Origin: Acidimicrobiia bacterium
GTDB taxonomy: Bacteria > Actinomycetota > Acidimicrobiia > UBA2766
Reading direction: 5' to 3'
DNA length: 35,846 nt
NCBI GenBank assembly: GCA_019695375.1
Contig: JAIBAC010000013.1
Span: 1 to 35,846 of the forward strand
In this document: positions 1 to 35,846 of the stretch, piece by piece
Numbering within the stretch: the first letter of the stretch is position 1
Layout: every line of letters starts with the position of its first letter
Program-made: the position numbers and the translations under genes
Notes under the pieces: model-generated
What the model saw: the letters and a program-made list of their open reading frames with translations, nothing else
Databases searched by the model: none
Told to the model about the DNA's origin: nothing

Positions 1-179
1 GCGTCGGTGACCGCCTTCTTGATCGCCTCGCACGCGAGGTCGAGTTCGTCGCGGCCGGAGTTGCGCGAGAACTCGGTCTCGCCGATGCCGACGATCGCGG
101 TGTTGTCGCGCACGAGGTTGGACGCGGCCGACGGCCGCCTCCCCGTGTCGTAGCGCCTGTCTAGGTACTCCTTCAGCAC
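1..179 (-). CDS. Lipid-transfer protein / thiolase-like, N-terminal part only
   Basis: Only the first ~59 residues lie in the window; the gene runs off its left edge. After a short leader the protein reads NTAIVGIGETEFSRNSGR, the N-terminus of SCP-x/Ltp2-type thiolases (acetyl-CoA acetyltransferase superfamily). Members act as thiolases or, in the Ltp2 group, as retro-aldolases on side-chain acyl-CoAs. I chose the GTG at 177-179 because a GGGGAGG ribosome site precedes it by six bases; a second in-frame GTG at 111-113 sits closer to the family start but has no such site. It is the last visible gene of a minus-strand operon behind a DUF35 protein, the usual partner of Ltp2-type enzymes. The catalytic Cys/His region is not visible, so retro-aldolase versus thiolase cannot be decided. 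Confidence 0.8.
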   Translation of the reverse strand, partial: MLKEYLDRRYDTGRRPSAASNLVRDNTAIVGIGETEFSRNSGRDELDLACEAIKKAVTD

Positions 180-201
180 GGTCGCCCTCCCCGCTCGCGG
201 C

Positions 202-654
202 TCACGCCGCGGCCTCGCGGAACTTGAACAGCGTCAGGTCGTCGTCGACGTCCTCGAAGACGACCTCGACGTCGAGGCCGACCGCGAGTTGGCCGGCGTC
301 GATGCCGGCCGGGTTGCTCACCAGGCGCGGCCCCTCCTCGAGCTCGACGAGGAGCACGGTGTAGGGGGCCACGAACGCCGGGTGCGGCGACTCGGGGTAG
401 GTCGCCCAGCTCGCGACCTTGCCGCGTCCCGAAGCCTGCACCCACTCGGTCTCCTGCGACTGGCACTGCGGGCACATCGGCCGCGGTGGGAAGAGCCAGT
501 GGCCGCAGCCGGCGCAGCGCTGCAGCTTCAGCTCGTGCTCCTTGACCGCCTCCCAGAACGGGGTGCTGCTGCGGTAGAGGACGCCCCAGAGGGCTGGGTG
601 GGGAACGGTCTCGCCGGGGGTGTAGGTGACCGTCATCGCATCGTCGTCGGCCAT
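202..654 (-). CDS. DUF35 Zn-ribbon/OB-fold protein, acyl-CoA associated
   Basis: A 150-residue protein with the complete DUF35 layout: an N-terminal helical segment with STPFWEAV near residue 30, a rubredoxin-like zinc ribbon with Cys47, Cys50, Cys61 and Cys64 (CAGC and CPQC), then a C-terminal OB fold (about 75-145). In characterised systems this domain docks a lipid-transfer thiolase onto a hydratase; in cholesterol degradation it is fused to ChsH2 and binds Ltp2. Here it is a separate protein directly upstream of an Ltp2-like gene and downstream of two MaoC-like genes, which fits the same role. The ATG follows a GAGG site; the gap from the upstream gene is seven bases. The substrate is unknown. 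Confidence 0.88.
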   Translation of the reverse strand: MADDDAMTVTYTPGETVPHPALWGVLYRSSTPFWEAVKEHELKLQRCAGCGHWLFPPRPMCPQCQSQETEWVQASGRGKVASWATYPESPHPAFVAPYTVLLVELEEGPRLVSNPAGIDAGQLAVGLDVEVVFEDVDDDLTLFKFREAAA

Positions 655-661
655 GGCCGCC

Positions 662-1108
662 TCACGCTCTCGTCAGGGTCGCGCTGCCCTTGCAGTGGGG
701 GCCGAAGTCGGTCTCGGCCGTGAACTCGACCTCGATGCTGGGCACCGGGTCGTCGTACTTGCGCGTCACGGTTCCCGTCGTCGTCAGCTTCTGGCCCGGG
801 AACGCCGGGATCAGGAGCTTCAGCGAGATCGAGCGCAGGTCCCAGTCGGGCCCGCACCAGTTGGTGACGAACGCGGCCATGAGCCCGTTGGTCGTGAGGA
901 TGTTCAAGAAGATGTCCGGTGCCCCGGCGGCCTTGGCCGCCTCGACGTCGTGGTGCACGGGGTAGACGTCGCGCGACGCCGCTACCGCGCCCATGACCAC
1001 GAGGGTCGCGTCGATCGGGCGCACCGTCGAAGGGATCTCGTCGCCTTCGTTCACGTCTTCCCAAGCGATCGAGTCGTACTTGAGGTGGTCCTTCATCCAC
1101 GTCGCCAT
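662..1108 (-). CDS. MaoC-like (R)-hydratase, catalytic small subunit
   Basis: A 148-residue single hot-dog domain. The segment SRDVYPVHHD at residues 45-54 matches the hydratase-2 signature D-x-N-P-x-H with Tyr in place of Asn, so Asp47 and His52 are the likely catalytic pair that adds water to an enoyl-CoA. The ATG at 1106-1108 has a GGAGAGGAG site just upstream; longer readings in this frame run into the preceding gene and have no support. It lies about 20 bases after the gene at 1129-1659, whose product is a second MaoC-like protein without the His. The pair therefore looks like a two-chain hydratase of the ChsH1/ChsH2 type, which is inference from motif and context. Confidence 0.85.
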   Translation of the reverse strand: MATWMKDHLKYDSIAWEDVNEGDEIPSTVRPIDATLVVMGAVAASRDVYPVHHDVEAAKAAGAPDIFLNILTTNGLMAAFVTNWCGPDWDLRSISLKLLIPAFPGQKLTTTGTVTRKYDDPVPSIEVEFTAETDFGPHCKGSATLTRA

Positions 1109-1128
1109 CGCGATCTCCTCTCCCGGAT

Positions 1129-1659
1129 CTAGGCGGCCGGTTCCTCGGCCTCGGGCCGGTAGCGCATGTACGTGAAACTCTGAGTGCCGAGCAGCGTCCC
1201 CGCCGGGTTCGTGAAGCGGTACTCGAAGGTGACGAAGTAGGCGAGGCCGAGGCGGGTCTTCTTCGGCTCCTCGGTCACGGACGCGAGGCGGACCGTGAAC
1301 GTGACGGCCTCGCCGTCGCGGGCGAGCTCGTGGATCTCCTGGGTCTGGCCGGTCGCGACGACCTCGGTGAAGCCCTCCTCGGTGAGGATCTCGTCGATCG
1401 GTTCGATCGGGAGCTGGGGGATCTCGCGCTCGGGCCACAGCGGCGCCATCGACCAGACCTGCATCATCGAGCCGGGCGCCACGATCCCGCCGTGGCGTGA
1501 CTGCGCCGCCCACTCCGGGTCCGAGTACGCGGGGTTCGCGTCCTCCATGACCTCGATCCAGTGGCGGATCATCTGGGTGCAGACCGCGTCGACGGACTCG
1601 ATCGGGCTGCACTCCTTGCCGATGTGTTCCTTCAGCCGGTCCTCGTACAGAGACCCCAT
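1129..1659 (-). CDS. MaoC-like dehydratase N-terminal-domain protein, probably non-catalytic partner
   Basis: A 176-residue hot-dog protein of the FAS1-dehydratase/MaoC N-terminal type (residues ~10-165). At the place where the catalytic D-x-N-P-x-H would be it reads EDANPAYSD (residues 39-47): Asp40 and Pro43 are kept but the His is Tyr45. Such subunits normally pair with a small catalytic MaoC and shape the acyl-CoA pocket; the next gene supplies that catalytic chain. It is the first gene of the minus-strand operon and starts about 110 bases from the divergent xdhC-like gene, across an AT-rich promoter region. An unusual substrate such as a steroid or other bulky acyl-CoA is plausible but not shown by the sequence. 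Confidence 0.82.
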   Translation of the reverse strand: MGSLYEDRLKEHIGKECSPIESVDAVCTQMIRHWIEVMEDANPAYSDPEWAAQSRHGGIVAPGSMMQVWSMAPLWPEREIPQLPIEPIDEILTEEGFTEVVATGQTQEIHELARDGEAVTFTVRLASVTEEPKKTRLGLAYFVTFEYRFTNPAGTLLGTQSFTYMRYRPEAEEPAA

Positions 1660-1768
1660 CCTGCCCCGACTCCTGCTAATTGGTTGAACAGATCCTACTA
1701 GTATTCAGGAATCCTAACCATATGGTAGCATAGATGCACCGGATGGCAGTCTCGCAGGGGAGGCGACC
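1660..1768. promoter_or_regulatory. Divergent promoter region with palindromic ACCATATGGT element
   Basis: The region between the MaoC operon and the xdhC-like gene is clearly AT-richer than its surroundings. It holds a perfect 10-bp palindrome ACCATATGGT at 1717-1726, the repeated hexamer ATCCTA at 1692-1697 and 1711-1716, and possible -10 elements TAGCAT (1726-1731, plus) and TAGGAT (1697-1692, minus). The stretch 1717-1738 recurs with few changes at 23152-23173 before operon B, so it is probably a regulator site. The ribosome site GGGGAGG at 1757-1763 serves the plus-strand gene. Confidence 0.55.
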
Positions 1769-2884
1769 ATGAGCGCTGTCCCGCGACAGATCGCAGAGTG
1801 GCTCGGCGCGGGCCGCGGCGGCGTCCTAGTCCGTGTCGTCGATTCGGGTGGGTCCGTGCCGCGCGAGCTCGGCGCCACCATGGTCGTCGGCGACGACGCC
1901 ACGATCGTGGGCTCGATCTCCGCCGGGTGCCTGGAGTCGGGCGTCGTCGAGCTCGCCCTCACCCTGCTCGCCACGGGCCGGCCGGGCTGGCGCATCGAAG
2001 CGCTCGGCACCGGCGCCGATCCCGTCTTCGACCCCGGCATCGCCTGTGGTGGGACGATGCAGGTCCTGCTCCACACGATCGAAGCCGTCCACCGTGACGC
2101 GCTCGAGCGCTTCTTCTCGAGTTGGGATGCAGGTGAACGCTGCCTCCTCGCGACGCGCCTCGTAGACGACGGGACCAGTCACGTCCTCGCCGTCGCGGCA
2201 AGCGGTGAGACGAGCGGCTCGCTCGGGGCGGCCGCCCGCGACGCTGCGATAGTCGACTCGCGGGCGGAGATCCTCGCGTCAGCGGGCACGTTCGTCCGCG
2301 CTAGTGCCACCGATGCCGCCACGTACCTGCAGGTCCCGGCATGCCGGCGCCGGATCGTGATCGTGGGCGCCGACGAGTTCGCGGCGGCGCTGTGCCGGTT
2401 CGCCCACGTCGCCGGATTCGACGTGACAGTCGTCGACCCGCGTGCCGCCTTCGCCACGCGGCAGAGGTTCCCCGAAGCCGACACGGTCGTGGTCGCGTGG
2501 CCCGACCGCCACATCGAGTCCATCGCCGGCGGGCTCGGACCCGGGGACGCCGTGTGCGTGCTCACCCACGACCAGCGCGTCGACGTCGCTGCGATCATGG
2601 CGGCGCGCGCTGCGGGAGTGGGGTACGTGGGCGCCATGGGTTCGCGCGCGACCCACGCAGACCGCCTCGTCCGCCTCGAGCTTGCCGGGATGGACCGTGA
2701 CGAGGCCGGCGAACTGCACTCCCCGATCGGGCTCGACATCGGCGCCTCGACCCCTGACGAGACCGCCGTCGCGATCATCGCGGAGCTCGTCGCCGCCCGC
2801 GCTGGGCGCAGTGGCGCCCCCCTGAGCCGGACGAGCGGACCGATCGGCGCGGCCCGCGCGCCGTCCGAGTGCGCGACCACGTGA
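1769..2884 (+). CDS. XdhC/CoxI-family molybdenum-enzyme maturation factor
   Basis: A 371-residue protein with both XdhC domains. The N-terminal part (about 15-75) reads VVDSGGSVPRELGATMVV and GSISAGCLESGVVE, with Cys54 at the conserved Cys of the family. The C-terminal part (about 190-345) is the XdhC Rossmann domain, with the conserved endings YVGAMGSRATHADRL and LHSPIGLDIGASTPDETAV. XdhC proteins bind molybdenum cofactor, help sulfurate it and deliver it to xanthine-dehydrogenase/CO-dehydrogenase-type hydroxylases. The ATG has a GGGGAGG site six bases upstream. It overlaps the start of a MobA/MocA-like gene, the usual partner. No molybdenum hydroxylase lies in the window, so the client enzyme must be elsewhere. 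Confidence 0.88.
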   Translation: MSAVPRQIAEWLGAGRGGVLVRVVDSGGSVPRELGATMVVGDDATIVGSISAGCLESGVVELALTLLATGRPGWRIEALGTGADPVFDPGIACGGTMQVLLHTIEAVHRDALERFFSSWDAGERCLLATRLVDDGTSHVLAVAASGETSGSLGAAARDAAIVDSRAEILASAGTFVRASATDAATYLQVPACRRRIVIVGADEFAAALCRFAHVAGFDVTVVDPRAAFATRQRFPEADTVVVAWPDRHIESIAGGLGPGDAVCVLTHDQRVDVAAIMAARAAGVGYVGAMGSRATHADRLVRLELAGMDRDEAGELHSPIGLDIGASTPDETAVAIIAELVAARAGRSGAPLSRTSGPIGAARAPSECATT

Positions 2885-3480
2885 AGGCGCCACCCTCGGT
2901 CGCGGTCGTGCTCGCAGCCGGAGCGGGCCGGCGCTTCGACGGCACCGGCCACAAGCTCGAGGCGGATGCCGGCGGGCTCCCAGTCGTGGTGCGCAGCGTC
3001 GCCGCCGCAGCCGCGGCGGGCTTCGACCACACCGTCGTCGTCTGGGGTGCGGTCCCGCTGCGCCCGATCCTGTCCGCGTACGGGCAGACGCGGTCGGTGC
3101 GCACCGTGTTCAACCCGTGCTGGGCGGACGGGCTCGCGGCCGCGCACCGCCTCGGGGTCGACGCCGCCGACGCGCTCGGCTACCGCAGCGTCGTCGTCGG
3201 CCTCGGCGACATGCCCGCGGTCACGCCCGAGGACTGGCAGGCCGTCGCCCGTTGCGCCGACTCGCCGGTGGTCGTGACGCGCTGGGCCGACGGGCACCTC
3301 TCGCCGCCGGTGCGGATCCAGCGCGACGTCTGGGGACTCCTCCCGGCCACGGGCGACATCGGGACGCGGTTCCTCTGGTCCGCCCGCGACTCCCTCCTCG
3401 TGACCCAGATCGAACGCGGGGGCAGCGGACAGGACGTCGACACCGTCGCCGACCTCGACGCCGTGGCCGATCGCGCCTGA
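2869..3480 (+). CDS. MobA/MocA-like nucleotidyltransferase (molybdopterin cytidylyltransferase candidate)
   Basis: A ~203-residue GT-A fold nucleotidyltransferase. It carries the glycine-rich loop VLAAGAGRRFDGTGHK near the N-terminus, in which the final Lys matches the family's LAAGxSxRxGxxK signature, and GLGDMPAVTPEDW in the middle, the metal- and nucleotide-binding segment of MobA/MocA proteins. It probably couples CTP (or GTP) to molybdopterin for a hydroxylase. It overlaps the XdhC-like gene. Two GTG starts are possible: 2869, or 2881, where GTGA overlaps the upstream stop and would give translational coupling. The downstream GDxD region is weakly recognisable, so CTP versus GTP use is open. 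Confidence 0.82.
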   Translation: MRDHVKAPPSVAVVLAAGAGRRFDGTGHKLEADAGGLPVVVRSVAAAAAAGFDHTVVVWGAVPLRPILSAYGQTRSVRTVFNPCWADGLAAAHRLGVDAADALGYRSVVVGLGDMPAVTPEDWQAVARCADSPVVVTRWADGHLSPPVRIQRDVWGLLPATGDIGTRFLWSARDSLLVTQIERGGSGQDVDTVADLDAVADRA

Positions 3481-3558
3481 CCCGGCCATCGCGACTTCCT
3501 GCTAAAACGCCGCCGGTGTTCAGCCGATCCAACGGGAGACGTCGAGCGGGAGATCGCG

Positions 3559-4116
3559 GTGTTCTTCTTCGTCCAGACAGTTGTGATCCTCGTGGGTGCG
3601 GTGCTGCACATCCTTTTGGACCGCAAGCCGAACCGGCACACGAAGCGGCGCACCGTCGAGCTGCTCCTGATCTGGTTCGTGGCGGCCGGCGGCGTCATGG
3701 CGATCCTCGGTGGCATCGGGCACGTGGGCCCCGATTCCGCCGGTGTGGCGGCCGGGATCGGCTACGAGCCGTCGATGTTCCAGTGGGAGGTCGGCTGGGC
3801 CGACATCGCGATCGGGGTCGCCGGCTTCGTCTGCATCTGGAAGCGGGACAGCTGGATGACCTGCGCGGTGGTCGTCCTCGCGATCTCCTACGGCGGCGAC
3901 GCCATCGGTCACGTGATGCAATACGTCGCCCACGCCAACACGGCCCCGAACAACGTGTGGGCGATCCCGAGCGACATCATGCAGCCCCTGCTCGTCGTCG
4001 GCCTCCTCGTCGCCTACAGGATGCTGTCGCGTCGGGAGGCCGCCGCGGCGACAGAAGCCGAGGGCGCCGAAGCTCCGGCGCTGGCCGAGGCCGCCGCGGC
4101 GGACGCGTCCGCCTGA
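3559..4116 (+). CDS. DUF6790-like small integral membrane protein
   Basis: A 185-residue membrane protein with four or five hydrophobic segments: about residues 1-20, 34-52, 75-95, 100-120 and 136-155. It ends in an Ala/Glu-rich cytoplasmic tail. The motif YEPSMFQWEVGWADIAIGVAG in the middle resembles the conserved segment of DUF6790 proteins; that assignment is from memory of the family pattern. The start is a GTG preceded by GGGAG. It follows the MobA-like gene by 78 bases and faces the tetR gene. No enzymatic motif is visible and its function is unknown. Confidence 0.72.
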   Translation: MFFFVQTVVILVGAVLHILLDRKPNRHTKRRTVELLLIWFVAAGGVMAILGGIGHVGPDSAGVAAGIGYEPSMFQWEVGWADIAIGVAGFVCIWKRDSWMTCAVVVLAISYGGDAIGHVMQYVAHANTAPNNVWAIPSDIMQPLLVVGLLVAYRMLSRREAAAATEAEGAEAPALAEAAAADASA

Positions 4117-4134
4117 GGCTGTGCGCGCTCGCGC

Positions 4135-4160
4135 CTGAGGTCCAGGAGCCGCACCCTCAG
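4135..4160. terminator. Weak hairpin between convergent genes
   Basis: CTGAGG at 4135-4140 pairs with CCTCAG at 4155-4160 across a 14-base loop. It lies between the stop codons of the convergent membrane-protein and tetR genes, where a bidirectional terminator would be expected. There is no T-run and the stem is short, so this is only suggestive. Confidence 0.3.
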
Positions 4161-4738
4161 CTGAGGCCGGGCAGCAGGAACTGGTGCACGAAGCTGCGCA
4201 CCGCTTCGGGGTCGGAGCGGTCGAAGGTCACCGAAGGCGTCGAGATCAGCGACAGCACCATCCGCACGATCCACTCGGCCGCCTGAGGCGCGTCGACGTC
4301 GGTGCGCACCTCGCCCGTCGCGATCGCGTCGACGACCATCGGCTCGACGGTCTCGATCGCCATCTCGAGCAGGTCACGCGCGCCGGTCGAGACGGCGGCC
4401 GCGAAGGCCTGCGGGTCCGACGCGATCATCGACGCGTTGGTGGGGTTCTCGTCCACGTACTGGATCGCGGCGGTCGTCATGGCGCTGATCTTGGCGTCGA
4501 GGCTGCCGAGGCTGTTCGTGCCGTCGAGGACGTCGTCGAGGAAACGCTGCGTCTCGTACCTGGTGACGACGCCGAAGAGCTTGTCCTTGTCCTGGAAGTA
4601 GCGGTACAGCGTTCCGCGTGAGAGGTCGGCCTCGCGCGCGATGTCCTCCATCACGGTCTTCTGCAGCCCGTAGCGCGAAAAGCACGCGCGCGCGGCCTCG
4701 ATGATGCGGGCCTCGGTCTGGGCTGTCGTGGTGGTCAC
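4157..4738 (-). CDS. TetR-family regulator, divergent from operon A
   Basis: A 193-residue TetR regulator. The N-terminal helix-turn-helix spans about residues 8-50, with MEDIAREADLSRGTLYRYF as its recognition core followed by the typical KDKLF. The rest is an all-helical ligand domain. I chose the GTG at 4736-4738 (VTTTTAQTEAR), because GGAG lies five bases upstream; an ATG at 4778-4780 would add 14 atypical residues and cover the promoter dyads. It is transcribed away from operon A across about 130 bases holding several inverted repeats, so it most likely controls operon A and itself. The ligand is unknown; a pathway intermediate or acyl-CoA is a reasonable guess. Confidence 0.88.
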   Translation of the reverse strand: MTTTTAQTEARIIEAARACFSRYGLQKTVMEDIAREADLSRGTLYRYFQDKDKLFGVVTRYETQRFLDDVLDGTNSLGSLDAKISAMTTAAIQYVDENPTNASMIASDPQAFAAAVSTGARDLLEMAIETVEPMVVDAIATGEVRTDVDAPQAAEWIVRMVLSLISTPSVTFDRSDPEAVRSFVHQFLLPGLS

Positions 4739-4773
4739 CGGCGCTCCGTCCTCCCTCCCGAGATCATTATTGC

Positions 4774-4824
4774 AGAACAATGTGACAACTGGCGATATTT
4801 GTTCTATCGTAACGCTACCTAGCG
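4774..4824. promoter_or_regulatory. Operon A promoter with overlapping inverted repeats (TetR operator candidates)
   Basis: GTGACA at 4782-4787 and TATCGT at 4805-4810 are separated by 17 bases and form a good housekeeping-type promoter reading towards operon A. Three dyads overlap it: AGAACAA/TTGTTCT (4774-4780 and 4799-4805), CGATA/TATCG (4793-4797 and 4805-4809) and the perfect CGCTA-CC-TAGCG at 4813-4824 just downstream of the -10. A repressor bound here would block initiation. The adjacent divergent TetR is the obvious candidate. Confidence 0.55.
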
Positions 4825-4870
4825 ATTACCGCATCAGGTGGCCCGGCGCGAGCGGTGCCCAGGAGGACAG

Positions 4871-6583
4871 ATGGACAGCCGGTACGACTTCGTGATCGTG
4901 GGGGGCGGCCACAACGGCATGACCCTCGCGGCGTACCTCTCCAAGAGCGGATACAGCGTCTGCGTGCTCGAGTCTCGCCTCGAGATCGGCGGTGCGCAGG
5001 AGAACGCCGAACCGAGGCCGGGGTTCCGCATCGATCCCCACGCCTCGGTCCTCTACGCCGGAGCGGCGCCCGGCATGGAGCAGCTCGAGCTCTGGAAGTA
5101 CGGCTACCGCATGTCGTACTGGAGCCAGTACGGCATGGGCCTCACGTCCGACAACCGCGCGTTCATGAGCGGCAACCGCTGGACCTACAAGGAGGCCGCC
5201 GAGACGCTGCGGCCCTTCTCCGAGCGCGACGCCGACATCTGGGCGGGGATGATGGGCTTCATCTTCCCCCACCTCAAGGACATCCTGCGCTCGACGTTCT
5301 GGACGCCGCCCTACCCCGTCGACCTCGACGTCGAGCAGAAGGACCTGCCCTGGGTCAAGACCTGGAACGAGGCTTCCGGCGGCGCGCTGCCGGCGAGCTT
5401 CTTCGAGGGCTCCCTCGTCGACGTCGCCGACGAGCTCTTCGAGTTCGGCGGCCTCAAGGCGATGATGGGCATCGGCGCCTGGTACTCGGGGGCGGCGCCC
5501 ACGTGGGACGGCATGGCGCCGCAGGCGATGGGCTCGTTCCTGCTCAACTCCTACGCGTCGGGTGCACCCAAGGGCGGCATGCACACCTACGCCCACGCGA
5601 TCGCCCGCTGCGCGATCGCGCACGGCGCCCGCGTCCTCGTGAACTGCCCCGTCGAGGAGATCGTGATCCAGGACGGCCGTGCCCGCGGCGTCGTCCTCGC
5701 CGACGGCTCGGCGGCGGCGGGCAAGACGATCTGGGCCGACAAGGCGGTCGTGTCCGCCGTCGACGTGCAGCAGACCTTCGAGAACCTCGTCGGGCCCAAG
5801 CACGTCGGCCCCGGCTTCATGCAGAACGTCAAGGACATCAGCCTCAAGGGCGGCAGCCTCTACGTGCTCCACGTCGTCTGCCGCGAGCTGCCCAAGTTCA
5901 TCGGTCAGGCCCAGGAGGTCGTCGACCAGCACGGCTACCCCGGTTCGGTCCTCTACCCCTGTGACGACTGGGACAGCATCACCAAGCAGATGCGCGAGGT
6001 GTACTCGCGCAAGAAGACGCCGACGGGGCCCGAGAACATCGCGCCGCTGCCGGTGCTGATGCCCACCACCTACGACCACACGCGTGCCCCGGACGGCTAC
6101 CACGTCCTGTCGCCGATCTACATCGAGCTGCCTCCACCGGAGTACCACGTCGACGGCCCCGAGGCCGACAACGCCCTGAAGGAGCAGATCAAGCGCGAGA
6201 TGCTCGACATGTTGGAGGGCCTCGCGCCGAACATGACCGGCGACAACATCGTCGAGGTCTACGCCAACACGCCGCGGGACTCGGAGTTCCGCAACGCCGG
6301 CCTCGTGGGCGGCAACTGGTACGCCACGCGCCACTGCGAGGACCAGTGGTGGACCCAGCGGCCCCTGCCCGAGCTGAGCCGCTACCGCACCCCGGTCGAG
6401 GACCTCTACCTGTGCCACCAGACGTCGTTCCCCGGCGGCCTGTGCCTGATGGCGGTGGCGTACAACCTGATGCACATCCTCATCGACGACGGCAAGGTCG
6501 AACCGGCTGACTGGTGGTACCCGTCGCCGTGGCACATCACCGACGAGGGCAACCGCGTGCCCGCGAGCCAGGGAGGCAAGTGA
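4871..6583 (+). CDS. CrtI/PYROXD2-type FAD oxidoreductase, class A (A1)
   Basis: A 570-residue flavoprotein of the phytoene desaturase/NAD(P)-FAD oxidoreductase superfamily (COG1233 type). The Rossmann motif GGGHNG lies at residues 11-16, the ribose-binding Glu at 34, and GG at 40-41 followed by the class A hallmark AQE. The C-terminal FAD segment reads [20 protein letters not shown]. No signal peptide or membrane helix is evident. The ATG at 4871 has a perfect AGGAGG at 4861-4866; an in-frame ATG at 4838 lacks one. It is the first gene of operon A and one base from the next. Its closest relative in the window is A2 at 23215; both share GGAQE, YG-x-APGxEQLELW and RSTFWxPP. The family includes desaturases, saturases and amine oxidases, so substrate and reaction direction are unknown. 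Confidence 0.9.
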   Translation: MDSRYDFVIVGGGHNGMTLAAYLSKSGYSVCVLESRLEIGGAQENAEPRPGFRIDPHASVLYAGAAPGMEQLELWKYGYRMSYWSQYGMGLTSDNRAFMSGNRWTYKEAAETLRPFSERDADIWAGMMGFIFPHLKDILRSTFWTPPYPVDLDVEQKDLPWVKTWNEASGGALPASFFEGSLVDVADELFEFGGLKAMMGIGAWYSGAAPTWDGMAPQAMGSFLLNSYASGAPKGGMHTYAHAIARCAIAHGARVLVNCPVEEIVIQDGRARGVVLADGSAAAGKTIWADKAVVSAVDVQQTFENLVGPKHVGPGFMQNVKDISLKGGSLYVLHVVCRELPKFIGQAQEVVDQHGYPGSVLYPCDDWDSITKQMREVYSRKKTPTGPENIAPLPVLMPTTYDHTRAPDGYHVLSPIYIELPPPEYHVDGPEADNALKEQIKREMLDMLEGLAPNMTGDNIVEVYANTPRDSEFRNAGLVGGNWYATRHCEDQWWTQRPLPELSRYRTPVEDLYLCHQTSFPGGLCLMAVAYNLMHILIDDGKVEPADWWYPSPWHITDEGNRVPASQGGK

Positions 6584-6584
6584 G

Positions 6585-8240
6585 ATGACCGCTGAGTACC
6601 GTCCGCCCGAGCTGCCGGTGCCCGAGTGGCCCGACTCGATCTCCTACGACGCCGTCATCATCGGCGCCGGTCCCAACGGCCTCATCGCGGGCGCCTACCT
6701 CGCCAAGGCGGGCATGAAGGTGTGCGTCGTCGAGCGCCGCTACGAGATCGGCGGCGGCCTCGCGACCGAGGAGATCCTCTTCCCCGGCCACTACTCCAAC
6801 CCGCACGCCATCTACCACATGATGGTCGACTACATGCCGCCGATGCGCGACCTCGGCCTCGACAAGCACGGCCTCAACTTCGTGTCGCCGAACGCGCAGA
6901 CCGCGGCTGTCTTCGACGACGGCACGTCGCTGCTGCTGTGCCGGATGATCGAGGACACCAAGGACTCGATCGCGAAGTTCTCCGAGAAGGACTCGGCCAC
7001 CTTCGGCCGCGTGATGCGCAAATGGCGCCGCCTCGTGCAGGAGCTCGTGGCGCCCGCCACCTACCTGCCGCCCGTCGCTCCTCTCGACCTGATCGAGTCG
7101 ATGGAGCGCACCGAGATCGGTCGTGAGCTGCTCGAGATCACCGAGCGCAGCCCCGTCGAGATCATCACCGAGACCTTCGAGAGCCCCAAGGTGCAGGCGC
7201 TGCTGCTGTACGCGAGCTGCATGTGGGGCCTCGACCCGACCGACACCGGCCTCGGCTTCATGGTGCCCCTGCTCGTGGACCGCACGATGAACAAGGCGCA
7301 GTGCTTCGGCGGTTCGCACCGAATGGCCGCCGCGCTCGCACGTGAGATCGTCCAGAACGGCGGGTCGGTGCTCGACACCGCCGAGGTCGTCGACATCCGC
7401 ATCGAGGGCGGCCACGTCACCGGGATCCTCATGGAGGACGGCAAGTCCATCGACGCCGGCATCGTGATGTCGAGCCTCGACCCCCAGACGACGTTCCTGA
7501 AGCTCGTCGGCGAGGAGCACCTCGACACCGCCCTCTCGCAGTCGGTCAAGGGCTGGGAGTGGGAGAAGTGGAGCTTCTGCACCACCCACGCCGTCCTCGA
7601 CGGCCGCCCCGAGTACGACACCGACGACCCGTGGGTGAACGAGGCGTTCATGACCGTGGTCGGCCTCTCGACCCCCGAAGACCTCCTCTCGTTCTGGGAC
7701 GGCGTCAAGGCCGGCCGGATCGGCGACCGCGTGATCGGCCACGCGACGTGCGAGACGATCTACGACCCGACCCTGTCTAAGGTGCCCGGCCACGAGGTCG
7801 GCTTCCTGCAGATCCACGCCCCATACGACATCGACGGAGGCTGGGACACCCGCACCGCCGACGTCCAGGAGCTCATCCTGAACCAGTGGAAGAAGGCGGC
7901 GCCCAACCTCGACTTCCTCCAGGCCCACACCGAGACACCCGTCGACATCGAGCGGCGCATCCCGAACATGAAGCGCGGCTCGATCAAGCACGGTGACTAC
8001 AACGCCCTGCAGATGGGCTCGTTCCGCCCCAACGAGGACTGCTCGTCGTCGCGGACCCCGATCGAGGGCCTCTACGTCTGCGGTGCGTCCACGTACCCGG
8101 GCGGCCTCATCATCGGCGGGCCCGGCTACATCGCCGCCAACGTCGTCGCCGAGGACGCCGGCGTCGACAAGTGGTGGAAGCTGCCCGACTACGTCGCCCG
8201 CTACCGCGACACCTACATGGACCTGATCGACATCGACTGA
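6585..8240 (+). CDS. CrtI/PYROXD2-type FAD oxidoreductase, class B (B1)
   Basis: A 551-residue flavoenzyme. A ~20-residue Pro-rich leader precedes the FAD motif GAGPNG (27-32), then [16 protein letters not shown], the class B hallmark. The C-terminus has [18 protein letters not shown] and [20 protein letters not shown], typical of the PYROXD2-like branch of the phytoene desaturase superfamily. The first 60 residues from the Rossmann strand match B2 (24962) at 48 positions by my count. The ATG is one base after the A1 stop with GGGAGG upstream, so A1 and B1 are surely co-expressed. A-B adjacency is repeated in operon B, suggesting that the two work together. Substrate unknown. Confidence 0.9.
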   Translation: MTAEYRPPELPVPEWPDSISYDAVIIGAGPNGLIAGAYLAKAGMKVCVVERRYEIGGGLATEEILFPGHYSNPHAIYHMMVDYMPPMRDLGLDKHGLNFVSPNAQTAAVFDDGTSLLLCRMIEDTKDSIAKFSEKDSATFGRVMRKWRRLVQELVAPATYLPPVAPLDLIESMERTEIGRELLEITERSPVEIITETFESPKVQALLLYASCMWGLDPTDTGLGFMVPLLVDRTMNKAQCFGGSHRMAAALAREIVQNGGSVLDTAEVVDIRIEGGHVTGILMEDGKSIDAGIVMSSLDPQTTFLKLVGEEHLDTALSQSVKGWEWEKWSFCTTHAVLDGRPEYDTDDPWVNEAFMTVVGLSTPEDLLSFWDGVKAGRIGDRVIGHATCETIYDPTLSKVPGHEVGFLQIHAPYDIDGGWDTRTADVQELILNQWKKAAPNLDFLQAHTETPVDIERRIPNMKRGSIKHGDYNALQMGSFRPNEDCSSSRTPIEGLYVCGASTYPGGLIIGGPGYIAANVVAEDAGVDKWWKLPDYVARYRDTYMDLIDID

Positions 8241-8279
8241 GCAGATGGCACGCGAATCCGGAGGGGAGAGGAAGCGACC

Positions 8280-8810
8280 ATGAAGTTGAAGTCCCGTGGA
8301 CTGGGCCGCAAGGAGCTGACCATGGACTTCCGTGAGTACACGGTGGTCCGCGACGGCGACGAGATCATGATCGTCGGCACGATCCGTGAACCCGTGCACT
8401 GGGACTTCACGATCCGCATGTGCGAGGACGACCTCGCGGGCGTCGCCAAGGTCGCGCTGATGAAGCCGACGATCGGCCTCCTGCTGCGTGCCGCGTTCAA
8501 GCGCAACAAGAGCGCGCACTGGAGCGTCGACCGCAAGACCCAGATCAGCCAGGCGAAGGAAGCGCGCAAGGAGCTGCTCGAGAAGCAGGCGGAGAAGGCC
8601 GCCAAAGAGGCCGAGGACGGCGACGCGCCGCTGTCGCGCAGCGAGGCGCGCAAGGCGCGCAAGGCCGAGCGCAAGGCGGAGAAGGCCGCTGCGGCCGAGG
8701 CCGCCGCGCAGGAGAGCGAGGCGGAAGCTGCGGCAGCCGAGGCGAGTGCGGCGGAGGTGGCCGAGGAGGTCGAGGTCGAGGCCGAGGCCGACCTCGAGAC
8801 GACGGCCTGA
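8280..8810 (+). CDS. Unknown small protein with charged Ala/Lys/Glu-rich tail
   Basis: A 176-residue protein that I do not recognise. Residues ~15-80 look like a compact domain (REYTVVRDGDEIMIVGTIRE and HWDFTIRMCEDDLAGVAKVA). From about residue 85 onwards it is a low-complexity helix rich in Lys, Arg, Glu and Ala that turns strongly acidic at the end, probably an extended coiled coil or disordered tail. Starts at 8280 (GAGAGG upstream) and 8322 (AGGAG with six-base spacing, giving MDFREY) are both plausible. It sits inside operon A between B1 and C1 and has no counterpart in operon B. Position and composition suggest a scaffold or accessory subunit; this is inference. Confidence 0.75.
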   Translation: MKLKSRGLGRKELTMDFREYTVVRDGDEIMIVGTIREPVHWDFTIRMCEDDLAGVAKVALMKPTIGLLLRAAFKRNKSAHWSVDRKTQISQAKEARKELLEKQAEKAAKEAEDGDAPLSRSEARKARKAERKAEKAAAAEAAAQESEAEAAAAEASAAEVAEEVEVEAEADLETTA

Positions 8811-8845
8811 GCAGGTACGCGCGGGAGATCGCAGGGGGAACAGAC

Positions 8846-10324
8846 GTGACCGATTCCTACGACGTGATCGTGATCGGGGCGGGCTATGGCGGCGCGACGA
8901 CCGCGGCGCTGTGCGCCAAGGCCGGCATGAAGGTGCTCCTGCTCGACAAGAACAACCAGGCCGGCGGCAAGGCCCAGACCATCCACCGCCGCGGCTACGC
9001 GTACGAGATGTGGCCGGTCCTGAGCCTGCCTGCGTCTGAGTCGCGCTTCCACGACCTCGTCGCCGAGTTGGGCATCGAGGACGAGGCCGGCCTCATCGTG
9101 CCCGAGGGCGACAAGGCGATCGAGCTCAAGTACCTGCGCTCCGACGGCGAGTGGCGCAGCTACGTCGGGCCGTCGAAGCAGGCCGAGGACCCCCTCGCGC
9201 TCGACCGCCTCGAGGAGACCTTCGGTGTCGGCCCCGAGGACGTCGAGAAGATGCTCGCGATGATGGGCCAGATCTTCACGCTCGGCGAGGACGACCTCGA
9301 CGCCCTCGACGAGACCGGGATGCTGCCGTGGATGCGCAGCTTCGGTGTCGCCGAGCCCGTGATCGCGTACATGTCGGCGATGCTGAACCTGATCTTCGTC
9401 GCGCCAGTGGACCTGATCCCGGCGTCGGAGGCGGTGCGCACCATGCGCCAGCTCTTCCTCGGCGGCGGCGGGCGCTACCACAAGGGCGGCTACGGCCGTG
9501 TCGCCGAGCTCGCCGCCGCGTACGTGGAGGAGCACGGCGGCACGTTCCTGACGGGCACCCGCGTCGACAAGATCATCGTCGACGACGGCCGTGCCGTCGG
9601 CGTCTCGACCGACGCCGGCGAGTTCCGCGCCCCGATCGTCGTGTCCAATGCGGGCATCCAGCCGACGGTGCTCAAGCTCGTCGACGACGAGTCGGTGCCC
9701 GAGGACTACCTGAAGTGGGTCGAGACGCTCGAGCCCGGCCTCGGGCTGGCCGGCGTGCGCTACTTCCTCGACGAGCCCGTGCTCGACACCGGCATGATCG
9801 TGGCGTTCAGCGACGAGAGCTGGTGGGACACCGAACGCTACGAGGCCGTCCAGGACGGCGACTGGCCCGACGTCCCGCTCGTGTTCGCGGCCGTCGTCAC
9901 CGAGTACGACCCCGAGCTCGCCCCCGACGGCCACCAGATCATCCTCGTCGGCCTCCTCGGATCACCCGACCCCAAGGCCGACCTCAACCGCGAGGTGATC
10001 GAGCGCGGCGAGGCAGCGATCGCGCAGATGTGGCCTGAGATCGGCGACCACGTCATCCGCCGCGAGCCCTACACCGCCGCCGCCGTGTCGAACATGACCC
10101 GCGACGCGGTCGTCGCGGGACAGGGCGGCGAGTGCATCGGCCTGTCCCAGATCATCGGCCAGTGCGGCCAGTCGAAGCCGTCGGCGCGCACCCCGATCCC
10201 GGGCCTGTACCTCGTCGGCACCGACGCCGGCGGCTACGGCTGCGGCACGCACCAGGCGGTCGACTCGGGCTTCAACGTGGCAGCGATGGTCATCGAGGAG
10301 TGGAAGGCGGCGGTCACCGTCTGA
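8846..10324 (+). CDS. CrtI-type FAD oxidoreductase, class C (C1)
   Basis: A 492-residue member of the phytoene desaturase superfamily. GAGYGG at residues 11-16 binds FAD, followed by LLDKNNQAGGKAQT, the class C GGKA hallmark shared with C2 (28388). Mid-protein GGGGRYHKGGYGRVAELAAAY and VSNAGIQPTVLKLVDDE are also shared with C2, and the C-terminal FAD segment reads GLYLVGTDAGGYGCGTHQAVDSG. The start is the GTG at 8846 with AGGGGGAA upstream; the open frame continues farther upstream but overlaps the preceding gene. It is shorter than classes A, B and D and nearer to canonical CrtI length. The substrate is unknown, and neither a carotenoid synthase nor a cyclase is nearby. Confidence 0.9.
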   Translation: MTDSYDVIVIGAGYGGATTAALCAKAGMKVLLLDKNNQAGGKAQTIHRRGYAYEMWPVLSLPASESRFHDLVAELGIEDEAGLIVPEGDKAIELKYLRSDGEWRSYVGPSKQAEDPLALDRLEETFGVGPEDVEKMLAMMGQIFTLGEDDLDALDETGMLPWMRSFGVAEPVIAYMSAMLNLIFVAPVDLIPASEAVRTMRQLFLGGGGRYHKGGYGRVAELAAAYVEEHGGTFLTGTRVDKIIVDDGRAVGVSTDAGEFRAPIVVSNAGIQPTVLKLVDDESVPEDYLKWVETLEPGLGLAGVRYFLDEPVLDTGMIVAFSDESWWDTERYEAVQDGDWPDVPLVFAAVVTEYDPELAPDGHQIILVGLLGSPDPKADLNREVIERGEAAIAQMWPEIGDHVIRREPYTAAAVSNMTRDAVVAGQGGECIGLSQIIGQCGQSKPSARTPIPGLYLVGTDAGGYGCGTHQAVDSGFNVAAMVIEEWKAAVTV

Positions 10325-10372
10325 CGGCGGCCCGCCGGGAGCACCTGTCAGCACCAGCGAGCGGAGTTCGGG

Positions 10373-12127
10373 ATGAAGGACTACGACGTCGTAATCATCG
10401 GTGGCGGGATCAACGGGCTCACGGCCGCGGCGTACCTCGCCAAGTCGGGCCTGTCGGTCGCGGTGTTCGAGGCACGTGGTCAGTGCGGCACCCACTGCGA
10501 GACGATCGAGCTCGGCACGCCCGGGTTCCTGCAGAACATCCACGCCACCTGGCTCGCGACCGCGTACGCGCCTGCCATGTACGACCTCGACCTGCCCGGA
10601 CTCGGCTTCGAGATGCGCGGCACCGACATCACCTACGCCAAGACGTTCCTCAACGGGCGCAACCTGTTGCACGCGATGGACATCACCCAGACCCAGGCGA
10701 ACTGGAACAAGGTGTCCGAGCACGACGCGGCCGTCGCGATGAAGGCGCTCGAGTACAACGCGCTCAACCTCGAGGAGGCGCTCGAGGTGAACCGCCGCTT
10801 CTGGTACGGGGCGCCGTCGGAGGACACGCTCGGGCGCATGTACCGCTTCCTCGACGGGTTCCTCCAGCACCAGGGCCACGGCGGCACGACCGGCGACGAC
10901 CTCCTGAACATGACCGGCTTCGAGGTCCTCGACCTCCTCTTCGAGTCCGACGAGGTCAAGACGACGACGGCGACGTGCGGGTGGATCTCGGGCCTGCCGC
11001 CCATCCACCGCAAGATCGGCGCCCTCGCCGCGATCTTCCTCGCCGGCATCGGCGGGCCGATGGGCGTGCACACCGCACGCGGCGGCTCCCACGCCCTCAC
11101 CCACGCGCTCGTGAAGGCGACCGCGCAGGCCGGCGGCGAGATCTGGACCACGTGCCCGGTGGAGCGCATCGTCGTCGAGGACGGCAGGGCCGTCGGCATC
11201 CAGCTCAGTGGCGACGCCATGCTCCCCGGCGAGACGATCCGCGCGAAGACCGTCATCTCGAACGTGACGGCGGTGCCGACGTTCATCGGCCTCCTCGGCG
11301 AGGAGGTCATCGGCCCCGACATCGCGAGCCGCGTGAAGCAGTTCCACTACGAGGAGAACGTCCTCTTCGGCGCGTATTACAACCTCTCCGACGACGTCGA
11401 GTTCGCGACCGCCGAGTACGACCCCGGCGTGCAGCGCGCCATGATGGGCTACCTCGGCGGTGAGACCAACGACGACCTGCGCCGCCACAACATGAACCTC
11501 GTGTCGGGCGTCATCGACGACGACATCATGGGCAACTGGTTCGTGCCCACACGCGCCGACCCGTCACAGGCCCCCGAGGGCTGCCACACGGCGTTCATCT
11601 GGGTCGACGTGCCGCCGGTACCGCGGCGCTGGCAGGGCCGGCTCATCGAGGGCGGCATGGACGCGTGGCCCGAGCTCGCCGAGCCGCTCGCCGACGCCGC
11701 CACCGACCGCATCGAGCAGTACGCGCCCGGCTTCAAGGACAAGATCATCGAGCGGTTCACGATGACGCCGCTCGACCAGGTGCGCAACAACGCGTCGGCG
11801 ATCCGGGCGAACATCTTCGGCGGCGCCGTCACCCCCGACCAGTGGTACCTGAACCGGCCGGTGCCCGGTGTCATCACCAAGGGCGCGTCGCGCACGTTCA
11901 TCCCCGGCCTCTACCTGTCGAACTCGATCCACCCGATCAGCGCCACGTGGCTCGCGACCGGATACCTCGCTGCGAGCGAGGTGGCCGAGGACATGGGCTG
12001 CCGTGACCAGTCGTGGTGGACCGGGCGGCCATGGGACTGGTTCATGGAGAACATGTTGAACGTTCCGTTCAACCTCGGAGTCGGGGCCAAATGGCTCGCG
12101 GACGAGTCGAGTGCGGGGGAGATGTGA
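10373..12127 (+). CDS. CrtI-type FAD oxidoreductase, class D (D1), atypical FAD loop
   Basis: A 584-residue flavoprotein with GGGING at residues 10-15 and FEARGQ at 32-37. The usual E-x(5,6)-GG motif is missing: the loop reads QCGTHC (37-42), with Cys38, His41 and Cys42 also conserved in D2. Other class D blocks are RGTDITYAK, FEVLDLLFESDEVKTTTA, RGGSHALTHALVKAT and the C-terminal GLYLSNSIHPISATWLATGY. By my count 49 of the first 60 residues equal D2 (26640), so D1/D2 is about as well conserved as B1/B2 and much better than C1/C2. The stop overlaps the next start by one base (TGATG), giving translational coupling. The reaction is unknown; a Cys/His loop near the flavin could permit covalent flavin attachment or a redox role, which is speculation. 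Confidence 0.88.
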   Translation: MKDYDVVIIGGGINGLTAAAYLAKSGLSVAVFEARGQCGTHCETIELGTPGFLQNIHATWLATAYAPAMYDLDLPGLGFEMRGTDITYAKTFLNGRNLLHAMDITQTQANWNKVSEHDAAVAMKALEYNALNLEEALEVNRRFWYGAPSEDTLGRMYRFLDGFLQHQGHGGTTGDDLLNMTGFEVLDLLFESDEVKTTTATCGWISGLPPIHRKIGALAAIFLAGIGGPMGVHTARGGSHALTHALVKATAQAGGEIWTTCPVERIVVEDGRAVGIQLSGDAMLPGETIRAKTVISNVTAVPTFIGLLGEEVIGPDIASRVKQFHYEENVLFGAYYNLSDDVEFATAEYDPGVQRAMMGYLGGETNDDLRRHNMNLVSGVIDDDIMGNWFVPTRADPSQAPEGCHTAFIWVDVPPVPRRWQGRLIEGGMDAWPELAEPLADAATDRIEQYAPGFKDKIIERFTMTPLDQVRNNASAIRANIFGGAVTPDQWYLNRPVPGVITKGASRTFIPGLYLSNSIHPISATWLATGYLAASEVAEDMGCRDQSWWTGRPWDWFMENMLNVPFNLGVGAKWLADESSAGEM

Positions 12128-13692
12128 TGACATCGACGGTGACCAAGACCGACAAGTACGACGCCATCGTGCTCGGCGGTGGGCCCAACGGGCTCATCTG
12201 CGGGGCGTACCTCGCCAAGGCGGGTGCGAAGGTCCTGCTGATCGAGCGGCGCCACGAGACCGGCGGCGGGCTCAACACCGACGAGTACTACGGCTTCCGC
12301 CTCAACCTGCACGCCATCTACCACATGATGAGCGACAGGATGCCGGCGTTCCGCGACCTCGCGCTGCCCGACTTCGGGCTCCGCTACGTGTACCCCCACG
12401 TCTCGGTCGCGTTCCCGTTCTCCGACGGCAAGGCGCTCTGCTTCACGCGCGACGTCGACGAGACGGTCGCGTCGATCGGCACGGTGAGCGAGCACGACGC
12501 CGACTGCTTCCGCAAGATGTGGACCGAGTTCCAGCCGATGCTCGACGACTACATCATCCCGCTCACCTACAAGCTCCCGCTGCCGGTCGTCGACCAGATC
12601 GTCGCGATCGGCCAGACGCCCGTCGGTGAGGCGCTCAACGACATCTCCGAGCTGAGCCCGATCGAGATGCTCGACCACTACGGCTTCAGCGACCCGCGAG
12701 TGCGCATGGCGCTGCTGTCGTTCCCGGGCATGTGGGGCTTCCACCTCGAGGACCCCCTCGGCTACCTGTACCCCATCTACCTGTGCCGGCTGATCAACGC
12801 CGGCCTCGTCAAGGGCGGCTCGCACCGCCTCTCCTCGGCGCTGTACCGCGTGTTCGTCAGCAACGGCGGCGAGATCCTCGACGACTCCGAGGTGACCAGG
12901 ATCCACTTCGAGGGCGACCGGGCCGTCGCGGTCGAGGTCGCCGACGGGCACCGCTTCGAGGCGAAGGCCATCGCATCGACGCTCAACCCCGAGCAGACGT
13001 TCATGAACCTTGTCGGCACCGAGCACCTCCCCGACGACCTGCGTTACGCGGTCGAGGGATGGGAGTGGGAGGAGCGCACGCTCTTCGGCCTCCACCTCGG
13101 CATCGCGGGCGAGGCGACGTACCGCCACCCCGAGCCGCGGGTCAACGACGCCATGATCGCGTTCTTGGGCATCGAGACCGAGGACGAGCTGCACGAGCAC
13201 TTCGAGCGAGTCGACGCCGGCACCGCGACCGGTGACGAGTGGGTGCACGTCACGATCCCGAGCCGCCACGACGCCACCATGGCGCCCAAGGGCCACGAGA
13301 TCGTGCGGGCCGAGCAGGTGGTCCTCTTCGACGAGGACTGGGACACCAACGCCAAGAAGTTCGGCGACGACTGCCTCGCCCTGCTGGAGCAGCACATCGA
13401 CCTCGGCAAGGTCGTGCTGCGCCGCGAGTACCCGCCGACGCACATCGAGAAGAAGCTGCACACGATGAAGCGCGGCTCGATCAAGCACGGCTCGTACACG
13501 AACCTGCAGATGGGCTTCAACCGGCCCAACGACCAGTGCTCACAGGTGGAGACCCCGGTCGCGGGCCTCTACACGTGCGGGGCGTCCAACTACGCGGGCG
13601 GCATGATCATCGGTGGGCCCGGCTACCTCGGCGCCCACGTCGTCGGCAAGGCCCTCGGTCTCGACATGCCCGGCGACATCGAGCAGGCGTGA
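12127..13692 (+). CDS. CrtI/PYROXD2-type FAD oxidoreductase, class E (B-like)
   Basis: A 521-residue flavoenzyme with GGGPNG at 17-22 and IERRHETGGGLNTDEYYG. It is closest in style to class B: LHAIYHMM, the MKRGSIKHGSYTNLQMG block and GLYTCGASNYAGGMIIGGPG all have class B equivalents. It is shorter and clearly diverged, and operon B has no second B-like gene. I take it as an old duplicate of B specialised for another step. The ATG at 12127 overlaps the D1 stop; a longer in-frame reading lies inside D1 and is rejected. There are 16 bases to the next gene. No membrane segment or signal peptide is visible. Confidence 0.9.
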   Translation: MTSTVTKTDKYDAIVLGGGPNGLICGAYLAKAGAKVLLIERRHETGGGLNTDEYYGFRLNLHAIYHMMSDRMPAFRDLALPDFGLRYVYPHVSVAFPFSDGKALCFTRDVDETVASIGTVSEHDADCFRKMWTEFQPMLDDYIIPLTYKLPLPVVDQIVAIGQTPVGEALNDISELSPIEMLDHYGFSDPRVRMALLSFPGMWGFHLEDPLGYLYPIYLCRLINAGLVKGGSHRLSSALYRVFVSNGGEILDDSEVTRIHFEGDRAVAVEVADGHRFEAKAIASTLNPEQTFMNLVGTEHLPDDLRYAVEGWEWEERTLFGLHLGIAGEATYRHPEPRVNDAMIAFLGIETEDELHEHFERVDAGTATGDEWVHVTIPSRHDATMAPKGHEIVRAEQVVLFDEDWDTNAKKFGDDCLALLEQHIDLGKVVLRREYPPTHIEKKLHTMKRGSIKHGSYTNLQMGFNRPNDQCSQVETPVAGLYTCGASNYAGGMIIGGPGYLGAHVVGKALGLDMPGDIEQA

Positions 13693-13708
13693 CGGCGGAG
13701 GTGCTGAG

Positions 13709-14629
13709 ATGACGGAGCGGATCTGGCTGGCAACCGACGACGGAGTGGTCGTGGTCGATCCCTCCGGCGAAGTCCTCGAGACGGCGTTCGACGGCTCCAA
13801 GGCGACCGCCGTCGACGCGGCCGGTGGCGCCGTGGCCGTCAGGGCCGAGGGCCTCGGTGTTCACCGTCGACGTGGCGCCGGCGCCGAGTGGGAGGCCCTC
13901 GGGTTCGTGGACGACAACGTCTGGAGCCTGAGGGTCGCCGGCGACGGCGCCGTCTACGCGGGCCTCGAACCGGCGACGCTGTGGCGTCTCGGCGACGGCG
14001 CCGGCACCGAGTACGACCTCAGCGGCGTCGAGGGCCACTCGTTCTGGCACTCGCCGTGGGGTCCGGCGAACCTGAACTCGATCGTGCTCGACGGTGACAG
14101 GATCGTCGTCGGTGTCGAGGTCGGCGGTGTCGCGGTGTCCAGTGACGGCGGCCGGTCGTGGGAGGCGCGCAACGAGGGCCTCTACGAGGACGTGCACCAC
14201 CTCGTCTCCGACGGTGACCGCCTGTACGCCACGACCGGCATGGGTTTCCACCGCAGCGCCGACGAGGGCCGCACGTGGTCGTGGGAGAACGACGGCGTCG
14301 ACCGCGGCTACACCCAGGGCCTCGCCCGCTGCGGCTCGCGTCTCGTGATGGCGGCGTCGTCGGGACCGCCGCCGATGTGGGAGGCCGGCGGCCCCGAGGC
14401 CGCGATCTTCGTCGCCGACACCGCAGCGTCCACGTTGTCGTGGCAGATCGCGAACGAGGGCTTCGCCGGCAACGTCGAGCGCGGCGGTCTGCAGGCCAGC
14501 GGCGACCTCGTCGTGGCGGCGACGACCGCCGGCGAGCTCCTCGTCAGCACCGACGCCGGCGACACGTTCAAGCTCGTGCGCGACGGCTTCGCGCCGGTGA
14601 CGTCCGCCGCGATCGAGACTGCCGGCTGA
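13709..14629 (+). CDS. Asp-box (BNR/sortilin-like) beta-propeller protein
   Basis: A 306-residue all-beta repeat protein. At least three Asp-box motifs of the S-x-D-x-G-x-x-W type are visible: VSSDGGRSWEARNEGL, RSADEGRTWSWENDGV and STDAGDTFKLVRDGF, spaced as propeller blades. The N-terminus (MTERIWLATDDGVVVVD) begins directly with a beta strand and has no signal peptide, so the protein is probably cytoplasmic, unlike secreted sialidases and sortilins. The ATG at 13709 follows GGAGGTGCTGAG. It is the only non-enzyme-like fold in operon A apart from the small unknown protein, and operon B lacks it. It may be a scaffold, sensor or cryptic hydrolase; the sequence does not decide. Confidence 0.82.
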   Translation: MTERIWLATDDGVVVVDPSGEVLETAFDGSKATAVDAAGGAVAVRAEGLGVHRRRGAGAEWEALGFVDDNVWSLRVAGDGAVYAGLEPATLWRLGDGAGTEYDLSGVEGHSFWHSPWGPANLNSIVLDGDRIVVGVEVGGVAVSSDGGRSWEARNEGLYEDVHHLVSDGDRLYATTGMGFHRSADEGRTWSWENDGVDRGYTQGLARCGSRLVMAASSGPPPMWEAGGPEAAIFVADTAASTLSWQIANEGFAGNVERGGLQASGDLVVAATTAGELLVSTDAGDTFKLVRDGFAPVTSAAIETAG

Positions 14630-14636
14630 GGCCGCG

Positions 14637-15524
14637 ATGAGCTGGGGCAGCTGGGCCGAGGTCACCGGCGACGGCTTCGACTTCGACGAGATCCGCTACG
14701 AGAAGAAGTACCACGAGGGCCTCGGCGGCGGGATCGCCCGCGTCACCGTCGACAAGGCCGACAAGTACAACTCGATGACGCTCGCGACCGTCGACGAGAT
14801 GTTCCGCGCGTTCTACGACGCCAACCACGACACGTCGGTGGGGGTCATCGTCGTCGCAGGCAGCGGCCGCAACTTCGGCACCGGCGGCGACGTCGAGTGG
14901 GAGAAGTGGGGCCTGCGCGAGGCGTTCTACAACCGCTACCCCCACAACCGCCTCATCCGCCTGTCGCGCAAGCCGGTCGTCGCGATGGTGCAGGGCTACT
15001 GCCTCGGCGGGCACAACCACATGGCCTACATCTGCGACTTCACGATCGCAGCCGACGACGCCAAGTTCGGCCAGGCGGGCCCCAAGGTGTCGAGCCCCGC
15101 CGACGGGTTCTTCGTGCCGTACCTGACCAAGGTCGTCGGCGCGAAGAAGGCGCGCGAGATGTGGATGATGTGCCGCCGCTACACGGCCGAGCAGGCGCTC
15201 GAAATGGGTCTCGTGAACAAGGTCGTGCCCCGCGACGAGCTCGAGACCGCCGTCGACGAGTGGTGCGAGGAGCTGCTCGCCGTGAGCCCGGGGTGCCTCG
15301 AGATCCTCAAGGCCGCCTTCGACCAGGAGATGGACGGCTACGCCGAGCTCGGCGTGATCTCGAGCCAGTTCTACCCCGACTGGTTCGACATGCCCGAGGG
15401 CAAGGAGGGCGGCACCGCGTTCGTGGAGAAGCGCCCGCCTCGCTTCTGGGACATCCGCCACGCCGAGGCAGAGTCGCGCCGCCGCTTCGCCGCGGACTGG
15501 GACCCGACCGAGGCAGGCGGCTGA
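14637..15524 (+). CDS. Crotonase-fold hydrolase/synthase of the MenB/BadI group
   Basis: A 295-residue crotonase-superfamily protein. The first oxyanion-hole segment is FGTGGDVEWEKWG, the second VQGYCLGGHNHMAYICD, followed by FGQAGPKVSS and the block KKAREMWMMCRRYTAEQALEMGLVN, strongly like MenB (naphthoyl-CoA synthase) and BadI (2-ketocyclohexane-carboxyl-CoA hydrolase). The catalytic loop that reads GPKVGSFD in MenB reads GPKVSSPADG here, one residue longer before the Asp. Members close or open rings through CoA-ester enolates. A ~40-residue C-terminal extension is also present. It is the last gene of operon A, seven bases after the propeller gene, and links the flavoenzymes to CoA chemistry. 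A menaquinone role is unlikely without other men genes. Confidence 0.85.
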   Translation: MSWGSWAEVTGDGFDFDEIRYEKKYHEGLGGGIARVTVDKADKYNSMTLATVDEMFRAFYDANHDTSVGVIVVAGSGRNFGTGGDVEWEKWGLREAFYNRYPHNRLIRLSRKPVVAMVQGYCLGGHNHMAYICDFTIAADDAKFGQAGPKVSSPADGFFVPYLTKVVGAKKAREMWMMCRRYTAEQALEMGLVNKVVPRDELETAVDEWCEELLAVSPGCLEILKAAFDQEMDGYAELGVISSQFYPDWFDMPEGKEGGTAFVEKRPPRFWDIRHAEAESRRRFAADWDPTEAGG

Positions 15525-15537
15525 AGGTGTCCGTGGT

Positions 15538-15583
15538 GGGTGCCGGGCCCTCCCTCACCCCCCTGGGGTAGGACCCGGCACCC
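15538..15583 (+). terminator. GC-rich hairpin at the end of operon A
   Basis: The 13-base arms at 15538-15550 and 15571-15583 pair at 12 of 13 positions around a 20-base loop, starting 13 bases after the stop of the last operon A gene. There is no T-tract, as is common in high-GC actinobacteria, so it could also act by Rho or as an mRNA 3' stabiliser. Confidence 0.6.
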
Positions 15584-15600
15584 CCATCGGCTGTGGGCCA

Positions 15601-15817
15601 GTCACGTCCAAGGGCCAGGTCACGATTCCCAAGGAGCTGCGGGAGCGCTTCGGGCTGCTCCCGGAGACCGAGGTCGAGTTCCTGGCGGACGACACCGGCG
15701 TGCGGATAGTGGCGGCCCGCGTGACGCGGGCACAAGGTCGTCGAGCGCCTCCGCGGCACGGCCGACACAGCGATGACCGACGAGATCATGGCGCTCACCC
15801 GCAACAGCACCCGGTGA
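15601..15817 (+). pseudogene. AbrB/MazE-like antitoxin, frameshifted and without clear start
   Basis: Reading from 15601 gives VTSKGQVTIPKELRERFGL, the swapped-hairpin DNA-binding core of AbrB/VapB-type antitoxins, continuing to GVRIVAARVT near 15725. The expected C-terminus, RGHKVVERLRGTADTAMTDEI and so on to a stop at 15815-15817, lies in the next frame from about 15725. A one-base loss near 15718-15728 would explain this. No ATG, GTG or TTG with a ribosome site precedes the N-terminal core; the codon before TSK is GTC and upstream codons are unsuitable. The C-terminal frame still overlaps the toxin start (GTGA). Either the gene is broken or the assembly has an error here. Confidence 0.75.
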
Positions 15818-16218
15818 CCGCGACGCTGGTGGACTCCGACGTCATCCTCGACGTCGCGACCGACGACGCGTCGTGGTCCGCCAGATCCGCCGCCGCGCTG
15901 GGACGCGCCGCCGACAGCGGTCCTCTGGTCGTCAACCCGATCGTCTACGCAGAGGTGTCGATCGGGTTCGCGACGATCGAGGCCCTTCAGGTGGCGCTTC
16001 CACCCGACGTGTTCGTGCGCGAGGACCTGCCGTGGACAGCGGCGTTCCTGGCCGGCAAGGCGTTCCTCGGCTACCGGCGCAAGGGAGGGGCGCCGCGTTC
16101 GCCCCTGCCGGACTTCTACATCGGCGCCCACGCCGCGGTGTCCGGCCACAAGCTGCTCACACGCGACGCGCGCCGCTACCGCACCTCGTTCCCCACGGTG
16201 GAGCTCGTCACGCCCTAG
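15814..16218 (+). CDS. PIN-domain ribonuclease toxin, VapC family
   Basis: A 134-residue PIN-domain protein with the acidic residues expected at the metal site: Asp7 (LVDSDVILD), Glu47 (VYAEVSIG), Asp100 (LPDFYIGAHA) and Asp118 (LLTRDARRY). VapC toxins are Mg-dependent RNases that cut tRNA or rRNA and are held by a partner antitoxin. The GTG at 15814 overlaps the stop of the antitoxin's second-half frame (GTGA). An open frame continues upstream through the antitoxin from 15700, but that is a by-product of the frameshift. If the antitoxin is really dead, the toxin should be silent, attenuated or restrained by another antitoxin. Confidence 0.86.
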   Translation: MTATLVDSDVILDVATDDASWSARSAAALGRAADSGPLVVNPIVYAEVSIGFATIEALQVALPPDVFVREDLPWTAAFLAGKAFLGYRRKGGAPRSPLPDFYIGAHAAVSGHKLLTRDARRYRTSFPTVELVTP

Positions 16219-16235
16219 CTCCCGCCCCCCGCCGG

Positions 16236-16505
16236 CTACGCGTACTCCGGGCAGCGCCCCAGGAACTCGTCGATCCGCTCGAGCCCGTTCCTCTTGGCGG
16301 CACCACCGCGGTGCTCGGCTATGTATGCCCGCATCGGGACGGCGTGGTGCCCTGCGACCCAAACGAACTCGATGCCGTTCTTGTGGTCGTGCACCTCGGA
16401 AGGGTCCACATCGAGCGACGCTAGACCGTGCAGGTCTCGGTAGCCGTCGACGGTGTCCGTCCAGCACTCGAAACGGTCCGATCTCTTGCAGATCACACTT
16501 GCCAC
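16236..16505 (-). CDS. Unknown small protein (second gene of a two-gene unit)
   Basis: An 89-residue soluble protein with no family that I recognise. Notable features are SDRFECWTDTVDGYRDL near the N-terminus, then HDHKNGIEFVWVAGHHAVPMRAYIAEHRGG with several His residues. I chose the GTG at 16503-16505 because GGAGAG lies five bases upstream; the GTG at 16526 would add seven residues but has a poor site. It lies 39 bases downstream of another unknown gene on the same strand, so the two are probably co-transcribed. They sit in a patch of toxin-antitoxin genes and gene debris, which suggests accessory or horizontally acquired DNA. Confidence 0.6.
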   Translation of the reverse strand: MASVICKRSDRFECWTDTVDGYRDLHGLASLDVDPSEVHDHKNGIEFVWVAGHHAVPMRAYIAEHRGGAAKRNGLERIDEFLGRCPEYA

Positions 16506-16544
16506 GTCATCTCTCCTCTGTTTCACCGATCATCACGTCGTCGA

Positions 16545-16934
16545 TCATGGGTGATCCTGGGTCGAGCGAACTCCCCCCCGGTACTTCCGGGGCGGTGGCG
16601 GTACCCCGAGCTCGTCGATGATCGCATCGATCTCGTCACAGATGCTGCGGTACTCGTTCGTGTACACGCGCAAGTCCGCGGCAAGCAGACGTGGGTCGAG
16701 GGCCAACTGGAATATGTGGTCGTAGACACGGGTGTATGCGCTGGCGTTCTGCCAGTCGTCGCCCGGATCGAAGGGAGCGGCCATCAGTTCGAGGACTATC
16801 CCGGCGGGCGTGAGCCGGGCAGGCGTGTCGGGGTCGACGTCGAAGAGGTGCAGCACATCCTCGACGGGTTGGTCCTGCAAGGAGAGATGGGCGTCGTCCG
16901 CGATCTCTTCCCACTGTCGCGCATGGTCGGTCAT
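16545..16934 (-). CDS. Unknown 129-residue protein (first gene of a two-gene unit)
   Basis: The protein begins MTDHARQWEEIADDAHLSL, continues through an acidic helical region (PVEDVLHLFDVDPDTPARL), then WQNASAYTRVYDHIFQLALDP and a final helix EYRSICDEIDAIIDELGV, and ends in a Pro/Arg tail. The fold is probably all-alpha. I recognise no family. The ATG at 16932-16934 has GAGGAA 8-10 bases upstream; a longer in-frame reading extends into the non-coding repeat region and is rejected. Its surroundings (VapBC, BrnT-like pair, DUF222 remnant) suggest an accessory function such as an immunity or toxin-related pair with the downstream gene, but nothing in the sequence proves that. Confidence 0.6.
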   Translation of the reverse strand: MTDHARQWEEIADDAHLSLQDQPVEDVLHLFDVDPDTPARLTPAGIVLELMAAPFDPGDDWQNASAYTRVYDHIFQLALDPRLLAADLRVYTNEYRSICDEIDAIIDELGVPPPPRKYRGGVRSTQDHP

Positions 16935-17037
16935 CGGTACCGTTCCTCGTGCATGGCGGCACCATAACCGGCGGCTGCGACATGCGATCCCGGCATGCGG
17001 TCTCCGCGAGGAGCTGGTGCAGCTGCGAACCGGTGGG

Positions 17038-17066
17038 CGTTTCAGCTGAAACGTGTCACAGCCACA
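17038..17066 (+). repeat. 29-bp direct repeat, left copy, with 16-bp palindrome
   Basis: The 29 bases are identical to 17527-17555. The first 16, CGTTTCAGCTGAAACG, form a perfect palindrome. The two copies bracket the decayed DUF222 fragment, 489 bases apart start to start. The right copy can be read as VSAET, a sequence at home in DUF222 proteins, so the repeat may originate in such genes and mark recombination between paralogues. Confidence 0.85.
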
Positions 17067-17103
17067 CGGACCGCCGCAACGGTTGGGCGGTGTGGGCTGT
17101 CGG

Positions 17104-17526
17104 TCGTGTGCGTACTGGCTCAACTGGCAGTGCGGCCTGTCGTGGAGGCCGCCCGCGAGCGGCTAAGGGCGCGCGTTGTCTCGAGGAGCTGCCCCTGATC
17201 GCGGCCGAGTCCGCGGCGGGGCGGCTCAGCTACTCCAAGGTCCGTGCCCTCACTCGAGTCGCCACTGCTGGGGACGAGGCAGACCTCGTCGACTTCGCCC
17301 GCGACGCGCCCACTGCGATGCTGGAGCGTTTCGTGCGTGCGTACCGCGGTGCCTTCGCCCGCGGTGACGACGCGGCGGTCGCGGCGTACGAGGGCCGCAG
17401 GCTCACATGGCGTACCGACTACGACGACGGGTCACTCGTGGTGACCACGCGGCTCGCACCCGAGGACGGTGCCGCCTTCCTTGCGGCACTGGGTGCTGCA
17501 CGCGAGGCACTGGCCGGCACCGGCGA
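17104..17526 (+). pseudogene. DUF222 (13E12/HNH-associated) gene remnant
   Basis: Pieces of a DUF222 protein appear in all three plus frames. AYWLNWQCGLS is at about 17110-17142, EAARERLRA at about 17145-17171, and LEELPLIAAESAAGRLSYSKVRALTRVATAGDEADLVDFA and onward from about 17180. That is at least two frameshifts. The remnant stops at the right 29-bp repeat (VSAET), and the C-terminal HNH nuclease part, normally another 150 or more residues, is missing. DUF222 genes are abundant, recombining multicopy genes in actinobacteria. This copy is dead and is bounded on both sides by the same direct repeat. Confidence 0.85.
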
Positions 17527-17555
17527 CGTTTCAGCTGAAACGTGTCACAGCCACA
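17527..17555 (+). repeat. 29-bp direct repeat, right copy, with 16-bp palindrome
   Basis: An exact copy of 17038-17066, including the palindrome CGTTTCAGCTGAAACG at its left end. It ends the DUF222 remnant. The 23 bases between it and the next gene's stop contain nothing recognisable. The region 16935-17578 as a whole holds no intact gene. Confidence 0.85.
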
Positions 17556-17578
17556 GGGCACTATCAAACGTGGACGGC

Positions 17579-17857
17579 TCAGCCTGCCTTCAAGAACCGA
17601 CGTAGCGCTTCGCGCACGATCTCCGACGGTGTCGTCGCGTCCCGTGTTGCTCGCTCGTCGAGTGCCTCGCGGAGCTCCGGATCGAGGCGAACCGGAAACG
17701 ACGCGGCAGCACCAGAACCCATTGCCGGCCGCCCTGGGCGGCGGCGCAAGTTCGCGATGTCGAGGCCGGCCTCGGCCTCGTCAGCCATCTGCTCCAAGAC
17801 CTCGTCGGTCAGCTCGACACCGGTCTTCGATCGGCCGTGCGACTTCCGTTCAGACAT
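17579..17857 (-). CDS. Ribbon-helix-helix (CopG-like) antitoxin
   Basis: A 92-residue protein. The N-terminal half (MSERKSHGRSKTGVELTDEV and following) is a charged linker. Residues ~52-92 (ASFPVRLDPELREALDERATRDATTPSEIVREALRRFL) form a clear ribbon-helix-helix DNA-binding domain of the CopG/BrnA/VapB type. It overlaps the upstream toxin gene by eight bases and so is translationally coupled to it. The toxin-first order is that of BrnT-BrnA modules. It probably neutralises the toxin through its N-terminal half and represses the shared promoter. Confidence 0.85.
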   Translation of the reverse strand: MSERKSHGRSKTGVELTDEVLEQMADEAEAGLDIANLRRRPGRPAMGSGAAASFPVRLDPELREALDERATRDATTPSEIVREALRRFLKAG

Positions 17858-18101
17858 CGCTGTCTCCCTCGCCGTGTAGGAATGGCGCGTATCTACGGCG
17901 CATACGCATGGCGTGGATCACGACCTCCGTGTCGTCGTCACGGACCACCGACACGACCTCGAGCAGGTTCCCCGAACGGTCGGCGCCCAGGTACAGGACC
18001 TTGCCGTCATCCTGCTCACCCGCCACGACCGCATGCTCGACGGCGTGCCTGATGTCGTCATCGGCGACCCCGTGCCTACCGGCGGAGGCGAAGATCTCCA
18101 C
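17850..18101 (-). CDS. BrnT/DUF4258-like RNase toxin candidate
   Basis: An 83-residue protein: VEIFASAGRHGVADDDIRHAVEHAVV, then KVLYLGADRSGNLLEVVSVV and EVVIHAMRMRRRYAPFL. The pattern of an early R-H-G followed by a short helix, a beta hairpin and a final IHAM-R-R-Y matches small RelE-superfamily toxins annotated as BrnT or DUF4258. I chose the GTG at 18099-18101; the -10 element TACGAT (18116-18111) lies nine bases upstream, so the message is probably leaderless. A GTG at 18138-18140 would add 13 residues but would cover that promoter. It is paired with the downstream ribbon-helix-helix gene. The family assignment is by pattern only. Confidence 0.72.
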   Translation of the reverse strand: MEIFASAGRHGVADDDIRHAVEHAVVAGEQDDGKVLYLGADRSGNLLEVVSVVRDDDTEVVIHAMRMRRRYAPFLHGEGDSDV

Positions 18102-18182
18102 GTTCCGAGTATCGTATCGCGAAATGGGCACGACGAACACCCATGACCTGGGTGGGCGCCGCCGTCGATCTCAGGCCTGCAC

Positions 18183-19412
18183 TCACAGCGGGAGGTCGCC
18201 GGTGGCGGCCCTCGTGCTGCCGGTGTCCTTGTACGCGGCGATGGTGCGCTGCGCGATGCGCATCTGGTGCACCTCGTCGGCGCCGTCGGCGAAACGGGCC
18301 CAGCGGGCGTGCTGGAACATGTTCGCGAGCGGAGTGTCCTTGGAGTAGCCGAGCGCGCCGTGGACCTGGATCGAGCGGTCGATGATGCGGTTGAGCGCGT
18401 TGGCGACGAAGTGCTTGGCCATCGACACCTCGGACTTGAAGTCGAGGCCCTGGTCGATCTTGTACGCGGCGTGCAGCACCATGAGCTTGGACTGGTACAG
18501 CTCCATGGCCGAGTCGGCGATCATCCACTGGATGCCCTGCTTCTCGGCGAGGAGCGAGCCGTGCGCGAAGCGGTTCATGGCGCGGTCGACCATCATGTCG
18601 AGCGCGACCTCGGCCTGGGCGATCCAGCGCATGCAGTGCGCGAGGCGGGCGGGGCCGAGGCGGAACTGACCGAGCAGGTGGCCCTGGCCGCGTTCGCCGA
18701 GCATGTTCTCCGCCGGGATGCGCAGGTCCTCGATCACGATCTCGGAGTGGCCGGTGGAGCCGTGCATCGTCTCGATCTCGCGCACGTCGTGCCAGCCGTC
18801 GGCGGGTAGGTCGACGAGGAAGCCGGTGTTGGCGGCCTGGGGCATGCCGGGGGACTCCTCGGTGCGGGCGATGAGGATCGCGAACCGCGACCGCCGCGCG
18901 CTGGAGATGAACCACTTGTGGCCGTTGACGACCCACTCGTCGCCGTCCTGGTAGGCGTGGGTGCGGATCAGCGTCGGGTCGGAGCCGGCGACCTCGGGTT
19001 CGGTCATCGCGAAGCAGCTCATCGCGAGGCCCTCGCACAGGGGTCGTAGGTACTTCTCCTTCTGCGCGTCGGTGCCCCAGTGCAGCAGCGTGTTCATGTT
19101 GCCCTCGTCGGGCGCCTGGCAGTTGAGCACCCACGGACCGAAGTACGACTTGGCCGCCTCGGCCTGCACCATCGCGAGCTCGGTGTGTGACAGTCCCATG
19201 CCGCCCCACTCCTCGGGCATGTGCGGCAGCCACAGTCCCGCTTCGCGTGCGAGGCGGCGCATCTCGAAGAGGACCGTCAGGTACTCGCCGCGGTCGAGCT
19301 TGTCGTGGTCGCCGATGCGCGACTCGCCGAGGAGCACCGTGCCCTCGATGAACTCGCGGACGCGCAGGCGCAGCTCCTCGAGCTCGGGTGAGAGTGTGAA
19401 GTCGATCGCCAT
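18183..19412 (-). CDS. Acyl-CoA dehydrogenase (FadE / ACAD10-11-like)
   Basis: A 409-residue acyl-CoA dehydrogenase. Visible signatures are CFAMTEPEVAGSDPTLIRT (FAD/substrate loop), NGHKWFISSA, and the C-terminal QVHGALGYSKDTPLANMFQHARWARFADGADEVHQMRIA. At the position of the medium-chain enzyme's catalytic Glu (YEGTSQIQ) this protein reads ADGADEVH, an Asp, as is usual for the ACAD10/11-like branch. It oxidises an acyl-CoA to the trans-2-enoyl-CoA and passes electrons to ETF. The ATG at 19410-19412 has CAGGAGCC upstream; longer in-frame readings into the intergenic region are rejected. It stands alone on the minus strand; chain-length preference is unknown. Confidence 0.93.
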   Translation of the reverse strand: MAIDFTLSPELEELRLRVREFIEGTVLLGESRIGDHDKLDRGEYLTVLFEMRRLAREAGLWLPHMPEEWGGMGLSHTELAMVQAEAAKSYFGPWVLNCQAPDEGNMNTLLHWGTDAQKEKYLRPLCEGLAMSCFAMTEPEVAGSDPTLIRTHAYQDGDEWVVNGHKWFISSARRSRFAILIARTEESPGMPQAANTGFLVDLPADGWHDVREIETMHGSTGHSEIVIEDLRIPAENMLGERGQGHLLGQFRLGPARLAHCMRWIAQAEVALDMMVDRAMNRFAHGSLLAEKQGIQWMIADSAMELYQSKLMVLHAAYKIDQGLDFKSEVSMAKHFVANALNRIIDRSIQVHGALGYSKDTPLANMFQHARWARFADGADEVHQMRIAQRTIAAYKDTGSTRAATGDLPL

Positions 19413-19617
19413 CGTGGCTCCTGCGACGAGTGGGGGAGGTGGTGCGGACGTCCGGCCCGGGACGCGACGAGTCTTGCAGGAACGCCCGCCTGTGCGGGCG
19501 GAGCCACCCGGAGAGCAGCCGTGACGACCGGAGGCCGAGAAGTCCGCACGTGCGCGATGATGGCTCACCCTCGCCGATGCAGTCCCGCCGCCGCTGTGCG
19601 CAGGGGAAGGACGAGCC
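19413..19617. promoter_or_regulatory. Divergent intergenic region, no clear motif
   Basis: About 205 bases separate the acyl-CoA dehydrogenase start from the divergent membrane-protein gene. Both promoters should lie here. I see ribosome sites at both ends (GGAG for each) but no convincing -35/-10 pair or operator. Confidence 0.4.
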
Positions 19618-20457
19618 ATGGCTGTGATGGTCGCGTGTGCGCTGCTGCTCCTGACGGGCCTGGCTGCTGGCATCCGATGGGGCGGGAGACCGTTCACGCC
19701 GCCGGAGCCAGTCGCCGATCTCACCGTCGCCGAAGCTGCACGACGCTACGTCTGGTACGCGGCGATCGCTCTGGTCGCGGGCATGTCCGCAGGGATCCTG
19801 GTGGTCGGTGCCGGTGGCCGGCTCGTGATGCGGCTACTCGCGGTGACGGCAGGGCCCGACGCCCAGGGACTCGTCACCGAGGCCGAGGAGGTCGTCGGGA
19901 GGGTCAGCGTCGACGGCACCATCGGCTTCGTCCTGTTCAACGGGATGTTCTTCGGCATCCCGGCGGCGGTGCTCTTCCTGGTGGTCCGGCGCTTCCTGCC
20001 TGCAGGCCGGGTGGGTGGGGTGGTGTTCGGCGCGGGCCTCCTCGTGGTGTTCGGGACGACGCTCGACCCGCTCCGCAGGGACAATCCCGATTTCGACATC
20101 GTCGGCCCGGGGTGGGTCGCGGTCCTCGCCTTCGGGGCCGTCGCGATCGTGTTCGGCCTCGCGGTAGAAGGCACCACATGCCGGCTGAGCTCATGGCTGC
20201 CGTTGCTCACGTCGAGCCTGCGTGACCTGGTGCACTACGGCGTCGCCGTCCCGCCTGCGTTCGTGGCGCTTCCTGTCACCCTCGCCCTGCTGCTCGTCGG
20301 CGCCGTGACGGTGCTCGCGACCCGCTGGCGGGCGCTCGTAGCGGTGGTGCGCTCCCATGGCTGGGTCGTCGCGGGCCGGGTGCTGACGGTCGGCGTCGTC
20401 GTGGCCGCGGGTCTCACCGGCGCCATCGCAGGCGTGGTCGACATCGCCGCTCGCTGA
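19618..20457 (+). CDS. Polytopic membrane protein of unknown function
   Basis: A 279-residue integral membrane protein with about six or seven hydrophobic stretches: residues ~2-20, 44-68, 106-125, 135-150, 165-185, 208-235 and 255-275. The loop GAGGRLVMRLLAVTAGPDAQGLVTEAEEVVG after the second segment is the most polar and looks conserved in actinobacterial proteins of unknown function that I have seen. The ATG has GGAAGGA seven bases upstream. It is a single gene, convergent with the GH172 gene and divergent from the acyl-CoA dehydrogenase. No transport or enzyme motif is visible. Confidence 0.78.
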   Translation: MAVMVACALLLLTGLAAGIRWGGRPFTPPEPVADLTVAEAARRYVWYAAIALVAGMSAGILVVGAGGRLVMRLLAVTAGPDAQGLVTEAEEVVGRVSVDGTIGFVLFNGMFFGIPAAVLFLVVRRFLPAGRVGGVVFGAGLLVVFGTTLDPLRRDNPDFDIVGPGWVAVLAFGAVAIVFGLAVEGTTCRLSSWLPLLTSSLRDLVHYGVAVPPAFVALPVTLALLLVGAVTVLATRWRALVAVVRSHGWVVAGRVLTVGVVVAAGLTGAIAGVVDIAAR

Positions 20458-20472
20458 CCGTCGCGGCCCGCC

Positions 20473-20488
20473 CCGGCCTCGGGGCCGG
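20473..20488. terminator. Hairpin between convergent genes
   Basis: CCGGCC at 20473-20478 and GGCCGG at 20483-20488 pair around the stable tetraloop TCGG. The hairpin lies in the 36-base gap between the membrane-protein stop and the GH172 stop, and so could end transcription from both sides. Confidence 0.5.
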
Positions 20489-20493
20489 CGGTG

Positions 20494-21660
20494 TCAGTCG
20501 AGGCCGGACTGCAGCACGACCTCGAGCAGGGACGGCTGCTCGTAGTCGCGGCGTTCGATGCCGGCGACGGCGTCGTCGAGGACCAGCCGCGGGACCGGCT
20601 GAGGGGTGGTGGCGTAGGTGAACGCGGTGGCGCAGTAGTCGTCGCTGCGTTCGGTGAGGCCGATCGCGAGCATCCCTGCGGTGTCGAGGCGGCGGTACCC
20701 GGCGCCGGCGGCGGGCGCGGCGGCGAGCTCGTCCTCCTGGCCGTCGTAGAAGATGTTCATGCCGATCTGCTGGATGGTGACCTTGACGTCCTCGCGGAAG
20801 TAGACCGGGTCGGGCACGTGCCAGCGGTAGAAGCCGACGAGGTCGGGGTTGGCGACCGGGGGGCGCTCCGGTGGGCGCACGTCGAGGGGGGCTCCTGCGT
20901 AGCGGGCCTGGTGGGGGCCCATGCCCCATGCGGTGCCGACGTAGTCCTCGAGGCCGGTGCCGCAGATCGTGGGCAGCTCGCGGTCGCCGTCGACGTACAT
21001 CTTCACCTCGCCCTCGCCGTACCACATGCCGCCGTCGAGGACGCGCACGCCCACGACGCAGCCGAGGAAGCGGCCGGGGCCGCGGATGCCGTCGGCGATG
21101 ACGAAGTCGCGCCGCATCGTGGTCGGGTTCTCGCGCCTGTACGCGGCGTGCAGGAACGTGGGCCGTGGCGCCGGCGCCTCGAGCGTGTAGTCGCACTGGA
21201 AGTAGAGCTCGGTCGGCCGCTGCCCGCCGTTGGTGATCTCGACGCGGATGTGGTCGGTGAACGGCATCGGGATGTGGCTGTTGTAACCGCGGCCCTCGTG
21301 GATCGCGGTGAGGGCGGTGTCGAGGTGGACGGGGCGGCCCCACGGGACCCCGAAGAAGTCGACGGCGGGCACGCTGATGCTCGCTTCGGTGGCGTCGCCG
21401 TAGAAGACCTCGAGGACGACGGCGCGGGTCTCCTCCGGTGGTGCCGGGGTGAAGGTGAGCCACAGGTGGCGCACGACGCCGGGGCCGTCGAGGTCGGCGA
21501 CGACGACACGTTCGCCGGGCGCGAGCCGCCGTGACGGCGAGCCCTTGCGCCCGCCGTGCGCGCGGCCTCCGCCGCCGCGGGCCCCGGTGGGGTTCTCGAA
21601 GGTGACCGCCCGCGACTCGACCGCGTCGGGGATCGCCGTCAGGTCTGTGGGATCGTGCAC
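20494..21660 (-). CDS. GH172 (DUF2961) glycoside hydrolase family protein
   Basis: A 388-residue protein of the DUF2961 family, now GH172, whose characterised members act on alpha-D-fructofuranosides or related furanosides. Typical blocks are DLDGPGVVRHLWLT near residue 60, VPAVDFFG near 100, GRGYNSHIPMPF near 125 and GEGEVKMYVDGDRELPTICGTGLEDY at 215-240. The Glu residues in the GEGE and GLEDY parts are the likely catalytic pair. Members typically assemble two jelly-roll domains per chain into trimers or hexamers. No signal peptide is visible, so it is probably cytoplasmic. The GTG at 21658-21660 has GGGAGG upstream; a longer ATG reading from 21741 crosses the promoter region. The true substrate is not predictable. 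Confidence 0.88.
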   Translation of the reverse strand: MHDPTDLTAIPDAVESRAVTFENPTGARGGGGRAHGGRKGSPSRRLAPGERVVVADLDGPGVVRHLWLTFTPAPPEETRAVVLEVFYGDATEASISVPAVDFFGVPWGRPVHLDTALTAIHEGRGYNSHIPMPFTDHIRVEITNGGQRPTELYFQCDYTLEAPAPRPTFLHAAYRRENPTTMRRDFVIADGIRGPGRFLGCVVGVRVLDGGMWYGEGEVKMYVDGDRELPTICGTGLEDYVGTAWGMGPHQARYAGAPLDVRPPERPPVANPDLVGFYRWHVPDPVYFREDVKVTIQQIGMNIFYDGQEDELAAAPAAGAGYRRLDTAGMLAIGLTERSDDYCATAFTYATTPQPVPRLVLDDAVAGIERRDYEQPSLLEVVLQSGLD

Positions 21661-21761
21661 TGTGCGCCTCCCTTCGGAGCGGGACGACGCAGCGGACGGT
21701 ACCTGTGCGGCGGGGGCGCTGCTGAAGCGGCGTCCCGGCACCTGCCCTTTCGGCTACAACA

Positions 21762-22295
21762 GTGGCGATGGGTAGGGAGGCCCACTTCGACGAGACCCGC
21801 TGGGTCGACGACTTCGCCGAGGCATGGGCGCGCGAGTACCCCGACGCCGAGGACACGTCGGCGATGGTGCTCGTCACGCTCCTGGCGCGGCTGTCGGTGC
21901 TCATCGACGCGTTCCAGGCGGCGTCGCTGAAGCAGTTCGAGCTCGGTGTCAACGACTACGCCGTCCTCGCAGCGTTGCGGCGCGGGGGACCGCCGTACGA
22001 GCTCGCGCCGAGCCGGCTCTATACCTCGCTGGAGCGGTCCTCGGGCGGGATGACCAAGATGCTGAAACGCCTCGAGCAGCTCGGCTTCGTGCGCCGCGTC
22101 CCCGACCCCGACGACCGCCGCAGCACCCTCGTGCAGCTCACCGCCGCCGGCAAGCAGGTCGAGGAGGACGCCTTCGCCCGCTTCGTCGACGCCGCCCACC
22201 GCCTCCTCGAGCCGGCCTCGCCAGCGGACCTCGACAACATCGACGACTCCCTGCGCCGCCTCCTCGTCATCATCGAGCGCGGCTTCCCCCGCTGA
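21762..22295 (+). CDS. MarR-family transcriptional regulator
   Basis: A 177-residue winged-helix regulator. The recognition region reads ELAPSRLYTSLERSSGGMTKMLKRLEQLGFVRRVPDPDDRRSTLVQLTAAGKQ, with the MarR wing motif DPDDRRS. Flanking helices (about 20-60 and 140-177) form the dimer interface. Starts at GTG 21762 or ATG 21768 are both possible. It is divergent from the GH172 gene across about 100 bases, so that gene and itself are the likely targets. The ligand is unknown. Confidence 0.87.
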   Translation: MAMGREAHFDETRWVDDFAEAWAREYPDAEDTSAMVLVTLLARLSVLIDAFQAASLKQFELGVNDYAVLAALRRGGPPYELAPSRLYTSLERSSGGMTKMLKRLEQLGFVRRVPDPDDRRSTLVQLTAAGKQVEEDAFARFVDAAHRLLEPASPADLDNIDDSLRRLLVIIERGFPR

Positions 22296-22308
22296 CCCGG
22301 CGCCGGTT

Positions 22309-22346
22309 GGAGCACGAGGTCGCCACATGTGGCCACCTCGTGCTCC
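22309..22346. terminator. 38-bp near-perfect palindrome between convergent genes
   Basis: From 22309 to 22346 the sequence pairs with itself at 18 of 19 positions, including the central perfect 12-mer GCCACATGTGGC and the outer arms GGAGCACGAGGT/ACCTCGTGCTCC. It starts 13 bases after the marR stop and ends 64 bases before the vapC stop on the other strand. A bidirectional terminator is the simplest reading, although the stem has almost no loop, and a protein-binding or repeat element is also possible. Confidence 0.6.
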
Positions 22347-22409
22347 GAAGTCGACGTCCTGGCCGCGTGGTGCTCCAAGGGGGGCGGGTATGGGTGGGCG
22401 TCGGCCGAA

Positions 22410-22799
22410 CTACGGACCGGTGCGAACCATCAGACCGAGCTCCGTGGCAGCTCGGACGAGGTGGTTGTCGAAGGTGGCGATCTCGGAGCGTGTGGTTTCG
22501 GCCGCGAGGAGCACGCAGCAGTCCGGGAGCTTGAGCCTCGTCCTCGCTCGCAGGAGTGCGAGTCGCACAGGGGCGTCCTCGGCGACGGGGATCGTGGCGA
22601 CGCCGAGGGTGTGGAGCGCGCTGTTCGCCTGCTCCAGGAGGCCTGCGCGGGCAGGGCCGACGAGCACCTCGGCGAGAGTGATCGGGCTTGCCCCGAGCCC
22701 GCCGTCTGCGGCGGCCATCAGCAGTTCCGTCGCCCGATCGTGGTGGCGGTCGTCGCCGTCGAGGTGGGCGATGAGGACGCTCGCGTCGAGGACGATCAC
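22410..22799 (-). CDS. PIN-domain ribonuclease toxin, VapC family (second pair)
   Basis: A 129-residue PIN-domain protein. The metal-binding acids are Asp5 (MIVLDASVLIAHLD), Glu44 (TLAEVLVGPA), Asp93 (LKLPDCCVLLAAE) and Asp111 (IATFDNHLV). It is a complete VapC, likely an RNase that arrests growth when released. Its ATG overlaps the antitoxin stop by four bases (ATGA), giving coupled translation. It is unrelated in close sequence to the VapC at 15814, which carries its own antitoxin type. It lies just before the operon B promoter region on the opposite strand. Confidence 0.9.
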   Translation of the reverse strand: MIVLDASVLIAHLDGDDRHHDRATELLMAAADGGLGASPITLAEVLVGPARAGLLEQANSALHTLGVATIPVAEDAPVRLALLRARTRLKLPDCCVLLAAETTRSEIATFDNHLVRAATELGLMVRTGP

Positions 22800-23062
22800 T
22801 CCGCCCAGTCCTCACGGAGCCGCTCGAGGTAGCCCTCGCCGTAGACACCCGTGAGGGCTCCGCTCGTCCGCGCGACGGCGTCGTGCCTGCGCTCCGACTC
22901 CCGCGCGCGACTGCCCGAGATCACGCGATGGCCCTCCCGGACCAGCCGGACCAACAGGCGGGAACGGCTCGTCTCCTCGGGCCACTGCTGAGCTGCTTCG
23001 TCGAGTGCGGCGGCCACCTCGTCGGTCTCGGTGACCATGTGCCTCTTGCGGTCGGTCGGCAT
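22796..23062 (-). CDS. Antitoxin partner of the downstream VapC
   Basis: An 88-residue protein: MPTDRKRHMVTETDEVAAALDEAAQQW, then SRSRLLVRLVREGHRVI and a charged C-terminal tail ending YLERLREDWAE. The first 50 residues resemble a ribbon-helix-helix antitoxin in layout (short strand, helix, turn, helix). The C-terminal helices would clamp the PIN toxin. The -10 hexamer TACACT (23074-23069) is six bases before the ATG at 23062 and there is no ribosome site, so the mRNA is probably leaderless. The exact antitoxin family is not certain. Confidence 0.8.
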   Translation of the reverse strand: MPTDRKRHMVTETDEVAAALDEAAQQWPEETSRSRLLVRLVREGHRVISGSRARESERRHDAVARTSGALTGVYGEGYLERLREDWAE

Positions 23063-23118
23063 GGACGCAGTGTAACACCGAGTTGCCGGTGACACACCGG
23101 GTCTCACGCGGAGATAGC

Positions 23119-23173
23119 TTGCCCGGAAGGTATCTTGGGCTACACTCTCTCACCATCTGGTAGCAGAGCTGCA
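23119..23173 (+). promoter_or_regulatory. Operon B promoter with shared ACCAT-N-TGGTAGCA element
   Basis: TTGCCC at 23119-23124 and TACACT at 23141-23146 are 16 bases apart and point at operon B. Immediately downstream, 23152-23173 repeats the element found at 1717-1738: ACCAT, one variable base, TGGTAGCA, one variable base, AG, one variable base, TGCA (19 of 22 positions equal). Lying over the probable start site, it could be an operator for a repressor common to both loci. About 60 bases of leader follow before the GTG of A2. Confidence 0.55.
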
Positions 23174-23214
23174 TCTGCACCGACGTAAGCCCCAACCACA
23201 TCGCAGGGGGAATC

Positions 23215-24933
23215 GTGGCGAGGGAAGAGACCTACGACGTCGTCATCATCGGCGCCGGCCACAACGGCACCACCACCGCGGCGTACCTCGCCAAGAGCGG
23301 ACTGAGCGTGTGCGTGCTCGAGGAGCGGCCCGAGAGCGGCGGTGCGCAGGAGACCGCCGAGCCGATCGCGGGGGTCCGCATCCAGCCCCACGCGATCGCC
23401 AACTACGGCGGGTCGGCACCGGGGTGGGAGCAGCTCGAGCTGTGGCGCTACGGGTTCCGCATGGACTGGGACCCCCGCACCACCGTCGAGCTCGACACCG
23501 ACCGCTACATCTTCACCCGCGACGGCCTGTCCCGTGTCACCGACAAGGACAAGATGGGCTGGGCCAAGATCGCGTGCATGCTCTCGGGCCTCGACGGGTT
23601 CCGCGACCTGATGCGCTCCACGTTCTGGTGCCCGCCGCACCCCGCCCACGTCGAGCTGAACGAGGACACGATCCCGTTCATGCAGGTCTACAAGCAGCGC
23701 GAGCCCGACGTGTGGTCGCGCGAGCTGCTCGAGATGACGATGTTCGACCTCATGGACGAGTGGCTCGACACCGAGCCGTTCAAGGTGAGCCAGGCCTACA
23801 TCGCGCTCAGCTCCGGCGCGCACGGCCACATGGAGGGCGTTGCGATCCCGGCACTGTGCAGCGCCGCGACGGTTATGCCGCCCGCGATCGCCAAGCCCGT
23901 CGCCGCGCGGGGCAACATGCACGGCTACTACCACGCCCTCTTCCGCTGCGCCGTCGCGCACGGGGCGACCTTCAGGGCGTGCTGTCCCGTCGAGGAGATC
24001 ATCATCAGCGAGGGCCGCGCCCAGGGCGTGCGCCTTCGTGACGACGCCACCTACGGGCCCAAGAAGATCTGGGCGCGCAAGGCCGTGATCAGCGCCGCCC
24101 ACATCAAGCCGACGTTCCTCGACATGATCGGCCCCCAGCACCTCGACGCCGGGTTCATCCAGCGGATCAAGGACCTGAGCCTCAAGGGCGGCAGCCTCTA
24201 CATGAGCCACTACTACACCAAGGAGGAGTTCCGCTACCGCGAGAAGTACCGCCTCCCGCCGCCCAAGGACCAGTTCACCGGCGCGTTCTTCAACATGGAG
24301 TCGCGCGAGATCTACTTCAAGAACGTCGAGAACGTCCTCGGCCGCCAGGAGAACATGACGATCTCGCCCGACGAGGCGATGTGGGGCATGGTCGCGGCGT
24401 CGCTCTACGACGAGACCAACCCCCAGTGCACGCGCCCGGGCCGCCACATCAACGGCCCCCTGTGGATGATGGTGCCCACGCCCGAATACAACGTCGGCGG
24501 CATGGACGCCATGGACAAGGCCGACGAGAAGAAGAAGTGGGACGAGTTCATGCGGGCGAGCCTCGCCTGCATCGTCGAGAACCTCGACGACGACAACCTG
24601 ATCCGCATCATCAGCGACACGCCCTACGAGCAGGAGCAGCGCAACACCGGGATGCTGGGCGGGTCGTGGTACGGCATCCGCTGCGACCGTGACCAGTGGT
24701 GGAACGAGCGGCCCCTGCCCGAGCTCGCCCGCTACCGCGTGCCCGGCATCGAAGGCCTCTACCTCGCGCACCAGTCGGCGGCGCACCCCGGCGGGCTCTG
24801 CCTCATGGCCGTCGGTTACAACCTCATGCACATCCTGATCGAGGACGAGGTCGCCGACCCCGGTGACTGGTGGTACGCGTCGCCCTGGTACATCCCCGAC
24901 ATCGGCAAGCGGTCGGCCCACAAGGGCGCCTGA
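23215..24933 (+). CDS. CrtI/PYROXD2-type FAD oxidoreductase, class A (A2)
   Basis: A 572-residue paralogue of A1. The FAD motif GAGHNG is at residues 13-18, then [12 protein letters not shown]. Class A blocks shared with A1 include [37 protein letters not shown]-type [14 protein letters not shown], and the C-terminal [32 protein letters not shown]. The central region ([30 protein letters not shown] in sense) builds the substrate side of the CrtI fold. The start is the GTG at 23215 preceded by AGGGGGAA. It opens operon B as A1 opens operon A. Divergence from A1 is greater than for B1/B2 or D1/D2, which may reflect substrate change. Confidence 0.9.
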
Positions 24934-24961
24934 GCCGCGAGATCACAGGAGGAGTCGAACC

Positions 24962-26632
24962 ATGGTCAGAGAGCTGGAAGGCCGGCCTCACCCCCAGAGC
25001 TTCTTCTCGGAGTTCCCGATCGAGAGCGAGTGGGACGTCGTCGTGATCGGCGCCGGCCCGAACGGGCTCATCACGGCGTCGTACCTGGCGAAGGCCGGCC
25101 TCAAGGTCGTCCTCGTGGAGCGCCGCTACGAGATCGGCGGCGGCCTCGCGACCGAGGAGATCCTGTTCCCCGGCTTCTACTCCAACATCCACGCCGTCTA
25201 CCACATGATGGTCGACTTCATGCCGGCGCTCGTCGACTTCGACCTGTCCCGCCACGGCCTCGTGTGGATCAAGCCGAACCTGCAGACCTCGATGATCTTC
25301 GAGGACGGCAAGTCGCTGCTGCTGACGCGGATGCTCGAGGACACCGTCGACTCGTTCCATAAGTTCTCGACCAACGACGCCGTCAACCTCGGGCGCGTGA
25401 TGCGCACGTGGCGCAAGATCGCACGCGAGATCGTGGCGCCCGCCACCTACATCCCGCCGATGGCGCCCCTCGACATCATCGAGTCGATGGGCCGCACCGA
25501 GATCGGCCAGGAGATGCTCGACCTCAGCGAGCAGAGCCCCCTCGACATCATCACCGAGAACTTCGAGGACGACCGCATCCGCGCCCTGCTCCTCTACGTG
25601 ACGTGCATGTGGGGCCTCGACCCGACCGAGACCGGCGTCGGCTTCTTCGTGCCGATGCTGCTCGACCGCGCGATGAACAAGAACTACTGCCAGGGCGGCT
25701 CGCACAAGATGGCGTCGTCGTTCGCGCGTGAGTTCATCCGCAACGGCGGCACGATCCTCGACTCGTCGCAGGTGAACAAGATCAACGTCTCCGACGGCGC
25801 CGTCACCGGCGTGGAGTTGTGGGAGGGCCGCACGCTCGAGTCCAAGGTCGTGATCTCGAGCCTCGATCCTGAGTCGACCTTCATCGACCTCGTCGGCCCC
25901 GAGAACCTGCCCGCGACCCTCAAGGACGAGGTGTCGCGCTGGGAGCTCGACAAGTGGAGCTACACCACCTTGCACGTGGCGTCGGAGGAGGCGCCGCGCT
26001 ACATCAGCGGCGACCCGTGGGCCGACGAGTCGTTCATGACGATCCTCGGCTTCGACGGCGTCGACCAGGTCCTCGAGCACTGGCGCAACGTCACGTCGGG
26101 CCGGGTCGACCCCACGACGATGGGCGGCCACGCCACGTGCCAGACCCTCTTCGACTCGCACCTAAGCCGTGTGCCCGGCAAGCACGTGTCGTTCTTCCAG
26201 ATGCACACCCCCTACGACATCGAGGGCGGCTGGGAGACGCGCGGGCCCGAGCTCGAGGAGGCCGTGCTCGAGAAGTGGCGCCGCCTCGCGCCGAACATGT
26301 CGCGCGAGAACATCATCCGCACCACCCAGGAGACGCCCGAGGACATCGAGATCCGGCTGCCGAACATGCGCCGCGGCTCGATCAAGCACGGCGACTACAA
26401 CCCGCTCCAGCTCGGCTGCTTCCGCCCGAACCAGGACTGCTCGGACACGTCGACGCCGATCGAGGGCCTCTACGTGAACGGCGCGTCGACCTACCCGGGC
26501 GGGCTCGTGCTCGGCGGCCCCGGCTACCTCGCCGCCAACCGCGTCGCCGACGACATGGGCGTGCAGCGCTGGTGGAAGCCGACTGCGGCGATGCAGAAGT
26601 ACGTAGCCACCTACATCGACGACAACGAGTGA
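24962..26632 (+). CDS. CrtI/PYROXD2-type FAD oxidoreductase, class B (B2)
   Basis: A 556-residue paralogue of B1. The FAD motif GAGPNG is at 30-35, followed by [20 protein letters not shown] as in B1. Other class blocks are [61 protein letters not shown] and [20 protein letters not shown]. The ATG at 24962 has AGGAGG at 24949-24954; a longer in-frame reading overlaps A2 and is rejected. There are 28 bases between the A2 stop and this start, and seven to D2. B1 and B2 are near-equal in length and keep the same linker, so they probably share reaction type and differ at most in substrate. Confidence 0.9.
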
Positions 26633-26639
26633 GGTCACC

Positions 26640-28391
26640 ATGAAGGACTACGACGTCATCGTCATCGGCGGGGGCATCAACGGACTCACGACCGCGGCGT
26701 ACCTCGCCAAGGCGGGCCTGTCGGTGGGGGTGTTCGAGGCGCGGGGCCAGTGCGGCGCGCACTGCGACACCGTCGAGCTCGGCATGCCCGGGTTCCTGCA
26801 CAACCTCCACGCCACGTGGCTGGCGACGTCGTACTCGCCGGCGATGGAGGACCTCGACCTGCCCGGCCTCGGCTTCGAGTTGCGCGGCACCGACATCACC
26901 TACGCCAAGCCCTTCGAGAGCGGCCGCAACCTGCTGCACGCGATGGACGTGTCCAAGACCAACGCCAACTGGGCGCGGGTGTCGGAGGCCGACGCCGCGA
27001 CCCAGATGAAGGCGCTCGAGTTCAACGCCCTCAACCTCGACGAGATGCTCGAGGTGAACCGGCGCTTCTGGTACGGGCCGCCGACCGAGGAGACGCTGGG
27101 GCGCATGTACAAGCTCCTCGACGGGTTCCTCGCGCACCAGGGCCACGCCGACACGACCGGCGCCGACCTCTACAACATGACCGGCTTCGAGGTCCTCGAC
27201 CTCCTCTTCGAGTCCGAGGAGGTCAAGACCACGACGGCGTCGTGCGGCTGGATCGGCGGGATGCCGCCCATCCACCGCAAGATCGGGGCGCTCGCGGCGG
27301 TGTTCATGGCCGGCATTGGCGGCCCGATGGCGGTGCACACGTCGCGGGGCGGTTCCCACGCCCTCACCCACGCGCTCGTGAAGGCGACGGCGGAGGCCGG
27401 CGGCGAGATCTGGACGACATGCCCCGTCGAGCGGATCATCGTCGAGGACGGCCGTGCGGTCGGGATCCGCCTCACCGGCGACGCCCTGCTGGCGGGCGAG
27501 GAGATCCGCGCGAAGACGATCGTGTCGAATGTGTCGTTGACACCGACGTTCCTCGGCCTCCTCGGCGAGGACGTCATCGGTGCCGACATCGCGAGCCGCG
27601 TGAAGCAGTACGGCTACGACGAGCAGGTCCTCTTCGGCGTCTACTACAACCTCTGCGACGACGTGGAGTTCTCGGCGGCGGAGTGGGACCCCGGCATCCA
27701 GCGCTGCATGATGGGATACCTCGGCGGCGAGAGCGTCGACGACATGCGCCGCCACAACATGAACCTCGTCTCGGGCGTCATCGACGACGAGGTGATGGGC
27801 AACTGGTTCGTGCCCACGCGTGCCGACCCGACCCAAGCCCCCGACGGGTGCCACACGGCGTTCATCTGGGTCGACGTGCCGCCGCTGCCGCGGCGCTGGC
27901 AGGGTCGCCAGATCAGCGGCGGCATGGACGCGTGGCCCGAGCTCGCCGAGCCGATGGGTGACGTGATCACCGACCGCATCGAGGAGTTCGCGCCCGGGTT
28001 CAAGGACATCATCGTCGACCGCTTCGTGATGACGCCCCTCGACCAGGTGCGCAACAACGCGTCGGCGATCCGGGCGAACATCATGGGCGGCAGCGTCACG
28101 CCCGACCAGTTCTACCTGAACCGTCCGGTGCCGGGGATCATCACAAAGGGCGCGTCGCGCACGTTCATCCCCGGGCTCTACCTGAGCCAGTCGATCCACC
28201 CGATGGGCGCCTCGTGGCTCGCGACCGGCTACCTGGCAGCGTGCGAGGTGGCCGAGGACGCGGGCTGCCGCGACCAGTCGTGGTGGACGCACCGGCCGTG
28301 GGACTGGTTCATGGCCCACATGATGGACGTGCCCATGAACCTCGGGGTCGGGGCGAAGTGGCTCGACGACGCAGCAGGAGGTGGCGCATGA
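26640..28391 (+). CDS. CrtI-type FAD oxidoreductase, class D (D2), atypical FAD loop
   Basis: A 583-residue close paralogue of D1, with GGGING at 10-15 and the unusual loop QCGAHC (37-42) in place of the GG motif. Shared long blocks include RGTDITYAKPF, NMTGFEVLDLLFESEEVKTTTA, PPIHRKIGALAA, RGGSHALTHALVKAT, CHTAFIWVDVPPLPRRWQGR and NNASAIRANIMGGSVTPDQ. The stop overlaps the C2 start (ATGA). In operon B the order is D then C, the reverse of operon A. The level of conservation suggests that D performs the same step in both pathways. The flavin loop cysteines are intact here too. Confidence 0.88.
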   Translation: MKDYDVIVIGGGINGLTTAAYLAKAGLSVGVFEARGQCGAHCDTVELGMPGFLHNLHATWLATSYSPAMEDLDLPGLGFELRGTDITYAKPFESGRNLLHAMDVSKTNANWARVSEADAATQMKALEFNALNLDEMLEVNRRFWYGPPTEETLGRMYKLLDGFLAHQGHADTTGADLYNMTGFEVLDLLFESEEVKTTTASCGWIGGMPPIHRKIGALAAVFMAGIGGPMAVHTSRGGSHALTHALVKATAEAGGEIWTTCPVERIIVEDGRAVGIRLTGDALLAGEEIRAKTIVSNVSLTPTFLGLLGEDVIGADIASRVKQYGYDEQVLFGVYYNLCDDVEFSAAEWDPGIQRCMMGYLGGESVDDMRRHNMNLVSGVIDDEVMGNWFVPTRADPTQAPDGCHTAFIWVDVPPLPRRWQGRQISGGMDAWPELAEPMGDVITDRIEEFAPGFKDIIVDRFVMTPLDQVRNNASAIRANIMGGSVTPDQFYLNRPVPGIITKGASRTFIPGLYLSQSIHPMGASWLATGYLAACEVAEDAGCRDQSWWTHRPWDWFMAHMMDVPMNLGVGAKWLDDAAGGGA

Positions 28392-29860
28392 GCGCGCACG
28401 GCGGCGAGTACGACGCGATCATCATCGGCGGCGGCCCCGGCGGTCTCGCGTGCGGGGCAACCCTCGCGCACCACGGCGTGCGCGTGCTGATGGTCGAGCG
28501 CAACGACACCACCGGCGGTAAGGCCGTCACCGTCGAGCGCGACGGGTTCCGCTACGAGCTCGGCCCCAAGCTGCAGGTGCCGATGCAGGACCCCGGCTTC
28601 AAGCAGCTCTTCGCACGTCTCGGCATCTCCGACAAGCTCGATCAGGTGCTGCTCGACACGGCGTCGGTGTCGTACAAGCCCAAGGGATCCGACACGTACA
28701 AGACGATCATCTCGCCCCAGAGCTCGGGCATGGACCCGACGCCGTTCTTCGACCTGTGGGAGCTCGACGAGGCCGACCGCGAGAAGGCGCTTGCGGTGAT
28801 GGCCGAGATGGTGATGCTCACGCCCGAGCAGCTCGACGGCCTCGACGACACGTCGATGCAGGACTGGCTCGCCGAGCGCGACGTGCCGTGGGAGCTGTAC
28901 AGCTACCTGGCGATGCACGCCAACGCGTCGCTGGCGGAGCCGATCGATCTCGTGGCCGCGTCGGAGCAGGCCAAGATCATGCAGCAGATCGCGGTGCAGG
29001 GCGGTGGCGGCTACTACAAGGGCGGCTTCGGGCGCGTCCTCAACGACATCGCGGAGCAGATCCGCGCCGACGGCGGCGAGATCCTGCTGAGCACCGATGT
29101 CGAGCGCATCGACGTCGTCGACGGCCGTGCGGTCGGCATCACCACCACGGCCGGCACGTTCACGGCGCCGGTCGTGATCAGCGACGCCGGCATCCAGCCG
29201 ACGGTGCTGAAGCTGGCCGGGCGCGAGCACTTCCCCGACGACTACGTGCAGTGGGTCGAGGACGCGATCCCGGGCTGGGGCTGGGCGACGATCCGCTACC
29301 GGCTGAACGAGCGCGTCCTCGAGCAGGGCTGCTACATCATCTACGGCGACGACACGTGGTGGAACACCGAGCGTTACGAGGCGTACCGACGCGGTGAGAT
29401 CCCCGACGAGGTCGTGGTCTTCATCAGCGTCCCCACTGCGTTCGACACGACGATGGCGCCCGAGGGCAAGCAGGTCATCATCGTCGGTTCGCCCGCGCCG
29501 GCCGATCCCGAGGACCCCCACATCGAGGCGCTCTACGACCGTGTCGAGTCGACGCTGAAGAAGGTGTTCCCGAAGATCTTCGAGGTCGTGGACAAGCGCT
29601 CCTACGACGGGCCGGCGGAGGTGGCAGCCCACTCGCGTGACTCGGTGCTGCCCGGCCAGGGTGGCGAGTGCGTCGGCCTCGGTCAGATCGTGGGCCAGGT
29701 CGGCACCAAGAAGCCGTCGCCGCAGACGCCCCTCGACGGCCTCTACCTGTGCGGCTGCGACGCCGGCGCCCCCGGCATGGGCACCCACCAGGCGACGATG
29801 TCGGGCATGGCCACCGCCGACCTCGTGATGGAGCGCCTCGGCGTCACCACCGAGCTCTGA
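28388..29860 (+). CDS. CrtI-type FAD oxidoreductase, class C (C2)
   Basis: A 490-residue paralogue of C1. GGGPGG at residues 14-19 binds FAD, followed by VERNDTTGGKAVTV. Shared with C1 are VQGGGGYYKGGFGRV, ISDAGIQPTVLKL, WWNTERYEAYRRGE, QGGECVGLGQIVGQVGTKKPS and GLYLCGCDAGAPGMGTHQA. The N-terminal 200 residues are well diverged from C1, more so than for the other classes. The ATG overlaps the D2 stop by four bases. It is the last gene of operon B; the hairpin repeats that begin 19 bases after its stop could end transcription. Substrate unknown. Confidence 0.9.
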   Translation: MSAHGGEYDAIIIGGGPGGLACGATLAHHGVRVLMVERNDTTGGKAVTVERDGFRYELGPKLQVPMQDPGFKQLFARLGISDKLDQVLLDTASVSYKPKGSDTYKTIISPQSSGMDPTPFFDLWELDEADREKALAVMAEMVMLTPEQLDGLDDTSMQDWLAERDVPWELYSYLAMHANASLAEPIDLVAASEQAKIMQQIAVQGGGGYYKGGFGRVLNDIAEQIRADGGEILLSTDVERIDVVDGRAVGITTTAGTFTAPVVISDAGIQPTVLKLAGREHFPDDYVQWVEDAIPGWGWATIRYRLNERVLEQGCYIIYGDDTWWNTERYEAYRRGEIPDEVVVFISVPTAFDTTMAPEGKQVIIVGSPAPADPEDPHIEALYDRVESTLKKVFPKIFEVVDKRSYDGPAEVAAHSRDSVLPGQGGECVGLGQIVGQVGTKKPSPQTPLDGLYLCGCDAGAPGMGTHQATMSGMATADLVMERLGVTTEL

Positions 29861-29878
29861 CCGCGCCCGTCGCCCCGT

Positions 29879-30000
29879 CCCAAACGCGGGCGGGATGTCG
29901 TGCTGGCGGGTCAGGTTGCCCGCGTTTGGCGTGGGTCTCGCCCCAAACGCGGGTGGGATGTCGTGCTGGCGGGTCGGGTTGCCCGCGTTTGGCGTGGGGG
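29879..30000 (+). repeat. 63-bp hairpin repeat array, two copies
   Basis: Two tandem units with a 63-base period. In each, CCAAACGCGGG (29880-29890 and 29943-29953) pairs perfectly with CCCGCGTTTGG (29919-29929 and 29982-29992) around a 28-base loop containing GGGATGTCGTGCTGGCGGG. Four more copies, in the same orientation, lie at 31290-31536. Because 63 is divisible by three, open frames run through the repeats, but they are not genes. The array follows operon B and precedes the stop of the next, minus-strand gene. Confidence 0.9.
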
Positions 30001-30029
30001 CCATGCCCAGAGTGGGTCGCGGCGCAGTG

Positions 30030-30869
30030 CTAGGTCGACGTGCGGAGCCGGGCACCGGTGCCGACGACGCCCGCGATGACCGCAACGGCGAGCAGCGCCG
30101 GCACGATCATCCAGAACAGGCCCAGGGCTGGCAGCGTGCCCACGATGATCATCGCCTCAGCGACGGTGATCCTGTGCTCGACCCGGCCGGATCGCAGCGC
30201 CCGCACCAGCATCCAGCATCCGGCGATCGCAGCCGTCGCCCCGAACGTCACGAGGGCGGCGAAGAAGTACGGCACACCACCGGTGGACACGCCGACGACG
30301 AGGAGCGCGAACGCGAGCAGTAACACGAGGAGGGCGACGACGGCGCCGAACGCAGTGCCCCTGCGGCGCGGTCGCCCGGGCGCAGTTGCACCGGCAGCGA
30401 GCGTGGCCGCGGCACGGCGGCGCACCAGCAGGCCGGCGACGATCGACATCGCCAGGAGCGTCATGACGATCGGGCCCAGGACCTGGCCCGGCATCTGCCC
30501 GTCGTCCTCGGTCAGCACGGCGATCGCCGCGAGCACGTTGAACACGGCGAGGAGCACCGCCATCGGCGCGAACCAGGCCTGCGTGCACGCCGCCCAGAGC
30601 CGCCGGCCGGCCGAGGCGTCCGAGAGCGGATCGCCGGTGCGCATCGCCGCCTTCTGCTGACGCCTCCAAGTGAGGTCCGAGGCCATGCCGCGCGCCGTGC
30701 GCCATGCGACCGCGCGGTCGGGCGCAGCCTCGCCGCTGGCGGCAGCCCAGCGGTGCTGGTCATCGACATCGGCTGCGATCTCGGCCAGGCGTCGTTCGCG
30801 AACGTCGTCGGGCAAACCCTTGGTGTATCGGAGCGTCCACCACTGTGGGAACCTCGCCATGGCCGGCAT
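30030..30869 (-). CDS. Membrane protein linked to PadR (HAAS-like N-terminus)
   Basis: A 279-residue protein. Residues ~1-75 form a soluble helical domain (WWTLRYTKGLPDDVRERRLAEIAADVDDQHRW, then AVAWRTARGMASDLTWRRQQ) like the HAAS-type domain of proteins encoded beside PadR regulators. Four or five membrane segments follow, at about 98-117, 130-148, 173-193, 198-222 and 240-270. The ATG at 30867-30869 has GAGGAGGTGA upstream and follows the PadR stop by 12 bases, so the two form an operon. Such pairs often respond to envelope or antimicrobial stress in other bacteria; here that is only an inference. Confidence 0.8.
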   Translation of the reverse strand: MPAMARFPQWWTLRYTKGLPDDVRERRLAEIAADVDDQHRWAAASGEAAPDRAVAWRTARGMASDLTWRRQQKAAMRTGDPLSDASAGRRLWAACTQAWFAPMAVLLAVFNVLAAIAVLTEDDGQMPGQVLGPIVMTLLAMSIVAGLLVRRRAAATLAAGATAPGRPRRRGTAFGAVVALLVLLLAFALLVVGVSTGGVPYFFAALVTFGATAAIAGCWMLVRALRSGRVEHRITVAEAMIIVGTLPALGLFWMIVPALLAVAVIAGVVGTGARLRTST

Positions 30870-30881
30870 CCGGTCACCTCC

Positions 30882-31244
30882 TCACGTCGCGAGGCCTGGC
30901 TGCCAGCGTGGCTCGCCGTGCTCTGCCGCGCCGGAACGTGCATGGGCATGGGCTGCCGCCCCGAGGGCTGTGACCGAGTAGAGACGTCTGCGGGGGCGGC
31001 CTTCTGCACTCGCGCGGTCGGGGTCCTCCCAGCGGCTCTCGAGGAGCCCCGCCGTCTCCATGCGACCGAGGGCCTTGTACAGGGTGCCGTGGGCGGTGAG
31101 GCGCCGGGCTCCTTCCTGGTCGCGGATGCGGCGAGCGATCTCGAACCCGTGGAACTCGACGTCGCCGCCGCGTGAAGATGAAGTCGCCGCGTCGAGGATC
31201 GAGTACTCGAGGGGGAGGAGCTCTCCGGGTTTGCGACGAACCAT
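30882..31244 (-). CDS. PadR-family transcriptional regulator
   Basis: A 120-residue winged-helix protein of the short PadR type: LLPLEYSILDAA, then FHGFEIARRIRDQEGARRLTAHGTLYKALGRMETAGLLES and the wing EGRPRRRLYSVTALG. The conserved G-T-L-Y-K-x-L-x-R-M-E core is complete. The C-terminal dimerisation helix is short (HAHARSGAAEHGEPRW). The ATG at 31242-31244 lies seven bases after a -10 element, so the message is probably leaderless and the gene autoregulated. A much longer in-frame reading upstream runs through the hairpin repeats and is not real. It is followed by its membrane-protein partner. Confidence 0.88.
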   Translation of the reverse strand: MVRRKPGELLPLEYSILDAATSSSRGGDVEFHGFEIARRIRDQEGARRLTAHGTLYKALGRMETAGLLESRWEDPDRASAEGRPRRRLYSVTALGAAAHAHARSGAAEHGEPRWQPGLAT

Positions 31245-31250
31245 GCCAAC

Positions 31251-31280
31251 ACTAATAGGAAGATATCTGCCCATTGTCAA
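31251..31280 (-). promoter_or_regulatory. padR promoter with AGATATCT palindrome in the spacer
   Basis: On the minus strand TTGACA (31280-31275) and TATTAG (31257-31252) are exactly 17 bases apart. The spacer contains the perfect palindrome AGATATCT (31268-31261), well placed for a PadR dimer to block RNA polymerase. Only seven bases separate the -10 from the ATG. This is the strongest -35 consensus in the window. Confidence 0.65.
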
Positions 31281-31289
31281 GGGGTCCGC

Positions 31290-31536
31290 CCCAAACGCGG
31301 GTGGGATGTCCCGTTGGCGGGATGAGTTGCCCGCGTTTGGCGTGGGCCTCGCCCCAAACGCGGGTGAGATGTCCCGCTGGCGGGATGAGTTGCCCGCGTT
31401 TGGCGTGGGCTGCGTCCCAAACGCGGGCGGGATGTCGTGCTGGCGGGACGGGTTGCCCGCGTTTGGCGTGGGCCTCGTCCCAGACGCGGGCGGGATGTCG
31501 CGCTGGCGGGACGGGTTGCCCGCGTTTGGCGTGGGG
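31290..31536 (+). repeat. 63-bp hairpin repeat array, four copies
   Basis: Four tandem units with a 63-base period and the same orientation as the pair at 29879-30000. The left arms begin at 31291, 31354, 31417 and 31480, and the right arms CCCGCGTTTGG begin at 31330, 31393, 31456 and 31519. Arms are invariant except for one A-to-G change in the fourth left arm; loops vary in a few bases. The array fills the gap between the padR promoter and the stop of the DUF6125-like gene. No gene or CRISPR-type spacer is present. Confidence 0.92.
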
Positions 31537-31537
31537 G

Positions 31538-32074
31538 CTAGCTGTGGGGCGGCGCTGACGGGGGGAGGTCGAACACGTAGGTGCGGGCGCACGTCCCCTC
31601 GTGGTACATCGTGCACAGCGTCGCGACCGGTTCGACCGAGTAGCCGACGCCGAGGGCGTCGAGCCAGCCGTGGATGCGTTCGAAGATCCCGCACTCGTAG
31701 CGGTCGGCGACACCGAGCATGCTGACGCCGTCGAACGCGAAGCACGACGTGATCCCGAAGCGGACCGACGTGTTGGCGGCCGCCCACGTCACGTCGAAGT
31801 CCATGAAGTCGGGGATCACCGTCTCGATCGCGATGTCGAAGAAGCGGCGCAGTGTGTCGGCGTCGTCCACTGAGCCGAGGCCGAACATCTTGACGATCCG
31901 CTTCGCCTCGATCTGAGCCATGGACCGCGCCGCGTGGCGGTTCAGGCGGTTCGTCTCCTCGATCCCGAAGCGCTCCAGGGCGCCCGCGAACCACATGGCG
32001 TCGTGGGTCAGCCAGTTGCGCACGAGCAGGCCCCGCACCGCGGCGGGGTCGATCCCGGTGGTGTCGGTGCTCAT
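31538..32074 (-). CDS. DUF6125-like / ATC-hydrolase-like protein
   Basis: A 178-residue soluble protein. The N-terminal helices read LLVRNWLTHDAMWFAGALERFGIEETNRLNRHAARSMAQIEAKRI, a pattern that I associate with DUF6125 proteins. The C-terminal part has SVRFGITSCFAFDGVSMLGVADRYECGIFERIHGWLDALGVG and TLCTMYHEGTCARTYVFDL, with several conserved-looking Cys residues, as in the related L-2-amino-thiazoline-4-carboxylate hydrolase-like fold. The ATG overlaps the upstream tetR stop (ATGA). It is likely controlled by, and functionally tied to, that regulator. Biochemical function unknown; the family call is from pattern memory. Confidence 0.65.
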   Translation of the reverse strand: MSTDTTGIDPAAVRGLLVRNWLTHDAMWFAGALERFGIEETNRLNRHAARSMAQIEAKRIVKMFGLGSVDDADTLRRFFDIAIETVIPDFMDFDVTWAAANTSVRFGITSCFAFDGVSMLGVADRYECGIFERIHGWLDALGVGYSVEPVATLCTMYHEGTCARTYVFDLPPSAPPHS

Positions 32075-32751
32075 CGCTTCCTCCCCTTTCTCGTCTTCGT
32101 GGGAGTGGGTCGCGTCTCCGCCAGCCAGTCGAGGAGGAGACCGGTCGTCGCGCTCGTGTCGCCCGGCTCGTCGACGTCGAGCACGTCGCGCATCGTGAAC
32201 GCGAACCCGGTGCCGTCGAGCAGCCACGCGGCCTGGTGTGCGTCGACGTCGCGGCGGATCGTGCCGCCCCGCTGGCCGGCACGGACGAGGCGCGCGAAGA
32301 AGTCGACGTAGCTGCGGTGGTTGGCCTGCAGCACGGCTGCGATCTCGGGATCGGCGGCCTCGGCGAGGGCCTGGAACTGCAGCCGCGCCTCGGCCGGGTG
32401 CGCCCGCAGGTTCGCGAGGTAGACGTCGCCGGCGACCCGAAGCGCCTCGAGCGGGTCTGCGATGCCGGCCGTCTCCTGCTCCCAGATCTCGACGATGCGG
32501 CGTCCGATGCGTTCGAGCAGGAGGCAGAAGATGGCGCGCTTGGACCCGAAGTGCTTGTACAGCAGCGGTTCGCTCACGCCGGCCTCGCGCGCGATCTCGG
32601 CGACGGTGGCGCCGCGGTAGTTCGAGCGTGCGAAGACGTCGGTTGCGGCACGCAGTAGCTCGGCACGTCGCTGCGCCGCGGGCAGACGGGTGCGGGCAGG
32701 CTCTGCACGGCTCGGTGCCGTGGTGGTGCTCGTTGAGCCGCTGTTGCCCAT
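32071..32751 (-). CDS. TetR-family regulator, autoregulated with the DUF6125-like gene
   Basis: A 226-residue TetR protein with an N-terminal Ser/Thr-rich extension (MGNSGSTSTTTAPSRAEPAR), then the helix-turn-helix at about 28-70: ATDVFARSNYRGATVAEIAREAGVSEPLLYKHFGSKRAIF. The C-terminal domain is helical and ends in a basic tail (TPTKTRKGRKR). A strong dyad lies five bases upstream of the start, typical of an operator controlling its own gene and the coupled downstream gene. Homologues of this shape often sense acyl-CoAs or lipophilic compounds; the ligand here is unknown. Confidence 0.88.
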   Translation of the reverse strand: MGNSGSTSTTTAPSRAEPARTRLPAAQRRAELLRAATDVFARSNYRGATVAEIAREAGVSEPLLYKHFGSKRAIFCLLLERIGRRIVEIWEQETAGIADPLEALRVAGDVYLANLRAHPAEARLQFQALAEAADPEIAAVLQANHRSYVDFFARLVRAGQRGGTIRRDVDAHQAAWLLDGTGFAFTMRDVLDVDEPGDTSATTGLLLDWLAETRPTPTKTRKGRKR

Positions 32752-32755
32752 GACC

Positions 32756-32782
32756 GTAAGTTAGTGAGGACTCACTTACTAA
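32756..32782. promoter_or_regulatory. TetR operator candidate with AGTGAG-GA-CTCACT dyad
   Basis: The core 32763-32776 is the perfect inverted repeat AGTGAG-GA-CTCACT, nested within GTAAG/CTTAC and TTAGT/ACTAA arms (32756-32782). This resembles the long dyads bound by TetR/FadR-like regulators. It lies directly upstream of the tetR start and just past the stop of the short-chain dehydrogenase gene, so it should control the tetR-DUF6125 unit. Confidence 0.7.
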
Positions 32783-33592
32783 TCAAGGGGTTTGGTCGTG
32801 GCGCTGGGTCGCGCGGACCTGGCGGTCCATCGTGCGGCGGATGACGGGGCCGAGCAGGCCGGCGCCACGGGCGAGCATGGCGGTGAGGGGGTCGGCGCAG
32901 ATGGTGAAGCGGTCGCGCTCGATGCCGTTGATCGCGGCGACGGCGACCTTGCGTGCGGGCACCGGCTTGACGGCCCCTGAGATCGCGGCTGTCTCGGGTG
33001 GCTTGACCTCGTTCTCCTTCGCGAAGCCGGGCGTGTCGGTGTCGGGCGGGTACACGACGCTGACACGGACGTGATCGGGTGCGAGCTCGGACCGCAGCGA
33101 CTCGGCGAGACCGCGGATCGCGAATTTGGTGGGGGAGTAGGCGCTGTAGCCGTAGACGCCGAGGAGCCCAGCGGTCGACGACACGAAGCACAGGTGCCCG
33201 CTTCCGCGCTCGCGCATCGACGGCACCACCGCGGCGGCGGCGTGCACGGCGCCGAGGTAGTTGACGTCGACCTCGTGGCGGAACTCCTCTGCGGGCAGCG
33301 CCCAGAAGCGGCCCGGGCGCGCGTAACCGGCGTTGGCGACCATGACGTCGCACGGTCCGGCCTGCTCGACCAGCGTCGCGACGGCGCCGGCGAGCGCCTC
33401 GCGGTCGCGCACGTCGGCCGTGGCCCACCGTGCCGAATCGCCCAGTTCGGCGGCTGCGGCCGCGAGCGGCTCCTCGCGGCGCGCGATCAACGACACGCTC
33501 GCGCCGCGCTCGACCGCGACGGCCGCCATCGCACGGCCGATGCCCTCGGACCCGCCGGTGATGATCACGTGTGCGCCGCGCAGCGATGTCAT
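32783..33592 (-). CDS. Short-chain dehydrogenase resembling 3-ketodihydrosphingosine reductase
   Basis: A 269-residue SDR. Cofactor motif TGGSEGIG at 12-19, with Arg38/Arg39 suggesting NADPH; NAG at 87-89; catalytic Ser139, Tyr152 and Lys156 in SSTAG and YSAYSPTKFA. The segment VVYPPDTDTPGFAKENEVKPPET, right after the active site, is close to the hallmark PPDTDTPG of eukaryotic KDSR enzymes. The C-terminal tail (DPLTAMLARGAGLLGPVIRRTMDRQVR) could form the hydrophobic helix by which KDSR-type enzymes meet membranes. The ATG at 33590-33592 is chosen; the frame is open upstream but crosses the divergent gene. It may reduce a long-chain ketone; sphingolipid synthesis itself is not supported by neighbours. 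Confidence 0.85.
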   Translation of the reverse strand: MTSLRGAHVIITGGSEGIGRAMAAVAVERGASVSLIARREEPLAAAAAELGDSARWATADVRDREALAGAVATLVEQAGPCDVMVANAGYARPGRFWALPAEEFRHEVDVNYLGAVHAAAAVVPSMRERGSGHLCFVSSTAGLLGVYGYSAYSPTKFAIRGLAESLRSELAPDHVRVSVVYPPDTDTPGFAKENEVKPPETAAISGAVKPVPARKVAVAAINGIERDRFTICADPLTAMLARGAGLLGPVIRRTMDRQVRATQRHDQTP

Positions 33593-33661
33593 GCCCCGAG
33601 TCTGCCAACGTGCGGACCCGCCGCTAGCTTGCAGGCCCGCGCCCGGGGTGAACACAGGGGC

Positions 33662-34903
33662 ATGAACAGGGGGCCGGAGCCGATACACGTCGTGGGTGTC
33701 GCCGAGCGCGACCAGGCGCTCGTGGCCGAGCGCTGGGACGTCCGCGTCGACGTCGATGCAAGCGCAGCCGCAGGGGCGGGAACCGGCGACGACAGCGGGG
33801 TCGCCGCCGTGGTCGCGTTGCTGGAGGCGATCGGACTCACGGCTGGAGACGTCGACGACGTCGATGCGCGCGCGGCGGCCGACGGCGTCGGCGCGGCCAC
33901 GGACATGCGTGCCGAACACGTCGTGGTGCGCCGCAGCACCGAGGGCTGGTGGCAGATCGCCGTGCGTGGCGATCACGGCGACCCGGCGCCGACCATCGAG
34001 TTCCGCGCCCGTGACGGCGCCGAGGCCGCCGACAGGGTCCTGAGCGCGATCACGCGCCGGCGCCTGTACCGCCCGGTGCCTGCCCACCTCCACGGGGGTG
34101 CGGTCGCCCGTGCCGACGGCGCCGCCGCCTTGGTGCTGGGGCCGTCGGGCACCGGCAAGTCGACGATGGTCGCCCATCTCGCGGCCGCCGGCCTCGACCT
34201 GCTCAACGACGAGCAGGTCGCCCTGCACCCGGCGCGCGGCGTCGTCGGCGGGTTCACGCGCCCGCTGGCGTGCAAGCCCGCGAGCGCCGTGCACTTCCCC
34301 GAACCGATCGCCACCGACGCCGCGGACGCGGCGGGCACGACCCTCGTCACGGCAGCACGTCTCGGGGCGCGGCACCGCCTCGCGGGCAGGCCGGTGCTGG
34401 TCGTCGTCGCCGAACGCGACGAGTCCACCGAGCCGGCGGTTGAGCCGCTCGATCGTGTGAGCGCGGCACAGGCGCTGGCGCAGAACAACCTCGATCTGCT
34501 CGCGCATCCCCACGACGCGCTCGACGCTTTCGGGTGGCTGGTCACGACGGCCGCCGTCGTACGGGTCCGCTACCGCGCGTCGGCGCAGGGCGCGGCGCTG
34601 GTGCGCGAGCTGCTCGCCGATCCTCCCGACGCGCCGCGGGGTTCGTGGTGGGTGCGGCCGCAGCAGCCCGTCGCCGACGTGGGTGCGGGCATGCTGGCTC
34701 CGGCACGTGACGCCGTCGGCCTCGGTTTCGACGACGGTGCGCTGCTGCTCAACACCGCGACCGCGACGGCCGTGACGTGCAACGCCGCCGCGGCAGAGCT
34801 GTGGGCGAGCCTGCCGGCGGTCGAGTGGCCCGACGACGGCGAGTCGCACGCCTTCGTCGCTGGTTTGCGCGACGCGGGGCTCGTCGAGTCCGCGCCGGGT
34901 TGA
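33662..34903 (+). CDS. HPr kinase-like P-loop protein with PqqD-like C-terminal domain
   Basis: A 413-residue protein. The P-loop GPSGTGKST is at 160-168, preceded by HLHGGAVA (142-149), the HprK-like Ser-kinase layout, and followed by LLNDEQ (180-185), a Walker-B-like acidic segment. Residues ~340-413 (DGALLLNTATATAVTCNAAAAELWASL and following) resemble a PqqD/peptide-chaperone domain. The first 80 residues are Ala/Asp-rich and not recognisable. Proteins with these parts occur with RiPP-type and nucleotidyltransferase clusters in actinobacteria. The ATG at 33662 is in a region divergent from the SDR; a longer in-frame reading crosses that gene. Substrate unknown. Confidence 0.8.
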   Translation: MNRGPEPIHVVGVAERDQALVAERWDVRVDVDASAAAGAGTGDDSGVAAVVALLEAIGLTAGDVDDVDARAAADGVGAATDMRAEHVVVRRSTEGWWQIAVRGDHGDPAPTIEFRARDGAEAADRVLSAITRRRLYRPVPAHLHGGAVARADGAAALVLGPSGTGKSTMVAHLAAAGLDLLNDEQVALHPARGVVGGFTRPLACKPASAVHFPEPIATDAADAAGTTLVTAARLGARHRLAGRPVLVVVAERDESTEPAVEPLDRVSAAQALAQNNLDLLAHPHDALDAFGWLVTTAAVVRVRYRASAQGAALVRELLADPPDAPRGSWWVRPQQPVADVGAGMLAPARDAVGLGFDDGALLLNTATATAVTCNAAAAELWASLPAVEWPDDGESHAFVAGLRDAGLVESAPG

Positions 34904-34916
34904 GCGGCCGCCGTGC

Positions 34917-35825
34917 TCAGCCGGCGCGGGCGGTGTCGACGAGGGTCTGCGCGAGGTCGGCGACGCGGGAGTGGACCGCGACGTCGAGCCCCGGTGCCTG
35001 TGTGAGCCTGACGGCCGCGTCGACGATGGCGGTCGCCGCCGTGTCCGTCGGCGGCTCGTCGGGGTAGCGGTCGAGCGCCGCCGCGTGTGCGAGCTCGGCG
35101 ACGGCGTGTGCCGCGAGCGGGCGTGGCAGGTCGTGGGGGTCGTGGCCGGCGGCGCCGAGCCGGTCGAGCTCGTCGTCCGTCTCGATCACGTCGCCGCGGC
35201 GGATGCGGCGGTCGTCGCCGGGCGGTTTGCGCAGCGGGCGGTCGCCGGCGAGGCAGGTCCGTGCGATCGCTGCGATCGCGGGGTCCACCACCGCGGGCGG
35301 GATGACGGCGGCGGCGCTGCCGGCGTCGAACGCGACGGCCGCGAGGGCCGCCTCGACGGCTTCGATGCCGGCGTGCTGCAGGGGGCGCGCGAGGCGTGCC
35401 CAGTCGTAGCGGGCGCGTGCCGCCACGAGCGCGATGCCCCCGCGGGGGAGCTGGAGCGCGACTGCGTCGAGCCACAGGTGCTCGGGCTGCGTGCGTGACC
35501 ACGCGAGCGTGTCGAGGTGCGCGAAGAACCCGCGGACCACCTCGTCGCGGTCGGTGGAGCGCAGGTGCGTGCGCCCCGCGCGGCCGAAGAGGCGGTGCAT
35601 CCCCCGCGGCCGGTCTTCGACTGCGAGGATCAGCTCGATCGGTGCCGCGCCGAGCTCCGCACGGGTGTCGGCGACCTCGGGGTGGTCCTGTTGGCGCAGG
35701 GCGGCGGCGACCGCGGTGTCGCCGACGATGCAGGTGGCGCGGCGGCCCGCGACGATCACGTCGAACACGTCGGCGCGCTCGAGGTTCCACGCGGTCGAGT
35801 CGCAGCGCGTGATCGGGCGGTTCAT
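34917..35825 (-). CDS. HprK-like protein lacking a P-loop (pseudokinase candidate)
   Basis: A 302-residue protein. Its middle section (EHLWLDAVALQLPRGGIALVAARARYDWARLARPLQHAGIEAVEAALAAV in sense) aligns by eye with the P-loop region of the convergent neighbour (HLHGGAVA, ALVLGPSGTGKST, LAAAGLDLLNDEQ), but the nucleotide loop has become AARARYDWARLA, without the GKS/T. The C-terminal half is helical and Ala/Asp-rich. The ATG at 35823-35825 overlaps a possible TGA of a further upstream gene (35822-35824), of which only a few codons are visible. It may be a non-catalytic partner in the same system as the gene at 33662; the alignment is weak. Confidence 0.6.
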   Translation of the reverse strand: MNRPITRCDSTAWNLERADVFDVIVAGRRATCIVGDTAVAAALRQQDHPEVADTRAELGAAPIELILAVEDRPRGMHRLFGRAGRTHLRSTDRDEVVRGFFAHLDTLAWSRTQPEHLWLDAVALQLPRGGIALVAARARYDWARLARPLQHAGIEAVEAALAAVAFDAGSAAAVIPPAVVDPAIAAIARTCLAGDRPLRKPPGDDRRIRRGDVIETDDELDRLGAAGHDPHDLPRPLAAHAVAELAHAAALDRYPDEPPTDTAATAIVDAAVRLTQAPGLDVAVHSRVADLAQTLVDTARAG

Positions 35826-35846
35826 CGCCGACGGCGACCAGCGCGG

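Follow-up and report, generated by a model that had tools for sequence, protein, structure and literature searches.

Why high-copy palindromes are retained between bacterial genes has long been asked, and the usual answer is the RAYT transposases of proteobacteria. The question is raised anew by a 35,846-nucleotide stretch of DNA from a draft genome of an Acidimicrobiia bacterium (contig JAIBAC010000013.1, here called the window), in which two arrays of palindromic repeats stand on either side of a gene for a PadR-family regulator and its neighbor. A sequence-only reading of this DNA had described six units with 11-base arms and a period of 63 bp, divided 2 + 4, with almost invariant arms and variable loops, and had placed the arrays just past the stop codons of adjacent genes. 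All of these features were recovered in our analyses (Table 1), the stop codons in question lying at 29860 on the forward and 31538 on the reverse strand.

Each unit in the window is a 50 bp dyad consisting of the arm CCAAACGCGGG, 28 variable bases and the arm CCCGCGTTTGG, both arms being 11 bases long. The arms are exact in all units except for one base of unit 6, and the loop is 28 nt long in all six. Tandem Repeats Finder (TRF) reports a period of 63 for both arrays, with scores (226 and 386 for A and B, respectively) that are the highest in the window. Elsewhere in the window the arm 11-mer has no match with 0 or 1 mismatch, and with 2 mismatches allowed the total for the whole window is 18, where 18.6 are expected by chance; hence, the signal resides in paired, in-phase, exact arms and not in the 11-mer alone. 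The loops of arrays A and B are tied for the most similar among all pairs of sites in the genome (26/28), and a local relation between the two arrays is therefore possible. A promoter-like TTGACA-N17-TATTAG is readable between the padR start and array B. Directly upstream of array A, four successive genes for FAD/NAD-binding oxidoreductases occupy 23215-29860 of the forward strand, three of the four with amine-oxidase (PF01593) matches.

Table 1. Repeat units and neighboring genes in the window
Feature	Position	Strand	Remarks
FAD/amine-oxidase-type oxidoreductase gene	28388..29860	+	Pfam PF01593, E=1.9e-26; array A begins 20 bp past its stop
Array A	29880-29992		between the FAD oxidoreductase stop and the 3' end of the 279-aa protein gene
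Dyad unit 1, array A	29880..29929	+	11-bp arm/28-nt centre/11-bp arm; covariance-model score 74.1 bits
Spacer, units 1-2	29930..29942	+	13 bp, CGTGGGTCTCGCC
Dyad unit 2, array A	29943..29992	+	starts 63 bp past unit 1
279-aa protein gene	30030..30869	-	no Pfam match; "membrane protein" is the name given by the sequence-only reading; 3' end towards array A
PadR-family regulator gene	30882..31244	-	PF03551, E=6.1e-12
Array B	31291-31529		between the DUF6125 gene stop and the padR promoter region
Dyad unit 3, array B	31291..31340	+	
Dyad unit 4, array B	31354..31403	+	
Dyad unit 5, array B	31417..31466	+	loop matches unit 1 at 26/28
Dyad unit 6, array B	31480..31529	+	single arm mismatch, CCAGACGCGGG
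DUF6125 protein gene	31538..32074	-	PF19620, E=1.6e-9; array B directly past its stop codon

The unit is not confined to this locus. In the genome of origin (a 3.48-Mb draft in 332 contigs, 91% complete), the exact-arm paired pattern occurs 79 times and a reversed-pattern control 0 times, which rules out a chance origin of the pattern. For a wider count, the contigs around the exact matches were searched with a covariance model and under relaxed conditions, which gave 129 detections in 63 clusters. Of the detections, 127 are good copies; they occupy about 62 intergenic sites. The earlier suggestion of a REP/BIME-like family is borne out to the extent that the family is genome-wide and intergenic. 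The centre is 28 nt long in 127 of the 129 detections, and 48 of the 63 clusters are head-to-tail pairs; when two singletons cut by contig ends are left out, there are 6 clusters with one copy, 48 with two, 5 with three and 2 with four. Adjacent copies start 64 bp apart in 36 cases, 63 bp in 22 and 65 bp in two, with four exceptions, and even among diverged pairs the 63/64 bp spacing is kept in 8 of 9. At most sites the spacer is G-rich first and C-rich next. The strand of the element follows the local GC skew at 45 of 63 sites (45:18, P=9e-4, elements masked), as if oriented with replication, an association that is partly circular as the strand is defined by the G/T-rich loop.

The sites of the family are intergenic and lie at the ends of transcription units, mostly 3' of genes. 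On gene calls from our own codon-usage caller, 26 sites are between convergent genes, 24 between tandem genes and 9 between divergent genes, while 3 are at contig ends and 2 apparently within weakly scored open reading frames. Elements are over-represented at convergent junctions (26 with and 38 without one, against 34 and 282 for other junctions; Fisher P=7e-8), the baseline counts being taken from the sequence around the sites. In tandem arrangements, the element has median distances of 14 bp to the stop codon before it and 52 bp to the start codon after it (P=0.001); its G/T-rich strand matches the sense strand at 14 sites and the antisense strand at 10. The divergent sites are genuine at least in part, Pfam matches confirming the AzlC/FAD-binding and AAA/glycosyl-hydrolase neighbors, between which the pair fills nearly the whole gap. 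At two divergent sites (L061:4042-4155 and L084:721-833), where one repeat pair makes up the entire gap, promoter-like -10 boxes (TANNNT) stand at a distance of 8 bp from the arm, with 6 bp between them and the start codon, which suggests leaderless promoters that touch the element. The earlier proposal that the bracketing arrays move or copy the PadR module finds no support: like pairs stand beside unrelated genes at about 62 sites, the 2 + 4 layout needs no transposition of the module, and the module is apparently not moved by the array.

The distribution of changes within the unit indicates where constraint acts. Positions 6-11 and 40-45, the arm core, show one change in 1524 cases, and the most variable columns include 15-16 and 35-36. 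Tandem copies within one site differ from each other at 209 of 1736 positions in the middle and at 1 of 744 in the arm core (Fisher P=6e-33); such local duplicates diverge where they stand, and hence the conservation of the arms is evidence for constraint in place and not for recent copying. The outer-arm pair 3-48 is A-T in 105, A-C in 12, G-T in 9 and G-C in 1 of the 127 copies, and as these changes are not compensatory, the two half-sites vary independently. No covariation was detected between any paired positions across the 28-nt centre, column dependencies are mostly between neighboring columns, and a 10-bp helical periodicity in column information was not seen. The 50-bp unit comprises four conserved blocks in pseudo-twofold order (viz. 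outer arm, inner half-site, inner half-site, outer arm). Taken together, such a pattern is what a double-stranded site read half by half would show.

The sequence of the family was not found in related bacteria. Its pattern is absent from 39 relatives, a scan of GTDB contigs returned nothing but a 41-nt match in one stretch of Hymenobacter, which we regard as a chance match and not as a homologue, and a covariance-model search of same-family relatives gave no convincing match (best E=0.07); judged from these searches, the sequence is private to the species. Four other genomes of the class (G002, G005, G026 and G034) contain private palindrome families of their own. G002, from the same family, has a 47-bp dyad, ACGTGGGCGTA-N25-TACGCCCACGT, with a period of 61/62 and 45 exact copies, which is lacking in 295 further genomes of the class, one of the same genus included. 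G026 has GTTTTGCCCC-N28-GGGGCAAAAC, with inner half-sites GATCCGTCA/TGACGGATC, a period of 60/63 (some 71) and 14 exact-arm copies, more with relaxed arms, and this dyad is absent from 60 family-mates. In G034, 13 copies of dyads of about 40 bp are private among 7 genomes tested, and in G005 a 25-bp palindrome, TCGGTTGATGTCNGACATCAACCGA, private within its genus, has 104 copies, mostly in doublets 55-57 bp apart. In these doublets (e.g., C1:909519-909598) the base at the centre changes from A in the first copy to T in the second, an inverted and REPIN-like arrangement. The G026 family resembles that of the window in its four-block profile, in a centre of 28 nt and in pairs at 60/63 bp, though its arms are unrelated; the geometry of the window family is thus common to G026 and, less exactly, to G002, and G034 and G005 offer looser parallels. 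Partial samples of G001 (365 kb), G003 (128 kb), G109 (160 kb) and G226 (60 kb) yielded nothing convincing. G002 also carries a perfect 42-bp palindrome, CTGGGTACCTGAGCGGCGATATATCGCCGCTCAGGTACCCAG, as five identical single copies in 327 kb (L118:1022, L120:16152, L122:15605, L122:19426 and L129:8121).

On the basis of these observations, the interpretation that we favor, with somewhat less than even confidence, is that the units are dispersed, species-private, paired DNA sites for a putative binding protein, with a barrier role at transcription-unit boundaries. A dimeric or tetrameric sequence-specific protein would bind each 50-bp unit, two sites 63-64 bp apart would form the working unit, and a bound pair, whether it follows a stop codon or lies between convergent genes or divergent promoters, would separate adjacent transcription units, acting as a roadblock to read-through or as a barrier to supercoils. 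BIMEs are thought to act as similar barriers between transcription units. The interpretation builds on features that are observed (the family, its pairing, its position, the in-place constraint on the arms and the lack of any sign of selection on base pairing), to which it adds a putative protein, its binding and a barrier function. Against it stand the results that our analyses identified no binding protein, that the copies do not occupy orthologous places in G002 or G026 and that column information shows no 10-bp periodicity, as well as the precedent of REPINs, in which a variable, fixed-length spacer between invariant ends needs no host function (PMC3116915).

The same unit could in principle act on RNA, as a bidirectional hairpin terminator or a stabilizer of mRNA 3' ends, an explanation that we consider improbable. 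Its position just past stop codons, where the sequence-only reading had proposed terminators, and between convergent genes suits such a role. The hairpins that the arms form are stable, at -18 to -33 kcal/mol with z of about -3 to -6.6, and inner G-T pairs are frequent on one strand. However, the units contain no T-run and no intrinsic terminator (a G+C-rich stem followed by a T-run) was called at them, the only match in the region lying elsewhere; no Rfam family scored above its gathering threshold, with two chance-level matches only; and some sites lie between divergent genes, abutting promoter-like boxes. In shuffles, the centre pairs 15-36 and 16-35 form more often than in the units, and with no covariation a conserved RNA fold was rejected for the inner pairs. 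Selection on RNA pairing is disfavored because changes are not compensatory and the strand of the element is independent of transcription (14 same, 10 opposite). For the terminator proposal, the position fits, and the missing T-run, the non-compensatory changes and the strand of the element do not. Non-covarying loop pairs do not by themselves exclude an RNA role for the 11-bp arm stem, and a terminating or stabilizing role as a side effect of the hairpin is possible. That the units are functionless tandem repeats expanding neutrally by slippage is very improbable: middles are 86% alike within one site and 59% between sites, as local duplication gives, but this explanation is already contradicted by the contrast between near-absolute conservation of the arm core and the highly variable columns beside it, and by the constant 28-nt centre and the excess of exactly two copies.

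The main rival to paired protein-binding sites is that the units are REPIN-like miniature mobile DNA, whose arms would be the recognition ends for a putative transposase, which spread within the lineage, formed pairs by slippage and are conserved for their copyability and not for a function in the host; we regard it as rather unlikely. The units show the REPIN pattern of invariant ends that enclose a variable, fixed-length spacer (PMC3116915), and the family is both private to the species and missing from orthologous places in relatives, which indicates that dispersal happened. In a systematic comparison no orthologous sites were found in G002 or G026 and flanking genes were not shared, so that some process must once have spread the copies; a first hint of a conserved locus at L093/L129 was loose synteny. 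The loops retain a weak family structure, with a mean nearest-neighbor identity between sites of 0.81 against 0.77 in shuffled columns, and G005 combines its inverted doublets with one Y1_Tnp gene. Yet no identical middle is common to two sites (best 26/28), so that recent copying is not seen, and there is no visible stock of arm-decayed copies, since 36 of the 37 places found with the loop core alone are inside known elements with recognizable arms. Dispersal as ready-made doublets is not supported (P=0.11), and local duplicates keep their arm cores while their loops drift. The matching RAYT that had been anticipated was not found: no Y1_Tnp was detected in G000 to G003, G034 or G109 (in the genome of origin, G000, at E<=0.01; at 91% completeness its absence is not absolute), although G000, G002 and G034 have repeat families, and no GTAG tag was apparent at the arm ends. 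One Y1_Tnp is present in G005 and five matches in G026, one of them below the Pfam cut-off, and the searched repeat motifs were not seen near these genes; a RAYT or IS200-type transposase was accordingly rejected as the driver. Mobile DNA thus does better on the private sequences and non-shared sites, and worse on in-place conservation and the missing decayed copies and RAYT.

Among known repeats, the BIMEs of enterobacteria, regular arrays of palindromes at the 3' ends of transcription units that have been proposed to bind gyrase or IHF, are mosaics of different REP types, with Pol I a further binding partner. The units of the window are likewise regularly arranged at such 3' ends, but their sequence is unrelated and there is one unit type only, head to tail. 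Mycobacterial MIRU-type repeats can be likened by layout alone (repeats in tandem between genes, with a like period and dispersed over tens of sites in an actinobacterium), but MIRUs are not dyads with invariant arms. Integron attC sites (core boxes GTTRRRY/RYYYAAC) were rejected, as the arm reads GTTTGGC, with T and not R as its fourth base, and there is no cassette layout. The tagged REP superfamilies (GTAG and CGTC), which include CGTC families without a dedicated transposase, are similar in being short, high-copy, intergenic, species-specific palindromes, often paired and mostly located after stops and between convergent genes; they differ in having units of 20-40 bp against 50 bp here and loops of 2-20 nt against a fixed centre of 28 nt, and no tag is recognized here (PMC3733652). 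At the unit ends, flank logos show C-rich 5' and G-rich 3' flanks and no fixed GTAG, CGTC or other tetranucleotide. RAYT-linked REPINs share invariant inverted ends, a variable spacer of fixed length and dispersal in extragenic space, but the window family has no RAYT, no compensatory changes in the spacer and no identical copies at different sites, and its pairs are head to tail (PMC3116915). As no tag is recognized and neither compensatory change nor a RAYT was found, the family is neither a tagged REP nor a shown REPIN, and by position and arrangement it is best read as an untagged REP/BIME-like family. A literature search, incomplete in its coverage, found no paper on such repeats in Acidimicrobiia.

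A broader proposal, which we put forward as doubtful, is that Acidimicrobiia may mark the ends of transcription units with paired dyads of about 50 bp of common four-block geometry, read by a fast-evolving DNA-binding protein that would give each species its own arm sequence, a REP-like system independent of RAYTs and acting on DNA rather than RNA. The family described here combines invariant arms, a fixed 28-nt centre, head-to-tail pairing and no detectable RAYT with direct evidence of in-place constraint on the arms. With private families in four other genomes of the class, that of G026 having a like geometry, a comparative test becomes possible, namely a search for a protein whose DNA-binding part changes with the arms.
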